Position numbers and translations under genes: made by a program. The notes beneath the pieces were generated by a model. The model was not told the DNA's origin. It worked only from the letters and a program-made list of their open reading frames with translations, and made no database searches. From assembly GCA_018901755.1 (NCBI GenBank), contig JAHIDZ010000016.1, positions 1 through 62,102 of the forward strand: a stretch of 62,102 nucleotides of DNA, written 5' to 3'. This document shows positions 1 to 62,102 of this stretch, piece by piece. The first letter of the stretch is position 1. Every line of letters begins with the position of its first letter. This DNA comes from Nanobdellota archaeon (GTDB taxonomy: Archaea; Aenigmatarchaeota; Aenigmatarchaeia; Aenigmatarchaeales; Aenigmatarchaeaceae).

Positions 1-2665
1 ATATTGAAGTCCCATCAGTAGCGTTAAGTGCATACAATACATCATTTTTTCCGCCACCAAAGACAACATCATTATGCAATGTAATGACTGAATAAATGTT
101 TCCACCCCCGCCAGTCCAAAAAACATTTCCATTTGTCTTGTTTAAACACTTAATACCGTTTCCACGTGTTCCAATATATAATCTTTCTCCAGATATCATA
201 GGTGTAGAATCCCAAACCCCACCTATAGCCACAGACCATATTTCAGTGCCATTAGTAGCATTAAGCGCAAATAGGTTACCACTATCACTGCCACCGTATA
301 CCACACCTTCAATAGCTGTAGTTGAAGTTTCCAGTGTGCCTGTAGCTATACTATAATTCCACAAATGTCTTTGTAAATCAGTTAAGGGCTCAGGTGTGGT
401 ATTTAGAGCATAAAGATATTTTGGACCATATCTAGCAAGCCAATAAAGCCTATTGTTCCAGACAGCTGGCGTACCGCCGCTGGTTTCATTTGTATAATTC
501 CAAATTAATTCTCCTGTTGTGGCATTAAGAGCATAAATTTTTTTATACTTTATATCTGTTTCAGGCACGCCGGGACCTGTATATATCACACCATCCACAT
601 ATGTTGGTGTGTCATCTGTTTTTCCAGTATAATGTCTCCATATCTCTTCGCCAGTTGTTTCATTAAAAGCCATTATTCCTAAAAACCCCTTGTTTGGAAC
701 ATATACTATGCCATTAACAATAGCTGGCCCAGAATATTCGTCATAGTAGCCTGTTGCACTCTTTCTCCATGAAAGTTCATAGCCTATTTTTTCTCCACTC
801 TGATTTATTTCTATTAAAACAGAACTATTCCCATAATAAAGTTCATCAATATCATCTTCTGTCGCTTTGATCCGATTTCCTGATATTGTATTTCCCTCAA
901 GATATGTTAAACGCTCAGAACTATAATTATTGAATGAGCCAATATTATTAATTATCGTACTATTAAGTGGCGAAGAGATAAATCTTAATGCATAATCATT
1001 AGAATTTAATGTATTAGCTGATATTGTATTATTATAACTTGAAGATAATGTAATCCCACATTCACTAGATGTTATAGTTGAAGTTTTTACTTCTGTAAAA
1101 TCAGATGACTGTATTCTCATGCCTATTCCAAAGTTTGTAGATATTGTATTATCAGTTATGCTATTATTATCTGAACTATCAATCCATATTCCATATTGTG
1201 TAGTAGCTATTGTATTACCTGATATTGTATTATTCGCTGAGCCGAAAAATAATATTATTGCTCTGTAGTCCGAATTAAATGTATTATCAAGTACATCAGA
1301 ATGTGTTGTATTAATTAGACTTAAACCATAAATATTGCTTGGTAAATTATTATCACGAAATGTTACATTAGTAGAAGATATAAAAGCGACATATCCGACA
1401 TTTGAAGAATCAATTAATATATCACTTGTATTCTTATAATAATAAATTGTTTTTCCTTCTACGGTGTTTGTTGTATCTATATCGTTATAATAATGTGAAA
1501 GTGTTGTTCCATACACTCCAAAATTATAAGTATTATTGGACATTCTAGCATTTGTTAAATTATTACCATAACTTCCATAAATGTAAAAACCATAATCATT
1601 TGAATTTGCTGTGATATTAGTTAAATTATTGTATGAAGACGAATCAATGTAAATTCCATAATTACTATTTGAATTTGCTGTAATATTAGTTAAATTATTG
1701 TATGAAGACGAACCAATGTAAATTCCATAATTACTATTTGAATTTGCTGTGATATTAGTTAAATTATTGTATGAAGACGAACGAATGTAAATTCCATAAT
1801 TACTATTTGTAACACTTGTGTTATGTATAGTCGTATTAGTTGTCGATTTTAAATAAATATAATCGCCATTAGAAATAGTTATATTTTCTATTGTAATATT
1901 ATTGGAATAAGCTAAAAATATATGTCCTGTTTCATTTACTTGATTTAAAATTAAATCAGATTTATTAAATAAATAGTAAATAGGTTTTCCGTTCACGGTG
2001 TTTGTTGTATCAATATTAAGATCAAAATCATCATATGCTTGTCCAGTAACCAATACACTTAGTAGCGTATTATTTTCCATTGTATTATTAATCATTGTAC
2101 TATTATCTGAAGTTGCCAATTCGGTTCCATAATAATTATTATGATTAAGTGCATTATTAATCATTGTATTATTATACCCCTGGGAGGACCAAATACCGAC
2201 CCGGTTAAAATTTATTGTGCTGTTTGTTATATTATTATATGCAGAACTTGATTCAAATGAAATACCATAATCATTCGAAGTAAAGGTATTGTTATTTAGG
2301 ATGTTATTATCTGAATTATATATCCTTATAGCAATACTAAAATCAGTCATTACACAATTTCTAATAATATTATTTGTTTTTGTATTTAAAAATATTCCAT
2401 TATAAGTTTCGCCCCCACTAATAGTATGTTGCTGACAATCAAATATTTTATTTGAAAATTGGGTTGGATTATTGATACATATTGCACCACTATAATCAAT
2501 TATATCTGCATTCAAATAGACTGTGGAACGAATATTATCATTAAGTGCATCTGTACAGTCGGAGCAGTTATTACAATAAAATGCTGCCCCAGAATCTGTA
2601 TAAGCAAATCCACTCGTAGAAAGCATTACAAATATCAATAAGACAAATAACATCAACTTCTTCAT
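1..2665 (-). CDS. Secreted beta-helix plus PQQ-like beta-propeller protein (C-terminus cut by window edge)
   Basis: My reading of the complement gives an open frame from the ATG at 2663-2665 to the window edge, about 888 codons. It starts with a signal peptide (MKKLMLFVLLIFVMLSTSGFA). The N-terminal two thirds is Asn/Ser/Thr-rich with recurring units such as NNxIxNNT and SSYNNLTNIT, typical of right-handed parallel beta-helix (NosD-like) proteins. The remainder holds repeated W-N-Y/ALNATTGE-type blades (for example YALNATTGELIW), typical of PQQ-like beta-propellers. It is probably a surface or secreted glycan-binding or adhesive protein; the substrate is unknown. The gene is leftward and its 3' end lies outside the window. 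Confidence 0.8.
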   Translation of the reverse strand, partial: MKKLMLFVLLIFVMLSTSGFAYTDSGAAFYCNNCSDCTDALNDNIRSTVYLNADIIDYSGAICINNPTQFSNKIFDCQQHTISGGETYNGIFLNTKTNNIIRNCVMTDFSIAIRIYNSDNNILNNNTFTSNDYGISFESSSAYNNITNSTINFNRVGIWSSQGYNNTMINNALNHNNYYGTELATSDNSTMINNTMENNTLLSVLVTGQAYDDFDLNIDTTNTVNGKPIYYLFNKSDLILNQVNETGHIFLAYSNNITIENITISNGDYIYLKSTTNTTIHNTSVTNSNYGIYIRSSSYNNLTNITANSNSNYGIYIGSSSYNNLTNITANSNSNYGIYIDSSSYNNLTNITANSNDYGFYIYGSYGNNLTNARMSNNTYNFGVYGTTLSHYYNDIDTTNTVEGKTIYYYKNTSDILIDSSNVGYVAFISSTNVTFRDNNLPSNIYGLSLINTTHSDVLDNTFNSDYRAIILFFGSANNTISGNTIATTQYGIWIDSSDNNSITDNTISTNFGIGMRIQSSDFTEVKTSTITSSECGITLSSSYNNTISANTLNSNDYALRFISSPLNSTIINNIGSFNNYSSERLTYLEGNTISGNRIKATEDDIDELYYGNSSVLIEINQSGEKIGYELSWRKSATGYYDEYSGPAIVNGIVYVPNKGFLGIMAFNETTGEEIWRHYTGKTDDTPTYVDGVIYTGPGVPETDIKYKKIYALNATTGELIWNYTNETSGGTPAVWNNRLYWLARYGPKYLYALNTTPEPLTDLQRHLWNYSIATGTLETSTTAIEGVVYGGSDSGNLFALNATNGTEIWSVAIGGVWDSTPMISGERLYIGTRGNGIKCLNKTNGNVFWTGGGGNIYSVITLHNDVVFGGGKNDVLYALNATDGTSI
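1602..1808 (-). repeat. Three tandem 69-bp repeats inside the beta-helix gene
   Basis: Units 1602-1670, 1671-1739 and 1740-1808 are nearly identical, differing at only a few positions. Each encodes 23 residues beginning SSSYNNLTNIT in the secreted protein, equal to one turn or so of a beta-helix. The low divergence suggests recent duplication, and copy number may vary between strains. Confidence 0.9.
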
Positions 2666-2700
2666 AGATTATATTATTCAAAGATGGTATAAAAACATAA

Positions 2701-2809
2701 TGGCGTCCCCAACGGGATTTGAACCCGCGACCCCCTGCTTAGAAGGTTCACCCCAATACTGCCGAAACAATATCAGTCAGGTGCTCTATCCAGGCTGAGC
2801 TATGAGGAC
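2701..2809 (-). tRNA. tRNA-Arg (TCT) with a non-canonical intron, CCA encoded
   Basis: The complement reads GTCCTCA for the 5' acceptor strand and TGAGGAC-compatible TGGGGAC for the 3' strand, then discriminator G and encoded CCA (2701-2703). D-arm GCTC/GAGC and T-arm GCGGG-TTCAAAT-CCCGT are intact. After removing 2747-2777 the anticodon arm becomes CCTGC-CTTCTAA-GCAGG, a perfect five-pair stem with anticodon TCT. Without removal the stem has an extra 31 nt and no normal loop. It lies between the leftward secreted protein gene and the rightward HD gene. Confidence 0.9.
2747..2777 (-). other. 31-nt tRNA intron at position 30/31 with bulge-helix-bulge
   Basis: The exon segment CACC (tRNA 25-28) pairs with GGTG near the intron 3' end, giving the 4-bp central helix. 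Three-nt bulges TGA and AAC flank it, cut as TG/A and AA/C. A 9-bp intron stem (CTGATATTG with CAGTATTGG, several G-U pairs) is closed by loop TTTCGG. This is a textbook archaeal splicing-endonuclease substrate, but placed in the anticodon stem instead of 37/38. Confidence 0.75.
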
Positions 2810-2858
2810 ATTGAAACTAATTTATTAATACAACTTATAAATTTATAATAGAGACGGT

Positions 2859-3407
2859 ATGAACAGAAATGAAGCATTTAGACTGGTAAAGCAGCACATA
2901 ACTAAAGATAACCTGATTAAGCATGTTTTAGCAGTTGAAGCTATAATGAAAAGTTTGGCTGAGCATTTGGGAGAAGATTCTGATAAATGGGATCTAGCTG
3001 GATTATTACATGATATTGATTTTGAAGAGATTGGCGATGATTATAAACAACATGGATTGAAAGCTGTAGAATACCTTAACGGTGTAGATGATGAAATAAT
3101 TCATGCTATTAAATCTCATAATTTTGAAAATACTGGCGTCAATCCAGAGAGTAAAATGGATAAGGCACTGATAGCCGCTGATGCTGTATCTGGATTAGTT
3201 ATCGCTTGCGCTCTAATGATTCCAACTAAAAAATTAGCTGATGTTAAAGTAGAAAGCATTGAAAGCAAATTCAAAAAAAAAGACTTTGCTAGAAACTGCT
3301 CTAGAGAGAATATGTTATATTGTGAGCAAATAGGAATAGATAAAAGCAAGTTCTTTGAAATATCTTTAAGGGCGTTACAAAGTATATCTAAAGAGTTGGG
3401 ACTATGA
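2859..3407 (+). CDS. HD-domain phosphohydrolase
   Basis: 182 aa. HD superfamily metal ligands are visible: H near residue 21 (KHVLAVE), the HD pair in AGLLHDIDF, H in IKSHNFE and D in AADAVSG, giving H...HD...H...D. Such proteins hydrolyse phosphoester bonds of nucleotides or similar small molecules; the substrate here is unknown. Its stop overlaps the leuS start (ATGA at 3404-3407), so the two are translationally coupled. The family is often annotated only as predicted HD hydrolase. Confidence 0.85.
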   Translation: MNRNEAFRLVKQHITKDNLIKHVLAVEAIMKSLAEHLGEDSDKWDLAGLLHDIDFEEIGDDYKQHGLKAVEYLNGVDDEIIHAIKSHNFENTGVNPESKMDKALIAADAVSGLVIACALMIPTKKLADVKVESIESKFKKKDFARNCSRENMLYCEQIGIDKSKFFEISLRALQSISKELGL

Positions 3408-6013
3408 TAGATTTCAAAAAGATTGAATCAAAGTGGCAGAAGAAATGGGAAACTGCTAAAGTCTTTAAAGCTAAAGATAGCGGTGAAAAATGTTATGTTC
3501 TTGAAATGTATCCATATCCTTCTGGTTTCGCTGGTCACGTTGGGCATGCTAGAAATTATGTTATAGGCGACTCATTTGCACGTTTCAAACGTATGCAAGG
3601 AATCAATGTATTATATCCAATGGGTTGGGATGCATTTGGACAGCCGACCGAGAATGCGGCAATACAACTTGGAATACATCCTATGAAAAGCATGGGTGAA
3701 AATATTGCTAGATTCAAAGAACAGTTACGTCAACTATCATTAAGCTATGATTGGTCTCGTGAAATTAATACTTCTGATCCAGAATATTATAAATGGACGC
3801 AATGGATATTTTTGAAACTATTTGAAAATAAATTAGCTTACAAGAAATTTGCACCAGGTAACTGGTGCCCTAGCTGTAAAACAGTTTTATCCAATGAAGA
3901 TTCTAAAGATGGAAAATGTTGGAGGTGCGATTCAGAAGTTATACAGAAAGACATTGATCAGTGGTTTTTCAAAATAACTGATTATGCCGACCGACTACTA
4001 AATGATTTAAATAAAATAGAATGGTCTGAACGTCTAAAATCACTTCAAACAAATTGGATAGGAAAAAGCCATGGGATTAATTTAATATTTCCAATCAAAG
4101 ATTCTAAAAAAGAATTAATCTCATTTACAACTCGCCCTGATACTTACTTCGGAATAACATTCGTTGCTATCGCGCCAGAGCATCCTCTTATTCCTGAACT
4201 AATTAAAGATTCGAAAAACAAAAAAGAAATTGATGATTTCATTAAAGATACTAACAAGCTTTCTGAATTAGAACGAACTTCGTTGTTAAAAGAAAAGAAA
4301 GGAATTTTCACTGGAAAATATATTATTAATCCAGTTACACATGAAGAAATTCCAATTTACTTAGCTAACTATGTTGTTGGCAGTTATGGAACTGGTGTTG
4401 TCATCGGTGTGCCTACTCATGATCAGAGAGATTTTGAATTTGCAAAACAATATGGAATTAAACTTAAAATTGTAATAACTCCAAAAGATAAAACACTTGT
4501 TGCAGAACAGATGAATCGTGCATATACAGAAAATGGTGTTATGGTTAATTCTGGTGAATTTGATGGAATTCTAAACAGCGATGGAATACGAGAAATAACA
4601 GATCATTTAGTTAAAATGAAATGGGGCGAACGAACTACAAATTACAAATTAAGAGACTGGTGTGTTTCACGACAAAGATATTGGGGTGCTCCAATTCCTA
4701 TAGTTTATTGTGATAAATGTGGAACAGTTCCAATTCCTGAAAAAGATCTACCAGTTAAATTACCACTAGATGTGCAGTTTGGAAAGAAAGGCGCGGCGCC
4801 ACTTGCTACAAATGAAAAATTTGTAAACACAAAATGCCCTAAATGTAAAGGACCTGCTAAAAGAGAAACAGACACAATGACAACGTTTGTAGACTCGGCT
4901 TGGTATTATCTTCGTTATTGTTCTCCAAAAAATAAAGAAGCGCCATTTGATAAAAAATCTGTAAAATATTGGATGCCCGTTGATCAGTATATTGGTGGAA
5001 TAGAACATGCTGTCGGGCACTTAATGTATTCACGATTTATAACTAAATTCCTAAAAGACAAAGGTTATTTAGATTTTGACGAACCGTTCAAAAAATTACT
5101 AAATCAAGGTATGATCAACAAAGATGGAATAAAGATGAGTAAGTCAAAAGGAAATGTAGTTGATCCAATAGACATGATAGAGAAATTTGGCTCTGATACA
5201 CTTAGAACATATTTATTATTCATGGCTCACCCTTCGAAAGATTTAGAATGGTCTGATGCAGAGATGGTTGGAATAAGCAAATTTATTGATCGTACTTACA
5301 ACATGCTAGAAGATATGAAGAAAGCTAAAGGTGATAAATATATTAACAGCATCACTCAAACAAAAATAAAAAATGTTACAAAACATATGAACGGATTAGA
5401 CCATAACTTAGCAATAATAGAATTACTAGAATTTGGAAACAAACTTACAAAACGCCCATCTCTTTATGCGTATAAAATATTCTTAAAACTATTATCGCCA
5501 TTCGCACCTTGTGTTGTTGAAGAATGTTGGAATAAACTTGGAGAAAAGAAAATGATGGTTGAAATAGAATGGCCAGAAGTAGACCTGAAAAAATTAAATC
5601 CAACAGTAGAAGCTGCCGAAGATTATACCGGTGTCGTGATAAATGATATCAATGAGATCATAAAACTTTCACAAATGAAACCAGAAAAGATTACTTTATT
5701 TGTTTCACCGGCTTGGAAATATGAAACCTATCAGCTGCTTTCACAAGATAAACAGCTTCGAGATATAATGCAAGTTGAACATATTAGAAAACATGGAAAC
5801 GAAGTAGCAGGTTACTTCACACGTTTAGTAAAAAGAAAACCACTTATTGAATTAATATTAACTGCTTCTGCAGAAACAGATGCATTAAAAGATAAACGTG
5901 GAGAAATGGAAAAAACATTTGGATGTAAGATAGAGATAATTTCTGGTGAAAAATCTAATTTGCCCAAAGCTAAAATTGCTGAACCTGGAAAACCCGGTAT
6001 ACTAATAGTGTAA
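3404..6013 (+). CDS. leuS: Leucyl-tRNA synthetase, bacterial type
   Basis: 869 aa class I synthetase that charges tRNA-Leu. The HIGH-equivalent HVGH lies at residues 45-48 in EMYPYPSGFAGHVGHARNY, followed by MGWDAFGQPTENAA. A zinc-binding CPSCKT/CWRCD segment precedes the CP1 editing domain (TTRPDTYFG near 242, GVPTHDQRDFEFA). RYWGAPIP and KMSKS (near 577) complete the catalytic core. The wording EMYPYPSG and GWDAFGQPTENAA, and CP1 lying after the zinc segment, match bacterial LeuRS; archaeal/eukaryotic LeuRS reads AFHxTGTP in the equivalent place. The start overlaps the upstream HD gene. The C-terminal part is less conserved. Confidence 0.95.
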   Translation: MIDFKKIESKWQKKWETAKVFKAKDSGEKCYVLEMYPYPSGFAGHVGHARNYVIGDSFARFKRMQGINVLYPMGWDAFGQPTENAAIQLGIHPMKSMGENIARFKEQLRQLSLSYDWSREINTSDPEYYKWTQWIFLKLFENKLAYKKFAPGNWCPSCKTVLSNEDSKDGKCWRCDSEVIQKDIDQWFFKITDYADRLLNDLNKIEWSERLKSLQTNWIGKSHGINLIFPIKDSKKELISFTTRPDTYFGITFVAIAPEHPLIPELIKDSKNKKEIDDFIKDTNKLSELERTSLLKEKKGIFTGKYIINPVTHEEIPIYLANYVVGSYGTGVVIGVPTHDQRDFEFAKQYGIKLKIVITPKDKTLVAEQMNRAYTENGVMVNSGEFDGILNSDGIREITDHLVKMKWGERTTNYKLRDWCVSRQRYWGAPIPIVYCDKCGTVPIPEKDLPVKLPLDVQFGKKGAAPLATNEKFVNTKCPKCKGPAKRETDTMTTFVDSAWYYLRYCSPKNKEAPFDKKSVKYWMPVDQYIGGIEHAVGHLMYSRFITKFLKDKGYLDFDEPFKKLLNQGMINKDGIKMSKSKGNVVDPIDMIEKFGSDTLRTYLLFMAHPSKDLEWSDAEMVGISKFIDRTYNMLEDMKKAKGDKYINSITQTKIKNVTKHMNGLDHNLAIIELLEFGNKLTKRPSLYAYKIFLKLLSPFAPCVVEECWNKLGEKKMMVEIEWPEVDLKKLNPTVEAAEDYTGVVINDINEIIKLSQMKPEKITLFVSPAWKYETYQLLSQDKQLRDIMQVEHIRKHGNEVAGYFTRLVKRKPLIELILTASAETDALKDKRGEMEKTFGCKIEIISGEKSNLPKAKIAEPGKPGILIV

Positions 6014-6080
6014 CTACTACCCGCGTGGGTAAACAGTCTTTATATGTTTCTGAACCAAACTAATTCTCAAGTGATTAAAT

Positions 6081-6239
6081 ATGGGAGTTAAAGAATCCAT
6101 TGGAACAATGCTTGCTGTGCTTGGATTATTTATAGTTCTTGCTAGCATTCAAACCTTTTTAAAAGATTTCAATAATCTTCCTTTCTGGGTGGGTGTTATA
6201 TTTACAGTAGCAGGTGCTGGAATTGCAAAATTCAGATAA
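6081..6239 (+). CDS. Small two-helix membrane protein
   Basis: 52 aa (MGVKESIGTM...GAGIAKFR) with two hydrophobic stretches, roughly residues 8-22 and 34-48. A TATA-like TTTATATG sits at about 6051-6058, a suitable distance upstream. No family recognised. Its last 26 nt overlap the next ORF in another frame, which suggests coupling. Downstream of leuS but with its own promoter. Confidence 0.6.
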   Translation: MGVKESIGTMLAVLGLFIVLASIQTFLKDFNNLPFWVGVIFTVAGAGIAKFR

Positions 6240-6480
6240 ATTTTCTAGACTGAGACACAATAATTGTTTGAGTTTAAGGAACATTTATTATGCGGTATTT
6301 TCTGCGATAACTGGAATCATTGCTGGTTGGGTATTAAATATATTCAGAAACGATATGCTCTTTGCTATCGGACTGACGCTGCTTACTTCATCAATTATAT
6401 GGATGATATTTCTTGGCGAGAAAATAGGCTCTATAGAAAATGAAATCAGTGAAATAGAAAATAAATTCATGATCAATTAG
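6214..6480 (+). CDS. Small two-helix membrane protein
   Basis: 88 aa. Hydrophilic N-terminus (LRHNN region) followed by two membrane segments (YYAVFSAITGIIAGWVLNI and LFAIGLTLLTSSIIWMIFLG), then a Glu-rich amphipathic tail. No family recognised. The start overlaps the 3' end of the preceding small gene; the ATG at 6214 is the only one that keeps both helices. The complementary-strand ORF over this stretch looks like a shadow. Confidence 0.55.
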   Translation: MLELQNSDKFSRLRHNNCLSLRNIYYAVFSAITGIIAGWVLNIFRNDMLFAIGLTLLTSSIIWMIFLGEKIGSIENEISEIENKFMIN

Positions 6481-6540
6481 ATTGGCTGATTTCAATTCTT
6501 CATACTAGCATTAAGCGTTTTGAATTTTATTAATGTTGTT

Positions 6541-6753
6541 CTATACTTTAGACATTACGCCCGTTGCAGACACGACAAACACTATAATATACATAACTAA
6601 ACCATATACGCAAGTTGGTAATCCTAATAGAATACTACATCCTCCGCCTGCACAAGTTCCGCCAATCAATTCTGTGTAACTCATGTATCCAGAGAACAAT
6701 ACTCCTACCAAGGAAATCAACGTTGTTATGATTAGTGCTTTCTGTTTATTCAT
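6541..6753 (-). CDS. VKOR-like mini membrane protein
   Basis: 70 aa with two membrane helices joined by a loop containing C-x4-C-S followed by LGLPTCVYGLVMY. The Cys pair and the following G-x-P...Y pattern resemble one part of vitamin K epoxide reductase-like proteins, which pass electrons to disulfide-forming partners. It is far shorter than a full four-helix VKOR and lacks a separate CxxC active site, so the redox role is an inference. Leftward, alone, facing the Nudix gene across a short shared promoter region. Confidence 0.6.
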   Translation of the reverse strand: MNKQKALIITTLISLVGVLFSGYMSYTELIGGTCAGGGCSILLGLPTCVYGLVMYIIVFVVSATGVMSKV

Positions 6754-6813
6754 AATTATAATTATTCGAATGGATTTAAATGTCTTTCTAATAAATAATT
6801 AATAGGTAATTGA

Positions 6814-7266
6814 ATGAGAATAGATTTAGTTGTAGCAGCCTATATTGTACACGATAACAAAGTTCTATTAATACATCATAAAAAATTCGATAAATGGATT
6901 CCACCCGGTGGACACATTGATGAAAATGAAATACCAGATGATGCACTAAAAAGAGAAATTAAAGAAGAATTAAATTTAGAAATTGAAATAATGCGCCAGA
7001 ATAATTTACCAAATGAAGGAAACATTGAAAGACAACTGGCAAATCCTTTCTATGTGAATGTGCACAATGTTGGCGATCATAATCACTGTTGCTTCTTCTA
7101 TCTTTGTAAACCTAAATCAACAGAAATAAAAATAAAAGAAAACGAAGTTATTAATTATGATTGGTTTTTATTAGAAGATTTAAAACAAGAACGAGTACCA
7201 GCTGATGTTAGAAACATCGGAAACATGGCACTTAAATTATATGATTCGCTATCAGGAAATCTTTAA
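6814..7266 (+). CDS. Nudix hydrolase
   Basis: 150 aa. The Nudix box is complete: GGHIDENE then REIKEEL, that is G-x5-E-x7-REUxEEL. Nudix enzymes cleave nucleoside diphosphates linked to another moiety; without a diagnostic substrate loop the target is open. The start follows an AT-rich promoter (TTTAAATGT on the other strand, TAATAAATAATT on this one). Its 3' end overlaps by 35 nt the convergent SGNH hydrolase gene. Confidence 0.85.
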   Translation: MRIDLVVAAYIVHDNKVLLIHHKKFDKWIPPGGHIDENEIPDDALKREIKEELNLEIEIMRQNNLPNEGNIERQLANPFYVNVHNVGDHNHCCFFYLCKPKSTEIKIKENEVINYDWFLLEDLKQERVPADVRNIGNMALKLYDSLSGNL

Positions 7267-7840
7267 CTTTTTCAAAAATTAATTTATGACCTTCTGAATT
7301 TGGATGTAGGCCATCGTGCAACAATTTCTTATAATCTATTTTATTAAATTCATCAAATAAATCCAGAAATAATAAATCGCTGTCTTTACAAATGTTTTTA
7401 ATGATTGTATTATATTTTGCAATATTCTCATTTGTATAATATTTATTTGTATCCCAAGGAATAGGAGTTACCTTTGATTCGTCCACCATTGTAATACCAA
7501 TAAATATAATTTTATCCGTGAATGTTTTTGAAGTTCTAATCATATCTTTAATATTTTCTTTAAACTTATCAATATTAACCCAATTTTCATTTTCTTTTTT
7601 CAATAATACAGAATCATTTATATCAATAGCAAAAATAATCAGACCGGGATTTCTCACTTTTGCTTCAAGTTCGAGTCTTTTTAAAATCTCTACTGTTTTA
7701 TCAGCAGAAATTCCTAAATTATAAACACCATCATCATCTGTATTTTCATATAAATATGCTTTTAATCTTTCTACCCATCCGCCTTTTTCCGTATCATAAA
7801 ATCCGTATGCTATGCTATCCCCAAAAACTAATATTCTCAT
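7232..7840 (-). CDS. SGNH/GDSL-family hydrolase
   Basis: 202 aa. Block I is FGDSIAYG with the nucleophilic Ser; block V is DGLHPNSEGH with the catalytic Asp and His. The block III GxND is degenerate (DIND). No signal peptide, so it acts in the cytoplasm, probably as an esterase or lipase on an unknown substrate. Convergent overlap with the Nudix gene at the 3' end. The length matches typical single-domain SGNH hydrolases. Confidence 0.8.
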   Translation of the reverse strand: MRILVFGDSIAYGFYDTEKGGWVERLKAYLYENTDDDGVYNLGISADKTVEILKRLELEAKVRNPGLIIFAIDINDSVLLKKENENWVNIDKFKENIKDMIRTSKTFTDKIIFIGITMVDESKVTPIPWDTNKYYTNENIAKYNTIIKNICKDSDLLFLDLFDEFNKIDYKKLLHDGLHPNSEGHKLIFEKVKDFLIANHII

Positions 7841-7870
7841 AATAAGAATGCGATTAGATAAAATATAAAT

Positions 7871-8617
7871 CTAAATCTCTTCTGCTTTTTCCCACATTTC
7901 TTCAAATTTATTCTTATAATCTGTGCTGCAATTCAAAAACCAAAGTCCTCTTTCTTCTTTATCTACAGTTATTCCATGCATTCCATCTACTACAGCTAAG
8001 TATGGCCATGCTCTTCCTAATCTAATATTAATTCCAATTTTCTTTAATCCTTCCATTCTGGTTGCATCTATTTCATTGGAAATTATTTTAATCTTAACGT
8101 CGCGCTCAACTGCTCTTCGCAATGAATCAAGAATAACTACGTCTGTAAAAAATTTCTGAGTTGTAACCATTATTTCACTTTTGGCAACATCAAAAATAAA
8201 TGACGCTCTTTCTGGGAATTTGCCTTCATACTGTTCATACATTTTTTCTCCAAACCACACTACGTCCGTTCTAACAAATTCTTTGTATGCTTCTGCCAAT
8301 TCGTCAAACATTGTTCTTTTTTTGAAATATTCTTTTGTTACATATGAGAACATTCTCGGAAATGGATTGGCTGATCGTGCTAACCAGAAAATTTTATTCT
8401 TACCAGACATGCTTTCAACTACTCCTTTCTGTTGTAAAGCATATAGATACTTGTAAGCATTAGTTACAGAAATGTCGGTTTCAGCTGCTATCATAGCTGC
8501 ACTCACTTTTGCTTGATCTTTTCGAGAAAGATTAATCATAGCTTTGATTATTTTAACTTCAAGTTCATCAAATTCCTTAGTTTGTTTTAACAGATCACAA
8601 AATTCAGTAACTCCCAT
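7871..8617 (-). CDS. TrmB-family transcriptional regulator
   Basis: 248 aa. The N-terminal 80 residues form a winged helix (ISVTNAYKYLYALQQKGVVE), followed by a helical linker and a domain resembling the phospholipase D-like sensor region of TrmB proteins (ERDVKIKIISNEID, then LWFLNCS). TrmB regulators bind sugars or other metabolites and control promoters. The upstream sequence has TTATAAAGATATATG-type TATA motifs and the palindromic TATAAGTTAACTTATA (8620-8635), a possible self-operator. The ligand is unknown. Confidence 0.8.
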   Translation of the reverse strand: MGVTEFCDLLKQTKEFDELEVKIIKAMINLSRKDQAKVSAAMIAAETDISVTNAYKYLYALQQKGVVESMSGKNKIFWLARSANPFPRMFSYVTKEYFKKRTMFDELAEAYKEFVRTDVVWFGEKMYEQYEGKFPERASFIFDVAKSEIMVTTQKFFTDVVILDSLRRAVERDVKIKIISNEIDATRMEGLKKIGINIRLGRAWPYLAVVDGMHGITVDKEERGLWFLNCSTDYKNKFEEMWEKAEEI

Positions 8618-8619
8618 AT

Positions 8620-8635
8620 ATTATAAGTTAACTTA
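8620..8635. promoter_or_regulatory. Palindrome TATAAGTTAACTTATA upstream of the TrmB gene
   Basis: A perfect 16-bp palindrome just upstream of the start codon at 8617, overlapping the expected transcription start. It could be an operator for the regulator encoded downstream. This is inferred from symmetry and position only. Confidence 0.5.
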
Positions 8636-8677
8636 TAACTTTATAAAGATATATGAATGTTATATCCTAGAATATAA

Positions 8678-9751
8678 TTAAATAAGTTTTCTACTTTTTA
8701 ATATTTTTTCCCAAGATATTCCACTTTCTTCAACCAAATTACCAATTGTGTAACGACCTGGGTTAATTTTATTAGCCATCATATATGCTTCTAGCACATC
8801 TTTCTGAGAAATTTCTAAACATGGATAACATACGGGAAGTCCGATTGTTTTGAATGCGTTTAATGTTACATCAAATGAATATTTTGTCTTTTCACCAAGC
8901 ATTTCATATGCAGCTTTAGCACCAAGTGTTCCAACACCAACCTGCTCGCCGTGCATTTTTGGAATTTTTAATATTTGATCTAAAGCATGAGATGTCTTAT
9001 GTTCAAATCCACTAGCCGGTGATGAGTCTCCAGCCAATTGCATAGCTTTTCCTGACATTATTCCTAATTCAATAAGTTTTGCAATAGAATCTTGAGTTTT
9101 ATTTTTAAATTCTTCTGGATTTAGTAAAATTTCCGATGCGCATGAAAACGATATATCAAGTGCTTCCTGATCAACTTTTCTTCCTGTTTTCGATTCAGCT
9201 AACATACAATCATAAACAGCTATTTCATTTGAAAGAATATCCATAACTCCAGAATAATAGTTTCTTGAAGGGGCTTTAAAAATTATATTCGTATCCCCAA
9301 TTAATCCTAATGGCGATTGTGCTTTTTTAGATTCTTTTCCGTTTGTACAAGTAATAGAAGATCTAGATGAAGCAAATCCGTCATGTGAAATTGCAGTTGG
9401 TACAGATATCCACGGGATATCGCAATTATAAGATGCCAATTTTGCAACATCTATTGATTTTCCACCGCCAATTCCAATTACAAAATCTCTCTTTGTTCTT
9501 TTAATTATTGCTTCTGTATAATCAACATTAAATTCATTTGAGTCTGTTATCGCATAACCTTCAACATTATAATCATAATCAGAAAGTATTTTAGCAATTG
9601 TGTCACCAGCTAATCCTTTGGTTGTTTTATCATAAACTAAGAGAACATTTTTACCAAATTCTAGCTCATCACAGAGTTGATATATTTTCTGAATTGCTTC
9701 TGGTCCTATGAATGTATGTTTTTTCATTGGATTTAATGTGTCCAAATTCAT
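8678..9751 (-). CDS. egsA: sn-Glycerol-1-phosphate dehydrogenase
   Basis: 357 aa from ATG 9749-9751 (MNLDTLNPMKKHTF). It reduces dihydroxyacetone phosphate to sn-glycerol-1-phosphate, the backbone of archaeal ether lipids. The NAD(P) motif is VIGIGGGKSIDVAKLA; SVPTAISHDGFASSRSS is the family signature; metal ligands lie in D...H (GFEHKTSHALD and KMHGEQVGVG). A longer frame to 9946 would run across the divergent FKBP gene and the shared promoter, so it is rejected. The palindromic TATA element ATTTAAAT at 9775-9782 fits a leaderless mRNA starting at 9751. Confidence 0.93.
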   Translation of the reverse strand: MNLDTLNPMKKHTFIGPEAIQKIYQLCDELEFGKNVLLVYDKTTKGLAGDTIAKILSDYDYNVEGYAITDSNEFNVDYTEAIIKRTKRDFVIGIGGGKSIDVAKLASYNCDIPWISVPTAISHDGFASSRSSITCTNGKESKKAQSPLGLIGDTNIIFKAPSRNYYSGVMDILSNEIAVYDCMLAESKTGRKVDQEALDISFSCASEILLNPEEFKNKTQDSIAKLIELGIMSGKAMQLAGDSSPASGFEHKTSHALDQILKIPKMHGEQVGVGTLGAKAAYEMLGEKTKYSFDVTLNAFKTIGLPVCYPCLEISQKDVLEAYMMANKINPGRYTIGNLVEESGISWEKILKSRKLI

Positions 9752-9774
9752 TAGAATAGTTTGAACCATAAAAC

Positions 9775-9782
9775 ATTTAAAT
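9775..9782. promoter_or_regulatory. Shared palindromic TATA box, divergent egsA/FKBP promoter
   Basis: ATTTAAAT is self-complementary. Its centre is about 27 nt from the egsA ATG on one strand and 25 nt from the FKBP ATG on the other. Both spacings are those of leaderless archaeal genes, so one box probably serves both directions. Confidence 0.65.
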
Positions 9783-9803
9783 AACATACTTCTATTAGGT
9801 AGC

Positions 9804-10511
9804 ATGAAAGTTAGTGATTTCGTAAGAATAAAGTATATTGGTAAAATAAAAGACGATGGGCGCATCATTGATGAGAATAGTGATATGCCATTAGTTGTAG
9901 GAGAGAAATGGGTAATGTCAGCTTTAGATGATGCTATACTAAACATGGAAGTTGGTGATAAAAAAAATGTAGAAATAACACCTGATATGGCATTTGGAGA
10001 AAGAAACGAAAAAATGATCAGAACTGTCCCACTAACTGAATTCAGAAAACATAATCAAAAACCAGTACCTGGCATGGTAGTTAATGCTGATAATCATCTT
10101 GGTAAAGTTCTATCTGTTTCTGGTGGTAGAGTTAAGGTAGATTTTAATCATCCTTTGTCTGGAAAGACACTATTATTTGAAGTAGAACTAAAAGAAAAGA
10201 TTGAAAAAAATGAAGAAAAAGTAAAAGCAATAATGGAATGGTTCATGAAACCTCAAAATCCAGCAGATAAAGAAATATTCCAAAAAATTGAAATAAAAGT
10301 AAAAGGTAAAGATGTAGAAATACATGTTCCTGCTCTAACAAATTTAAATTCTTTATACAAAAAGAAAATTTCAGAAGATGTAATTAAATTTTTAGGTGTT
10401 GAAAAAATAACATTCTTAGAAGTATTTGAAAAGATTAAAATAGATGAGAAAAAAATCGAAGAATTGAACAGTCAACTACCTGTAAAAAGTATTGAAGAAG
10501 ATAATAATTAG
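9804..10511 (+). CDS. FKBP-type peptidyl-prolyl cis-trans isomerase, long archaeal form
   Basis: 235 aa. The N-terminal FKBP domain (VSDFVRIKYIGKI, MEVGDKKNVEITPDMAFGER) carries an inserted flap domain (SlyD/MtFKBP-like, residues about 80-130), then HPLSGKTLLFEVEL closes the FKBP fold. A further domain of about 90 residues follows, as in archaeal long FKBPs. It helps folding by isomerising prolyl bonds. No signal peptide, so cytoplasmic. Leaderless promoter at 9775-9782. Confidence 0.9.
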   Translation: MKVSDFVRIKYIGKIKDDGRIIDENSDMPLVVGEKWVMSALDDAILNMEVGDKKNVEITPDMAFGERNEKMIRTVPLTEFRKHNQKPVPGMVVNADNHLGKVLSVSGGRVKVDFNHPLSGKTLLFEVELKEKIEKNEEKVKAIMEWFMKPQNPADKEIFQKIEIKVKGKDVEIHVPALTNLNSLYKKKISEDVIKFLGVEKITFLEVFEKIKIDEKKIEELNSQLPVKSIEEDNN

Positions 10512-10540
10512 ATTATATTTCAAAATATAACATACAATAA

Positions 10541-10552
10541 GGCTTAAATATC
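10541..10552 (+). promoter_or_regulatory. TATA box of ftsZ
   Basis: GGCTTAAATATC lies about 45 nt before the ftsZ ATG, leaving a short leader that holds a strong Shine-Dalgarno GGAGGT at 10582-10587. This is one of the few genes in the window with a clear ribosome binding site. Confidence 0.55.
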
Positions 10553-10590
10553 TTTTATGTTAATTATTTCTTATAAAAATAGGAGGTTGA

Positions 10591-11682
10591 ATGCTTATGT
10601 CAAAAATAATAAAGGAATCTAATACTGATTTTGCAGATGCTTCTGTCGTAGATGAAGATCTGAAAAAACTATTAGAGGCTAGAAAAGCTAATATCAAAGT
10701 TGTTGGTATTGGTGGCGCGGGAAATAATACTATTTCTAGAATGATGCAAGTCGGAATCGTAGGTGTTGAGACAATTGCAGTAAATACAGATGCACAAGAC
10801 TTACTTTACACTGATGCTGATGATAAAGTTTTGATTGGAAAAGAATTAACAAAAGGTTTAGGAGCAGGAGCTGATCCAAATATGGGATTAGAAGCTGCTA
10901 AAGAAGATAAAGATGATTTAAAAGAAGCATTAGCTGGTGCTGATTTAGTTTTCATAACAGCTGGAATGGGAGGAGGGACAGGTACAGGTGCGGCAAGTGT
11001 TGTTGCTGATATCGCAAAAAAGATGGGCGCGCTGGTTGTAGCTGTAGTTAGTTTACCATTTGCAATGGAAGGAAGAGGAAGAATGGAAAATGCTAAATTC
11101 GGATTAGAAAATCTTAGAAATGCAGCAGACACATTGATAGTTGTTCCAAATGATAAACTTCTTGAAATTGTTCCAGATGTATCAATAGTTACAGCGTTTA
11201 AAGTTTCTGATGAAATTCTAGTAAATGCAGTAAAGGGAATAGCTGAACTGATTACAAAACCTGGATTAGTTAATTTAGACTTTGCAGACGTAAAAGCTGT
11301 AATGGGATCAGGTGGCTTCTCTATGATAGGTTTAGGTGAATCAGATACAGAAAATAGAGCATTGGAATCTGTTGAAAAGGCATTAAATAATCCACTACTT
11401 GATGTAGACATACAAGGTGCTAAAGGTGCTTTGGTAAATGTTGTCGGTGGTGCAGAAATGACAATAAAAGAATGTCAGCAAATTGTAGAAGCAATTTCTT
11501 CAAAACTTTCTGAAGATGCAAAAGTCATATGGGGTGCTCAGATTGATAAAGAACTTGGTGAGAAGGTAAGAGCAATGATTGTTGTCACCGGAGTACTAGG
11601 CGACCAGAAATTTGACGATGGTACTATAACAAAAGGAAAGCAGAGAGAAATTGAGAAAATCTTAGGAATAGACTTCATGTAA
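10591..11682 (+). CDS. ftsZ: Cell division GTPase FtsZ
   Basis: 363 aa tubulin homologue that polymerises with GTP at the division site. Visible motifs are GIGGAGNNTISRM, NTDAQDL, the tubulin signature GGGTGTGAA near residue 128, and NDKLLEIV. A Met three codons in (10597) is a competing start: GGAGGT ends 3 nt before 10591 and 9 nt before 10597, so the second start has the better spacing. The long ORF on the opposite strand within this gene is a coding shadow. Confidence 0.95.
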   Translation: MLMSKIIKESNTDFADASVVDEDLKKLLEARKANIKVVGIGGAGNNTISRMMQVGIVGVETIAVNTDAQDLLYTDADDKVLIGKELTKGLGAGADPNMGLEAAKEDKDDLKEALAGADLVFITAGMGGGTGTGAASVVADIAKKMGALVVAVVSLPFAMEGRGRMENAKFGLENLRNAADTLIVVPNDKLLEIVPDVSIVTAFKVSDEILVNAVKGIAELITKPGLVNLDFADVKAVMGSGGFSMIGLGESDTENRALESVEKALNNPLLDVDIQGAKGALVNVVGGAEMTIKECQQIVEAISSKLSEDAKVIWGAQIDKELGEKVRAMIVVTGVLGDQKFDDGTITKGKQREIEKILGIDFM

Positions 11683-11733
11683 ATCAGAATTTAAATAAAT
11701 AGAGTCGTATAAATAGATTTTCATATAAAATAA

Positions 11734-11746
11734 GGTTTAAATACTT
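11734..11746 (+). promoter_or_regulatory. TATA box of the secE-spt5-rpl11 operon
   Basis: GGTTTAAATACTT is about 35-40 nt before the secE ATG at 11780 and resembles the rpl1 promoter core CTTTAAATACC. Confidence 0.6.
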
Positions 11747-11779
11747 CTCTGTCTAATAGAAATTAGTTTACGTGATTAT

Positions 11780-12064
11780 ATGGAAGATTCACAGCCAGAA
11801 CATAATATTGAAGAGAAAGTATTAGAAGAACAGAAACCTGTTGAAAAACCAGAAGAAAGGAAACAGGAAAAACCTAAAGAAAAAGGACCTAGCATATTTT
11901 TAAAACTAAAAAACAAAATTGGTCAATGGAGACGAACTATCGCAGTTGCTAGAAAACCTGGTAAAGAAGAATTTTTAGCATCTATAAAAATAACAGGAGT
12001 AGGTATATTATTATTAGGATTCATTGGATTTGTTATATACCTAATATACCATTTGGTGTGGTAA
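11780..12064 (+). CDS. secE: SecE / Sec61-gamma translocase subunit
   Basis: 94 aa. About 45 residues of charged Glu/Lys/Pro-rich extension precede the conserved amphipathic helix (RRTIAVARKPGKEEFL) and one membrane helix (GVGILLLGFIGFVIYLIY). It clamps the SecY channel in the cytoplasmic membrane. The stop is immediately followed by the spt5 ATG (12065), a very common archaeal order. The N-terminal extension is longer than in most archaeal SecE proteins, which are around 60 aa. Confidence 0.9.
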   Translation: MEDSQPEHNIEEKVLEEQKPVEKPEERKQEKPKEKGPSIFLKLKNKIGQWRRTIAVARKPGKEEFLASIKITGVGILLLGFIGFVIYLIYHLVW

Positions 12065-12508
12065 ATGATATACATACTAAGAACAACAGTTGGACGAGAG
12101 AACGCAGTTATGACTACTCTTACGAGTAGAGTTAGAGCAGATATGGGAATAAAATCAGTTTTCCATCCACAAGAATTAAAAGGTTATATTTTTATTGAAG
12201 CAGTAGATTTAGATGTTTTAGATGATATATTAAAAAATCTTCCTCATATTAGAGGATTGATTCGTAAGGATGTTCCTATTGCTGAAATTCAAAGATTTTT
12301 AGAAGAAAAGAAAGTTAATATTAAAGTTGAAAAAGGAGATATTGTCGAAGTTATCGGCGGTCCATTTAAAAATGAAAAAGGTAAAGTAACTAGAGTCGAT
12401 GAATCAAAGGAAGAAATAACAATTGAGCTATTAGAAGCTGCAATATCTATTCCTATTACAGTTGATATTAAATCTGTTAAAGTTATGGCAGAAAAAAAGG
12501 TTGAATAA
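12065..12508 (+). CDS. spt5: Transcription elongation factor Spt5 (NusG family)
   Basis: 147 aa. NGN domain (YILRTTVGRENAVMTTL, GYIFIEA) followed by a KOW domain (KGDIVEVIGGPFKNEKGKV). It binds RNA polymerase, usually with Spt4, to promote processivity. Directly coupled to secE upstream and separated from rpl11 by 1 nt. Length is normal for archaea. Confidence 0.95.
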   Translation: MIYILRTTVGRENAVMTTLTSRVRADMGIKSVFHPQELKGYIFIEAVDLDVLDDILKNLPHIRGLIRKDVPIAEIQRFLEEKKVNIKVEKGDIVEVIGGPFKNEKGKVTRVDESKEEITIELLEAAISIPITVDIKSVKVMAEKKVE

Positions 12509-12509
12509 A

Positions 12510-13022
12510 ATGGCAAAAACAACAATTAAATTATTAGTAAGTGGTGGAAAAGCGTCAGCAGGCCCACCTTTAGGACCATCGCTTGCTCCAATGAAATTAA
12601 ACATAGCAGATGTGGTTGCTAAGATTAATGAAATGACTAAAGATTTTTCTGGCATTGATGTTCCAGTAGAAGTTATAATTGATAAAGATACTAAAGAATT
12701 TGAAATTAAAATTGGTTCACCTCCAATCGCCTCGCTAATTAAAAAAGAACTTAAGGTTGAAAAATTAGCAAGAGCTGCCTGGGGAACATATACGCCTAAA
12801 GAAGGGGAAAAAGTAGTAGAATTCCATGAAGATATTTCTTTTGACCAGGTTGTTAAAATTGCAAAATCTAAAGAAGTTGCTCTTATGACACACATATTCA
12901 AAAATGCTGTAAAGGAAGTAATTGGAACTTGCTTAAGTTGCGGTGTAACAATAAATGGAAAAAACCCTAAAGAAATACTAAGAGAAATAAATGCTGGCAA
13001 CTTTGACGATCAATTAAAGTAA
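12510..13022 (+). CDS. rpl11: Ribosomal protein uL11
   Basis: 170 aa from ATG 12510 (MAKTTIKLLVSGGKASAGPP). Contains the uL11 signature GPPLGPSLAP and the C-terminal rRNA-binding domain (GTCLSCGVTINGKNPKE). The longer frame starting at 12462 would overlap spt5 and lacks homology, so the MAKTT start is chosen. Part of the GTPase-associated centre of the large subunit. Operon secE-spt5-rpl11. Confidence 0.95.
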   Translation: MAKTTIKLLVSGGKASAGPPLGPSLAPMKLNIADVVAKINEMTKDFSGIDVPVEVIIDKDTKEFEIKIGSPPIASLIKKELKVEKLARAAWGTYTPKEGEKVVEFHEDISFDQVVKIAKSKEVALMTHIFKNAVKEVIGTCLSCGVTINGKNPKEILREINAGNFDDQLK

Positions 13023-13027
13023 TTCTT

Positions 13028-13642
13028 ATGAAAGGAATCGTGCCCTACAAAACAGCAACTGGTAGGGAATTAAAAATTGAATATAATTTTAATATAATTT
13101 CTCCAGAAGATGTTCCAACAGATAAAGAAACGTTCTCTCAGGCGTGTAAAGATGGGTGTAAAAATTACAATAAAAAATGGTCATGCCCTCCGTGTTCTCC
13201 TGATTTCAAAAAAATGAAACATAAAAAATATCTTTTATTATTTTTGTTAAAAATAAATGGAAAAGACTTTTCAGACTGCGACGAATGGATGAAAGTTAAA
13301 GCAATTAATGCAATCTTAAAACCTAAAGTTGATAAAATCGCGAAAAGTATAGAACATAAATTTAACGGATATGCTTATATTTCTGGTGCTTGCCGAATCT
13401 GTAAAGAGTGCGCAAAGAAAACAAATGATCCATGTAAATATCCTAGTAAGTTAAGATATAGTTTAGAAGCAGTTGGTATTGATTGTAATAAACTAATTGA
13501 AAATGCTTTAAACATGAAATTTTGCTGGTATAAGAAAAACGAGCCATACGAATACGGTGCTGTTATTGGTGGTGTAGAACTCGATGATAAAATTGGATCT
13601 AGTAAAATTGAAAATATGATTTTAAATTTAATAAAGGTGTAG
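13028..13642 (+). CDS. DUF2284 metal-binding protein
   Basis: 204 aa, starting 5 nt after rpl11. Two Cys clusters are visible: CKDGCKNYNKKWSCPPCSPDF and CRICKECAKKTNDPC, the hallmark of predicted metal-binding DUF2284 proteins, possibly Fe-S. The function is unknown. Its place in the tail of the ribosomal operon suggests co-transcription, not necessarily a translation role. Confidence 0.8.
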   Translation: MKGIVPYKTATGRELKIEYNFNIISPEDVPTDKETFSQACKDGCKNYNKKWSCPPCSPDFKKMKHKKYLLLFLLKINGKDFSDCDEWMKVKAINAILKPKVDKIAKSIEHKFNGYAYISGACRICKECAKKTNDPCKYPSKLRYSLEAVGIDCNKLIENALNMKFCWYKKNEPYEYGAVIGGVELDDKIGSSKIENMILNLIKV

Positions 13643-13649
13643 TTAAATT

Positions 13650-14183
13650 ATGAAAGACATCGAAACTGAAGTAAGAAGTTTTCTAACAAAAGAACAATAT
13701 GACAAACTATTAGATTTCTTTAAGAAAAATGGAGAATTTGTTAAAAAAGATTATCAGATTACATACTATTTCACCGGTGAACAGGATCTAAGGATTCAGA
13801 AAAATGACTTCTTTTCAAAAATATGGCTTAAAGGTGGAAAGATACATGATGATTTTAGAAAAGAATTAGAAATAATATGCAAGAAAGAAGATTTTAAAAA
13901 AGCTGAAGAATTGTTTACTAGTTTAGGATATGAAATAAAAATAAAATGGTTCCGAGATAGGCAAGAATTCAAATGGGAAGGCATAGACGTAATGATTGAT
14001 TTTACAAAAGGATATGGATACATTATCGAATTAGAACAGATGTGTTCTGAAAATGAAAAAGAAAAAGTAATTGCTATGCTAAAGGAAAAGATGAAAAAAC
14101 TTGAAATTACAATAACACCAAAAGAAGAATTTGATGCTAAATTCAAATTTTATTCTGAAAACTGGAAAACATTAATAAATTAA
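13650..14183 (+). CDS. CYTH-domain protein (class IV adenylate cyclase-like)
   Basis: 177 aa. Begins with the CYTH-type ExE motif (IETEVRSF) and has alternating charged beta strands (KDYQITYYF, DLRIQK, IWLKGG, FRKELEI, KWFRDRQEFKW, VMIDFTKGYGYIIELEQ) expected for a triphosphate-tunnel fold. Family members act on triphosphorylated substrates (thiamine triphosphate, inorganic triphosphate, ATP); which one is not clear. Follows DUF2284 by 7 nt, so it is probably the last gene of the operon. Confidence 0.75.
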   Translation: MKDIETEVRSFLTKEQYDKLLDFFKKNGEFVKKDYQITYYFTGEQDLRIQKNDFFSKIWLKGGKIHDDFRKELEIICKKEDFKKAEELFTSLGYEIKIKWFRDRQEFKWEGIDVMIDFTKGYGYIIELEQMCSENEKEKVIAMLKEKMKKLEITITPKEEFDAKFKFYSENWKTLIN

Positions 14184-14245
14184 ATGCCCCCATGTTATAG
14201 AAAATATATGTAACAAAACTTTTAAATATCTTTAATTTAACCAAT

Positions 14246-14665
14246 TTAATCGTTCTGATATTCTTGCCAACCTTGTTCAATAAACTGCTCTTCTATTCCG
14301 ACGGTCTTGGCCCATTTCACATATTCTTTCTTGAATAGTTCATGGAATCTTTCGGTTTTTTCTCGATAGATAACACTGTGAATATCAGATGGAAAGTCTG
14401 GATCCAATAAGAATTTTTCATATTGTTTATAACTTTCATTTCCAGCTAGAATTTCTTCTCTTATTATTTGCTTCTTGGTTAAGGTGATTGGACTGTTGCC
14501 TATCATCGCAGCTCTTTGATTATATCCAATAAAAGCATGTGCAATGACTTCATGTATGTACAAATCTGTAGCATCTTTTGAAAGATTCATTCCATGAAGT
14601 TCGTTCATCTCTTTTTCATGATTTTGAAATATTTCTTTGGCATCTGGAATTGCTATATCAGACAT
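14246..14665 (-). CDS. Hypothetical protein with HExxxH
   Basis: 139 aa, no family recognised. The central helix holds HEVIAH (HExxxH) followed by a downstream REEILAGNE segment. The spacing differs from the HExxH of zinc metallopeptidases, so enzymatic function is only a possibility. No signal peptide or membrane helix. It is divergent from the rpl1 operon, sharing the short region 14666-14748. Confidence 0.55.
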   Translation of the reverse strand: MSDIAIPDAKEIFQNHEKEMNELHGMNLSKDATDLYIHEVIAHAFIGYNQRAAMIGNSPITLTKKQIIREEILAGNESYKQYEKFLLDPDFPSDIHSVIYREKTERFHELFKKEYVKWAKTVGIEEQFIEQGWQEYQND

Positions 14666-14685
14666 AATATTGACTTAGGAATAAA

Positions 14686-14697
14686 ACTTTAAATACC
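14686..14697 (+). promoter_or_regulatory. TATA box of the rpl1-rpl10-rpl12 operon
   Basis: ACTTTAAATACC is 52-63 nt before the rpl1 ATG, predicting a leader of roughly 30 nt that contains a hairpin. Confidence 0.55.
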
Positions 14698-14716
14698 TTT
14701 AATTCTAATAACATCT

Positions 14717-14732
14717 TACTGTTTCGACAGTA
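14717..14732 (+). promoter_or_regulatory. Leader hairpin before rpl1
   Basis: TACTG and CAGTA (14717-14721, 14728-14732) form a perfect 5-bp stem with loop TTTCGA, close to the predicted mRNA 5' end. Ribosomal protein uL1 is known to repress its own mRNA in archaea and bacteria by binding a structured leader or early coding site; whether this hairpin is that site is untested. Confidence 0.4.
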
Positions 14733-14748
14733 GCAGAGTGCGTTAACT

Positions 14749-15372
14749 ATGTTTATAGAACAGATAAAACAAGCTAGAAATAGTACAAGAAAATTCAGAC
14801 AATCATTTGACTTAATCATAAGTCTAAAAAATATGGATCTGAAGAAACCTGAAAACAGAATTAAAACTGAAATTCTATTACCTAAAGGATTAGGAAGATT
14901 AGTAAAAACTTGTATAATCGCTGATACTCTATTAACACAGGCAAAAACTCTTGAAAATGTAATTGTTCTAAAGAAAGAAGATGTAGAAAGAATGAATAAA
15001 AAGGAAGTTAAAAGACTAGCTAGAGAAGCTGGCGCATTTATTGCTGAACCCTCACTTATGCCTTTAATTGGTAAACAGATGGGCCCAATACTTGCTCCAA
15101 GGAACAAAATGCCTAAGCCTGTTCCACCAACAATATCTGATTTAGCTCCAATTGTTAAGAGAAATTCAAATTCAGTAAGAATTGCTTTAAAAGATTCTCC
15201 TGTTATTCAACTTCCTCTCGGAACTGAAGAAATGAGCGATGAAGACATTAATGAAAATGCTATGGCTGTAATTAATTCTATTAAAACAATTTTACCAAAA
15301 GGAACAGATCAAATTAAAGCAATTACAATAAAGACGTCTATGGGCAAACCAATAAAGGTGATGAAATGGTAG
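14749..15372 (+). CDS. rpl1: Ribosomal protein uL1
   Basis: 207 aa. Typical archaeal uL1 with FIEQIKQARNS..RKF, LPKGLGR and the central domain GKQMGPILAPRNKMPKPVP. It forms the mobile L1 stalk near the E site. Its last codons overlap rpl10 by 7 nt, indicating coupled translation. First gene of the stalk operon. Confidence 0.95.
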   Translation: MFIEQIKQARNSTRKFRQSFDLIISLKNMDLKKPENRIKTEILLPKGLGRLVKTCIIADTLLTQAKTLENVIVLKKEDVERMNKKEVKRLAREAGAFIAEPSLMPLIGKQMGPILAPRNKMPKPVPPTISDLAPIVKRNSNSVRIALKDSPVIQLPLGTEEMSDEDINENAMAVINSIKTILPKGTDQIKAITIKTSMGKPIKVMKW

Positions 15373-16139
15373 GACGTGACTCAATAAGACCTGAAAAAAT
15401 TAAATTTGTTGAAGATTTAGCTATTATGATTACTAAAAATCCAGTTGTTGGATTATATGATGCTCATAAAATGCCTTCATCTGCATTACAGAAAATAAAA
15501 TACGAACTATATGGAAAGGCTATAATACGATCTGTAAAAAAATCTTTATTGTTAAGAGCACTAGAAAAATCAAATAAAAAAGAATTAATAGATAAAATAC
15601 CAGAACAACCTGGAATAATGATTACTGAAATGAATCCATTCAAGCTCTACAAAATTATTGATAGAAGCAAATCAAATATGAATGCTAAACCTGGTGATAT
15701 CGCTCCAGAAGACATAGAAATAAAATCTGGTCCTACTGATTTAATGCCAGGACCGGCAATAACCACACTATCAAAAGCAGGACTACAACCAAAAGTAGAA
15801 GGTGGAAAAATCGCTATACTTAGAGATAAGGTTGTATGCAAAGCTGGAAGTGTAATAACTTTAGATTTAGCATCTGTACTTGGAATGTTAAAAATTTCAC
15901 CAATACCTGTTGGATTAAATGTAACATCTGTTTATGAAGATGGAATAATTTATGGTAAAGATGTATTATCAATAGATGATGTAAAATTAACAGCAGATTT
16001 AATTAATGCTTACTGGAACTCGATAAACTTGGCAGTAGAAATCGGTTTCGTTACAAAAGAAACAGTAGAAATAATGATAGGTAGAGCCGTTAGAGGAGCC
16101 ATGTCACTTGAGAGTTTAACGAATAAAGGAGGTAACTAA
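15366..16139 (+). CDS. rpl10: Ribosomal protein uL10 (P0), shortened C-terminus
   Basis: 257 aa. The rRNA-binding domain is intact ([31 protein letters not shown]), as is the inserted archaeal domain ([14 protein letters not shown]). The C-terminal spine that binds P1 dimers is short: about one [17 protein letters not shown]-type helix, then the protein ends. There is no acidic linker or GLGALFG tail, which usually bring archaeal uL10 to about 330 aa. There is an AGGAGG-like ribosome site for rpl12 in its last codons. Confidence 0.92.
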
Positions 16140-16140
16140 A

Positions 16141-16431
16141 ATGGAAATGATATATGCAGCAATGTTACTTCACAGTGTAAAGCAACCAATAAACGAAGAC
16201 AACCTTAAAAAGGTTTTAACTTCAGTTGGAGCTCAGGTAGAAGAAGCTAAAATAAAAGGAGTAGTTGCATCACTTGAGGGAATTAACATTGAAGAAGCAA
16301 TAACAAAGGCAGCAATGCCAGTTGCGGCAGCATCTGCACCAGTAGCTGAGAAAAAAGAAGAACATCACGAAGAAGATACAGCTAAGAAAGCAGAAGAAGC
16401 AGCAGCAGGATTAGGCGCACTATTTGGATAA
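16141..16431 (+). CDS. rpl12: Ribosomal protein P1 (archaeal L12)
   Basis: 96 aa. N-terminal dimerisation helices ([26 protein letters not shown]), an Ala/Glu-rich hinge, and the conserved C-terminal GLGALFG that contacts elongation factors. Starts 1 nt after rpl10 with AAAGGAGGTAAC upstream. The downstream sequence TTTTATTCTTTTCCT gives T-rich termination. Confidence 0.95.
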
Positions 16432-16476
16432 GGATTTTATTCTTTTCCTATGAATCCAATATGTCTAATCTTGACA

Positions 16477-16860
16477 CTATTTTAGTTTAGCTAATATCTT
16501 TTGAGGATTTTTCAATTGGTGCTCCCAAATTCTTACGACTTTCCAACCTCTTTTTCTGAGAGTTTTTGCGACAAGTTTGTCTCTTGTTTTGTTTCTTTTG
16601 ATTTTGGGCGTCCAATATTTCACATTGGTTGACGGCATTCTGCAATGCGTTTTGCAACCATGCCAAAAACAACTGTCAATAAAAATAGCTGTTCTCTTAG
16701 AGGGAATAATCATGTCTGGTTTTCCAAAAACATTATAATTAACGCGATATTTTATTTTATGATTTCTTAAGATTTTTTTAAATTTAATTTCCAGTTTAGT
16801 ATTCTTTGGGCGTATTTTCGACATTATTTCGCTTCTTTTTCTCTTAGAAATATTATCCAT
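16477..16860 (-). CDS. vsr: Very short patch repair endonuclease (Vsr)
   Basis: 127 aa. The whole Vsr signature is present: RSEIMSKIRPKNTKLE, GKPDMIIPSKRTAIFIDSCF, WHGCKTHCRMP, YWTPKIKRNKTRD and the C-terminal RGWKVVRIWEHQL. Vsr nicks next to T in T:G mismatches formed when 5-methylcytosine deaminates. It follows the endonuclease gene by 8 nt on the same strand, completing an m5C restriction-modification module. Confidence 0.93.
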   Translation of the reverse strand: MDNISKRKRSEIMSKIRPKNTKLEIKFKKILRNHKIKYRVNYNVFGKPDMIIPSKRTAIFIDSCFWHGCKTHCRMPSTNVKYWTPKIKRNKTRDKLVAKTLRKRGWKVVRIWEHQLKNPQKILAKLK

Positions 16861-16868
16861 CTAATCAC

Positions 16869-17630
16869 TTACTTTTTAAATAGTTCCAACGGATTGATTT
16901 TAAACTGGAGCATATTGGCGGTTTTTCTTCCTCCGTCTCCACCTTTCCTCTGCATTTTCACTTTACCTATGTATAAATTTCCATTTTCATTTATGTAAAC
17001 ATCTCCATTACCAAAAATATTCATGGTCTCATTTATAGATTTTAAAATCCATTTTACATCTTTATCTTGTTTCGACACAACTAACATCCAGTCGGCAGGC
17101 AGGTCTCCTCTGCCCATTATTATATCTGAAATTATTAGTATCTTGTTCTTTTTGAAGAAAATTATTATTTTATTCTGATCTGCCATAGTCATTTCGTTGA
17201 AATACATTCTTCTCGCGTCGCGAAGAGAAGTTTTAGATGGTATAGTTTCTCCAGTATGTAATTTTAATATTAAAACTATATCCTTTGGGATGTTCCATAG
17301 TTCCTTGTAATCGTCAACCCATCTTTTATCTGCTTGATTAAAACCGCTTTTATTGTTGCTGACAAGCTTTACAGAAATGTTTTCGGCGGATATAATATTC
17401 TTCATGAATATTGAGATTTGAACCTGAACATCTGTCTTTGTTTTTGAACTGCGTATTTTTCTGGCGACAATTCTTTCGATTTCATTTAAATTATAATTCA
17501 TTATTGTAAGCCACTTTCTTGCGTCTGCGTCGTTTTTCCAATTGTTAAATTTTTTAACCACATCGTCTTCATTTCTAAATCCATCTTTAGCTGTTTTTGA
17601 CCCAATTTTAACTAAATCACGAACAGACAT
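16869..17630 (-). CDS. Type II restriction endonuclease, HpaII-like
   Basis: 253 aa. Features recalled from the HpaII-type family are visible: ISVKLVSNNKSGFNQADKR, YKELWNIPKDIVLILKL, MGRGDLPADWMLVV and the C-terminal QRKGGDGGRKTANMLQFK. It starts in a TGATG overlap with the methyltransferase stop, so the pair is coupled. Prediction: it cuts the same site that the methylase protects. If truly HpaII-like the site would be CCGG, but this needs a database comparison. Length is somewhat short for HpaII (about 350 aa). Confidence 0.65.
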   Translation of the reverse strand: MSVRDLVKIGSKTAKDGFRNEDDVVKKFNNWKNDADARKWLTIMNYNLNEIERIVARKIRSSKTKTDVQVQISIFMKNIISAENISVKLVSNNKSGFNQADKRWVDDYKELWNIPKDIVLILKLHTGETIPSKTSLRDARRMYFNEMTMADQNKIIIFFKKNKILIISDIIMGRGDLPADWMLVVSKQDKDVKWILKSINETMNIFGNGDVYINENGNLYIGKVKMQRKGGDGGRKTANMLQFKINPLELFKK

Positions 17631-18628
17631 CAGAACACCTTTGTCTGAATTATATTTTTCGCTATTTGAGAAACGACCGGAACGGCTACGCTGTTTCCGA
17701 ATTGCTTGTATGCTTGCGACTTGCTTGTCGCTATTTTAAAGCTGTCCGGAAAACCCATCACTCTCGCGCATTCGCGAGGCGTCAATTTTCTTATTTTTCC
17801 GTTTATAACATAAGCTCCTGTTTTTGCGGCCGCTCCGCCACCATGAGCTGAAAGCGTGATCGCATGCCCGTAAACACTGTATATTCTTTCTCCCTGACCG
17901 CCATTGTTTATTGTTCCTATTTGTATTGGGGACATTTTCGGGGTTGCTATTTGATTTTTATTGATTTTTATATCATTTCTTTTAATTTCATATTCCGAAT
18001 CATCGATATTTTTTTCCAAAATATCTTTCAAATAAACGTTCTTGCGCGTTGGTTCTGGAAACGCAAAATTAGGATTGCCTATATCTTTTCTGAAACAAAC
18101 CAAATATATTCTCTCTCTTGCCGTCGGAACTCCAAAGCGACTTGCGTTTAATACCTTGTAAAATACACGATAGCCCAAATTATCTAAAACCTTTAGAACA
18201 GCGTCAAATGTCTTTCCATTGTTATGTTTTTTAAAGTTCTTCACGTTTTCTAAGAATATTACTTTTGGTTTATGACATTTCGCTATTCTTGCAATGTCGA
18301 AAAACAAAGTTCCTCTCGTGTCTTCGAAACCAAGCCGTTTACCGGATATTGAAAACGCCTGACACGGAAATCCAGCGCATAAAATATCATGTTGCGGTAT
18401 TTCGCTTTCCTTTATTTTTGTTATGTCTCCGGCTGGGATTTCTCCAAAGTTTTCATAATATGTTTTTTGGGCATGTTTATCGATTTCAGAACTAAACACG
18501 CACTTCAAACCAAGTTTCTCAAATGCCAATCTGAACCCTCCAATGCCTGCGAATAAATCTATGAATGTCGTCAATTTCACGTTTTTCATCTTCTTTCCCT
18601 TTGCAGAAAAATGAACTATGTTTGGCAT
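17630..18628 (-). CDS. DNA cytosine-5 methyltransferase
   Basis: 332 aa, or 319 from the Met at 18589 (MKNVKLTTFIDLFAGIGGF). Ten-motif m5C methylase: motif I DLFAGIGGF, IV GFPCQAFS with the catalytic Cys, VI FLENVKNF, VIII ARERIY, IX-X KLTPRECARVMGFPDSF and QFGNSVAVPV. The target-recognition region contains GQGERIYSVYGHAITLSAHGG. It protects host DNA from the partner endonuclease. Immediately followed by the endonuclease and Vsr genes; the module is probably horizontally acquired. Confidence 0.93.
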   Translation of the reverse strand: MPNIVHFSAKGKKMKNVKLTTFIDLFAGIGGFRLAFEKLGLKCVFSSEIDKHAQKTYYENFGEIPAGDITKIKESEIPQHDILCAGFPCQAFSISGKRLGFEDTRGTLFFDIARIAKCHKPKVIFLENVKNFKKHNNGKTFDAVLKVLDNLGYRVFYKVLNASRFGVPTARERIYLVCFRKDIGNPNFAFPEPTRKNVYLKDILEKNIDDSEYEIKRNDIKINKNQIATPKMSPIQIGTINNGGQGERIYSVYGHAITLSAHGGGAAAKTGAYVINGKIRKLTPRECARVMGFPDSFKIATSKSQAYKQFGNSVAVPVVSQIAKNIIQTKVF

Positions 18629-18684
18629 AATATTAAATTAATACCACACACTTAATAATCTTTCTTTTAAGTATAATGTTAGCT

Positions 18685-18766
18685 GGGTATTGACGGTGCG
18701 AATATACCATCATTTAACGCGCTTATCGCTACGCGGATACCCGATTTTACTGGAGAGTTGCTTCAG
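18685..18766 (+). ncRNA. Candidate structured RNA or cis-element (strand uncertain)
   Basis: A GC-richer patch in the gap between the methyltransferase and alaS. GGGTAT (18685-18690) pairs with ATACCC (18737-18742), enclosing GGT/ACC and CGCG/CGCG hairpins, a three-way-junction layout. A second hairpin, CTGGAG-AGTTG-CTTCAG, follows at 18750-18766. No known RNA family recognised. It could be an independent RNA, an alaS leader, or, on the other strand, an element upstream of the restriction-modification operon. Confidence 0.3.
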
Positions 18767-18878
18767 CATAAAGACTGTTTTCACTAGCAAGGAGAAATCA
18801 AAGTGCTTCTTAGATATTATTATATTTACTTATAGATGTAAGGTAAATATTTATTAGTTAAAAACAATAGGTAATGCT

Positions 18879-21434
18879 ATGGATAAAAAAGGTTTAATGA
18901 AACAATTGCAAGGAGACTGGCAGAAATATTGGCAATTAGATTTCTTTACAAAAAACGGTTGGAAAAGATATGAATGCAAGAACTGTGGAAAATTTTTCTG
19001 GTCTTTAGAAAAACAAGAAGTATGTAACGACTCATCGTGCAAACCACGAGAGTTCTTAGAACGAAAGATAATGAATAAATCTTATGATTACTTTCAAGCA
19101 TGGGATGCGATAAGAAAGTTCTTTGAAAAAAACGGACATCACTACTTAGAACGTTACCCGACAGTATGTACATGGTTCCCATTATACTTTACAATCGCTG
19201 GAGTAGTTGACTTCTATAGAATGGATCGAGACAAGTTTGTTTTCGAATTTCCTAAAACTCCAGTAATCTTACTTCAACCATCTATCAGATTTAATGATAC
19301 TGAAAACGTAGGCAAGACTGGTGTACATTGGACATGCCATGGACATATTGAACAGGCTGGTACATCGTACTGGAAAGAAAAGGCAATTGAATTAGATTTT
19401 AAATTACTAACAGAAGTATTTGGTATTGATCCTAAGGAAATTAATTTTATTGAAGATGTCTGGCTAGGTGCTGGGGCATTTGGTTACTCGTTAGAATACC
19501 ACGTGGCTGGTGTTGAACTTGGCAATTGTGTATTTACTGAATTTTCTGGCGCGCCTGATGATTATGTAAAATTAAATCCGCCTGTGATAGATATGGGTGC
19601 TGGAATTGAACGTTTCTGCTGGATGTCTCAACAAACACCAACTTCATATGAAGCTGTTCTTGGCCTTACTCTAGAAAAAATAATAAAACGTTCTGGTGTT
19701 GAATATGATAAAAACCTTATGTTAAAATATTCTAAACTATCTGGTAAATTAAATGCAGATGAGGTTGCTGATGTTGATTTAGAACGTAAAAAAATCGCAA
19801 AAGAACTAAAACTTGACATTAATGATTTGAAAGATAAAATTGAACCAGTGCAAGCAGTCTATGCATTAGCTGACCACGCAAGAACAATATGTTTTACAAT
19901 TACAGACGGCGGAGTTCCTTCGAATATAGCTGGTGGTTATAATCTTAGAGTACTTCTACGAAGAAGTTTTGAATTCATAGAACGATATAAATTTGATTTT
20001 GACTTTGGTTGGATCTGTGAAGAAATCGCTAAATACTTTGAACCGATTAATCCTGAATTGATTAAAAATATTGACGCGATTAAAAAAGTTGTTAAAATTG
20101 AACATACAAAATATGAGGAGAGTAAAGAAAGAATGAAATCTCTTTTAAAATCAATTGATCACATCGATGAGAATAAAATGATTGAACTTTATGATTCACA
20201 CGGCATTACGCCTGAAATGTTAAAGAGTGTTAATCCTGATATAGAAATACCATCTGACTTTTATAGAAAAATAACAGAGAAACATATGAGAGCTGCTCCT
20301 GTTAAACACGAAGTCTGTGAATCAACTTTATCTAAAACGGACAAAACAATGATTTACAAAAAGATTTACGAATTCGATGCTAAAGTTCTTGATGTTTCTG
20401 ATGAAAAAGTTGTTCTTGATAAAACTGCTTTCTATCCAACTGGCGGTGGACAAGAGTTTGACAAAGGAACAATAAACGGTTGTAAAATTTATAATGTACA
20501 AGAATGCAACGGAGTCGCTGTACACTATGTTGAAAAACCAAATTTCAAGAAAGAAGATACTGTAAAGTGTATAGTTGATAAGAAAGCTAGAGTTCAAATA
20601 TTGAAACACCATACTGGTGCGCATTTAGTTAATTTAGCTTGTCAGAAAGTTTTAGGACCGCACATTTGGCAGGAGGGATCTAAAAAAGATATAGACAAAG
20701 CTCACTTAGATATTTCTCATTATGATATTATAACAGAAAATGAACGAATTAAAATAGAAAAATATGCTAACGAGATAATTAAGAAAAAAGTTCCTGTAAT
20801 TAAAGAGAATCTTTCAAGAATGGAAGCTGAACAAAAATACGGATTCAGAATATATCAAGGCGCGCCTGTTCCATTAAAAGAATTAACCATTGTGTCTATC
20901 GGAGATATGGAACATGAAGCTTGTGGTGGATTGCATTTAGATAATACTTCTGAGATTGAAGAAATACATATAATCAGAACTAGCAAAACTCAGGATGGAA
21001 TATTCAGAATAGAATTTGTTGCTGGCCATGAACTTATTAAAGAAACTAAAGAAAAATTAATTAAACTTCGTGAAGAACAAGGAGAACAATCTGAGAAGAA
21101 ACGTTTAATGTTTGAAGAGAAAAAGAAAGCGCTGAAAGCTACTAAAAAAGAAATAGAACCACTATTCGGTGTAAATTATATTGATACGGATGATATGAAA
21201 GTTGCTGATCTTTATACGAAATTCATAGAAAAAGATTCTGATAAACATCTTGTGTTGATTGGAAACGGATTTGTTTTAGGAATCAAAGGTTCTAAATGCA
21301 CTGTAGATATTGAAACTATGATTAAAAAGATTGCTGAAGAAATGGGTGGAAAAGCTGGCGGTCGTGACAATGTCTTTAGAGGCGGTGGACCTAGAAAAGA
21401 TAACGGAAAAGAAATTGCTGAGAAATTAAAATAA
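18879..21434 (+). CDS. alaS: Alanyl-tRNA synthetase, archaeal type
   Basis: 851 aa class II synthetase. Archaeal-type N-terminal Cys segment (CKNCGKFFWSLEKQEVCNDSSC), aminoacylation core (FTIAGVVDFYRMD, LQPSIRFNDTENVGKTGVHWTCH), then the editing domain with HHTGAHL and CGGLHLDNTSEI zinc ligands, and a C-terminal GGRDNVFRGGGP segment. It charges tRNA-Ala and clears Ser/Gly errors. TATA-like GGTAAATATTTATTAG lies just upstream at about 18841. Length is slightly under the usual archaeal 900 aa. Confidence 0.95.
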   Translation: MDKKGLMKQLQGDWQKYWQLDFFTKNGWKRYECKNCGKFFWSLEKQEVCNDSSCKPREFLERKIMNKSYDYFQAWDAIRKFFEKNGHHYLERYPTVCTWFPLYFTIAGVVDFYRMDRDKFVFEFPKTPVILLQPSIRFNDTENVGKTGVHWTCHGHIEQAGTSYWKEKAIELDFKLLTEVFGIDPKEINFIEDVWLGAGAFGYSLEYHVAGVELGNCVFTEFSGAPDDYVKLNPPVIDMGAGIERFCWMSQQTPTSYEAVLGLTLEKIIKRSGVEYDKNLMLKYSKLSGKLNADEVADVDLERKKIAKELKLDINDLKDKIEPVQAVYALADHARTICFTITDGGVPSNIAGGYNLRVLLRRSFEFIERYKFDFDFGWICEEIAKYFEPINPELIKNIDAIKKVVKIEHTKYEESKERMKSLLKSIDHIDENKMIELYDSHGITPEMLKSVNPDIEIPSDFYRKITEKHMRAAPVKHEVCESTLSKTDKTMIYKKIYEFDAKVLDVSDEKVVLDKTAFYPTGGGQEFDKGTINGCKIYNVQECNGVAVHYVEKPNFKKEDTVKCIVDKKARVQILKHHTGAHLVNLACQKVLGPHIWQEGSKKDIDKAHLDISHYDIITENERIKIEKYANEIIKKKVPVIKENLSRMEAEQKYGFRIYQGAPVPLKELTIVSIGDMEHEACGGLHLDNTSEIEEIHIIRTSKTQDGIFRIEFVAGHELIKETKEKLIKLREEQGEQSEKKRLMFEEKKKALKATKKEIEPLFGVNYIDTDDMKVADLYTKFIEKDSDKHLVLIGNGFVLGIKGSKCTVDIETMIKKIAEEMGGKAGGRDNVFRGGGPRKDNGKEIAEKLK

Positions 21435-21443
21435 TTTCTTATA

Positions 21444-21752
21444 TTACAATTCTCTTGAAAGATATTCAACTGCTTCTGGAGTTAGCATATATTTAGGGAA
21501 TGTGCTACCAGTTTTCTTATAAAAACCCATCGATGTTAAGTTTTCCATAACGTCTCCAATCTCTTTCGTTTTTTTGTTACCTAATTTCATAGCTATATCT
21601 ACAGGCATTATTGTTTTGTTACTTCCCAATTGCTCGGATAATTTATATTTGTCATCTTTTGTCAATATTAGACGTGTTGCTTCTAAAGTTCCTTTAGGCA
21701 ACATTTGATTCAAATATGGTATTGATCCTACGCTTGGAAATTCTTTATTCAT
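21444..21752 (-). CDS. Hypothetical protein, probable winged helix
   Basis: 102 aa, unrecognised. The pattern MPVDIAMKLGNKKTKEIGDVMENLTSMGFYKK followed by a short strand and LTPEAVEYLSREL is that of a winged-helix DNA-binding domain with a C-terminal helix. It is convergent with alaS, 9 nt away. Possibly a local transcription regulator. Confidence 0.5.
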   Translation of the reverse strand: MNKEFPSVGSIPYLNQMLPKGTLEATRLILTKDDKYKLSEQLGSNKTIMPVDIAMKLGNKKTKEIGDVMENLTSMGFYKKTGSTFPKYMLTPEAVEYLSREL

Positions 21753-21829
21753 ATCGAATATTATATGATAAGATATTTAAAGGCAGACTTTGTATCAATC
21801 AAATTAATTATTTTAAGAAAAAATATTTT

Positions 21830-22282
21830 CTAATAGCACTCATCTATTTCTTGGAAATAAACAGAACATATTTTTTCTAGAAGATCTGCTTCGTCTTGCT
21901 CTCCATTCAGATATATCTCCGTTGAACCACGAATTAGAATCATTGGATTTTCAATTGTATCAAAATTATCCTTTATACTATCATAAATTTCAGGATATTG
22001 ATTTAGATTTATTCTCTCTAACATCATTTTCGAATTCAGGGTATTGATTAACGATGCAAGTGTATTTATTGTTTCACTTGGCTCATCATAATAAACTCTA
22101 ACTACAACCATATTCTGTTTAAAGAATGTTGCTTCATCCAACGGACTTAGCGGTTCATCAAATATTAATTTATCTTCTGCATTGGAAGGCATAACAGAAG
22201 ATATTGCTATAGCGATAGTGCTTCCACCAAACATTAAAAGTATGAAAATTGCTATCCATTGTTTTTTATCGTCACGTTTCAT
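21830..22282 (-). CDS. Membrane-anchored protein, possible thioredoxin-like fold
   Basis: 150 aa. One N-terminal membrane helix (WIAIFILLMFGGSTIAIAIS), then an extracytoplasmic domain with a strand-helix-strand pattern (NMVVVRVYYDEPSETI, KMMLERINLNQYP, NPMILIRGSTEIYLNGEQD) suggestive of a thioredoxin fold without an N-terminal CxxC. Two Cys lie near the C-terminus. Immediately downstream of the 67-aa membrane protein gene and in the trxB operon, so a redox role is conceivable. Confidence 0.55.
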   Translation of the reverse strand: MKRDDKKQWIAIFILLMFGGSTIAIAISSVMPSNAEDKLIFDEPLSPLDEATFFKQNMVVVRVYYDEPSETINTLASLINTLNSKMMLERINLNQYPEIYDSIKDNFDTIENPMILIRGSTEIYLNGEQDEADLLEKICSVYFQEIDECY

Positions 22283-22486
22283 TTAAGCACCAAATATTAT
22301 TTTCTTCATTGGTCTTCCATCAACTTTATGTTCTATTATGTGCCCAGCAATTGAAAATGCCCATGAAATCATTGCTAAATATATCAGATAGTCTTGTCTA
22401 TAAACTAAAAACAAAATTATGAATATAAGAATCGAATAAAATCCTATATGCTCCAACAAAGCACCGAAAAGTTTTAATTTCTTCAT
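22283..22486 (-). CDS. Small two-helix membrane protein
   Basis: 67 aa with helices around HIGFYSILIFIILFLVY and YLAMISWAFSIAGHIIE. No family recognised. Its ATG overlaps the stop of a 16-codon ORF (ATGA), and it abuts the next gene by 1 nt, placing it in the trxB operon. Confidence 0.6.
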   Translation of the reverse strand: MKKLKLFGALLEHIGFYSILIFIILFLVYRQDYLIYLAMISWAFSIAGHIIEHKVDGRPMKKIIFGA

Positions 22487-22533
22487 TCAATCACCGAACT
22501 TTCGCCATTCTTCAAAACTTTTACGTCAATCAT
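22483..22533 (-). CDS. 16-residue micro-ORF between trxB and a membrane protein gene
   Basis: Reads MIDVKVLKNGESSVIE then TGA. Its ATG overlaps the trxB stop and its stop overlaps the next start, both as ATGA. This double coupling suggests it is translated, either as a peptide or as a coupling device. It may be a remnant of a longer protein; nothing recognisable. Confidence 0.45.
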   Translation of the reverse strand: MIDVKVLKNGESSVIE

Positions 22534-23411
22534 TTTTCTCCCTTCAGATATTTACTAATTCCATTTACTGCATTAGCGCCTGATGCACATGCTGTAACCA
22601 CTTGTTTTAATTTATTATTTGTCACATCTCCTGCTGCATAGATACCTGGAACGTTAGTAGCTTGATCCTCGTCAACAATAATATAATTATTCTCATCAGT
22701 TTTAACGCCAAGTTTCTTAACAGGTTCAACACTTGGAACTTCACCAATTGCAATAAACACACCAGAACAATTTACTTCAGTATCATCATCAAGTATTACT
22801 TTACTAACCATCTTATCGCCGTCTATTTTCTTTATAGTTCTTCCTAAAATGAATTTAACTCCTTCCTTCTTAGTTTGGTCGACATTATATTGTGATGCAC
22901 GAAATTCATTTCGTCTGTGAATTAGTGTAACTTTAGCACCGATTTGAACTAGAAACGATGCATATCTGAACGCAGAGTCACCGCCACCGTAAACTATAAC
23001 ATCTTTTCCACTGAATATTGGACCATCGCATACAGCACAGTAGGAAACACCACGACCTAAGAAAATATCTTCGCCAGGTATCTCAGCTTTTCTATGTTCT
23101 GATCCACTGGCTATTAATATAGCCTTAGTTTGGTACACATTCTCCTCTGTAGTTACTTGATTATTTTTAATTTCAATAACTTTCTCATTAAGAATCTTAA
23201 CACCTAATTTCTTCGCATGTTCTTTCATTTTTACTAAAAGTTCTGACCCAGAAATATTCACATGACCAGGATAATTATTAATTTCATATGCCCAATTAAC
23301 TTGTGACGGTTGTTCTTGATTATTCAATATAACTGCATCTAACCCAAATAACTTTGCATATATTCCAGCAGTCAATCCAGCTGGCCCTGCACCGACAATA
23401 ACTAAATCCAT
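22530..23411 (-). CDS. trxB: Thioredoxin reductase (flavin, CxxC)
   Basis: 293 aa. FAD motif GAGPAGLTAGIYA at the start, the redox-active CAVCDG pair, the NAD(P) motif YGGGDSAFRYASFL, and the C-terminal GIYAAGDVTNNKLKQVV. It reduces thioredoxin or glutaredoxin-like partners with NAD(P)H. Candidate partners in this window are the CxxC protein of the nrd operon and the small membrane proteins in its own operon. Confidence 0.93.
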   Translation of the reverse strand: MDLVIVGAGPAGLTAGIYAKLFGLDAVILNNQEQPSQVNWAYEINNYPGHVNISGSELLVKMKEHAKKLGVKILNEKVIEIKNNQVTTEENVYQTKAILIASGSEHRKAEIPGEDIFLGRGVSYCAVCDGPIFSGKDVIVYGGGDSAFRYASFLVQIGAKVTLIHRRNEFRASQYNVDQTKKEGVKFILGRTIKKIDGDKMVSKVILDDDTEVNCSGVFIAIGEVPSVEPVKKLGVKTDENNYIIVDEDQATNVPGIYAAGDVTNNKLKQVVTACASGANAVNGISKYLKGEK

Positions 23412-23490
23412 AGAACTTTATTAGAACTTGAAGTATTAAATGTTTGCTGGTCACTATCAATATTTAAGCTTTCTGAACATAATCTAAAAC

Positions 23491-24054
23491 ATGAGTAATG
23501 ATATCCCAACTGAAGAAGAGGTTGCAAAAGCATTAATAAAATATGAAGATATAAAAACAGACACAACTAAAGGCGTTACTGATGAAAAGGCATGGGGGGG
23601 AGGGGGGCATTTAGATTATCATGATGGGCAAGTTACGTTTAAAATTGATGTAATTCCTATAGGCGAGTTTGATGTCCCAGTTCTTTCTGCTTGCATTATA
23701 AATTATTGCACAAATAAATTCGCTGATATGCCTCTGTTTGAGATTGTAAAAAAACTTTCTCAGATTGAACATGAACTTATATCAGCAGAAGAAATTTCTG
23801 CAAAACACGAGCTTAGACTTGATTGTGAATACTGGCGTAATGGAGATAAGTTATCAGAAAAAAGGATGAATGAAAAATATCATGCATCTGATATATTTGA
23901 GACTATTCAAAAGTTAAGTATTAATGATAATTATGATGTAGTTCTAAGATCATATAAGGCTATATTTAAGTTGAATGATGTTGACAAAATGTACAATGCT
24001 CAAAAAGAATTTGCAGATCGTTTTCCTAAAATAATTTTAGATGAAAAAGAATAA
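23491..24054 (+). CDS. Hypothetical protein
   Basis: 187 aa, unrecognised, soluble and acidic with mixed alpha/beta predicted content. The gene contains two six-G runs separated by one A (about 23594-23608), encoding AWGGGG. Divergent from trxB. TATTTAAGC upstream at about 23461 fits a leaderless start. Confidence 0.6.
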   Translation: MSNDIPTEEEVAKALIKYEDIKTDTTKGVTDEKAWGGGGHLDYHDGQVTFKIDVIPIGEFDVPVLSACIINYCTNKFADMPLFEIVKKLSQIEHELISAEEISAKHELRLDCEYWRNGDKLSEKRMNEKYHASDIFETIQKLSINDNYDVVLRSYKAIFKLNDVDKMYNAQKEFADRFPKIILDEKE

Positions 24055-24218
24055 TTTAATAAAGACAAATATCAATTTTTAAATTCCCCCAATTTCTCCC
24101 AACCACGTTAATGTAGAATTCAGGTCTATCTTATTCCATCTCTGTTTGATCTTGCCAAGAATATAGTTAAAATATAGTTAAATATAACTTAATTCTAAAT
24201 ATCTATTGGTGATATAAA

Positions 24219-24500
24219 ATGTTAAGTAGCTTACCAGTAGATTTGAAAAAAGTAGATTCTAAGAATATCGACAAAGAAATAGCAAGAGTAGGAATGATTG
24301 CTGAACTTGATGCTGTAAGTTTTTATGAACAACTGGCAGCAATGGCAACAGATTCTAACTTAAAAAAAGTATTGTTAGATATTGCTAAGGAAGAAAAAAC
24401 ACACATGGCTGAATTTGAAACAATGTTATTAAAATTAGATAATGAACAGATTCAGGAGAATATAAAAGCTAAAGAAGAAATAAAGAAACTTACTGAATAA
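24219..24500 (+). CDS. Ferritin-like demi-rubrerythrin / encapsulated-ferritin-type protein
   Basis: 93 aa. Two helices with metal ligands E29 (IAELDAVSFYE, also Y36 and E37) and ExxH (KEEKTHMAEFE, E59 and H62). This half-size ferritin-like unit needs to dimerise to make a four-helix bundle; similar proteins oxidise iron, some inside encapsulins. No encapsulin shell gene is visible in this window. The 3' end overlaps the convergent ATP-cone gene by 11 nt. Confidence 0.75.
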   Translation: MLSSLPVDLKKVDSKNIDKEIARVGMIAELDAVSFYEQLAAMATDSNLKKVLLDIAKEEKTHMAEFETMLLKLDNEQIQENIKAKEEIKKLTE

Positions 24501-25347
24501 TTCTTCTTGCTTCCTCAATAAATTCGTTTAACTTACGAATAGATATGCCAGTCTTTTGATTTAGCTTTTCTACTTTTGTTTCTATTAAAGTCTTACAAAA
24601 TATTATATTTGCCTTAGCTAAATTGCCTTGTGTATTAGAATCTAAATTCTTTAGCATAGTTATTGGATATAGCTTCTTTGCTTCTATTAATTCTGGTAAT
24701 GATTCGCCTCTTGGATAATCCCAACTTAATAGTCTCATTCCTTTTGCTACTGCGTATTGTTTTACGTCTGGAGAGAATTTTGTATTTGTAATCAACCATG
24801 GCTGATCGAATCTTGGGCCATAACCTTTCTTAAATCCGTCTTGCAGATCTAAAAATCTTGCATAGGTATAAAGAACATCTTTCAGCCCAGTATATATTCC
24901 TGGAGAATTATGATACTTGCATTCGATTGAATAATATTTTATATTGGATTCAATTCCTGATTGACTTGACACTGATTTACCAGCTATAACATCTATTTCA
25001 TGTATAACCCCCGAACCGCCTTTTATCATAGAATGAACTTTTGCGGTGTAACCATGTTCTTGCAATATCTGAGCTATCATTTCTTCAAAAACAAATCCAG
25101 CTGGACCAATACGCATTATGGCTCCTTTCAGATCATATTTCAATCCGACTGAAGGAACTTTTTTCTTTAATAGCGCTAATGTCATATAAAGAATTTCTTG
25201 TGTGCTCGTTCCGTTTTTAACTCTGGCAGAAACTTGTTTAACTATCTGATCTGCGTCTTCTCGACTCGCGCCAGCTCTTATACATGTTCTTTTGATTTTG
25301 GTTGGATTATATTTCTCCATTTTACCAGAAGCTTTGGTTACCCACAT
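24490..25347 (-). CDS. ATP-cone plus restriction endonuclease-like (Mrr-type) protein
   Basis: 285 aa. The N-terminal 90 residues are an ATP-cone (VTKASGKMEKYNPTKIKRT, then AGASREDADQIV), normally a nucleotide-sensing domain of ribonucleotide reductases. A PD-(D/E)xK nuclease domain follows, with E-ID (HEIDVIAG) and ExK (YYSIECKYH). This pairing is known in archaea and bacteria, but its biological role is not settled; DNA defence or repair gated by ATP/dATP is a reasonable inference. Confidence 0.8.
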   Translation of the reverse strand: MWVTKASGKMEKYNPTKIKRTCIRAGASREDADQIVKQVSARVKNGTSTQEILYMTLALLKKKVPSVGLKYDLKGAIMRIGPAGFVFEEMIAQILQEHGYTAKVHSMIKGGSGVIHEIDVIAGKSVSSQSGIESNIKYYSIECKYHNSPGIYTGLKDVLYTYARFLDLQDGFKKGYGPRFDQPWLITNTKFSPDVKQYAVAKGMRLLSWDYPRGESLPELIEAKKLYPITMLKNLDSNTQGNLAKANIIFCKTLIETKVEKLNQKTGISIRKLNEFIEEARRIIQ

Positions 25348-25454
25348 AAATAGATATTTAATGTTTTTGGTATATAATAATGATGCACTGGTTCTAAAAT
25401 GATGAACTCACCATGAAGAGTAAAGTATTTATTCTTGCGATTCCATAAATTCTT

Positions 25455-25601
25455 ATGCCAAGTCCTGAAGAAAAAGCAAAAAGAGAAGAAAATTTACGAA
25501 ATGCACATAAATATAAACCTAAAGAAACTGGTACGGTATATGCTAAACCAATTGACACAACGCATAAAAGAAATAGTAAACCTATATACCCAGAATATTA
25601 A
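25455..25601 (+). CDS. Small basic hypothetical protein
   Basis: 48 aa starting MPSPEEKAKREENLRNAHKY and ending PIYPEY. Very hydrophilic and Lys/Pro-rich, probably disordered and nucleic-acid associated. TATTTATTC at about 25427-25435 lies about 25 nt upstream of the ATG, as for a leaderless gene. A longer ORF in another frame over this stretch is judged a shadow. Confidence 0.45.
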   Translation: MPSPEEKAKREENLRNAHKYKPKETGTVYAKPIDTTHKRNSKPIYPEY

Positions 25602-25623
25602 ACAGAATAGAATTTCTTTTCAA

Positions 25624-25962
25624 TTAACAAGTTAAATGAAATACACCGATTACTTTGTTTCTTTTAGCATATTTATTAAACTCTTCGATAGCTTGAGCTG
25701 TCGGCTTAACTACCAATTGAATACCTTCTATACCAGCTTTAACCTGAACGCCTGGGGCTATTTTCATTAAACCAGCTGTACCTGTACCGATAACAACAAT
25801 CTCTGGATTTTTCATAATAATATCTACAAAATCATTTTCTGTAAAAAGATGTTCGCTTTTTCTTGGAATAACTTCACCGTCCCAACTTACAGAAAGATCA
25901 TTAGTAAACTTTCGTCCTTTAATTATCATATTACCAAAATAGAAACTATCAATGTTTATCAT
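25624..25962 (-). CDS. Mth938-like domain protein (DUF498)
   Basis: 112 aa. Matches the Mth938/NDUFAF3-like fold: IDSFYFGNMIIKGRKF, then VVIGTGTAGLMKIAPGVQ and a C-terminal AIEEFNKYAKRNKVIGVFHLTC. The family has no firm enzymatic role in archaea; its eukaryotic relative assists respiratory complex I assembly. Single gene with its own AT-rich promoter. Confidence 0.85.
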   Translation of the reverse strand: MINIDSFYFGNMIIKGRKFTNDLSVSWDGEVIPRKSEHLFTENDFVDIIMKNPEIVVIGTGTAGLMKIAPGVQVKAGIEGIQLVVKPTAQAIEEFNKYAKRNKVIGVFHLTC

Positions 25963-25993
25963 ACTAAATTATACGCAGAATAAATATAAATAT

Positions 25994-26845
25994 TCATGTA
26001 AATCCTTCAAGATTACATTCTGTATGATTTGCTACTGTTCTTATGTAAGATTCTTTTGCCGTCTGAGACCACTTTGCATGTTTCCCCCATAAAACTGCAG
26101 TGAACTTCGCGGCAGTAAGATTATATTCTGGGTACTCTTCATCAGCTACTTCCATCATCAACTTTTCAGCTTTCTTATATAAGTAATCTGGAACCTGCCC
26201 TTTTTCTGATATAAAATCTATTCCTAATTTTTTATCTAATCCTTTGTAATTCATCCATCTTGTAATCCAGACATCAAAAGTTGCAAAATCTTCATAGCCA
26301 AGTTTTAACATAAATAAACTTGCTGTCTTGTATCCAACACCACGAACTTTCTCTACCAGCTCGTCTCTAAGATCTTCTCCATTATCATGTTCTGATGTTG
26401 CATCTTCAACAAGTTTTTCTGGATAATCCGTGTTCAGCCAAAATTCTGCCGAAGAACGAACATTAATATATTTTTGTCGATAAAGACTTGCGTCTCTTCT
26501 AAAGAGTTTAAGCAATTGGTCTTCTTCAGCCATTATTTTTTCTGGTGCGAGTAGTCCTGCAAGTTTCATATTTCTATAAAGTTCTACCTGTAAATCATAT
26601 CTCTGCCTCTGTGCAAGTTGGCAGAAAACAAGCGCATCAAATGTATTTTCTCTATTTAATTCTGGCACTAAATTTATAAGTAGCTCCCCTTCAAGAATTT
26701 TTTCGCCCTTTTCAAAATCTTTAGATGTCAATCTCCAGTCATATTTACCAAGATTATATTTTGGGGCAATTTTTCTTCTACGTATTCTAAGATTTCTATT
26801 TTTAGATGGTTGTGCTCGATTTAGATGTTCTTCCCATTCGTTCAT
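25994..26845 (-). CDS. HhH-GPD DNA glycosylase
   Basis: 283 aa. The helix-hairpin-helix with catalytic Lys is VRGVGYKTASLFMLKLG, followed about 10 residues on by the catalytic Asp (ATFDVWITRW). No Cys cluster. It resembles 8-oxoguanine-type glycosylase/lyases (OGG/AGOG-like) more than endonuclease III, but substrate identity is not certain. The N-terminal 60 residues are basic. Promoter core at 26861-26878. Confidence 0.75.
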   Translation of the reverse strand: MNEWEEHLNRAQPSKNRNLRIRRRKIAPKYNLGKYDWRLTSKDFEKGEKILEGELLINLVPELNRENTFDALVFCQLAQRQRYDLQVELYRNMKLAGLLAPEKIMAEEDQLLKLFRRDASLYRQKYINVRSSAEFWLNTDYPEKLVEDATSEHDNGEDLRDELVEKVRGVGYKTASLFMLKLGYEDFATFDVWITRWMNYKGLDKKLGIDFISEKGQVPDYLYKKAEKLMMEVADEEYPEYNLTAAKFTAVLWGKHAKWSQTAKESYIRTVANHTECNLEGFT

Positions 26846-26860
26846 GAAGAGAATAAGATT

Positions 26861-26878
26861 AGAAAAGGATTTAAATGG
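26861..26878 (-). promoter_or_regulatory. TTTAAATCCTTTT promoter of the HhH-GPD gene
   Basis: On the minus strand CCATTTAAATCCTTTTCT, with TTTAAA about 27 nt before the ATG at 26845. The same core precedes genes starting at 46677, 50490, 57827 and, slightly changed, 60146. Confidence 0.6.
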
Positions 26879-26882
26879 AAAA

Positions 26883-27437
26883 TTACTGCAATGTTGCTTT
26901 AATTATCTTTACTTCTTCAATTGGTCTATCGTTTTCATCGGCTGGTGTATTAACAATTACGTCCACTACATCCATTCCTTCAACAACTGTTCCAAATACT
27001 GGATGTTTAGTATCTAAGAAATTATTATTGGCTACATTAATGAAAAATTGACTACCGCCCGTGTTTGGTCCCGCATTTGCCATAGAGATTGTTCCACGAT
27101 TATTCCAGTTGGTTGAAGTGAATTCGTCTTGAATAGAATAGCCTGGCCCGCCCATTCCCGTTCCTGTCGGATCACCACCCTGAATCATGAAATTAGGTAT
27201 TACTCTATGGAAGATAACTCCGTTATAAAATCCTTCACTTACCAACTTCTCAAAATTGCCTGCAGTAATCAGCATATCATTTCTTAATTCAATTACAATA
27301 TTTCCTTTTGTTGTTTCTAATAAAACTTTTTTCATAATTGGAACCTCTGGCGAAGTTGAAGTAAACGTATTTGCTAAAAATAATAAGACAACTGCAACTA
27401 TTAATACTCCAATTATAACTTTTATTGATTGCTTCAT
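26883..27437 (-). CDS. Cyclophilin-type peptidyl-prolyl isomerase, membrane-anchored
   Basis: 184 aa. An N-terminal hydrophobic segment (VIIGVLIVAVVLLFLAN) precedes a cyclophilin domain with FHRVIPNFMIQGGD, GGPGYSIQDEF, MANAGPNTGGSQFFI and HPVFGTVVEGMDVVD. The active-site Arg and the FMQ-type motif (FMIQGGD) are present. It probably folds proteins outside the membrane. An internal Met (MKKVLLETT) could give a cytoplasmic form. Confidence 0.9.
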   Translation of the reverse strand: MKQSIKVIIGVLIVAVVLLFLANTFTSTSPEVPIMKKVLLETTKGNIVIELRNDMLITAGNFEKLVSEGFYNGVIFHRVIPNFMIQGGDPTGTGMGGPGYSIQDEFTSTNWNNRGTISMANAGPNTGGSQFFINVANNNFLDTKHPVFGTVVEGMDVVDVIVNTPADENDRPIEEVKIIKATLQ

Positions 27438-27473
27438 ATGACTATTTATTGTTTATGGTATATTAATAATTAT

Positions 27474-28328
27474 ATGACTGGAAGAAAATGGAAAACTGGG
27501 CGAGAAGTTTGTAATATTTTATCGAATTATAAAATTGGAGAAAAAATATACCAAATGAAAGTAGAAACTAACCGTAAAATATCTAATCTAGATGAAACTG
27601 CTTCTGAATGTTTATCAAAAATCGTCGATCCGGGGAATTATATTTGGGTAAGACCAGACAATCAGCCAAGACCAATGTTGGCAAGACCAATGAGTGTTCA
27701 TTCAACAAATAGAAAAAATGCTATATCAATTATATACAAAATAAAAGCTGCAGGATCTACTAATCCAACTGGTACTCAACTATTATCACATATGAAAACT
27801 GGAGATAATATTGAAATTGTCGGACCATCTGGTGGAAATTTATTTACAATTGATAATAACATTAATAAAATTGCACTTATTGGCGGCGGGGTAGGAGTAT
27901 CGCCTTTATCGTTTCTAGCTGAAGAATATCATAAACTAAATAAAGATATTCACATATTTGCTGGTTTTGCAAATAAAAAAGAAATAATATGTGAAAGGAA
28001 ATTAGAAAAAATAAGCGATTATTTTAATTTAGCAACTACTGATGGATCCAAAGGATATCATGGTAATATAATTGATGCTTTCGCAGAATCTACTTATGAT
28101 GATTTTAATATGATTTTTGCATGTGGACCAAAAAAAATGTATCAAGCATTGAAAAAACTAAATATAAAAACTCCAACAGAAGTATCGGTAGAAAAACGTG
28201 GAGCATGCTATGGAACAGGATGCTGCCATGGTTGTGGTTTATCGGTAAAAGAAGGTAATAAAAAAGTTTACAAACGCGTGTGCACAGATGGCCCAATATT
28301 TAATCTTAAAGATATGATTCTTGAATAA
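27474..28328 (+). CDS. PyrK-like flavin/2Fe-2S electron-transfer protein
   Basis: 284 aa from ATG 27474 (MTGRKWKTGRE). FAD-binding motif ARPMSVHST, NAD-binding motif IGGGVGVSPLSFLAEEY, and a C-terminal 2Fe-2S cluster CYGTGCCHGCGLSVK followed by VCTDGPIF. Homologues are the electron-transfer subunit of dihydroorotate dehydrogenase B or small ferredoxin-NAD(P) reductases. No pyrD is present in this window, so the physiological partner is open. A longer frame from 27429 overlaps the divergent cyclophilin gene and is rejected. Confidence 0.82.
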   Translation: MTGRKWKTGREVCNILSNYKIGEKIYQMKVETNRKISNLDETASECLSKIVDPGNYIWVRPDNQPRPMLARPMSVHSTNRKNAISIIYKIKAAGSTNPTGTQLLSHMKTGDNIEIVGPSGGNLFTIDNNINKIALIGGGVGVSPLSFLAEEYHKLNKDIHIFAGFANKKEIICERKLEKISDYFNLATTDGSKGYHGNIIDAFAESTYDDFNMIFACGPKKMYQALKKLNIKTPTEVSVEKRGACYGTGCCHGCGLSVKEGNKKVYKRVCTDGPIFNLKDMILE

Positions 28329-28329
28329 T

Positions 28330-28405
28330 TGGTAGCCCCGCGAGGATTCGAACCTCGGTCTACCACTCCAGAGGCAGTCATACTTGGCCGCTATACTACG
28401 GGGCT
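28330..28405 (-). tRNA. tRNA-Gln (CTG), CCA encoded
   Basis: Complement begins AGCCCCG and ends CGGGGCT-A-CCA, a perfect 7-bp acceptor with discriminator A. Anticodon loop CTCTGGA gives CTG; T-arm CGAGG-TTCGAAT-CCTCG. No intron. It starts directly after the pyrK-like stop codon. Confidence 0.93.
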
Positions 28406-28505
28406 ATTAGTTATGTTTTAACTAAAAGAGATATATAATTCAAGCTTTTTAATCTTTTCATAAAATCATTAATCCATTTAAATTCCTTTCTATTCTATAG
28501 TTATC

Positions 28506-28871
28506 ATGGCAATAAAAAATATGATTGTAGATTGTGCATATCAAACAGATTTATTCAAAGATCCCGTAAATGTAAAATGGGAAAAAATTACAGATGAGAG
28601 AACACGAGAAACAACTGTAAATCAGAAAAAACAAAGTTATGTTACTCATGCGTGCCAATGTCGAGTAATCTATAAGGATAAAAAAACTGGAGAGATAGAA
28701 ATACTTGAAATGATTCCGTGGAAAGATGGTTGTGCTTTAATGAACATGGAAGGTGTAAAAGGCGGCCAATCGCCAAAATGCAAATTATCAATACATGACC
28801 CGAATGAAAATATATATAATCATTTAAAAGAAATACTTAAACCTTATAGAGAATTTGAATCTGATGTCTAA
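28506..28871 (+). CDS. Hypothetical small Cys-containing protein
   Basis: 121 aa, unrecognised. Contains HACQCRV with a CxC and two more Cys (DGCALM and SPKCKLS) that could bind a metal. No membrane helix. Its 3' end overlaps the convergent DJ-1 gene by 4 nt. TTTAAATTCC upstream at about 28478 acts as TATA box for a leaderless start. Confidence 0.55.
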   Translation: MAIKNMIVDCAYQTDLFKDPVNVKWEKITDERTRETTVNQKKQSYVTHACQCRVIYKDKKTGEIEILEMIPWKDGCALMNMEGVKGGQSPKCKLSIHDPNENIYNHLKEILKPYREFESDV

Positions 28872-29410
28872 GCTAATAGGTGCTGTTTCATTTGTAATGC
28901 TTTAGGTTTACCTAAAAGAAGTTCTACTATCTTCAAAGAGAATTCCATCGCTGTACCTGGACCCTGAGATGTTATAATGTTCCCATCTACTACAACTTTC
29001 TCGCCTCGTGGCATATCCAGATTCTTTTCTAAACCAGGAGCTATTGTTGCACGCTTACCTTGCAATATCCCTGCTTTAACAAATGCCATAGGTGCTCCGC
29101 ATATTGCACCAAGTATCTTTCCTTTTTTTGAAAAATCACTAATAGCATTAATCATTATTGAACTATTAACAAGATTCATATATCCTGCTCCTCCAGGAAG
29201 AATAAGTGCATCATATCTGTTCAGATCTATTTCATCAAACATACCATCTGCTTGTGTTTTTACACCATGCATGCTTGTAACAAATTTAGAAGGTGCTCCT
29301 GCAATAAAAACTTCAATTCCTGCACGTCTTAAAACATCAATAATAGTAAATGCTTCTATTTCATCAAATCCGTCTGGTAATGGTAATACAACTTTAGCCA
29401 TAATAATCAT
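28868..29410 (-). CDS. DJ-1/PfpI family protein
   Basis: 180 aa. Class I glutamine amidotransferase-like fold with the nucleophile elbow GAICGAPMAF (Cys) and the acidic GFDEIEAF of DJ-1 proteins. Members act as deglycases, chaperones or proteases; the exact role is not deducible. The ATG at 29408-29410 overlaps the stop of the upstream zinc-ribbon-like gene (ATGA), supporting the MIIMAKVV start; MAKVV at 29401 is an alternative. Confidence 0.85.
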   Translation of the reverse strand: MIIMAKVVLPLPDGFDEIEAFTIIDVLRRAGIEVFIAGAPSKFVTSMHGVKTQADGMFDEIDLNRYDALILPGGAGYMNLVNSSIMINAISDFSKKGKILGAICGAPMAFVKAGILQGKRATIAPGLEKNLDMPRGEKVVVDGNIITSQGPGTAMEFSLKIVELLLGKPKALQMKQHLLA

Positions 29411-29547
29411 TCTAATTTTCTTAATCTATCTTCAAAGAACTTACATTCAATATCTACACGGACATCAGGAACTTTAAATCCATAGCATTGTCCTTTCTTT
29501 CCAGCAATATTTTTCAAAAGTTTACAGTTTTTGCACTTAACCATCAT
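29407..29547 (-). CDS. Small zinc-ribbon-like protein
   Basis: 46 aa starting MMVKCKNCKLLKN, with a CxxC pair and two further Cys (GQCYGF and IECKFF), enough for one Zn or Fe-S site. GAGGT upstream is a probable ribosome site. It is coupled by ATGA overlap to the DJ-1 gene. No named family recognised. Confidence 0.6.
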   Translation of the reverse strand: MMVKCKNCKLLKNIAGKKGQCYGFKVPDVRVDIECKFFEDRLRKLE

Positions 29548-29615
29548 AAAACCTCTAATGTATATGCAACACTTACAAATATAAATGTTAGGATTACTAA
29601 TGATAAGTGATTATA

Positions 29616-30029
29616 ATGCCTGTAATTGGAATAAACTTGAAAGCAGTTAAAGCAACTAAGATCGATAAAGATATAATCAATGTAAAAGTAAACAATAAAG
29701 CCGACACTACTAATGTTAGAGAGGAAAATCTTCCAGGAATAGGAGAACATGGACTTCTGATAGATTTCGAATTCTCATCTATATACAATTCAGATGGAAA
29801 AGAAGTGGCTAGAATTGATATGAAAGGAGAAGTTGTCTATGTCGGATCAGACTATAAAGAAATAATGAAAATGTGGACAAAGGAAAAAATTATACCTGAA
29901 GATACTCACATAGATATCATAAATACTATTTTCAGAAGATGTGTTTCTAAAGCAATAGTGTTAGCAGAAGACATACAATTAGCTCCACCAATAGGTCTAC
30001 CGTTTGCTCAAAAAAAGAAAAAAGAGTAA
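29616..30029 (+). CDS. Conserved archaeal protein, possibly SecB-like
   Basis: 137 aa from ATG 29616 (MPVIGINLKAVKATK). The pattern of long strands (NVKVNNKADTTNV, GLLIDFEFSSIYN, VARIDMKGEVVYVGS), a long helix, and a Pro-rich end (QLAPPIGLPFA) recalls SecB-like chaperone folds seen in methanogens, but this is a weak match by eye. A GTG nine nt upstream would extend it by three residues. It lies 4 nt upstream of korA and may be co-transcribed. Confidence 0.5.
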   Translation: MPVIGINLKAVKATKIDKDIINVKVNNKADTTNVREENLPGIGEHGLLIDFEFSSIYNSDGKEVARIDMKGEVVYVGSDYKEIMKMWTKEKIIPEDTHIDIINTIFRRCVSKAIVLAEDIQLAPPIGLPFAQKKKKE

Positions 30030-30033
30030 AGTT

Positions 30034-31668
30034 ATGGAGAAAATAATCTTAGTTGGAGGTAAAGCTGGTTTAGGTGCCACTATGACATCTACATTACTTG
30101 GTAAAATCTTTTCTAAAATGGGCTATTATGTTTTTAATTATAGAGACTACCCTTCATTGATACGTGGTGGCCATAATTTCAATATTCTAAAAATATCAAC
30201 AGAACCAGTATTTTCACATGATGAAGAATACGATATCATAATTGCGTTTGACCAAATTACTATTGATTTACATGAAAAAAATCTAAAATCTAATGGTATA
30301 ATTCTTGGAGATTCAACATTGAAGTCTTCCAAATTAATTAAAATGAATCTTAAAAAGTTGACAGATTCTATTGAAGCTAAAACTGTTCTTAGTAACGACG
30401 CACTAATTGGCGCACTATTAAAATTATTAGATTTAGATATTGATGAAGCCATAATGGTTATTGAAACTACTTTCAAAGATAGCGATAAAATTATAGAAAT
30501 TATAAAATTAGGATACGGTATGGTTGATACTAAATTCAAAATGGAATGCATAAAAAAAGAACCAAACTATTTCTTAACTGGCAATGAGGCCATATCGCTT
30601 GGCGCAATAGCCGCCGGTCTTGATGTTTACATCGCATATCCTATGACACCAGCAACTGGTGTTCTTCATGAAATAGCAAGACTCCAGAAAAAACATAATG
30701 TATTAAGTGTGCAGATAGAAGATGAAATTGGTGTAGCTAATTCAGCATTAGGTTGTTCATTCGCCGGAGCAAAAACAATGATTGGAACATCTGGTGGTGG
30801 ATTTGATTTAATGACAGAAGCATTAAGTTTGCAGGGAATTGTAGAAATCCCACTTGTAGTATATCTGTCTCAAAGAACAGGGCCTTCTACTGGGGTTCCT
30901 ACTTATACAGAACAAGGAGATTTGAAAATGGCTTTAAGTTGTGGGCATGGAGAATTCCCTAGAATAATTTTAGCTCCTGGAGATGCTGATGAATGTTTTT
31001 ACAGAACCGCTGAAGCATTATATCTTGCTGAGAAATACAGAATGTTAGTAATACTTCTCGGGGACAAACATATTGGAGAAAACAACTATACTGTTAATAA
31101 TTTTTCTAAAATAATAGATAATAAAAAATTCATAATCTCTCCTAGGAAAGATTATAAAAATTATGAATATGCTTCAAATGGTGTTTCAGCGAGAGCAGTA
31201 CCAGGATTTGATGTAGTTGTAAAAGTAAATAGTTATGAACACGATGAATATGGAAATACAATTGAAGATGCTGAAACAACTAAAAAAATGAAAGAAAAGA
31301 GAGTGTTGAAAATGGCAACTGTTGCAAAAGAAATAGAAAAATTAAATCCTGCGTCTATTTATGGAGCTGGAGAAAATTTAATAATTGGATGGGGATCAAC
31401 AAAAGGCGCTATAATTGATACAATAAAAGATTTAAAAAATTACAGATTCTTGCAAGTAAATTATTTATGGCCATTCCCAATTAAAGCTATTTCAGATGAA
31501 ATAAAAAAATCGAAAACCGTAGTTCTTGTTGAAAATAATCAAACTGGACAACTTGGTAATTTAATCAAAGAGCAAACCGGATTTGAAATAAAAAATAAAT
31601 TATTAAGATATGATGGTCGACCGTTTACTAAAAACGATATAATTAAAGGTGTTTCAAAATGGAAATGA
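30034..31668 (+). CDS. korA: 2-Oxoacid:ferredoxin oxidoreductase, fused gamma-alpha subunit
   Basis: 544 aa from ATG 30034 (MEKIILVGGKAGLGATM). The N-terminal 170 residues are the gamma domain (GYYVFNYRDYPSLIRGGH); the rest is the alpha subunit (GNEAISLGAIAAGLDVYIAY, YPMTPATG, SVQIEDEIGVANSALGCSFAG, TSGGGFDLMTEALS). With KorB it oxidatively decarboxylates a 2-oxoacid to acyl-CoA and reduces ferredoxin. This two-gene arrangement is the 2-oxoglutarate-type (KorAB) class; the substrate is not fixed by sequence. Confidence 0.9.
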   Translation: MEKIILVGGKAGLGATMTSTLLGKIFSKMGYYVFNYRDYPSLIRGGHNFNILKISTEPVFSHDEEYDIIIAFDQITIDLHEKNLKSNGIILGDSTLKSSKLIKMNLKKLTDSIEAKTVLSNDALIGALLKLLDLDIDEAIMVIETTFKDSDKIIEIIKLGYGMVDTKFKMECIKKEPNYFLTGNEAISLGAIAAGLDVYIAYPMTPATGVLHEIARLQKKHNVLSVQIEDEIGVANSALGCSFAGAKTMIGTSGGGFDLMTEALSLQGIVEIPLVVYLSQRTGPSTGVPTYTEQGDLKMALSCGHGEFPRIILAPGDADECFYRTAEALYLAEKYRMLVILLGDKHIGENNYTVNNFSKIIDNKKFIISPRKDYKNYEYASNGVSARAVPGFDVVVKVNSYEHDEYGNTIEDAETTKKMKEKRVLKMATVAKEIEKLNPASIYGAGENLIIGWGSTKGAIIDTIKDLKNYRFLQVNYLWPFPIKAISDEIKKSKTVVLVENNQTGQLGNLIKEQTGFEIKNKLLRYDGRPFTKNDIIKGVSKWK

Positions 31669-32516
31669 ACGAATTTGATACAAAAGAAATAGTAACTTGG
31701 TGCCCAGGGTGTCTAAATTATGCTATACTTAATTCTACAAAAAAAGCATTTACAAATCTTGTAAACAAAAAAACAATTAAAAAAGAAAACATTACAATTG
31801 TTACTGGAATTGGATGCGCCTCAAAAATATTTGATTATATTAATGTTTCAGGTTTTTACGGTTTACATGGAAGAGTAATGCCAACTGCTATGGGAATTAA
31901 AATCGGTAATCCTGATTTGACTGTAGTTGGATTTGCTGGAGATGGCGATACATATGCTGAAGGAATTGGCCACTTAGTTCATACTGCTAGAAAAAATGTA
32001 AATATGACAATGATTGTTCATGATAATCAAATATTCGCATTAACAACGGGGCAAACAACACCAACATCTACTATAGATGATATAACGAAAACATCACCTT
32101 TCGGTGTAAAAGATGTACCTCTAAATCCTATTGCATTTGCAATCGTATGTGGTGCAACTTTCGTAGCACGTGTATCAACTTTAGATTTAGATTACATGAC
32201 TGAAGTTTTTGAAAAGGCAATAGAACATAAAGGATTTTCATTCGTAGAAGTATTCCAACCATGTTTAATATTCCACAATAATATTCAATATCTAAATGGA
32301 AAAACTTACAAATTGGATAAACCATTAGCATTCAACGATGCTATAACAAAAGCATATGAATGGAATTATACTAAAGATGAGAAAGCAAAAATACCTATTG
32401 GAATATTCTATCAAACAAACAGATCTACATTTGAAGATAATTTAGTTAACAAAGGTCCTTGGCATACGATTAAAAGAAATATTGATATTAAAAAAATTGT
32501 TGAAGAATATAAATAA
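31659..32516 (+). CDS. korB: 2-Oxoacid:ferredoxin oxidoreductase, beta subunit
   Basis: 285 aa TPP-binding subunit: WCPGCLNYAIL, TGIGCASKIFDYI, HGRVMPTAMGIKIGNPDLTVVG and the TPP motif GDGDTYAEGIGHLVHTARKN. Cys residues at the N-terminus and middle fit the proximal 4Fe-4S cluster. It overlaps korA by 10 nt. No separate ferredoxin (delta) subunit gene follows, so free ferredoxin is presumably the acceptor. Confidence 0.92.
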   Translation: MEMNEFDTKEIVTWCPGCLNYAILNSTKKAFTNLVNKKTIKKENITIVTGIGCASKIFDYINVSGFYGLHGRVMPTAMGIKIGNPDLTVVGFAGDGDTYAEGIGHLVHTARKNVNMTMIVHDNQIFALTTGQTTPTSTIDDITKTSPFGVKDVPLNPIAFAIVCGATFVARVSTLDLDYMTEVFEKAIEHKGFSFVEVFQPCLIFHNNIQYLNGKTYKLDKPLAFNDAITKAYEWNYTKDEKAKIPIGIFYQTNRSTFEDNLVNKGPWHTIKRNIDIKKIVEEYK

Positions 32517-32551
32517 ATCACAAATTCTTAGAAAATGTATATACTTATAAA

Positions 32552-32640
32552 AATATTCACGTTTTGTTCACGTTCTCGAATTTTTCTCACGAACTCTCAC
32601 ATTTGGCCGGTGCGGCCCGCGCCTAGACCCGAGAAATCTT
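32552..32640 (+). other. GC-rich structured patch with TTCACG half-sites in the gap after korB
   Basis: Within the gene-free 32517-32812 stretch. TTCACG occurs at 32556 and 32568 and CTCACGAA at 32585, like half-sites of the 39.1-39.5 kb repeats. TTCTCG (32573-32578) pairs with CGAGAA (32630-32635), enclosing a perfect GGCCG-GTG-CGGCC hairpin (32605-32617). The rest of the gap is AT-rich with nothing recognisable. Confidence 0.4.
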
Positions 32641-32812
32641 ATATTCTATGGAATATATTTTACTACATATATTTAAAAAAATATGTATTTTATAATATCT
32701 TATTTGGTATAATTATTACATCATATATATCATGTCACTACTATCATAACATATATACAATAACACTACAATTATAACATATTGGTTTTTACTATTTTCT
32801 AGGCATTAAAAT

Positions 32813-33157
32813 TTAATTTCCTTTAACTCCTGAATGAAAGTCTTGTATTACTTTCGTCATAAAACCCATGAACCGATCTGGTGTAAGGAAGTAATGTGTT
32901 TTATACTTATTTTTCTTTCCGTCTTCGTATAATCTTTTTTCCTGTATCAATTGTACATTCTTAAGTGGGTTAACGACGAAGTAAAACGTTCTTTTAGGCT
33001 TCTGATATTCTGTAAATCCAATATTAAGCGCTTTACATAGTTCCTGGTAGTCCATTGATTCGTTTTTCTTAAGCAATGCTATTGCATTTAGTGCCATTTC
33101 TCGTATATGTTTATTACGATCAGACTTACCATATAACCAAAGTATCAATTCTTGCAT
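32813..33157 (-). CDS. Probable winged-helix DNA-binding protein
   Basis: 114 aa. A helical N-terminus (LWLYGKSDRNKHIREMALNAIALLKK) followed by SMDYQELCKALNI and a long beta wing (KRTFYFVVNPLKNVQLIQEKRLYED) that reads as a winged helix. Unrecognised family. The promoter core CTTTAAATAAC directly abuts a perfect inverted repeat (33226-33250), suggesting tight regulation, perhaps self-repression. Confidence 0.55.
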   Translation of the reverse strand: MQELILWLYGKSDRNKHIREMALNAIALLKKNESMDYQELCKALNIGFTEYQKPKRTFYFVVNPLKNVQLIQEKRLYEDGKKNKYKTHYFLTPDRFMGFMTKVIQDFHSGVKGN

Positions 33158-33225
33158 TTTATCACCAAATCACTAGATTGTCGTTAAGTGTCTTTAACTA
33201 TATTTTTACTAAAAATGTTATTTAA

Positions 33226-33250
33226 AGATATGTATACCGCATACATATCT
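33226..33250. promoter_or_regulatory. Perfect 10-bp inverted repeat overlapping the promoter of the 114-aa gene
   Basis: AGATATGTAT and ATACATATCT are exact inverse complements around ACCGC. It borders the TTTAAA box of the leftward gene starting at 33157, so a dimeric repressor could block TBP/TFB binding there. Confidence 0.6.
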
Positions 33251-33354
33251 GTACTTTTGATCCTGATGGCACACCACTAACAATTTTAAATATTAAAGAT
33301 AAACATTAACTGTCCATACTATATTTATATTATTTTTCAAGAATAAAAAATTTA

Positions 33355-33690
33355 TTATTTCTTTAGTTTATCTAAAGCAGCTAACTCTGGAACTTTAATC
33401 TTAGAGAACTTTCTAGCAAGACCTTCGAACTCATGTGCTATATCCATACCAACATCAGTAAGTTTTACTACTTTTATCCTACCTTTTTTATCAAATTTCA
33501 CTAATCCATAGTCTTTGAACATCTCCAATACTTTCACTGTATGAGAATATGTACAATTAACTTCTTTAGAAACATGAGTTGCATTAATTACATCATCTGA
33601 TTTTAATGATACTAACATTTTAACTGGCTTAGAATGGAAAAAAAGCATTTCAAATTCGTTTTCTTTTTTAATTTTCATCATAACTCTCAC
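33355..33690 (-). CDS. Winged-helix (MarR-like) regulator
   Basis: 111 aa. Helix-turn-helix region DDVINATHVSKEVNCTYSHTVKVLEMFKDYGLVKF and a wing KKGRIKVVKLTDVG, then a basic C-terminal helix. The start is MRVMMKIKK at 33690 or the Met pair a few codons on. Its start region carries AACTCTCACATCT (33682-33694), repeated at 33884-33896. It is divergent from the histone gene across an extremely AT-rich spacer. Confidence 0.7.
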   Translation of the reverse strand: MRVMMKIKKENEFEMLFFHSKPVKMLVSLKSDDVINATHVSKEVNCTYSHTVKVLEMFKDYGLVKFDKKGRIKVVKLTDVGMDIAHEFEGLARKFSKIKVPELAALDKLKK

Positions 33691-33959
33691 ATCTTTATAA
33701 AAATAATTGGGATTTTTGTTATTTAAGTCTAATCTATGTGATGTAATATATATAATATATTATATGTTATATAAAACATATCTCTTATATTATAGTATAT
33801 TATATATCTTTTATGATATATATTTAATTTAATATATTATATATGATATATATAGTTTCATATATTTTATTATCTATGGTTTAAACTCTCACATCTATGG
33901 TGTGTCTAGTATAATTATTATGTGTTTATTATTTATATATAGACCAACGAATCTTTCTT
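33691..33959. promoter_or_regulatory. Extremely AT-rich spacer between regulator and histone genes, flanked by AACTCTCACATCT
   Basis: About 33740-33870 is almost pure A/T with many TATATA runs, so it should melt or bend easily. Two identical 13-mers AACTCTCACATCT (33682-33694 and 33884-33896) bracket it. It contains the histone promoter and may contain an unwinding element; there is no ORF in it. Confidence 0.45.
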
Positions 33960-34163
33960 ATGGATTTACCACTAGCACCAATAAAGAAAATACTAAAACG
34001 CACAAACATGAGAGTGTCAAATGGAGCTGTAAAGGAATTTACAATATATGTTGAACAAATAATCGCTGATATAGCTGCTGAATCTGTTGCTAATGCGAAA
34101 AGGAATAAAAGAAAGACTGTTTCTGCCTCTGACGTATTAGCAGCTAAAAGAAAATTACTATAG
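33960..34163 (+). CDS. Archaeal histone
   Basis: 67 aa single histone fold: LPLAPIKKILKRTNMRVSNGAVKEF, long central helix, then RNKRKTVSASDVLAAKRKLL. Dimerises and wraps DNA. It has no N- or C-terminal tail. Located immediately before the RPA and RadA genes in a DNA-metabolism cluster. A CTCC-TAGGCT-GGAG hairpin follows the stop. Confidence 0.95.
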   Translation: MDLPLAPIKKILKRTNMRVSNGAVKEFTIYVEQIIADIAAESVANAKRNKRKTVSASDVLAAKRKLL

Positions 34164-34219
34164 TTTCTTCTCCTAGGCTGGAGTAATTAATAATATAAAC
34201 TTGTATGTATCATTATTTA

Positions 34220-34240
34220 GTACATGGTTGCGACCTGTAC
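34220..34240 (+). promoter_or_regulatory. Hairpin just upstream of the RPA start
   Basis: GTACA and TGTAC pair, then GGT/ACC, with loop TGCG and one bulged T; it ends 11 nt before the ATG at 34252. It could be an operator or an mRNA structure that controls translation. Confidence 0.35.
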
Positions 34241-34251
34241 TGGTGGAAAAA

Positions 34252-35226
34252 ATGGATTCAGATATAATAATACAGAAAATAATTGAAAAGACTGGAATGT
34301 CATATGATAATGTCCAAAGGACAATTCTTAATAAACAACAAGAATTATCAAACTTGGTTTCTAAAGATGGTGCGACATATATCGTTGCTAAAGAACTTGA
34401 TATTGATTTATTTGCAGATACGAAAAGACGTTTAGAAATCAAAAATGTTATCTCTGGTATAAAAAATCTTAATCTTAATGCAAGAGTATTTAGAATAATT
34501 CCAGTGAAAGAGTTTGAACATAAAGGTAGAATGTCACAAGTTGCTAATTTAATTTTATCAGATCAAACAGGAAGAATACGAATGTCATTATGGGACATAC
34601 AGATCAAAATATTAGACACTTTAAAGGTTGGTCAAGCTGTAGAAATATTTGGTGCATATACTCGTGATAATAACGGTATCCCTGAAATTAGATTAAGTAG
34701 AAAAGGTGGGATAAGAATTCTTGAAAAATCTGACATACCTATGGAAATTGAAACCCTTAGAACTGAAACAAAAAGAATATGTATTTCTGATCTAAAAGAA
34801 GGTAAAATGTATGAAATTAGAGCAGCAATCGTACAGTTGTTTGAAACGGCTGTTTTCTATGAAGTGTGTCCTAATTGTAAATGCAAATTAAATAAAGAGG
34901 TTGGCGCATTTATTTGCAAAACTCATGGTAATGTTACTCCAGAATATTTGGTTATTTTAAACTGTGTTATTGATGATAGCACGGGAAATGTAAGGACTGT
35001 TTTGTTTAGAGATAATGCTTTAAAGGTTATGGGGATGCCCTTAGACAAAGCATTGGGTAGCAGAGGTAGTATCCTAGCTGATATTGATGTGCTTGGGAAA
35101 GAGTTTGTCTTTACAGGTACTCTAAGAAAAAATAAACTATTCAACAAACCAGAGTTTGTTGTGTCTGATGTAAAAAACATCGACATAAAGACTGAAGCAA
35201 ATGAGATAATGAATAAATTAAAATAA
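34252..35226 (+). CDS. rpa: RPA-type single-stranded DNA-binding protein
   Basis: 324 aa from ATG 34252 (MDSDIIIQKIIEKTG). N-terminal helical region, first OB fold (NARVFRIIPVKEFEHKGRMSQ), then a second OB fold enclosing a zinc finger (CPNCKCKL, ICKTHGNV). It coats ssDNA during replication and repair. The frame is open to 34201 without a convincing start. Directly upstream of radA, which fits a shared recombination role. Confidence 0.88.
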   Translation: MDSDIIIQKIIEKTGMSYDNVQRTILNKQQELSNLVSKDGATYIVAKELDIDLFADTKRRLEIKNVISGIKNLNLNARVFRIIPVKEFEHKGRMSQVANLILSDQTGRIRMSLWDIQIKILDTLKVGQAVEIFGAYTRDNNGIPEIRLSRKGGIRILEKSDIPMEIETLRTETKRICISDLKEGKMYEIRAAIVQLFETAVFYEVCPNCKCKLNKEVGAFICKTHGNVTPEYLVILNCVIDDSTGNVRTVLFRDNALKVMGMPLDKALGSRGSILADIDVLGKEFVFTGTLRKNKLFNKPEFVVSDVKNIDIKTEANEIMNKLK

Positions 35227-35293
35227 TTGTTATTGACTTTTAAAAAGTTACAGTTTAGTTTCGATTAAAATCACATAAAACGAGGTGTAAAAA

Positions 35294-36352
35294 ATGGTAA
35301 AGAAAAAAGAAATTGAAAAAACATTAGAAGAAGAAATAGTAGTTGAACCTATTACAACGGAAAAAATATTTGAAGGGCCTATAATTCCTGGTATAAAATC
35401 TAAAATGGCTATATCGGATTTGCCTGGAGTAGGAGAAAAAATAGCTGAAAAAATAAAGGAAGCTGGTTTTTTTGATATGATGTCAATCGCAGCAGCTTCA
35501 CCAAAAGAACTTAGTAATGCTGCAGAAATAGGTGACGCAACAGCAGTTAAAATAATTAATGCGGCAAGAGAAGAATTAGACATCGGATATGAAACAGCAG
35601 ATAAAGTAATGGAACGTAGAAAAAAAGTATTGAGAATAACTACAGGCTCAAAAAATTTAGATGCACTTTTGGGTGGTGGTGTTGAAACTGGTGCAACAAC
35701 TGAATTTCATGGAGGATTTGGTTCTAGTAAAACACAAATCGCACACCAGCTTGCGGTAAATGTACAACTACCTCCTGAAAAAGGTGGATTAGGCGGTAGA
35801 GCATTATTTATTGACACTGAAGCTACATTTCGTCCAGAGCGAATAGTACAAATGGCTAAAGCTGCTGGATTAGATCCAGAAGTAGCATTATCAAATGTAG
35901 TTGTTGGACGTGCATACAATAGTGACCACCAATTTATTTTAGCTGAAAAGGCTGGAGATTTGATACGCAATCACAATGTTAAACTAGTAATAGTTGATTC
36001 TGTTACAGCACAATTTAGAACAGATTTCGTAGGACGTGGTACACTTGCAGAACGACAACAGAAATTAAACAGACACTTACACACTTTACAACGTTTAGCA
36101 GATGTATATAATGTAGTAATTTACATGACTAATCAAGTTATGTCAAGACCTGATGTAATGTTTGGAGACCCAACTGCACCTATCGGTGGTCATATAATGG
36201 GCCATTTCTCAACGTATAGAATTTATGTGAGACGTTCGAAAGGTGGGATAAGAATTGCGAAATTAATAGATTCACCAAACTTACCAGAAGGAGAAGCGGT
36301 GTTCCTAATAACAGGCGATGGTTTAAGCGATCCACCTGAAAAGAAGAAATAA
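35294..36352 (+). CDS. radA: RadA recombinase with altered Walker A
   Basis: 352 aa. N-terminal HhH domain (ISDLPGVGEKIAEKIKEAG), then the RecA core: Walker A at residues 140-147 reads GGFGSSKT where RadA normally has GEFGSGKT; Walker B is LVIVDSVTAQFR; L2 region RPDVMFGDPTAPIGGHIMGH. It forms filaments on ssDNA for strand exchange. Length and all other motifs are normal, so the Gly-to-Ser change seems a real lineage variant and not decay. It is 67 nt after rpa. Confidence 0.93.
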   Translation: MVKKKEIEKTLEEEIVVEPITTEKIFEGPIIPGIKSKMAISDLPGVGEKIAEKIKEAGFFDMMSIAAASPKELSNAAEIGDATAVKIINAAREELDIGYETADKVMERRKKVLRITTGSKNLDALLGGGVETGATTEFHGGFGSSKTQIAHQLAVNVQLPPEKGGLGGRALFIDTEATFRPERIVQMAKAAGLDPEVALSNVVVGRAYNSDHQFILAEKAGDLIRNHNVKLVIVDSVTAQFRTDFVGRGTLAERQQKLNRHLHTLQRLADVYNVVIYMTNQVMSRPDVMFGDPTAPIGGHIMGHFSTYRIYVRRSKGGIRIAKLIDSPNLPEGEAVFLITGDGLSDPPEKKK

Positions 36353-36390
36353 AATTGACATAAATTAGAATACTAACATTGATTTAGTGT

Positions 36391-36585
36391 TTAATCTAGT
36401 GTTGAATTTTCTTCGCAGGATTCACACGCAGATCTATATTTAGGATTAGGTCTCATCATATATTCCATGTATCGATTACAACGATCAGTTCTTTTTCCAC
36501 AGGGACCACTAAAATCTAAACTATATGTATCTCGTATTTCTTTCTTTTCTGGTTTTCCCAAATTTAACAATTTTATAAAATTCAT
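36391..36585 (-). CDS. Small Cys-rich hypothetical protein
   Basis: 64 aa, unrecognised. Cys residues occur as CGKRTDRC and ACESCEE, able to bind one metal. Basic overall. Single leftward gene convergent with radA. Confidence 0.5.
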   Translation of the reverse strand: MNFIKLLNLGKPEKKEIRDTYSLDFSGPCGKRTDRCNRYMEYMMRPNPKYRSACESCEENSTLD

Positions 36586-36653
36586 AGAGAAGAACTAACG
36601 TATTAAATCTATTTAAAGATATAGCTAAAGCTATTTTATTAAATCAAAAAAAA

Positions 36654-36914
36654 TTAAACAATGTCTTTTTCTGAAATTATAACAAAGTCTTTCACTGATC
36701 TGACTGCTGAAAATGGTACCAAAAGTCTTCCTTTATCATCTTCTGATAGTTGTAGGTCCATTGCTTGTTTAGTTGGTTCTGAAAGAACAATATTCATTAA
36801 TTCTCCAGATTCTGTAATAAAGATAACGTCTCCTACAATTCCGAACTTTCTTCCTTCTTCGGACACAATTAACTTACCAATCAAATCTTTTATTCTAACT
36901 TTAGTTTCTGCCAT
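36654..36914 (-). CDS. PRC-barrel domain protein
   Basis: 86 aa PRC barrel: KDLIGKLIVSEEGRKFGIVGDVIF at the start and RLLVPFSAVRSVKDFVII at the end. In archaea such stand-alone barrels are common; some act in RNA or cell-division contexts (CdpB-like proteins bind SepF). The role here is not determined. Confidence 0.8.
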   Translation of the reverse strand: MAETKVRIKDLIGKLIVSEEGRKFGIVGDVIFITESGELMNIVLSEPTKQAMDLQLSEDDKGRLLVPFSAVRSVKDFVIISEKDIV

Positions 36915-36978
36915 AATTACACCTCAGTATGTGATGTTACTATTAATTATTTGACATATATTAATATTTAAACTTATG

Positions 36979-37533
36979 CTACTTCTTTAACAATCTTTTA
37001 ACAAGGGATATTGTTCTTTTTTCCAATTGCTTTTCTGTTCCATCGTTATTAATTTTATGTTTTGCTTTAGAAATAATACGAGCAATACCATGATGTTTTT
37101 CAGAAATGTCTCTATTTTTAATATATTCCATTGTTTCTCCTCTAGAAAATCGTTTTCTTTTTAGTTCGCGTAGATATCTTTTTCTTGCATTTGCTTTTAT
37201 TGCTATAACAGATATTTTATGATTTAATAAGTCTTCTAAAACTTCTAACTCATTAACATTTCTAAATCCTTCAACTATAATCAAATCCATCCGACTTCTC
37301 TTAATTTGTTCATATACTTGTTGAACTATGAGTGTTTCTCGTCCATATGAATGAAACCAATGTGCTACTGCCGCATCTGCCGATGGTGAAAATTTTAAAC
37401 CTTTTCGTTCAATTTGTTTTCTAATTATATCTCCAGATTGAATTATTTTAGCTTTGAAATTTTTCTGTATTATATCAGCAACAACTGATTTGCCTGATCC
37501 TGGCATTCCAACTATTAATATAACTTTTGGCAT
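36979..37533 (-). CDS. P-loop nucleotide kinase-like protein (UPF0200 type)
   Basis: 184 aa. Walker A GMPGSGKS at the N-terminus, SGDIIRK and VEGFRNVNELEVL as lid and substrate-site motifs, and a basic C-terminal helix. It resembles UPF0200 / adenylate or dephospho-CoA kinase-like proteins of archaea; the substrate has not been recognised. TTAAATATTAATATATGTC upstream provides the promoter shared with the PRC-barrel gene region. Confidence 0.75.
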   Translation of the reverse strand: MPKVILIVGMPGSGKSVVADIIQKNFKAKIIQSGDIIRKQIERKGLKFSPSADAAVAHWFHSYGRETLIVQQVYEQIKRSRMDLIIVEGFRNVNELEVLEDLLNHKISVIAIKANARKRYLRELKRKRFSRGETMEYIKNRDISEKHHGIARIISKAKHKINNDGTEKQLEKRTISLVKRLLKK

Positions 37534-37634
37534 AACATTAAATTCTTATTCTTGTTATTAAAGCATTTCTGTGTTCTATACGCATATTGCCGAATATAGT
37601 TATTATTAAATACTTTAAAGTAGTGAATACGTAT

Positions 37635-38027
37635 ATGGGCGATAAATGTATATACAATCGTATAAATTTTGCTGGTGATTCAATATGCCTACTAGACCCG
37701 AAACATATTAACATGAATGATGTAGAATTTCGAAAATATACTATGCATAATATTAAAGAGACTCCTGAAAAAAAACACTATTGGGCAAAATATTGGAAGG
37801 CAGTAGAAATATGTAAAAATGAGTGTAGATATCTAGATAAAGAAGGGCTAGTTGACCAAACTAAATTAGTTGCATGGATTCCAGATGAATTAGATGATAA
37901 TATTATAAAAATAGATATGGAACTTATACCAGATTCAAGTATTGGTTCTAAATGTAAGTGTTTTATAAATAAAGTTGCGAACCCTCAGATAAACCCATAT
38001 ATGAAATTAAAAGAAATAATTGTCTAA
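37635..38027 (+). CDS. Hypothetical small Cys-containing protein
   Basis: 130 aa from ATG 37635 (MGDKCIYNRIN). Cys residues: KCIY, SICLL, EICKNECRYL and SKCKCF, a layout for a metal-binding domain. Unrecognised. TTAAATACTTTAAAG upstream at about 37606-37620 gives a TATA box for this start; the open frame to 37587 runs through it and is rejected. Confidence 0.55.
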   Translation: MGDKCIYNRINFAGDSICLLDPKHINMNDVEFRKYTMHNIKETPEKKHYWAKYWKAVEICKNECRYLDKEGLVDQTKLVAWIPDELDDNIIKIDMELIPDSSIGSKCKCFINKVANPQINPYMKLKEIIV

Positions 38028-38036
38028 AGTATAATT

Positions 38037-39122
38037 CTAATTCTCAACCATAATTGTTTTAATTTTAGATGTTAGTGCGTACATGAATGCTTTTCCACGT
38101 GCTTCACGTTGTACAAAACCGTCTAACATCAATCTATGTAAAATATTATTTATTGAACGTGCGGCATGGCTATCTGATTTGTAAGATTTGAATTCCAATT
38201 GTTCAACAATAGAACCCGGTGTTAACCAGTCTGATCTTCCAAGCAATTCAATTATTTTCTTTTGTTTGTATGGTAAATTAGTTAATTGCTCTTTTGATGG
38301 TGGTTTTGGTGAAAATGTTACAATTGGCCCATCAACTCTCACATTTGAAACCTCAACTTCCCTATGTTCTTGTACATCAGAAAAATCTATTTCATCTTTT
38401 TCAACAGTATTTATTAATCTATTACATTTTTTCAAAACTTCTCTTGGGAATCCTCCAGTATTTTCAAAAATTCTATCAACTGCCTGTTCTGTAAATGGTA
38501 TTATTCCTGAACCACCAACTGCCTCAATTCTTTTCTTTATCAAATCTTTAGTACTACTTTTATCTAAAGCCTGTAAAGATATACGAGTCGTTATTCTCTG
38601 GTCCAGTGTTTCTAATTTATCTCTCACATTTTGTTCTAAATTTGGTAATCCGGCCATTATAACACTAACGCTTTCAATTTGATCTATTAGAACTCTTAAC
38701 CATTCTAAAACATTTTTATCTGTTTCATGTGCTTCGTCTAAAAGAAATATAAGTTTTCCAGTTTTTACTTTCTTGTTCACGTATTGTGGTAAATTATGAA
38801 GGTTTGGTTTTATTCTAAAAATCTTTTCAATTAAAGTTGGATGAAAAAGATCTGTGAATATATCTACAAATACTTCTGGAGAAACTGGTGGCTTACTCAC
38901 GTACAGAACATGTTCACGTGTATTAAATTCAATCCATTTTAACATAGATGTTTTACCAGAACCAGTAGCACCAGTCAATAATGCTATTTTATGACCATTA
39001 TCAATATGATCTAGAGCTGCTTTTAATTGCTCTTCATATCCTGTAAAAAGTTTTGGATCTATTTTTAATACGAAAGGATTAGAATTCCAGTTCCATTTTT
39101 TGAATTTTTCGTTCATTTTCAA
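38037..39122 (-). CDS. AAA+ ATPase with C-terminal winged helix (Orc1/Cdc6- or ExeA-like)
   Basis: 361 aa. Walker A GATGSGKT at residues 51-58, Walker B LIFLLDEAHE around 125-133, sensor-1 region SVIMAGLPNLEQ and arginine-finger region LDQRITTRI. The C-terminal 70 residues (KIIELLGRSDWLTPGSIVEQL...LMLDGFVQREARGKAF) form a winged helix. This plan is shared by archaeal initiators and by ExeA/TniB-type ATPases; the motif spacing is closer to the latter. The repeat-packed region immediately upstream favours an initiator-like or self-regulating role. Confidence 0.7.
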   Translation of the reverse strand: MKMNEKFKKWNWNSNPFVLKIDPKLFTGYEEQLKAALDHIDNGHKIALLTGATGSGKTSMLKWIEFNTREHVLYVSKPPVSPEVFVDIFTDLFHPTLIEKIFRIKPNLHNLPQYVNKKVKTGKLIFLLDEAHETDKNVLEWLRVLIDQIESVSVIMAGLPNLEQNVRDKLETLDQRITTRISLQALDKSSTKDLIKKRIEAVGGSGIIPFTEQAVDRIFENTGGFPREVLKKCNRLINTVEKDEIDFSDVQEHREVEVSNVRVDGPIVTFSPKPPSKEQLTNLPYKQKKIIELLGRSDWLTPGSIVEQLEFKSYKSDSHAARSINNILHRLMLDGFVQREARGKAFMYALTSKIKTIMVEN

Positions 39123-39564
39123 TCAATATAATATGGAAGCATTATATATTTAAAGTTTCTATGTTTCACGTGAAGTTATTATATGAACACGTGAACATTT
39201 CGTGAACATGTAATGTGAACATTTTTTAATTTTATGAAAATTTATTAAAAAATAGTAAAATTTTTAAGAAATTCGTAAATATTACCAATTTTGTGAAATG
39301 TGAGAATTCTGACATGTAAATTAATAGATTTGTTTAATTGGTCAAATATATTCACGTGAAGTTCACGTGAATACTAATTAGTTCACGTGAACATTTTATC
39401 AATTGTTGAAATTACCACTGGTCCGGGTGGTTAATTGGGAGACCTTCACGTGAACATGCCACGTGAACATGTGAAGGTTTCGTGAAGGTCACGCGTGAAC
39501 ATTTTTCGAGAATATAGTCTTATGATAGTCTCACGTGAATATCACAGATAACCCAAAGAATAAT
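39123..39564. other. Candidate replication origin: CACGTG-centred repeat array
   Basis: Gene-free region upstream of the AAA+ ATPase gene. CACGTG hexamers at 39167, 39188, 39353, 39364, 39384, 39447, 39460 and 39532, most inside TTCACGTGAA or CACGTGAACAT, plus degenerate copies (TCGTGAACAT, ATGTGAACAT, CGCGTGAACAT). An AT-rich block (39221-39300) could unwind. ACCAC-TGGTCCGG-GTGGT (39414-39431) makes a GC hairpin. The layout (initiator-like gene, repeated boxes, AT-rich segment) is that of archaeal origins, though operator sites for the ATPase gene would look similar. Confidence 0.5.
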
Positions 39565-41613
39565 CTATATAATAGACTCAAACCCTTTCTCAAGTGTTAC
39601 AATTCTGACCTTTGTCTGTGGCAATAGACTTTTAGCAAGCTTACCAAGAATACGCATCTGTTCTAAAGAAGGACTAGGTATATTCATATAATTAGGATCT
39701 AATGTATTTTTTGGCTTAAATTGTTGTAATGTATACAAATCGAACTTATATTCATTAACAATCTTAGCAATATTCGCTATATCTTCTTCAGAATCATTAA
39801 GACCAGGAACTATTGTTGTTCTAGCCTCTTTTGGAAACTTGCACTTTCTTATAATTTCTAAAGTTTTTGATAAATTGGTTATAATATAGGAACTATTTAC
39901 ACCGATTGCCTTATCATACTTCTCAAAAGGGGCTTTGATATCTAATGATATGAAACTTAACGCTGGTAGAATCTTCTCCAATTTTTCTGGAAATGAACCA
40001 TTTGTATCTAATTTTATCGCTAGTGGTGTATTCTTGCGTAAAGCTGCTATAAGTTTAATTATATCTTCTTGTATTAGTGGTTCGCCGCCTGTTAAGCATA
40101 CTGCTTCAATTAAAAAATTATTAGCTAGTGGCTGAACTATTTCTTCAACATTAACTTTTTTACTAACATCTCCTGTTACAAGATCTTTATTATGACAATT
40201 CGATACATTAATTAAAGATACATTGTATGTATGACTCTTGTTATTCATCTCAAGATTATATATATTTGTGTTCTTTTTTTCTTTTTTTATATCGCGAATT
40301 TTCAAATAAACCCTATCTTTATCTAAAAAACCATAACATTCATCAAAATTTATGATTTTTTTGGTAATTAGATGATTCTGCCCCAAGATGCCAAATATCT
40401 TCTTATCTGTTATAAGTATTTCATTTCTAAATCGAGAATGTTTTATTCCGAGACGATATAAAATCAAACTAATTTGATAATACAAACTACCAGAGCTTAT
40501 TTGAATCCTCTGTTTTTGGTACTTTTTTATATATTTTTCCGAACTGATTCCGTCTCCTCTGAATAACCCTTTTATTAATTCTATCTGTAGTTTTTTGTCT
40601 AAATATATAAAATCTATAGGCAGTTTCTTATCGCAACAATTTGAACCAAAATAATATTTAAATAGTATTCCTATGATTCCTCTATCACAACATAGTTGTA
40701 CAGTATTATTTTCATCTATCTTTGATTCTCTTAATTTTATATTAAAAATATTAGAGAATATTTTTTTAGTATCTTTAATGTATTTTTTTTCTTTTTGATT
40801 AAAGGTAAATCCTATGCAATATGAATTTTTCCGATTTTTGTCTTTGGTAGTATGTCCTTCTGAAAGATAATAACCGATTAATCTCATAAATTCTGGCGTA
40901 ATTTTTATAAATTTATTTAAATAAAACTCGCTTCCTTTCACAGCAATTTTACCATTCTTTTCCTTAATGGCCGGCAGAATCTTACTATCTAAATAGTCTT
41001 TCTTTTCTATTATTCGTCTTATATTATCGTTTAAACCAGTTTCTTTATAAATTTTTCTCCAACTATATCCTTTATTACGCAATTCTATTACCTTATTAAT
41101 TATATCTTTATCATTAAATCTTAGCCTATAATTTAGCTCTTTGTATAAGTCAAGAATAGCTGGTCGAACATCAATTTTATAGGCATTAATTTGTCTTTGC
41201 GGTATGGTAATTGTCAAATAATCATATTTTCTATCTAAATTGTTGGCTTCTTTTTCAACAATTTTATCTAATTTAGAACTATACACCAAAAATTTATGGT
41301 TTGGCGTGCACTCTATAATTTCTGTGTTATAAAATGTTCTTATCTGAAGAATCTCTTTCGCTACTCTTTTATAATATTTTTTTATTGTAGAAAAATCACC
41401 AAGTGAATCATATACTTTACAATTTATTTTATTTTCAACTATATCTTTAATCTTCATCTTGCCCCGATCTGTCAATAAATAATTGTTTTCTGTGAAACAG
41501 AATGGACAACGGAAGTTGCAACCAGATAGATAAACTACTGCACACATTTTACCTGGGTAATCTATGGTAGAACTATGAACAATTCCTGCAAAATCTATCA
41601 TATTATCGTCCAA
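39565..41613 (-). CDS. nrdG: Anaerobic ribonucleotide reductase activating enzyme (NrdG), intein-containing
   Basis: 682 aa precursor. The first 38 residues plus the segment after the intein (about 248 aa in all) form a radical SAM activase: GCNFRCPF before and CHNKDLVTGD after the 434-residue intein, so splicing restores C-x3-C-x2-C. LTGGEPLIQE and IKLDTNGSFPEKLE are further SAM motifs. It installs the glycyl radical on NrdD, encoded in the same operon. It overlaps the glutaredoxin-like gene by 11 nt at its start. Confidence 0.93.
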   Translation of the reverse strand: MDDNMIDFAGIVHSSTIDYPGKMCAVVYLSGCNFRCPFCFTENNYLLTDRGKMKIKDIVENKINCKVYDSLGDFSTIKKYYKRVAKEILQIRTFYNTEIIECTPNHKFLVYSSKLDKIVEKEANNLDRKYDYLTITIPQRQINAYKIDVRPAILDLYKELNYRLRFNDKDIINKVIELRNKGYSWRKIYKETGLNDNIRRIIEKKDYLDSKILPAIKEKNGKIAVKGSEFYLNKFIKITPEFMRLIGYYLSEGHTTKDKNRKNSYCIGFTFNQKEKKYIKDTKKIFSNIFNIKLRESKIDENNTVQLCCDRGIIGILFKYYFGSNCCDKKLPIDFIYLDKKLQIELIKGLFRGDGISSEKYIKKYQKQRIQISSGSLYYQISLILYRLGIKHSRFRNEILITDKKIFGILGQNHLITKKIINFDECYGFLDKDRVYLKIRDIKKEKKNTNIYNLEMNNKSHTYNVSLINVSNCHNKDLVTGDVSKKVNVEEIVQPLANNFLIEAVCLTGGEPLIQEDIIKLIAALRKNTPLAIKLDTNGSFPEKLEKILPALSFISLDIKAPFEKYDKAIGVNSSYIITNLSKTLEIIRKCKFPKEARTTIVPGLNDSEEDIANIAKIVNEYKFDLYTLQQFKPKNTLDPNYMNIPSPSLEQMRILGKLAKSLLPQTKVRIVTLEKGFESII
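40198..41499 (-). other. Intein in NrdG with LAGLIDADG homing endonuclease
   Basis: 434 residues, Cys1 (CFTENNYLLTDRGKMKIKDI) to Asn (INVSN), followed by Cys+1. Block B is TPNHKF; block F is YNLEMNNKSHTYNV. Endonuclease motifs are LIGYYLSEG and LIKGLFRGDG with acidic catalytic residues. The penultimate residue is Ser instead of the usual His. The insertion lies precisely before the third Cys of the radical SAM cluster motif. Confidence 0.93.
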
Positions 41614-41968
41614 GTGCTTTTAATAACTCCTCTCTCGTTGGAACTTTACTTACAAATCTAACAACTCCGTCTATAACTATCGACGGGGTAGAAGCTACTT
41701 GATGCATTAATGCTTCTAAAGAATAATCATCACATCCTACTATTGCTGGTGTTAACTCTGGTGTTATCTGTTCTGGATAACGAACTATATTGAAGCTGTC
41801 TCCTTCAAGAACAATTGGTCCTGGAGCTAAACTTTTACCATCTACTAATTTTTCAATAAAATCTTTACCTTCTACCCACCCGATTTCTTTACAAACTTCT
41901 CTTACAACTTTTCTAGCTAATGGACATTTAGGACATCGTGTTGAAGTATATAAAATAATTCTTGACAT
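41603..41968 (-). CDS. Glutaredoxin/thioredoxin-like protein of the nrd operon
   Basis: 121 aa thioredoxin-fold protein with the redox pair CPKC in TSTRCPKCPLA, and the cis-Pro region STPSIVIDGVVRF near the C-terminus. Wedged between nrdD (1-nt overlap) and nrdG (11-nt overlap), so it is likely the electron donor for the class III reductase in place of, or beside, formate. Reduction by the trxB product is plausible. Confidence 0.85.
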   Translation of the reverse strand: MSRIILYTSTRCPKCPLARKVVREVCKEIGWVEGKDFIEKLVDGKSLAPGPIVLEGDSFNIVRYPEQITPELTPAIVGCDDYSLEALMHQVASTPSIVIDGVVRFVSKVPTREELLKALGR

Positions 41969-44900
41969 TATAATCCATATCTCCTTCTATCTTTTAATTC
42001 TTGAAGTTTACCTTTGTTCCAACCTGTAATATTTTGATAATAACCAGTTATTCTCGACCAGCTTTGCACATTTTTACTTTGACAAGATGGACACGAATCT
42101 ACTAGATTACCTAAAGTAAATCCACAGGAATTACATATTGTTAAATCTTTAGTAAATGCCATGTACTGAATCGCTGTTTTTGTCGCGAGATCTTTAGTTA
42201 ATTTCATTACAGCTTCTGGATCAGGATTTGTGTCTCCTAACCACACATGACTCATTGCACCACCATCTGTTAAAGGATGAAACGAGCCCTCTACATTCAT
42301 TCTTTGGAATAACGGCACGTCTGCATTAGGCCTCACGTGAAATGAATTTGTATAATAAATAGAATTTGTTGATGGGTCTCCTTGATATACGGCTTTTGAT
42401 GGGAATCTTCTTTTATCAATTGTTGCAAAACGATACGCGGTTGATTCTGCTGGTGTTCTTGCTAACGCAAAGTTTAAACCAGTTTCTTCTCTAAGTTTAG
42501 CAACTTTATCTTTCATGTGTTTCATTACCTTTAATCCAAACATCCATGCAGCTTGATTTTCATGAAGTTCAGAACCTGTACAATATTTTACCATTTCATT
42601 TATTCCGACCATACCGATAGTAAAGCTCTGTTTACTTGGTTCATAATATCTGTCTCCTTTTTCATTTACTTTTTGTGCTAAGAAAGGTAACATTCCATTT
42701 TTTAGATTTTTTTCTATCAAATCTTTTCTTAGAAGCATAACTTGTTTAGCTACATCCATTCTTTCGTCTATCAGTTGGAATAGTCTTGATTCTTCTTTAT
42801 CTGATTCGTATGCAATCTGTGGTAAATTTATTGTAACTACTTGCAAAGAACCGCCACGAACTGTTCCATTTAACATATCATCTTTATCTGATGATGTTTC
42901 TAATGGCATAAGAAATGCACAACAATTTGATGAAAATATTCCGTCTGATGTAAGGAAATTATGATAGTTTTCAACATTTACAAGATCATAAACATAATCG
43001 CTATGCGTTTCTTCTATGATCTTAACTTCAAAGGTATGCAGATCACTCTGTAAGAAACGAGAATGAAACTCGTCACTCATATCAAGTCTTTTACTAGTTA
43101 TTCTTTTTCCTATCTGACATCTGTTCCAATGACCAACCTTTAAATCTTCTCTTGTTATGTTAAATGGTTCTGTTGGAATTCTTTCGTAAAAATCAAATGA
43201 TTTTCCAAGAACGGTAGGTACGTTATCAGAAAATGGCACACTATCTAAAAATGTCTTTTTCGCAAGATTGCTGGTTAATCGTAGCGAATAAGAATCCTCA
43301 CCATAATACTTTTCAAATGGGGTTCCTATTCTTAAACCAAGAATGAAAATATCATCTATTAAATTTCTATTACATAGATGTAAATCTATTTTGTCTGAAT
43401 TATGACCGTCTCCTCTAAACATGCCTAACATAAACTCTTTTATAATATACCATGGAGAATTCATTATAATTTCTGGAACTCTTTTACTGTGTGCATCATA
43501 ACCTGTTGATATATTTTCAAACAATTCGACCAATTCTTTGCTATATACATAAACCGTATTTGTTTTATTCTTTACAGAAATATCATATTTTGCGACCATA
43601 TTAAACTTATTTTTAAGTATAGTTGAAACATCATCAATATATTCCTTCTCGTTAATGTTAAAAGAAAAACTTATTTTGTTGTATCTTGTTTTTTTATTTG
43701 CTTTGTGCATATATCCTTCGCTTGCAAAATACCCAAACAGTCTTGCAAAATCACTATCTATCTCTAACTTCTTTCCAGCAAATTCAACGAATCTGTCAAA
43801 ATCAAATTCAAGCGGTATGTTCTTTGCGCCAATTAAATAATCTCCTACTTTAACATCTTCCATTCGTATTTCTATTATTTTACCGTCTCTAACGACTGGT
43901 ATTTTATGTTTTATTGTTCCTGAGAACATTCTATTTCCATCAAGAGTAAGTTTTAGTATCTTTTCTTTAGTTCGGTGTCGCATGACTTTTTCTATTTTCA
44001 TTTTCTTTATTTCGAGCGTATTGGTATCGAATGAAACTGCCATATCATTACAACTAGCGAGTTCGGTTTCTCCGTCAAATCCTTTTCTTATTTCCACGTT
44101 ACTAGTTTTCATTATAGAATCGACATATTCCCCGATTTCTATGTTCTGCAACTTTCCATCTCTTAGAATCAGTATCTTTTCACTTCCTGGTATTGACTGA
44201 TAACAAGAAAACTCTGGCATATATGGTTGTCTAATTATGTAATATGGCGTCCCAAACTTTGCTGCAAGTTCAGAAACTTTAAACAATTCTGTGCTATTTC
44301 CATTATTCATATGTTTAGGATCTATTGTAACTTCAAATTTAGGAAAATTGAACGGTTTACCTTGATAATCTCCTTCCATGTAAACATCTAAAAATGCATT
44401 AAATAATTTTTTTGTTTCGTCTTCATAATCGCCATAGGTTCCTTTTGCGTCAGAACCACGTAAACCTATAACTGGAACATCTTTTAACAAATTCGGTACT
44501 GACATATCTAAATCAATTGATGAAAAAACTGTTTGACCGCCTCGTGCAACGTACATCTGAGTCATTTCATAAATAAACAATTGTGCCATCTGTTTCATCT
44601 GTTTTTCCGTTAATCCTGCAACAATAGGAGCCATGAATGTATTAAAAAATGAAAATCCTTGACCACCAGCACAATTAGTTTGCGCTGCTGCTAGTACTTT
44701 GGCTGCATGAAGAAATGCCACTTCTGGTTTTTTTGCAGGACCTGCTATTGATGTATGCGTGCCAGTTCCGTCAGGCCTGAAGCCATTCTTAATAAAATAT
44801 CTCACATCATGACTAAAACAAAATGGTCTTGAAAAGAAATAATCTAAATCATGAACATGTATCTGTCCTAATATATGAGCGTCTGTTATTTGTTTAGGAA

Positions 44901-45555
44901 GTATTTTTAGAAGCGTATATTCTTTACTCATTGTATCTGCCATTATTTTATGTATCGTTTCTGGATTGTATTGTAAATTTGCATTTTCTTTTGATCCTTT
45001 TTCTATTATTTTACTTAAATCATAAACCGGCATTCCAATTCTTGTATAGAGACTACGTTCATTTGCAAATCCATGTTCGACCAATTTCACATTAACAATT
45101 TCTCTAACCAATGGTGATGTGATGTGCTCTAAATTTGCTGATTTAATAAACTTCTCTGCTTCAAATGCAATCATTTCTGCATCTTTTATTTCCATACCTG
45201 TTTCTTTTACTAGAGATTCGGCTATCTTACCTCTATTGAATCTCTCATATGTCTGCGATGAGGTTTGTATATAGACTTCTCCTGCTTTGAAACGTCTTGC
45301 TGCGGTTGGATCATATTTAGCAAGTAGCGCATAAATTAACGGACGTATATCAGACATCTTAATTCGACTATCTGCATAATGGTCTATCTCGTAAGAAACT
45401 TTTTTACAGGTATCTTCAGATGCTCCGGTCTTAGTGCATGCTGCGAAAACTTTATCTTTTGAATATTTTTCAGTTTTAGAAACCCAGAATAGAATATTGT
45501 TCTTATCTTTTGCGTAAAAATCTTCAATTACCTTAGTAGAGATATTACTTTTCAT
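41968..45555 (-). CDS. nrdD: Anaerobic ribonucleoside-triphosphate reductase (NrdD), intein-containing
   Basis: 1195 aa precursor, about 771 aa after splicing. N-terminal ATP-cone (WVSKTEKYSKDKVFAACTK), catalytic barrel (THTSIAGPAKKPEVAFLHAA, QTNCAGGQGFSFFNTF), zinc site CNSCGFTL...CPSCQSKN and the glycyl-radical motif RITGYYQ near the end. It makes deoxyribonucleotides without oxygen. The intein (residues about 454-877) sits before a CC pair (CCAFLM). AGGAAGG upstream is a ribosome site. First gene of the operon. Confidence 0.95.
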   Translation of the reverse strand: MKSNISTKVIEDFYAKDKNNILFWVSKTEKYSKDKVFAACTKTGASEDTCKKVSYEIDHYADSRIKMSDIRPLIYALLAKYDPTAARRFKAGEVYIQTSSQTYERFNRGKIAESLVKETGMEIKDAEMIAFEAEKFIKSANLEHITSPLVREIVNVKLVEHGFANERSLYTRIGMPVYDLSKIIEKGSKENANLQYNPETIHKIMADTMSKEYTLLKILPKQITDAHILGQIHVHDLDYFFSRPFCFSHDVRYFIKNGFRPDGTGTHTSIAGPAKKPEVAFLHAAKVLAAAQTNCAGGQGFSFFNTFMAPIVAGLTEKQMKQMAQLFIYEMTQMYVARGGQTVFSSIDLDMSVPNLLKDVPVIGLRGSDAKGTYGDYEDETKKLFNAFLDVYMEGDYQGKPFNFPKFEVTIDPKHMNNGNSTELFKVSELAAKFGTPYYIIRQPYMPEFSCYQSIPGSEKILILRDGKLQNIEIGEYVDSIMKTSNVEIRKGFDGETELASCNDMAVSFDTNTLEIKKMKIEKVMRHRTKEKILKLTLDGNRMFSGTIKHKIPVVRDGKIIEIRMEDVKVGDYLIGAKNIPLEFDFDRFVEFAGKKLEIDSDFARLFGYFASEGYMHKANKKTRYNKISFSFNINEKEYIDDVSTILKNKFNMVAKYDISVKNKTNTVYVYSKELVELFENISTGYDAHSKRVPEIIMNSPWYIIKEFMLGMFRGDGHNSDKIDLHLCNRNLIDDIFILGLRIGTPFEKYYGEDSYSLRLTSNLAKKTFLDSVPFSDNVPTVLGKSFDFYERIPTEPFNITREDLKVGHWNRCQIGKRITSKRLDMSDEFHSRFLQSDLHTFEVKIIEETHSDYVYDLVNVENYHNFLTSDGIFSSNCCAFLMPLETSSDKDDMLNGTVRGGSLQVVTINLPQIAYESDKEESRLFQLIDERMDVAKQVMLLRKDLIEKNLKNGMLPFLAQKVNEKGDRYYEPSKQSFTIGMVGINEMVKYCTGSELHENQAAWMFGLKVMKHMKDKVAKLREETGLNFALARTPAESTAYRFATIDKRRFPSKAVYQGDPSTNSIYYTNSFHVRPNADVPLFQRMNVEGSFHPLTDGGAMSHVWLGDTNPDPEAVMKLTKDLATKTAIQYMAFTKDLTICNSCGFTLGNLVDSCPSCQSKNVQSWSRITGYYQNITGWNKGKLQELKDRRRYGL
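42925..44196 (-). other. Intein in NrdD with LAGLIDADG homing endonuclease
   Basis: 424 residues. Block A aligns best with Ser1 (SIPGSEKILILRDGKL); a Cys three codons earlier is an alternative. Block B region is GTIKHKIPV; endonuclease motifs are LFGYFASEG and MLGMFRGDG; the end is NYHNFLTSDGIFSSN followed by Cys+1. As in the NrdG intein, the penultimate residue is Ser rather than His. Confidence 0.9.
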
Positions 45556-45584
45556 ATTAAGGACCTTCCTAGTTTTTTCAGCAC

Positions 45585-45610
45585 TGATTGCACCGGTATT
45601 GGTGCGGTCA
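45585..45610 (-). promoter_or_regulatory. Leader hairpin upstream of nrdD
   Basis: GCACC and GGTGC (45590-45594, 45601-45605) pair around a 6-nt loop, extended by TGA/TCA across a small internal loop. It is about 30 nt before the nrdD ATG at 45555, upstream of the AGGAAGG ribosome site. Possibly an operator or leader element controlling the nrd operon. Confidence 0.4.
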
Positions 45611-45759
45611 CTAAATGGTATGTCGTTAGAGTAAGTAAACTTAGTTAGAAATTAACATATTAAAAGGTTTCTATTCTCTAGAATATTTATTTTTCTATTA
45701 TTACTAACTAATGAATTTTAAAGAAATACTTTTTAATAGTAAAACTATGATATACTTTT

Positions 45760-46296
45760 ATGAGATTGTTCATATCTATTGAAATTTCTGAAAAGCTTAA
45801 AGATAAAATCGTTGATTTGCAGCAAAAATTCAAAGATTTTCATATAAAACTCGTTGAACGTGAAAATCTGCACTTTTGTCTTATGTTTATCGGAGACGTT
45901 GAAGAAGACAAGTTAGATTTGATTAAAACGGCCATGAATAATGTTTCTAAAATCAATAAATTTGAAATTGGAATAGCTGGAATCGGTGCATTTCCTAATA
46001 AAGACTTAGCTAGTGTATTTTTCTTAGACATTAAAGAAGGTAGGAAAAATATGATTAATTTAGCACTATTGCTTAGAAAAGAACTACCAGATTTTAAGTC
46101 TGGAAAACCTTTTACACCACATCTTACTTTAGGCCGTATTAAATCTGATAATGATAAATTAAAACCGATATTCAATAAAGTTGAAAATATTGATATCGGC
46201 AAGATGACTGTTGATAAAATGGTTCTAATTAGTTCTAAACTGACTGTTAAAGGACCGATTTATGTAGAAATGTATTCTGTTAGGCTAACATTATAA
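45760..46296 (+). CDS. thpR: RNA 2',3'-cyclic phosphodiesterase (ThpR/LigT)
   Basis: 178 aa 2H phosphoesterase. The second HxT motif is canonical (HLTLGRI); the first reads HFCLMF, with Cys where Thr/Ser is usual. RLFISIEIS at the start and the two-lobe repeat are typical. It opens 2',3'-cyclic phosphate ends of RNA, and historically also ligated tRNA halves in vitro. Convergent with the next hypothetical gene, 3 nt away. Confidence 0.88.
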   Translation: MRLFISIEISEKLKDKIVDLQQKFKDFHIKLVERENLHFCLMFIGDVEEDKLDLIKTAMNNVSKINKFEIGIAGIGAFPNKDLASVFFLDIKEGRKNMINLALLLRKELPDFKSGKPFTPHLTLGRIKSDNDKLKPIFNKVENIDIGKMTVDKMVLISSKLTVKGPIYVEMYSVRLTL

Positions 46297-46299
46297 AAT

Positions 46300-46677
46300 T
46301 TAGTCGAAATTCATTGGTGTTTTTAAGCAGGTGCATTTTGATACATAATTTAAATTTTTATCTCTCCCACTGGCATCAATTGTTTTTAAACCTTTCTTAA
46401 CACATGGACTATGACATATTAAAGATTTCCTTTCGTCATCATTCCATTGCATATCTAGCGGTTTTCCATATGCGTCTCTCTCAAATGTTTGTATGGCAAC
46501 AAATGAAATTAAATCATCGCGATCTTTTGGAACTTTTCTACATTTGATATCATCACGAATTTCATAAGTTTCTTTCTTTACATTAATACTGATTGGAACC
46601 CTAAAACCTCGGCTACATCTATATCCTTTATCTCGTGATGCTAAATCGTAGTCGCTACCACCATCAGATTCTCCCAT
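46300..46677 (-). CDS. Hypothetical small Cys-containing protein
   Basis: 125 aa, unrecognised. Cys pairs in YRCSRG, IKCRKV, LICHSPC and SKCTCLK suggest metal binding. The promoter on the minus strand is TGTTTAAATCCTTTTCGG, TTTAAA about 26 nt before the ATG. Superficially similar in size and Cys layout to the 121- and 130-aa proteins elsewhere in the window, without a clear alignment by eye. Confidence 0.55.
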   Translation of the reverse strand: MGESDGGSDYDLASRDKGYRCSRGFRVPISINVKKETYEIRDDIKCRKVPKDRDDLISFVAIQTFERDAYGKPLDMQWNDDERKSLICHSPCVKKGLKTIDASGRDKNLNYVSKCTCLKTPMNFD

Positions 46678-46690
46678 AGAAATAATAGTA

Positions 46691-46708
46691 CCGAAAAGGA
46701 TTTAAACA
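46691..46708 (-). promoter_or_regulatory. TTTAAATCCTTTT promoter of the 125-aa gene
   Basis: Minus strand TGTTTAAATCCTTTTCGG; TTTAAA is 26 nt before the ATG at 46677, giving a leaderless mRNA. Confidence 0.6.
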
Positions 46709-46765
46709 CAATTACTACCACCGGTGAAAATAATCTTTATACTAAAGCTACTCTTCTTCTAAATC

Positions 46766-47119
46766 ATGGACAATAAAACAATAATCAAAATATCATTGTC
46801 TGTAGCGATGATCGGAATAATAGCTATGTATATTTTTACCAACATCTCACTTAATGCAATATCTATAGCTGAAGCATCAAATTTTCTAGGTGAGAAAGTT
46901 ACTGTAAAAGGAGATGTATCTAACTACAGATTAAGCAAAGATGGACATGCTTTCTTCACAATAAATGATTTTACTGGATCTATGAAAGTTGTTGCATTTA
47001 GAAACTCTAATATTGAAAATGCTTATAATCTAAAAGATGATCAAAAAATAACATTATCTGGGAAAGTTCAAGAATATAAGGGCGCTATGGAAATAATTGC
47101 TTCTAAGATTGATTCCTAG
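46766..47119 (+). CDS. Membrane-anchored OB-fold protein
   Basis: 117 aa. One N-terminal membrane helix (IIKISLSVAMIGIIAMYIF), then an OB fold of the tRNA-anticodon-binding type: GEKVTVKGDVSNYRLSKDG, HAFFTINDFTGSMKVVAF and QKITLSGKVQEYKGAMEI. Similar extracytoplasmic OB domains bind nucleic acid or oligosaccharide; the ligand is unknown. Confidence 0.7.
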   Translation: MDNKTIIKISLSVAMIGIIAMYIFTNISLNAISIAEASNFLGEKVTVKGDVSNYRLSKDGHAFFTINDFTGSMKVVAFRNSNIENAYNLKDDQKITLSGKVQEYKGAMEIIASKIDS

Positions 47120-47126
47120 TGATATT

Positions 47127-47801
47127 ATGGATATTTTAATAAAATTCAAAGGCCCTTGTGATTATAAAGTTTGCCCAGACCTAGGCTATCTAGTATTAAC
47201 TAGAAAAGAAAACATAGATATTTGGAATAAAATTGAAAATTTAAATAAAAGATTTTGTTTGCAATTCCAGTATTCTAAATGCCAGTTTTGTGAAAATCTC
47301 GGATGCCTTATTACAAATATTGATAAGCCAATATATCTCTGCCCAACACATATTTATGAATTATTTAATGAAAATTGGAGGAACCCCAAAGAACTAAAGA
47401 TTAACAAGAAAGATATACAACCAACCATAAATGAAAATGCACTAAATAAGCAATTGCTAAATCAACCGACCATAAAACACCAACGGATTATAGATAAAAT
47501 TAGCAAAATTGGTAAGAGCCTTGGATATAGTGTTTTTACCGAATATTCTGTTGGGTTTGGAAAAAACTTTGGTAGAATCGATGTTGTATTTAAGAAAAAT
47601 AAATTTACCTTTGGGTTTGAAGTTGAAAACTATAAAAATTTAAGTTATAATACATCTCGAAAAAGAATAATTAGTAAAGATATGAAAAAATTAAAAATGC
47701 TTGGTGGCGGCGTTATAATTTCTACACGCATTGAAGATAGAATAGACGAATTGTTCATAAGACGGCTGTTAATAGAGAAAAAACTAAGAATATTGGAATG
47801 A
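47127..47801 (+). CDS. Zinc-finger plus PD-(D/E)xK nuclease-like protein
   Basis: 224 aa from ATG 47127 (MDILIKFKGPCDYKVCPD). The N-terminal half has Cys/His pairs (CQFCENLGC and YLCPTH) for a zinc site. The C-terminal half has the nuclease core: FGRIDVVF (Asp) then FTFGFEVENYKN (ExE in place of ExK), a pattern of restriction-like enzymes. The longer TTG frame from 47097 overlaps the previous gene. Possibly a defence or repair nuclease; not assigned to a named family. Confidence 0.55.
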   Translation: MDILIKFKGPCDYKVCPDLGYLVLTRKENIDIWNKIENLNKRFCLQFQYSKCQFCENLGCLITNIDKPIYLCPTHIYELFNENWRNPKELKINKKDIQPTINENALNKQLLNQPTIKHQRIIDKISKIGKSLGYSVFTEYSVGFGKNFGRIDVVFKKNKFTFGFEVENYKNLSYNTSRKRIISKDMKKLKMLGGGVIISTRIEDRIDELFIRRLLIEKKLRILE

Positions 47802-48098
47802 TTAGTCCTTATTTCTTATACGCCTTGCTAATTCTAATGACATTATAAGATCTTTGAAACTGACATCCAGTTTTAATTTAATCATCCGTATTCTTAATTT
47901 TGGGTGCAATTTACTCTCATCTATTACATTTTTAAAATAATGATCTAAATACCATCTTACAGTAACCTGATTCAATTGCGCCATTCTTGCAAGTTCTGCT
48001 ACATATAACCAATCATTTGATTCTTTTAGAACTAAGAATATTCTGGCTAACTTTTTATGATCTATACCCTTCTGAATTGTCCTATTATGTTTAGTCAT
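47802..48098 (-). CDS. Small helix-turn-helix protein
   Basis: 98 aa. Predicted HTH: LYVAELARMAQLNQVTVRWYLDHYF, with basic flanks and a helical C-terminus. A likely DNA-binding regulator. The upstream region 48099-48278 carries the palindrome ACTCTCACA-AA-TGTGTGAGT at 48226-48245. Convergent with the nuclease-like gene with no gap. Confidence 0.6.
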   Translation of the reverse strand: MTKHNRTIQKGIDHKKLARIFLVLKESNDWLYVAELARMAQLNQVTVRWYLDHYFKNVIDESKLHPKLRIRMIKLKLDVSFKDLIMSLELARRIRNKD

Positions 48099-48225
48099 GT
48101 TCTCTATTACTAATCTAGTAGTACCTTAAATATAAAGTTGTATAATAACTGTTTTACTTCTCTGTTCATAGAAATAGACTTTAAAACTCCTTATTAGTAC
48201 ACTCACTATAGTACTGCTTTTTACC

Positions 48226-48245
48226 ACTCTCACAAATGTGTGAGT
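48226..48245. promoter_or_regulatory. Near-perfect palindrome ACTCTCACA / TGTGTGAGT
   Basis: Two nonamers in inverted orientation around AA, differing by one base from perfect symmetry. The ACTCTCACA word also occurs at 32593, 33684 and 33886 in other non-coding regions, so one regulator could read them all. Confidence 0.45.
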
Positions 48246-48278
48246 ATAACAGTGTTATAATTCAATATTTGGTTTAAA

Positions 48279-49235
48279 CTAACATTCACAACTGAAATCT
48301 AATTTTTGCTGATTATCAGCTAATTTATGTTTCATGTTTCTTGGTCTATATGGTCTATTTCCATCTACCCAGCATATTCCGCTTGCACCATGATATTCCT
48401 GACCGTTCTTTTGTAAGTTTCTTGCTTCTCGCTCTACATAAAGATCTCTTTTACACGGTTTTTCAAATACACAATTTTTCTTACATTTTGTATTTTTTAC
48501 ACAAGATTGAGAACCAAGTACCCACATCTGCCCTTGTGTTTCAAATGGACTAAATTCTTTATTTTCTTTGAAAAATCTTTGATACTCATTTCTTAAGAAT
48601 TTTTCAAGAACACCTTGTCTTGTTTTTCCCTCAAAATCACAAACATCTCTTCTTACACTTATTCTTTGGACATGGACGTCTACTGGAATATTCAAATCTG
48701 TCTCATCAAATGATTCTATTATATCATATTTTTGTAACCAGTATAACAAAAGTGCACTCTGTTTATATGCAAATCCACTAAATTTCATTACTTCTTTTTG
48801 CGCATCAACTATATTTTCCGTTTTATGAGTATTAGTTATATTGTCATCATATTCTTTGAATAAATCAGCATCATACCTCCATCTTCTGAACATTTCGTCT
48901 GGTATGTGTTTTATTTGTTCTACAAAACTCGCAAGTTCGTCATCATCAACTTCTCTTACATGCGCCGGATTGAACATCTCAGGTTGTTTCTCATGAAGAT
49001 TTCTCATTCTTGGGAATAATTCGTCTGCAACTGTTTGGTAATTTGTTACAGAACACCAAAAAAGATAATTTGCATGTTCTTTTGATTTTGGTTCAACGTT
49101 ACTTGGTAAAGTTGCTTCTGGCATCTGCTTATCTCTGTAATGTTTGAATGCGCCAACCTCAAGATTCCAGGCCTGTTGTAGTTCATAACACATTGCATAT
49201 GCTTTCTCATCATCAAATGTAAAATTGTTATTCAT
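48279..49235 (-). CDS. Endonuclease III-like HhH-GPD protein with Cys cluster
   Basis: 318 aa. The HhH with catalytic Lys is FSGFAYKQSALLLYWL; the catalytic Asp lies in IPVDVHVQRISVRR; near the end four Cys are spaced C-x5-C-x3-C-x5-C (SCVKNTKCKKNCVFEKPC), close to but not the C-x6-C-x2-C-x5-C 4Fe-4S loop of endonuclease III. Presumably a base-excision glycosylase/AP lyase on an unknown lesion. The N-terminal 150 residues are unrecognised. It overlaps the upstream gene by 8 nt. Confidence 0.65.
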   Translation of the reverse strand: MNNNFTFDDEKAYAMCYELQQAWNLEVGAFKHYRDKQMPEATLPSNVEPKSKEHANYLFWCSVTNYQTVADELFPRMRNLHEKQPEMFNPAHVREVDDDELASFVEQIKHIPDEMFRRWRYDADLFKEYDDNITNTHKTENIVDAQKEVMKFSGFAYKQSALLLYWLQKYDIIESFDETDLNIPVDVHVQRISVRRDVCDFEGKTRQGVLEKFLRNEYQRFFKENKEFSPFETQGQMWVLGSQSCVKNTKCKKNCVFEKPCKRDLYVEREARNLQKNGQEYHGASGICWVDGNRPYRPRNMKHKLADNQQKLDFSCEC

Positions 49236-50490
49236 ATTTATCCTCTTTTAGTTTATCTTTAGCTACTTTCCTAGCATAATTAAAATTTCCAGGTTCCTTA
49301 TCTGGGAATAGTTCTTGTTTTATTTTTTTCTTTAATGCGAGAACTTCATCTTTCTCTTCTTCAAGAGTATTAGAATATGAGCTTCTTTTTCTAAGCTCAT
49401 CAGTAATCTTATCTTTGTCCCCAAAATTTTCAATCATAGTTTGTTGTTTTTCGAGATTGCGTATTATTCTTTTAACTTTTTTATGTTCTTTTTCGATTCT
49501 CTGAAGCTCATCATTAAGTTCACTAAGAACATCCTGATCCAACAATTCGTTCACCTGCGCCCATTTAAAAAGTTTGTGTCTTTTAAGAAGTGTTTGTTGT
49601 ATAACTGCATTTTCTACATTTTCCGAAAAATCTGTTAGACCAATAAGACCGTCTCTTACATATTGAAATCGATCATCTTTGAATATATATTTTGAAAGTT
49701 CGGTTGGTTTAAGGAAAAATATTGAATAATTTTTTACGAATTTTTCTCTATCAATTTCTCCAGAAGCTAATTTGGTATTTACAAGACGATCATCATAATC
49801 CATTGACATTTCCCAAATCTTTCTGAGTGCACATTCAAATTGTATTCTTTTATGTATTTTTTCATTTTTTGTTACAAATGCTATAACATCTCCTTCACCG
49901 TTTGCAACCTTTTTTCCAATTGTTCCAGATGCACATGTTGTTATAAGACCTGATAAAAGACTATCCGTAGATTCCATGGATAATGATGGCAAATTATTAT
50001 CAAAATAATATGCATAGGCCGGATTTAGTATGCTAAATTCATATCGTTCGCCTCGGCTACTATCTCTTGTAGCTCGTCTTAAAACGTCACCAGATGGCAT
50101 TTTTTCCATAAGATATTCATAAGAATTTTTATCACTAAATGTAACTGGTATGATTTTCCTTCCATCCTTGTGTGGTTTTGCTATCTTTGCATATAAAACT
50201 CCTAATACGTCTAGAAAGTTTCTTCTATCTTTTAATGATATCCCACGGTGACCAATATCAAATTCCCATGCATCATATTCTGCACATATAGATTGAATCT
50301 CTGGATCTTTCTGTATTATATCTAAAGTTTTTTTATAAACACGACGTTCTGTTTTGGTCATTTCTCTTTCCTGTCGACAATAGCCAACAACTTTTTCCGC
50401 AAGTACTTCTGCATCTATCTTACGAACTACCTTTCGCCAGCCTTCTGATAAACTAAAATCTTCAGGATTAAATTTATATTCCATTACCAT
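49228..50490 (-). CDS. Hypothetical protein with C-terminal coiled coil
   Basis: 420 aa, no family recognised. The N-terminal 300 residues look globular; residues about 310-400 are strongly charged and heptad-like (ELNDELQRIEKEHKKVKRI, EEEKDEVLALKKKI), a coiled coil. Its stop overlaps the start of the EndoIII-like gene, so the pair is probably co-expressed and may function together in DNA repair. Promoter TTTAAATCC at 50520-50537. Confidence 0.6.
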   Translation of the reverse strand: MVMEYKFNPEDFSLSEGWRKVVRKIDAEVLAEKVVGYCRQEREMTKTERRVYKKTLDIIQKDPEIQSICAEYDAWEFDIGHRGISLKDRRNFLDVLGVLYAKIAKPHKDGRKIIPVTFSDKNSYEYLMEKMPSGDVLRRATRDSSRGERYEFSILNPAYAYYFDNNLPSLSMESTDSLLSGLITTCASGTIGKKVANGEGDVIAFVTKNEKIHKRIQFECALRKIWEMSMDYDDRLVNTKLASGEIDREKFVKNYSIFFLKPTELSKYIFKDDRFQYVRDGLIGLTDFSENVENAVIQQTLLKRHKLFKWAQVNELLDQDVLSELNDELQRIEKEHKKVKRIIRNLEKQQTMIENFGDKDKITDELRKRSSYSNTLEEEKDEVLALKKKIKQELFPDKEPGNFNYARKVAKDKLKEDKYE

Positions 50491-50519
50491 AAAATCACTC
50501 GGTAATTAAACTCTTGGGT

Positions 50520-50537
50520 AGAAAAGGATTTAAACCC
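50520..50537 (-). promoter_or_regulatory. TTTAAATCCTTTT promoter of the 420-aa gene
   Basis: Minus strand GGGTTTAAATCCTTTTCT, overlapping the tgtA stop codon; TTTAAA is about 41 nt before the ATG, so a short leader is expected. Confidence 0.55.
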
Positions 50538-52201
50538 TATCTTATCTTAATTGCGACGCCTCTCTTGAACTCAGAAATTTCTTTTTTGTTCAATAGCGCT
50601 GTACCAACTGCAATAATCTCTTTATTGTAAACTATAGCAACTTCCTCGCCTGGAATTATGTCATCGCATCTGTCTATGAAACGAGTAAATAATGATCTTC
50701 CTTCTTTTACGTGTTTAGCTATTTCTTCTTCGTCGATTAAAACTTTCTTCATATTAAGATATTTTGCGCCTTCTAAACTAGGAATAAAGAATCCATCGCT
50801 TGCTCTTATTGTACCTAATAGAGTTTTTGCTCTCCATACACGTCTTATTCTTCCTGTTTGTCTTGACAATTCTACTGTGAAATTTTCATTGAACTTGCAA
50901 CCATACTGATATTCTATTGTCTGTCTAACGATTTCTTTTGGATCTACTTTTATTCTAGGATCTTTGAATCCAGGAATAACAGATTGGCCAAATGGATAAA
51001 CTCCTTTTAATCCGTTTGGTACTTTTCCAAATGGTTTTTTTAGAAACGTAGGGCCGCTCATTCCTTTTATCATTTCTTTTGCACGCAAAACTTCAGGTCT
51101 TATTTCTGTTTCTTTTCCTAAATAAAATAATGCCGATTTCTTAGAAATTATATCCTGCTTCATTAAATATTTTTTATGTTTCTTTATCACATTAAATGCT
51201 TCAAGTAAATTAGGATGTGCTCGCAAACGAGTCTGGACCAATTCCCACAAATTATTTTCTTTTATTGCTTGTCTTATTGTTCGTATTTCTCCAAATGTTA
51301 CATGAAGATTGTGCCTTGCTAAAAATTGTTCTCGTTCATGTTTTGGTAATTTTTTAATTTTGTCTGGTTTTGCTTTTACACATTCTGGACAATTGCATGG
51401 AAATTCTATAAGATCGCCCAATTGATGCGTTCCATTAACTGTTAGATATCTATCATTTTGAGCTGCTAATGCATACATAGCAGAATCAAACAAATCACAT
51501 CCTAATGCTACTAACGGTGCAAATATCATTGGATGTCCTGCTCCGAAAGCATGGACAGGTTTTCCTGCTGGTAAGTTCTCTTTACAAGTTAAAATAATTT
51601 CAAACAATTCTTTGAATCGATATTGCTCCATTAGTGGTACGATTCCGCCTATAGCAAACACTTCTGGGTCTGCTGCTGCTATTTCTTTACAAGCGCGCTT
51701 TCTAAGATCTAAGAATAATCCACCTTGTATTGTTCCAACTAATCTGTTTGTAAGTTGTTTTGCTGTAAATACACGAACTGACGTCTCATCTGTTTTCTCA
51801 ATTGCTTGTTTCTTTATATCTTCTGGTAATGTAAATAAATCAACCGGAGTTACAATATCTGATTTAATTTGATTTTGAAAATCAATCATATCTTCTGGTA
51901 AAAGATTTTTAACTCCTTGAGAATACATCTGAAACGTGCCGGAATCTGTATATATCGGGCCGTCCCATTTTAGAAAATCATGCAAACCCTTTTCTACACA
52001 TTCATCTTTAGATGCAGAATTTTTTATTATGAATGCATTTGTAATTATTATCTCTGCTCCAAACTTCTTTAGTTCTTCCATAGAAATTATCATTTTATTT
52101 GGATTAACAACTGGCATTATTGTTGGTGTAGTTACTTCATGTTCATTGATAGTCCACTTACATATTCTTCCGTTGGCATCACGATCTTTTAATTCAAACA
52201 T
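50537..52201 (-). CDS. tgtA: Archaeosine tRNA-guanine transglycosylase
   Basis: 554 aa. The TGT barrel has TDSGTFQMYSQG (catalytic Asp), GTIQGGLFLDLR, FAIGGIVPLMEQYRF and the zinc ligands CNCPEC. C-terminal domains end in a PUA fold (RCDDIIPGEEVAIVYN). It replaces G15 of tRNA with preQ0, the first step to archaeosine. Starts 4 nt after the Nudix gene. The fused radical SAM/ArcS-like gene at 55.8 kb probably finishes the modification. Confidence 0.95.
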   Translation of the reverse strand: MFELKDRDANGRICKWTINEHEVTTPTIMPVVNPNKMIISMEELKKFGAEIIITNAFIIKNSASKDECVEKGLHDFLKWDGPIYTDSGTFQMYSQGVKNLLPEDMIDFQNQIKSDIVTPVDLFTLPEDIKKQAIEKTDETSVRVFTAKQLTNRLVGTIQGGLFLDLRKRACKEIAAADPEVFAIGGIVPLMEQYRFKELFEIILTCKENLPAGKPVHAFGAGHPMIFAPLVALGCDLFDSAMYALAAQNDRYLTVNGTHQLGDLIEFPCNCPECVKAKPDKIKKLPKHEREQFLARHNLHVTFGEIRTIRQAIKENNLWELVQTRLRAHPNLLEAFNVIKKHKKYLMKQDIISKKSALFYLGKETEIRPEVLRAKEMIKGMSGPTFLKKPFGKVPNGLKGVYPFGQSVIPGFKDPRIKVDPKEIVRQTIEYQYGCKFNENFTVELSRQTGRIRRVWRAKTLLGTIRASDGFFIPSLEGAKYLNMKKVLIDEEEIAKHVKEGRSLFTRFIDRCDDIIPGEEVAIVYNKEIIAVGTALLNKKEISEFKRGVAIKIR

Positions 52202-52205
52202 AATA

Positions 52206-52697
52206 TCACTCTTTTTTCCAGGTATCGGTTTTACCTTTCTTAAGTAAATTATCTAACATCTTAAGTTCGTCCCAGATTCCATCGATTAATTCATAATTTT
52301 TAGCTTCCTCTAAAGTAACCCATGCAAAATCAGACATGTCTTCACATAATTTTATTTCTCCAGAATCATAATCCGCACAAAAACTTATTACTATTGTTGG
52401 AATGTTATCTGGTCTAATGAAAGCTAGACTTGTAACATACCCAAGATTTTTTATATTCAAATTTGTTTCTTCCAACACTTCGCGTGCTGCAACATCTTCG
52501 AAAACATTATACCACTGGTTTCCTATAGTATCATATGGACGATCAATATAATCCCTTTTCTCTAATTTTCCGCCTGGAACAGTCCAAATATTAGGCCACA
52601 TTTTTTCATGTGCTGCTCTTTTAGTAATTAAATATTTTCCATCTTTAACAATAATTACTGTTACTACAATATAATGTGATTTGTTCTCATCATGCAT
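52206..52697 (-). CDS. Nudix hydrolase
   Basis: 163 aa from ATG 52697 (MHDENKSHYIVV). The Nudix box is split by an insertion: GGKLEKRDYIDRPYD then REVLEETNL. ADP-ribose or (d)NTP-type substrates are possible. The frame is open further upstream but would run into the divergent HemK-like gene. Directly followed by tgtA (4 nt gap), suggesting an operon. Confidence 0.8.
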   Translation of the reverse strand: MHDENKSHYIVVTVIIVKDGKYLITKRAAHEKMWPNIWTVPGGKLEKRDYIDRPYDTIGNQWYNVFEDVAAREVLEETNLNIKNLGYVTSLAFIRPDNIPTIVISFCADYDSGEIKLCEDMSDFAWVTLEEAKNYELIDGIWDELKMLDNLLKKGKTDTWKKE

Positions 52698-52731
52698 AAT
52701 AGTTATAACCTTTCTTAATCTATTAAAATCT

Positions 52732-53310
52732 ATGGTTAAAGTATCTTTAGACATAAATAAAAAAACATATGATTTAGACGTTTTTGAAGATGTTTACCTA
52801 CCACTAGAAGATTCGTTTCTCATAGCCAAACATATTAAAAATGTAAATGGTCTTGATGTTCTTGATGTTGGATGTGGCTCTGGTATATTGAGTGTTGTGT
52901 CTGCAGTTAAAGGAGCAAATGTAACGGCGATTGATGTAAATGAACGATGTGTTGAAAATACCATAAATAATGCTAAAAAACACAAATTAAAAATAAATGT
53001 AAAACACGGTGATATGTTTAGTAAGATTAGAAAAAAGTTTGATTTGATTCTTTTCAACCCGCCATATGTTCCTGAAGACCAAAATGATAAATACTTATCA
53101 ACTGGCATTAGAACAGCCTGTACATCTGGGCCACAGGGAACTGATCTTATTAAAAAATTCCTTAAAGAATTTGAAAAATATCTTAATCCAAATGGTAAAG
53201 TTCTAATAATTATTTCATCTAAAAATAACTTAAAATTAAATGGTTGGAAAGAGATTGATTCTGCATCATTCTTCTTTGAGAAAATTTATTTAATGAAATA
53301 TCACATTTAA
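52732..53310 (+). CDS. HemK/PrmC-family glutamine methyltransferase
   Basis: 192 aa from ATG 52732 (MVKVSLDINKKTYDL). Class I SAM fold: LDVLDVGCGSGILSVV, AIDVNERCVENT and the NPPY substrate motif (LFNPPYVPEDQ). The archaeal homologue modifies the GGQ motif of release factor aRF1 (Mtq2-like), usually with Trm112. Divergent from the Nudix gene with a 34-nt gap. Confidence 0.88.
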   Translation: MVKVSLDINKKTYDLDVFEDVYLPLEDSFLIAKHIKNVNGLDVLDVGCGSGILSVVSAVKGANVTAIDVNERCVENTINNAKKHKLKINVKHGDMFSKIRKKFDLILFNPPYVPEDQNDKYLSTGIRTACTSGPQGTDLIKKFLKEFEKYLNPNGKVLIIISSKNNLKLNGWKEIDSASFFFEKIYLMKYHI

Positions 53311-53312
53311 AA

Positions 53313-54152
53313 TTAATTATTTTTTATTATCTTAATTTTTCGCTTATATGTTATTGGATCTATAAGTATTCCAACTCTATATGATTTGATTTTTTTGGGC
53401 ACCGAAACTTTACTAAGCAGTTCTTCTGGGTAATATCTCATTAAACCAATAACATCATAAACTCTCTCATATACTTCTATATTTACTTGCTCAATTCCCC
53501 AATCCAAATTGCTCAAATCGTATATTAACATCAGTATTGTAAAGAGAGAAAATACGAGTACTGTTCCTATTATTATACCAATTGGGCCGGCAAACTGTAT
53601 ATGAATCCAAGTAATAATAAGTAAGGTTTCCAATAATAATAAAATTATCCAATGGTATATGCCCAATTTGTCTTTCATTCTAGAAATTATTTCTTTTCTT
53701 GCTTTTGTAAAATTGTCTAACACATTCATTATTCTTGTAAGCGGAACAGTTGCTTTTGGACCTTTAAGATATTTTAAGGAATCGTAAATTGCAAAATATT
53801 CTTCACTTATCTGTTCCTGATGTTCATGAAGACCGAATTCGAATGATTTTATTAAATATTTATCTATTAGATTAGCTACTTTTTTAGCCGCCTTCTTATT
53901 GCCAATTTCATAGAATTTATAAATATTTTCTAAACTTGCTGTTTCAACGGCAAGAAGCGTTCTAAGTTTAGTATATCTATCCCATGAAGATGCTATAAAA
54001 AATCCTGATAATATTGCGAACATCATTCCTGTAAATGAAAATATTATTTTCATTTCATCAGAAATTGCGTTTCCTCCAAATGGATTTAAAAATGATATGG
54101 AGAAACTTATTATTAATAATACGAGAATTAAAATATAACTCTTATATTTCAT
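53313..54152 (-). CDS. Bestrophin-like / DUF4239 membrane protein
   Basis: 279 aa from ATG 54152 (MKYKSYILILVLL). Two N-terminal membrane helices, a cytoplasmic helical region (ASSWDRYTKLRTLLAVETASLENI), and two more helices (WIILLLLETLLIITWI, GIIIGTVLVFSLFTILMLIY). The pattern matches bestrophin-like DUF4239 proteins, of unknown function, possibly ion channels. TATATATCAG upstream places the start. Confidence 0.65.
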   Translation of the reverse strand: MKYKSYILILVLLIISFSISFLNPFGGNAISDEMKIIFSFTGMMFAILSGFFIASSWDRYTKLRTLLAVETASLENIYKFYEIGNKKAAKKVANLIDKYLIKSFEFGLHEHQEQISEEYFAIYDSLKYLKGPKATVPLTRIMNVLDNFTKARKEIISRMKDKLGIYHWIILLLLETLLIITWIHIQFAGPIGIIIGTVLVFSLFTILMLIYDLSNLDWGIEQVNIEVYERVYDVIGLMRYYPEELLSKVSVPKKIKSYRVGILIDPITYKRKIKIIKNN

Positions 54153-54181
54153 AATAATAAATGTAAAATCTGATATATAAA

Positions 54182-54421
54182 TTAAAACCCAAAATACCAA
54201 ATAACAGAAACTATTATATGAAATACGCCTGTTAAAACTGTTAACCATGCTAAAGGTTTGTGATGCTCACATAGTGGTTTCCTATGGGGGCAATTTTTCT
54301 TACACTTGTCTCCTTCTGAACATTTACTAGCCCATGGCATTGAGTAGCATGTCGCAAAATTAAGAATAAAGAAAATTCCGCCAAGTAAACCTGTCATCCA
54401 AACAAATTGAACATCTATCAT
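54182..54421 (-). CDS. Small membrane protein with Cys/His-rich loop
   Basis: 79 aa. Two membrane helices (WMTGLLGGIFFILNFATCY and WLTVLTGVFHIIVSVIWYF) joined by a loop with five Cys and three His (KCSEGDKCKKNCPHRKPLCEHH), which could bind a metal. Unrecognised family. Its start overlaps the upstream gene stop by 4 nt. Confidence 0.6.
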   Translation of the reverse strand: MIDVQFVWMTGLLGGIFFILNFATCYSMPWASKCSEGDKCKKNCPHRKPLCEHHKPLAWLTVLTGVFHIIVSVIWYFGF

Positions 54422-54747
54422 TTTTTCTTCCTCTTTTCAAAAACTGTTACATACAATACGTAGCCTACCAACATATCTGCTAACATGATTGCATTGTCTG
54501 CCATTGTACCCATTACTGATGTTTGTAAATGAAAAATTATTCCAACTAGACCAAGTATTGTATTAGCCCAGAAACCGTATGTTTTAGTTTTATCCCAATA
54601 GAATAATAGTGTTATTATTATTGCATCAAATAGTGCTAATGGTAACAGCCAGGTTATTGTTGGGTGCACTTTTAGATGTAATAACACTGCTGACATTGGA
54701 AGTAAGAATAATGCTAACAATAAGGCGCATTTTCTTTTATCGCACAT
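54418..54747 (-). CDS. Small membrane protein
   Basis: 109 aa from ATG 54747 (MCDKRKCALLLALFLLPM). Three or four membrane helices, including a TLLFYWDKTKTYGFWANTI turn. TTTTATATATC lies upstream for a leaderless start. The frame is open further upstream but overlaps the secreted Gln-rich protein, so this start is chosen. Function unknown; coupled to the Cys/His loop protein. Confidence 0.55.
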   Translation of the reverse strand: MCDKRKCALLLALFLLPMSAVLLHLKVHPTITWLLPLALFDAIIITLLFYWDKTKTYGFWANTILGLVGIIFHLQTSVMGTMADNAIMLADMLVGYVLYVTVFEKRKKK

Positions 54748-54796
54748 AATTATAGTTAGCGATATGATATATAAAAATAATAGAAGGGGGACTATC

Positions 54797-55465
54797 CTAC
54801 TTGAACAGCCATCCAAAAATACCTTTACTTTGTTTCTCACTCTGAGCTAATTGTTGAAGTCTTGTCTGTTCTTGCTCCATATGCTGAATTTGTTCTTGGA
54901 ACATTGATTTTACTTCTTCAGAACAGTTGCACTGAACTCTCAATTGGTTAAGTTCTTGTACTCTGTTTTGATTCTGAACAACTTCTGTTTCTATTTCTGT
55001 AGCTGCATCTGAATCCCCACCAAAGAAGAATTTCATCAAACCATTTTTAGTTTGTATTTTTTCTTCAGCTCTCACTGTATTTTGCACAGAGTTATTAAAT
55101 TGCTTAGCTATTGCAGAAACTTGTGGTCCGATTCCGCCTATCATATCTTCCATAGACAACAAAGTATGAACAGCCAATCTTACTTGATTCTGGTTCTGAT
55201 ATACGTTCTTTTCTGCTAAACTCATGCTCTCCATTGCCTGAATCATTTCTTGTTCTCTATTTTGAACCATTTCTCTAAGCTGTGTTGCATTTTGTGCTTG
55301 AACCATCGCTCCAGACTGAGTCATGGTTTGTGCCATTACTGGCGTGTCGTTTCCTGAATTATTACCCATTAATCCATTAGCATCTCCTTGAGCTGCAAAA
55401 ACAGATGTTACGAGCAATAATGCCATTATTGGTATTAATAAATTTTTCAATAAATCACCTATCAT
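54797..55465 (-). CDS. Secreted Gln-rich helical protein
   Basis: 222 aa from ATG 55465 (MIGDLLKNLLIPIMALLLV). A signal peptide ending in VFAAQG is followed by a Gln/Asn-rich helical region (LREMVQNREQEMIQAMESM, EEVKSMFQEQIQHMEQEQ) with possible coiled coils, and a short hydrophobic C-terminus (GIFGWLFK). A TATA box TTATATAA sits about 25 nt upstream of this ATG, at the place where the longer frame would start (55483). Function unknown; an envelope-associated structural role is plausible. Confidence 0.65.
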   Translation of the reverse strand: MIGDLLKNLLIPIMALLLVTSVFAAQGDANGLMGNNSGNDTPVMAQTMTQSGAMVQAQNATQLREMVQNREQEMIQAMESMSLAEKNVYQNQNQVRLAVHTLLSMEDMIGGIGPQVSAIAKQFNNSVQNTVRAEEKIQTKNGLMKFFFGGDSDAATEIETEVVQNQNRVQELNQLRVQCNCSEEVKSMFQEQIQHMEQEQTRLQQLAQSEKQSKGIFGWLFK

Positions 55466-55492
55466 ACTATAATGTTTAATCATTTATATAAT

Positions 55493-55744
55493 TTATTTTT
55501 TAAGTTTTCTAGCTATTATTGAGAACACTGCGCCAAGCGGTGGTACTAGAATTGCCTGCATTCCTACCCATGCAATATATTGATCCATCGTTGTTCCAAC
55601 TACAAAAATCATATATGGTGTCAATGTTATTGTCCAGAATAAAAATGATACAATTGCATCTTTTACGAATTGCTTTAGGAATTTTATTTTCTGCATGTGA
55701 TATTTCTCTTCTAAGATTTTATAAGCATGTTGATATCGTATCAT
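55493..55744 (-). CDS. Small two-helix membrane protein
   Basis: 83 aa with helices around VSFLFWTITLTPYMIFVVGTT and AWVGMQAILVPPLGAVFSIIA. The ATG at 55744 directly abuts a TATATATG element, so the start at Met17 (55696) may be used. Unrecognised. Divergent from the radical SAM fusion gene. Confidence 0.55.
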   Translation of the reverse strand: MIRYQHAYKILEEKYHMQKIKFLKQFVKDAIVSFLFWTITLTPYMIFVVGTTMDQYIAWVGMQAILVPPLGAVFSIIARKLKK

Positions 55745-55773
55745 ATATAAACTTTAATTCACAACAAAATGCT

Positions 55774-57039
55774 ATGAGTGAGAAAACCTTATACTTGAAA
55801 TCTGGACAATGTTCGTGGGGGAAATGTATCTTCTGTGGATGGGGCTGCCGTAGAGAACCAGAACAAACATTAGAACAGCTTAAGGCCTGGTTAGATCAAA
55901 AATTAGAACCAGTCGACTCATTAAAGATATTTAACTCTGGTTCATTCTTAGACGATAAACAAGTTCCTGTAGAATTTAGAAAATATGTCATTCAAAGATG
56001 TGAAGAATATGGAATACCACAATTAACAGTAGAGTGTAGACCGGATCATATTACTCAAAAAACGTTAGACTCTATGAAATCAGATAAAGTACATGTAACG
56101 ATTGCTATTGGATTAGAATGCGCTGATGATAAAATATTAAAGAAAATAAATAAAGGATTCACTGTTGACAATTATTTAACTGCTTCAAAATTACTTAAGA
56201 AAAATGGATTTGGATTGCGTTCATATGTTTTAGTTAATGTTCCTTTCAGCAATGTAACGACTTTGAAAAAAAGCGTTAAAGTTGCTAGAGAAAACTCTGA
56301 ATCTGTAGTATTATTGAATTGGTTCCCTCATGGATATTCGGCAGCATTTAATATGTGGATAGATGGAAAATGGAAACCTTTTGATAGAGAACAATTTGAA
56401 AAAGCCACTGAAAAATTTGGTGAGATAGAAAAAGATTTTGATAATTTTATATTCAAACCATTTTGGCCACCTGAAGAACGTAGATGGATAAATGGTGCTG
56501 GATTAGAACAATTAAAACATCCTTATTATGAGGTGTGGCAAGATTTCATATGTCGTTTCTTTAAACCTAAGTTCCCTTATGTGCTTTTCGTGCCATGTGC
56601 CTTTAGAAAACCATATTTTGTTTCAAGATTACATAAATCTATTAGTAGAACACTGAGAGAAGTTCCACACTCTAGAGAATTACATTTAGTTGTACTAAGT
56701 TCCCCTGGTGTTATACCATATGAATATACTAATTTCTATCCTTTCAACAAATATGATTGGCCAGAATGGGAAGAAACTCCTGAAGTGAAAAAAGAATATG
56801 TTAAAGTTATGGAAAAACGTGTAGAAAATTATCTAAAACATCATAAATATAAAAAATATTTCTGCTACATGAAACCAGATTCTGAAAGTTATATTGGTTT
56901 GAAAAAAGCTTGTAATAAATTAAAGATAGAACTTATAAATTGCCTAACAGAAGAAACTTACGATAAGATTAAAGGAGAGAAGAATCCACTAACATTTCCT
57001 AGTGCATTAGAAGATTTGAAAAATAATCTAAAACTCTAA
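55774..57039 (+). CDS. Radical SAM protein fused to an ArcS-like (DUF5591) domain, probable archaeosine synthase
   Basis: 421 aa from ATG 55774 (MSEKTLYLKSGQCSWGKC). Cys13-x4-Cys18-x2-Cys21 provides the 4Fe-4S/SAM site of an Elp3-like barrel (LEPVDSLKIFNSGSFLDD, TVECRPDHIT), as in RaSEA, the radical SAM enzyme of archaeosine formation. From about residue 270 a second domain reads FPYVLFVPCAFRKPY, SRLHKSI, LSSPGVIPYEYTNFYPFNKYDW, the signature of the ArcS core domain that attaches lysine to preQ0-tRNA. Both late steps of archaeosine synthesis may therefore reside in one chain. Confidence 0.75.
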   Translation: MSEKTLYLKSGQCSWGKCIFCGWGCRREPEQTLEQLKAWLDQKLEPVDSLKIFNSGSFLDDKQVPVEFRKYVIQRCEEYGIPQLTVECRPDHITQKTLDSMKSDKVHVTIAIGLECADDKILKKINKGFTVDNYLTASKLLKKNGFGLRSYVLVNVPFSNVTTLKKSVKVARENSESVVLLNWFPHGYSAAFNMWIDGKWKPFDREQFEKATEKFGEIEKDFDNFIFKPFWPPEERRWINGAGLEQLKHPYYEVWQDFICRFFKPKFPYVLFVPCAFRKPYFVSRLHKSISRTLREVPHSRELHLVVLSSPGVIPYEYTNFYPFNKYDWPEWEETPEVKKEYVKVMEKRVENYLKHHKYKKYFCYMKPDSESYIGLKKACNKLKIELINCLTEETYDKIKGEKNPLTFPSALEDLKNNLKL

Positions 57040-57827
57040 TAGTCCTCATTCCATGAATGTGATTCCTTGGAGTTTTCTACTGAAATTGTAAATGGAACCA
57101 AAAAATCAACTGCATTTCTTAGTGTTCTTCCGCTACATTGCCATGCTCTATCTTCAACAACCAATGGTTCTATTTTTAATTTTCTAAGAGTATTAATTTC
57201 GCCCATTCTATAATTGTGCGGAACTTCAATTGCTTTCAATAATTCGTATACTTGGTCGCTATTCATATTTTCTGCAATTTTTCTAAATTCACCAACTGTT
57301 CTTTGCTCTTCGCATCGCTCCTTAACAAGACTATCTTTATTGATACATTGTATTGCATGTATAACTGGTGAAGATATTGTTTCTTGTGGTATATCATTAT
57401 TATGAATACCGCTGGTTTGAATCATTCTAAAATTAGTATAATTTTCTTTACCAATTTTTTCCTTAGTCATGCATTCTAAAACTTTAAGATAGAGGTTCAT
57501 TACATCTGGACTAAACCATAATCCATTACAATCATCATGTGCTCCTGGTACAAATTCAGGACTATCTTTTGCTACTCGCTTTCTTACATCCCAGTCTGCT
57601 GAAAATCCTTCTCTTTTACCAACATATTTTGGTAAAATTTCAATTGCTTCTGGATTAGCTACTGTTCTTATAAAAGAATAAACTGTGTTCGGATCAAAAG
57701 ATGCAGACAATGCATTTCTAGAAGCACCATTATCAACACTAAGTTTATTAGAATATCTATCTTTAATCCATTCTAGACTCATTTGTGCCAATCCGTCTTC
57801 ATGGTCTACAATTATAGGTTTAATCAT
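57036..57827 (-). CDS. Hypothetical protein
   Basis: 263 aa, unrecognised, soluble. Notable stretches are DNGASRNALSASFDPNTVYSF, GAHDDCNGLWFSPDVMNLYLKVLE and VEDRAWQCSGRTLRNAVDFLVPF. No membrane helix or signal. Convergent with the radical SAM fusion gene (4-nt overlap). Promoter TTTAAATCC about 27 nt upstream. Confidence 0.55.
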   Translation of the reverse strand: MIKPIIVDHEDGLAQMSLEWIKDRYSNKLSVDNGASRNALSASFDPNTVYSFIRTVANPEAIEILPKYVGKREGFSADWDVRKRVAKDSPEFVPGAHDDCNGLWFSPDVMNLYLKVLECMTKEKIGKENYTNFRMIQTSGIHNNDIPQETISSPVIHAIQCINKDSLVKERCEEQRTVGEFRKIAENMNSDQVYELLKAIEVPHNYRMGEINTLRKLKIEPLVVEDRAWQCSGRTLRNAVDFLVPFTISVENSKESHSWNEDY

Positions 57828-57845
57828 AAACTATGTATCAACAAA

Positions 57846-57860
57846 AAAGGATTTAAACCC
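57846..57860 (-). promoter_or_regulatory. TTTAAATCCTTTTTT promoter of the 263-aa gene
   Basis: Minus strand GGGTTTAAATCCTTTTTT with TTTAAA at 57852-57857, about 27 nt before the ATG at 57827. Confidence 0.6.
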
Positions 57861-57897
57861 ATATTTGAAACTAATATTTCGGATTAAAAAATTAAAT

Positions 57898-58428
57898 TTA
57901 AATCTCTGTTGAGAATCTTCTATTCAATTGCTCCGGTGTTAATTGGTTTTCTTTTTTGAATTCATCAACTTTGTTTGCAAATTCAATCTGTTGTTGTTTC
58001 ACATATCCATCTAACTTTTCTAAATCAATAGAATTGATGTAATCTAAATCTAACTTTTCATTAACCACTCCTGTTGTATCCATTACTTTAGTTTGAATCA
58101 AATATTGAATTCTTTCTAGTTTCTTTTTCGATTCGCTTAACATTTTCCTATTTTCTTCCATATTAAATGTTTTTGATTTTGGTTGTACAAATGGTGAAGG
58201 AATAGTTCTATGTTTTAAAACATATTTAATTATTTTCTGATATTGTGGATCCTGTAATACTGTGACAAATTCCAAAAGATTTTTCGAATAAATGTCATCT
58301 AAACAAGAAAGAGCAATATCTGTTGGATTTGATAAAATAATACTATTAATTGTCTCGTGTATTTTTTTCACTTCTTTCTCAGAATATCTTTTATCTAATG
58401 GTACATCAGGACCGTGATATCTTGCCAT
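57898..58428 (-). CDS. Hypothetical helical protein
   Basis: 176 aa, unrecognised. Almost wholly helical, with a coiled-coil-like stretch (RKMLSESKKKLERIQYLI) and a charged C-terminus (EFANKVDEFKKENQLTPEQ). No membrane segment. TTTAAA at about 58450-58455 is 24 nt before the ATG, so leaderless. Confidence 0.5.
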   Translation of the reverse strand: MARYHGPDVPLDKRYSEKEVKKIHETINSIILSNPTDIALSCLDDIYSKNLLEFVTVLQDPQYQKIIKYVLKHRTIPSPFVQPKSKTFNMEENRKMLSESKKKLERIQYLIQTKVMDTTGVVNEKLDLDYINSIDLEKLDGYVKQQQIEFANKVDEFKKENQLTPEQLNRRFSTEI

Positions 58429-58462
58429 AATAGAAATATACTATAAATCTTTAAATGCTTTA

Positions 58463-59539
58463 CTAAATAAGCCATTTTCCGTTCTTGAAAACTAACTTTC
58501 CGTCTAAGAATACTTTACCGTCTTTTCTCAAATCCTTTACTATGTCCCAATGAAGCGCGCTATCGTTAGGATGCCCGCACTCCTTATATGCCATACCAAA
58601 CGCTAGATGGATTGTATTTATGATCTTTTCGTCAAATAATAAATTCTTTGTGAACTTTGTTACTTTAGGATTCATACCGATTCCTATTTCACCGATATAT
58701 CTTGCACCAGCATCTGTGTCTAACATTTTGTTTAAGAATTTCTCATTCTTATCAGCTGTTGCTTTAATACATTTACCATTTTTGAATTCTGCATAAATAT
58801 TATTTACTTCAACTCCTTGTCTAACTGCAGGGAAAGTAAATTTAATATGACCAGTTGTTGATAATTTAATTGGTGCTCCGAAAACTTCTCCTCCTGGCAT
58901 ATTCTCATGTCCATCGTCCATAATAAAACTCTTCGGATAGATTTTCATTGTTAAATCTGTGTCTTTAGAAACTATTCTGAAAACTTTTCCTCTGTTTAAT
59001 GTGGTGCACATTTTCTTAAGCTTTTTAGACATTGCTTTCCAATCTAAGAAACATGCTCCATAAAAGAAATCTTCATACTCGTCTAGAGACATTTCTGCAT
59101 CCATTGCTAATGCATTTGTAGGAAAATCTGTAGTTACTCTATATATTTTTGGTTTTGAATTAACAACATAGTCTCCTATTCTCTTAACTATCTTACTTCG
59201 CATTACCATTTTGCCAGGATCTACATTTGTCATCTCTCTGGTGTTCAATGGCGCTCCGATTCCAATGTATTTTTTTGTTTTTCTTATTTCGTTCCAATAT
59301 GCTTCTGGGAACTTGGTAAGCTGCTTTTTGTTAGCGTGTGTGTAAAAGAAATGCGTTAATCCTGGTATTCCTACCTGCAATGATGGAAATGCGCCTTTCA
59401 GAATACATAATTTATATATTTCTTTTAGAAGTTCTTGTTCATGTGTTTCGCCAGAAATCATTACTTTTTCTCCTTTCTTTACAAATCCAGAATAATCAAC
59501 TAATATCTTTGCAAACTTTTTTACACGGTCTTCAATCAT
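58463..59539 (-). CDS. Aminopeptidase, M29 family
   Basis: 358 aa. M29 signatures: NMPGGEVFGAP, YIGEIGIGMNP and SALHWDIVKDLRKDG, with the Glu, His and Asp residues that bind the two metal ions. It removes N-terminal residues from peptides in the cytoplasm. The start ATG at 59539 has TATATAA-type sequence upstream. Length is somewhat short compared with the usual 400 aa. Confidence 0.92.
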   Translation of the reverse strand: MIEDRVKKFAKILVDYSGFVKKGEKVMISGETHEQELLKEIYKLCILKGAFPSLQVGIPGLTHFFYTHANKKQLTKFPEAYWNEIRKTKKYIGIGAPLNTREMTNVDPGKMVMRSKIVKRIGDYVVNSKPKIYRVTTDFPTNALAMDAEMSLDEYEDFFYGACFLDWKAMSKKLKKMCTTLNRGKVFRIVSKDTDLTMKIYPKSFIMDDGHENMPGGEVFGAPIKLSTTGHIKFTFPAVRQGVEVNNIYAEFKNGKCIKATADKNEKFLNKMLDTDAGARYIGEIGIGMNPKVTKFTKNLLFDEKIINTIHLAFGMAYKECGHPNDSALHWDIVKDLRKDGKVFLDGKLVFKNGKWLI

Positions 59540-59603
59540 AGAAATATATTTGATTAAGTTATATAAAAAGAAATTAGTTTCTAATTAATTGTATAGAAAA
59601 CAT

Positions 59604-60146
59604 TTAAATTTCTTCATCTATTATACTCCGATAATCGCATGATCCGATGTCACCATATTCTTCACACGCTTTACGGCTGCATGATGAACATTTCTTATCT
59701 GCTTCTACTATGTTATATATTTTCTGAGTCGAACTATCAAGATTAAAATTATATTTTTTAGCGGCTCTTCCTACCTTCAATATACTAATCATGTCAGAAT
59801 CTCCGCAATCAATTTCTCTATCTTCAACAACTATGAAAAAATACGACTCATAATCAAGTCCTTCTGGCCCATATTTCGCCGCTTCAAGTTCCTCCTGGTT
59901 CATATCCCACAGTTTTTTTTCATTCAAAGAAACATGTATAGAATCTAATTTTATCTGAGCCATATCTTTATTTAATTCTTCCGAAGTTGTATTAAATCGC
60001 AAAATTGCTTCTGATGAATATGGTTTGTTATCAAACTGATTGATTGCCTCAAAATCATACATTAACGATACAACTTCAGGATTAAGTTCAATTAATAGCT
60101 TCTTAGCATCTTCAATTGTTTTTAATATTTCTTCGTCTTGTGTCAT
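59604..60146 (-). CDS. Hypothetical protein with C-terminal Cys cluster
   Basis: 180 aa, unrecognised. The first 130 residues are acidic; the end carries KKCSSCSRKACEEYGDIGSC, four Cys spaced C-x2-C-x4-C-x8-C, suggesting an Fe-S or zinc site. Promoter TTTAAATACTTTTCGG, TTTAAA about 26 nt before the ATG. Confidence 0.55.
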   Translation of the reverse strand: MTQDEEILKTIEDAKKLLIELNPEVVSLMYDFEAINQFDNKPYSSEAILRFNTTSEELNKDMAQIKLDSIHVSLNEKKLWDMNQEELEAAKYGPEGLDYESYFFIVVEDREIDCGDSDMISILKVGRAAKKYNFNLDSSTQKIYNIVEADKKCSSCSRKACEEYGDIGSCDYRSIIDEEI

Positions 60147-60159
60147 AGTTATATTACTA

Positions 60160-60177
60160 CCGAAAAGTATTTAAACT
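60160..60177 (-). promoter_or_regulatory. TTTAAATACTTTT promoter of the 180-aa gene
   Basis: Variant of the TTTAAATCCTTTT element. It sits immediately beyond the stop codon of the M24 peptidase gene transcribed in the same direction, so the two genes are probably separately initiated. Confidence 0.55.
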
Positions 60178-60179
60178 TA

Positions 60180-60809
60180 TCACTTTGTCAGCTTCACTAT
60201 TCCTGTTTTTTTTAATAAATACATGTCTTCTATTCTTAATCCGATTGATTTAGAATGCAGTCCTGGTTCTAGTGTAAAAACGTCTCCGACTTTGAAAACG
60301 TCTTTAGATTTTGGAGATATCTTTGGCCTCGCATGAATCTTGTTTGTAACACCATGACCTAATGCATATGGAAACTTAAGTTTTGTGTGCTGTTTAAGAT
60401 ATTTTCTAACTGAGATATCGACTTTACTACATGATACTCCGACGCGAATCATCTTTTCTGCTCTTCTTTGTGTAATTTTTAATAAATTATAGTGTTTTTT
60501 CTTTCTCGTATCTGGATTGATACAATATGTTCTAGTCACGTCAGTTAGTGCTCGTTTGTATCGCACTCCGAAATCAACTATCACAAACTCATTTTCTTTG
60601 ATTTTTCTATCTCTAGGAAAAGAATGGATATTCATATAATTAGAAGATGCTACTATCGTACGGAAAGCAAGTCCGTCTGCTCCATTACATATTGCACACT
60701 TACGCAATTTAGAAGCAATTTGTTTTTCTGTGATTCCTGGTATGATTATTTCTTCTGCTACTCTAAAAACTTGCTCTGTAATTTTGATTGCTTTTTGTAA
60801 ATCGTTCAT
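60180..60809 (-). CDS. M24-family metallopeptidase (small Xaa-Pro/Met aminopeptidase-like)
   Basis: 209 aa from ATG 60809 (MNDLQKAIKITEQVFR). The pita-bread ligands are complete: VIVDFGV and LTDVTRTY (two Asp), LGHGVTNKIH (His), FTLEPGL (Glu), LRIEDMY (Glu). No N-terminal creatinase domain. It cleaves N-terminal residues; Met versus Xaa-Pro specificity is unclear. The longer frame upstream overlaps the divergent lysozyme-like gene. Confidence 0.85.
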   Translation of the reverse strand: MNDLQKAIKITEQVFRVAEEIIIPGITEKQIASKLRKCAICNGADGLAFRTIVASSNYMNIHSFPRDRKIKENEFVIVDFGVRYKRALTDVTRTYCINPDTRKKKHYNLLKITQRRAEKMIRVGVSCSKVDISVRKYLKQHTKLKFPYALGHGVTNKIHARPKISPKSKDVFKVGDVFTLEPGLHSKSIGLRIEDMYLLKKTGIVKLTK

Positions 60810-60843
60810 AGAGTATATAATGTTATTTATTCCATATATAATT

Positions 60844-61530
60844 ATGAAAAAACTTATGACGCTTGTATTCATTCTTTTACTGTCAACTACCGGATTTGCT
60901 GATTTTAAACAACCAGTAGCTACACAAGGAGAACCTATTGGTGATTGGTGGACGCAGATAGTAAGCACATGTTATAATAAATGGAACGTCGATCCGTATT
61001 TTGCAGCTTCAATAATAAAAAGAGAAAGCTGGTTTGATGAAGAAGTTGAACCTGGTGGTCTTTTCCAATTGAATGGAATTATAGCCGGTATACCAATTCC
61101 AAACATGATTGGTTGGGAAGACAGTATGCCAAATACGGCTATCTATAATAAAATGCCAATAGTTACAGATTTGTTAGATGGGATGGAGAACATTGATAGA
61201 GGCTGTTGGTATCTCTCTTCATTGTTAAAATATTACAATAATGATTATAACATTACTGCGCTTGCTTATGACGAAGGTTGGCAATATGTTAGTGTGCAAA
61301 CAAATTATAAAAATAATGAATATGTTAAAGTTGTTTCTAACTACCAAAATGAATATCTAGAAAGTATAACTGATAAACCTAAAAATAATCCTACTGGTAG
61401 TATGACTGGTTTAGTAATAGCTGAAACTAATAAAAAAGCTGTTAATTTTGAACCATATTATCTTGTTGGTGGAATTGGTGTTATAATACTATCTTTAATT
61501 CTAGTAATCATTCTTGGGAAAAAGAAATGA
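60844..61530 (+). CDS. Membrane-anchored lysozyme-like (transglycosylase SLT-type) protein
   Basis: 228 aa from ATG 60844 (MKKLMTLVFILLLSTTGFA). A signal peptide is followed by a lysozyme-like domain (WNVDPYFAASIIKRESWFD with the presumed catalytic Glu, then EPGGLFQLNG) and a helical continuation (ENIDRGCWYLSSLLKYYNN, ALAYDEGWQYV). A C-terminal membrane helix (VGGIGVIILSLILVIILG) anchors it outside the cell. The family cleaves bacterial murein; archaea lack murein, so the target may be bacterial neighbours or another glycan. Confidence 0.65.
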   Translation: MKKLMTLVFILLLSTTGFADFKQPVATQGEPIGDWWTQIVSTCYNKWNVDPYFAASIIKRESWFDEEVEPGGLFQLNGIIAGIPIPNMIGWEDSMPNTAIYNKMPIVTDLLDGMENIDRGCWYLSSLLKYYNNDYNITALAYDEGWQYVSVQTNYKNNEYVKVVSNYQNEYLESITDKPKNNPTGSMTGLVIAETNKKAVNFEPYYLVGGIGVIILSLILVIILGKKK

Positions 61531-61564
61531 TACCTTTTTATAGTTATTTGGGTATAAATTATTT

Positions 61565-62102
61565 ATGGGGATAAAATCTTATATTTTTAGAATATTGGCT
61601 CAAAAAAAGGAAAAGAAAGGCGATTTCTATAATGCCGGTCTATTATATGATAAAGCAAAAATGCCATTGAAGGTCTCAGAAATGGCTTATGATCTTCAAG
61701 TACGTCCTAATGAACCTGGTCCCTGGGATGAAAGCACGCGTGCTAGAATTAAAAAGGAAGACGAAGAACGAAACATAAAAGCTGGACACCTAGCAGATTT
61801 GGCTGGATCATATGGAGTAGATTCGCATAAAATTATGAAAACAAGAATTGGGCAGCTAAAAAACACGATGAAGACACATGGAGTAATAGATGCGGGTTAT
61901 GAAACATCACACGAAAACAAAAAAAATACTAAAAAAGTGACAGCAGTATCTATACTAGCTCTGTTTGGAATGTATCTACTTAGTTTACAAGGAAGTGTGA
62001 CAGCTGGTTATGCAATGTGTTTAGATAATGGTAATGTATTGATTGGTGGGATTGCTTTAATTGTTATAATTCTTTTATTTGTTTTGATTAATACACGTAA
62101 GG
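61565..62102 (+). CDS. Hypothetical protein with two membrane helices (3' end cut)
   Basis: My reading gives at least 179 codons from ATG 61565 (MGIKSYIFRILAQKKEKKG). The N-terminal 125 residues are charged, with an HTH-like look (HLADLAGSYGVDSHKIMKTRI). Two hydrophobic segments follow (VSILALFGMYLLSLQG and LIGGIALIVIILLFVLI). It continues past the window. Unrecognised. It lies 34 nt after the lysozyme-like gene and may be in its operon. Confidence 0.6.
   Translation, partial: MGIKSYIFRILAQKKEKKGDFYNAGLLYDKAKMPLKVSEMAYDLQVRPNEPGPWDESTRARIKKEDEERNIKAGHLADLAGSYGVDSHKIMKTRIGQLKNTMKTHGVIDAGYETSHENKKNTKKVTAVSILALFGMYLLSLQGSVTAGYAMCLDNGNVLIGGIALIVIILLFVLINTRK

Follow-up and report, generated by a model that had tools for sequence, protein, structure and literature searches.

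A helically phased array of GTGAA half-sites linked to the gene of an AAA+/winged-helix ATPase near the likely replication origin of Aenigmatarchaeota

The locus and its repeat unit

The stretch of DNA analyzed here (hereafter the window) is a whole contig of 62,102 bp within an 835-kb archaeal draft genome. It contains a dense array of short repeats in non-coding DNA. An AAA+ ATPase gene, which starts at 39113-39122, bounds this DNA on one side, and an NrdG-like gene, whose stop codon is at 39565, bounds it on the other; open reading frames were called mechanically. The array is not the promoter of the NrdG-like gene, because the 3′ end of that gene abuts it. Genes for a histone, RPA, and RadA are found in the same cluster, as a first-pass annotation of the window had claimed. 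The features of the locus are as follows.

38037-39122, minus strand: AAA+ ATPase with a C-terminal winged helix, about 358-361 amino acids, starting at TTG 39122 or ATG 39113; presumed binder of the array
38910-38922, minus strand: CACGTGAACAT within the ATPase coding region, from a motif scan of the genome
39165-39540, unstranded: iteron array of eight CACGTG palindromes and 19 GTGAA half-sites, from motif counts; phased at 10.5 bp when taken together with relatives
39162-39222, unstranded: promoter-proximal half-site cluster, with CACGTG at 39167 and 39188 and half-sites at 39202 and 39215, from motif counts
39216-39350, unstranded: AT-rich spacer (83% AT by base composition) separating two half-site groups
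39348-39394, unstranded: distal cluster, with CACGTG at 39353, 39364, and 39384 at spacings of 11 and 20, from motif positions
39384-39452, unstranded: 63-bp module bounded by two CACGTG; a spacing of 62-64 bp recurs in relatives
39410-39436, unstranded: candidate GC hairpin with ACCAC/GTGGT arms
39442-39542, unstranded: distal cluster, with CACGTG at 39447, 39460, and 39532 and tandem half-sites at 39471, 39482, and 39495, from motif counts
39565-41613, minus strand: NrdG-like radical-SAM activase with an intein, from profile matches; its 3′ end abuts the array

All eight CACGTG hexamers that the first-pass annotation had placed in less than 400 bp were located within 371 bp (39167, 39188, 39353, 39364, 39384, 39447, 39460, and 39532). 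The whole window contains 14 copies versus 2.8 expected from shuffles, and the density outside the array predicts 0.036 copies for a 371-bp stretch (P ~7e-17). Of the array hexamers, five occur as TTCACGTGAA and four as CACGTGAACAT; only one of the eight has neither form, in line with the earlier statement that most lie within two longer sequences. Across the 835-kb genome, TTCACGTGAA and CACGTGAACAT have five matches each, all at the array locus, including one CACGTGAACAT just inside the ATPase gene. The non-coding character of the stretch and its AT-rich block were likewise confirmed, and the degenerate copies described around the hexamers turned out to be genuine half-sites. A candidate GC hairpin in the array was rejected as a functional element: its stability is no better than that of shuffled sequence (z -0.47), and it is not conserved, being missing in G005, the nearest relative with an array.

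CACGTG is not the true repeat unit, which is smaller: the half-site GTGAA(N)(N)T, of which the window array holds 19 copies, with GTGAA followed by (G/C/T)(A/T/G)T as the consensus across relatives; CACGTG forms where two half-sites meet head to head, and the other half-sites are arranged in tandem. Spacings between half-sites on the same strand peak at 11, 20-23, 30-32, 41-43, 51-54, and 62-64 bp, and 11 bp is dominant. Fourier power was maximal at 10.5 bp in ten relatives of the order (80.7 versus a jitter-null maximum of 24), and its value at 10.5 bp in twenty other loci was 95.8 versus a null of 40. CACGTG pairs at 62-64 bp were also in excess, with 9 of 90 versus 1.5 expected. The array therefore consists of tandem repeats with helical spacing, as iterons do (period 10.5 bp, dominant spacing 11 bp). 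Literature searches in open-access papers found no description of this array.

The ATPase gene was confirmed by profiles (Pfam AAA_22, 2.4e-12) and by an AF2 model (pLDDT 89), in agreement with its initial description as an AAA+ protein with a winged helix lying downstream of the array. In an alignment of 28 members, Walker A/B are invariant or nearly so, the arginine of the GGFPR region (consensus GGFPRE) is invariant, and the winged-helix segment HAxRSxNNILxRL is nearly invariant. The best fold match of the model in the PDB was the Orc1/Cdc6-DNA complex 2qby_A (E 1.7e-11), with a high global rmsd (about 16 Å), and the likeness lies in the domains and their order. The model thus has an Orc-like fold, an AAA+ domain followed by a winged helix, as a matter of resemblance and not of membership: none of the Orc1/Cdc6 models TIGR02928, PF09079, and PF22703 was among the matches of the ATPase, whereas all three match the true Cdc6 of this genome. 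The best sequence model was TIGR03015 (E 5.7e-23; 81.7 bits versus a cut-off of 324.5), and Foldseek matched TnsC to the AAA domain. The protein is thus weakly similar to the TIGR03015/ExeA-TnsC-like AAA ATPases; it scores far below the cut-off of the family and, unlike them, is accompanied by the array and ends in a winged helix. A viral origin was rejected, as no relative of the ATPase was found in viral contigs.

On the other side of the array, the NrdG-like activase and the adjacent anaerobic ribonucleotide reductase (41968-45555) both contain long intein-like insertions. Intein splicing and LAGLIDADG domains were detected in the activase, and its orthologue in G005 is only about 735 bp long.

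Linkage of the array to the ATPase gene across Aenigmatarchaeota

The ATPase is present in 48 of 59 relatives and in 110 of the 156 phylum genomes searched (absent from 46), and the named relatives retrieved with it are mostly 'Candidatus Aenigmatarchaeota'. All the genomes are drafts or MAGs, and the relatives are not independent of one another, for which bootstrapping over genomes is a partial remedy only. The first-pass annotation had proposed a motif search upstream of the orthologous ATPase gene as a check; half-sites were enriched (p<0.01) within 600 bp upstream of that gene in 43 of 44 loci across Aenigmatarchaeota. Within most of the ~20-kb loci that were read, half-sites reach their highest density at the array, and in most relatives from the same order a CACGTG recurs 20-75 bp upstream of the gene. 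The span of the array varies among genomes from 0.4 to 1.05 kb.

TTCACGTGAA clusters at the ATPase locus in almost every genome that carries copies, and genome-wide it is nearly confined there; G021, for example, has 11 copies over about 1 kb. Most genomes without the ATPase (G013, G046, G051, and G053) lack TTCACGTGAA genome-wide, and two others without it (G015 and G056) have real copies, but scattered ones. The arrays of G028, G034, and G050 sit at contig ends or at an assembly break, and for this reason the missing ATPase in G028 and G050 was read as a probable assembly gap. The listed members of family f22 (e.g., G051 and G056) all lack the ATPase, and the two checked carry only a divergent Cdc6; this pattern suggests that machinery of the origin region was lost or replaced together. 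Contig PIXU01000041.1, filed under a Methanophagales MAG, encodes this ATPase together with 28 half-sites in 300 bp; it probably belongs to Aenigmatarchaeota and was misbinned.

The complete chromosome CP070662.1 carries two ATPase paralogues that are 45% identical. The second copy, at 461.5 kb (461000-465000), has 22 half-sites in 300 bp, so that the paralogue far from cdc6 (about 200 kb) has much the denser array. In family f16, the run of half-sites extends into coding sequences of genes neighboring the ATPase. In G054, tandem GTGAA half-sites were observed inside the ThpR-like and OB-fold coding sequences beside the ATPase (68500-69600 of locus L164); as these half-sites lie inside coding sequences, two constraints overlap in one sequence.

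Across the phylum, the array thus goes with the ATPase gene, even with a duplicate copy far from the origin, and the proposal that the repeat is a new type of box or the ATPase's own array is well supported. The simplest reading of this linkage is that the array very probably serves as the ATPase's own binding platform, although another protein could bind the sites.

Likely position of the replication origin

The array had first been put forward as a candidate replication origin. In archaea, Orc1/Cdc6 proteins and ORB elements form replicator-initiator pairs (PMC4010727). The array locus resembles such pairs in having iterons next to an AAA+/winged-helix gene whose best fold match is Orc1/Cdc6, in its AT-rich spacer, and in its location in the origin region; an origin here, primary or second, would have the ATPase as an Orc1/Cdc6-like initiator. 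It differs from them in that the ATPase is not an Orc1/Cdc6 protein by sequence model and the repeat, GTGAANNT with palindromes of CACGTG, is not ORB. No match to TTCCNNTGGAAA (ORB/mini-ORB) within one mismatch was found in the array; the initial remark was likewise that the repeat differs from the classical archaeal origin box. Moreover, the array does not adjoin an orc1/cdc6 gene. A separate canonical Orc1/Cdc6 gene (E 3.9e-123) is located on another contig of this genome (C6:68389-69468), and ORB-like TTTCCNATGGAAA sites lie upstream of cdc6 in this genome and in most relatives. The distance from the array to cdc6 is ~30 kb, estimated from G005 synteny that joins the right ends of contigs C21 and C6.

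In 21 genomes a single contig carries both the array and cdc6, separated by 0.35-58 kb; 18 of them have divergent ATPase and cdc6 genes, with the array and the ORB region between them. Nucleotide skew at four-fold sites, corrected for gene direction, was pooled over the 18 genomes with this layout; the local GC skew of the window alone is dominated by gene direction. The pooled AT skew was -0.051 to the left of the array, -0.083 from the array to cdc6, and +0.063 to the right of cdc6, and in 5-kb bins it changed from -0.093 to +0.115 at cdc6. The step at cdc6 was 0.146 (95% 0.073-0.234), whereas that at the array was -0.032 (-0.072 to 0.001), without a flip. The pooled GC skew changed sign at cdc6 with a step that was not significant.

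Single genomes, whose chromosomes were sampled in stretches, gave the following optima. Along a 918-kb contig, G057 has its AT-skew optimum at 360 kb (p=0.03), which is nearer to cdc6 (357.3 kb) than to the array (376 kb). In CP070662.1, the GC-skew optimum is near 280 kb (p=0.029), close to cdc6 (264 kb), and skew places the origin at 180-300 kb, a long way from the full array (462 kb). Both genomes thus favor an origin at cdc6 or close to it. G037 does not fit an origin at cdc6 (AT4 optimum at 50 kb, p=0.019; GC4 not significant). These results indicate that the Aenigmatarchaeota replication origin is likely at cdc6, with A-rich leading strands, and that the array lies near the replication start but is not that start. 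We therefore rejected the array as the origin of replication, and a primary or second origin driven by the ATPase is very unlikely. Three observations had been named in advance as counting against an origin: the absence of a skew shift at the array and a canonical Orc1/Cdc6 elsewhere were both found, but loss of the array in close relatives was not, since it is conserved there.

Sites related to the array also occur at cdc6. Outside the array and the ATPase gene, the only near-perfect palindromes in the window's genome, at C6:68322 and C6:69594, flank cdc6. Half-sites upstream of cdc6 are enriched in several families (in G002, 7 versus 0.9 expected); the enrichment is modest where present and was not seen in several other families, and no half-sites were found upstream of cdc6 in G015, a genome of the same order without the ATPase. 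The palindromes and half-sites at cdc6 suggest control of cdc6/oriC or organization of the origin region. The bacterial datA locus is a cluster of sites that titrates the initiator. In Haloarcula hispanica, the ORB cluster of oriC2 has been proposed to be repressive (PMC4010727). Like these two, the array is a dense group of sites away from the origin that could control initiation; unlike them, its sites are neither ORBs nor DnaA boxes.

Partition-like features and proposed function

The iterons of plasmids, such as parC of R1, tubC, and Rep iterons, are bound by RHH, TubR-type, or Rep proteins. The array shares with them direct repeats of ~11 bp that form two groups flanking the promoter of the binding system's gene; it differs in its presumed binder, an AAA+/winged-helix ATPase, and in being found on archaeal chromosomes phylum-wide. 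If the ATPase is the binder, iterons beside the promoter of their own binder would recall plasmid partition sites and the SegAB system (PMC12284271). In Sulfolobales, the palindromic SegAB sites lie just upstream of the operon and cluster nearby, reaching the oriC1 region; many sites are within genes, and the SegB motif TCTAGASTCTAGA is scattered over the chromosome (PMC12284271). Our sites are also just upstream of the linked gene and extend toward the origin region, as described for SegAB (PMC12284271). By contrast, they are CACGTG/GTGAANNT, tightly phased, and essentially in one cluster, and the linked gene encodes an AAA+/winged-helix ATPase.

A parS-type centromere of a ParABS or SegAB system was considered because TTCACGTGAA is the core of the bacterial parS consensus TGTTTCACGTGAAACA (PMC7022226) and many genomes have the locus close to the origin. 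A search for a ParA/MinD-type ATPase in the genome found one. However, no ParB_N (PF02195) protein is present in this genome, which excludes ParABS here, and only 2 of 59 relatives have one. The best match in the window to the full 16-bp parS has three mismatches, the outer parS positions failing to match; the half-sites also occur singly in tandem and not as palindromes alone; and the SegB motif was not found near the array within two mismatches. A centromere of either type is thus highly improbable.

A purely autoregulatory operator, in which the repeats are bound by the ATPase or by a repressor and control only the promoter of the ATPase gene, is harder to dismiss, and a long operator of this kind would look similar to the array. 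The window array is upstream of a single promoter, the gene-proximal CACGTG recurs in the order, and the array accompanies the gene to its duplicate locus. However, a span of up to 1.05 kb, the half-sites kept inside coding sequences of neighboring genes in f16, the near-perfect sites that also flank cdc6, and one helical phase common to all half-sites, which is beyond the need of one promoter, all argue against this explanation, and we consider it rather unlikely.

We favor, with moderate confidence, a gene-linked platform for maintenance of the origin region or for control of initiation, with autoregulation. One winged helix would read each half-site, and the one-turn spacing would align the half-sites along the same side of the helix, which would let ATPase subunits assemble in order into a complex, probably controlled by ATP, over 0.4-1 kb. 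Such a complex would cover the ATPase promoter, and regulation of the gene's own expression is expected for that reason. Its main job would be either to maintain the origin region, as a segregation platform, or to act through the secondary sites at cdc6/oriC and so control initiation. The proximity to the origin may reflect old gene order, because the fullest array of CP070662.1 is ~200 kb from cdc6. More tentatively, it is possible that the ATPase and its phased iterons constitute a new archaeal chromosome-maintenance system that segregates or licenses the origin region; just as tentatively, such a system may have no relation to ParABS or SegAB and may differ from Orc1/Cdc6.

An initiator-like gene beside a repeat array is by itself no evidence of an origin, and in Aenigmatarchaeota the pooled skew assigns the likely origin to cdc6. 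The ATPase and its candidate DNA site are conserved across most of one phylum, and the site is precise to the base. The pair bears on how chromosomes of DPANN archaea start replication, are controlled, and segregate.
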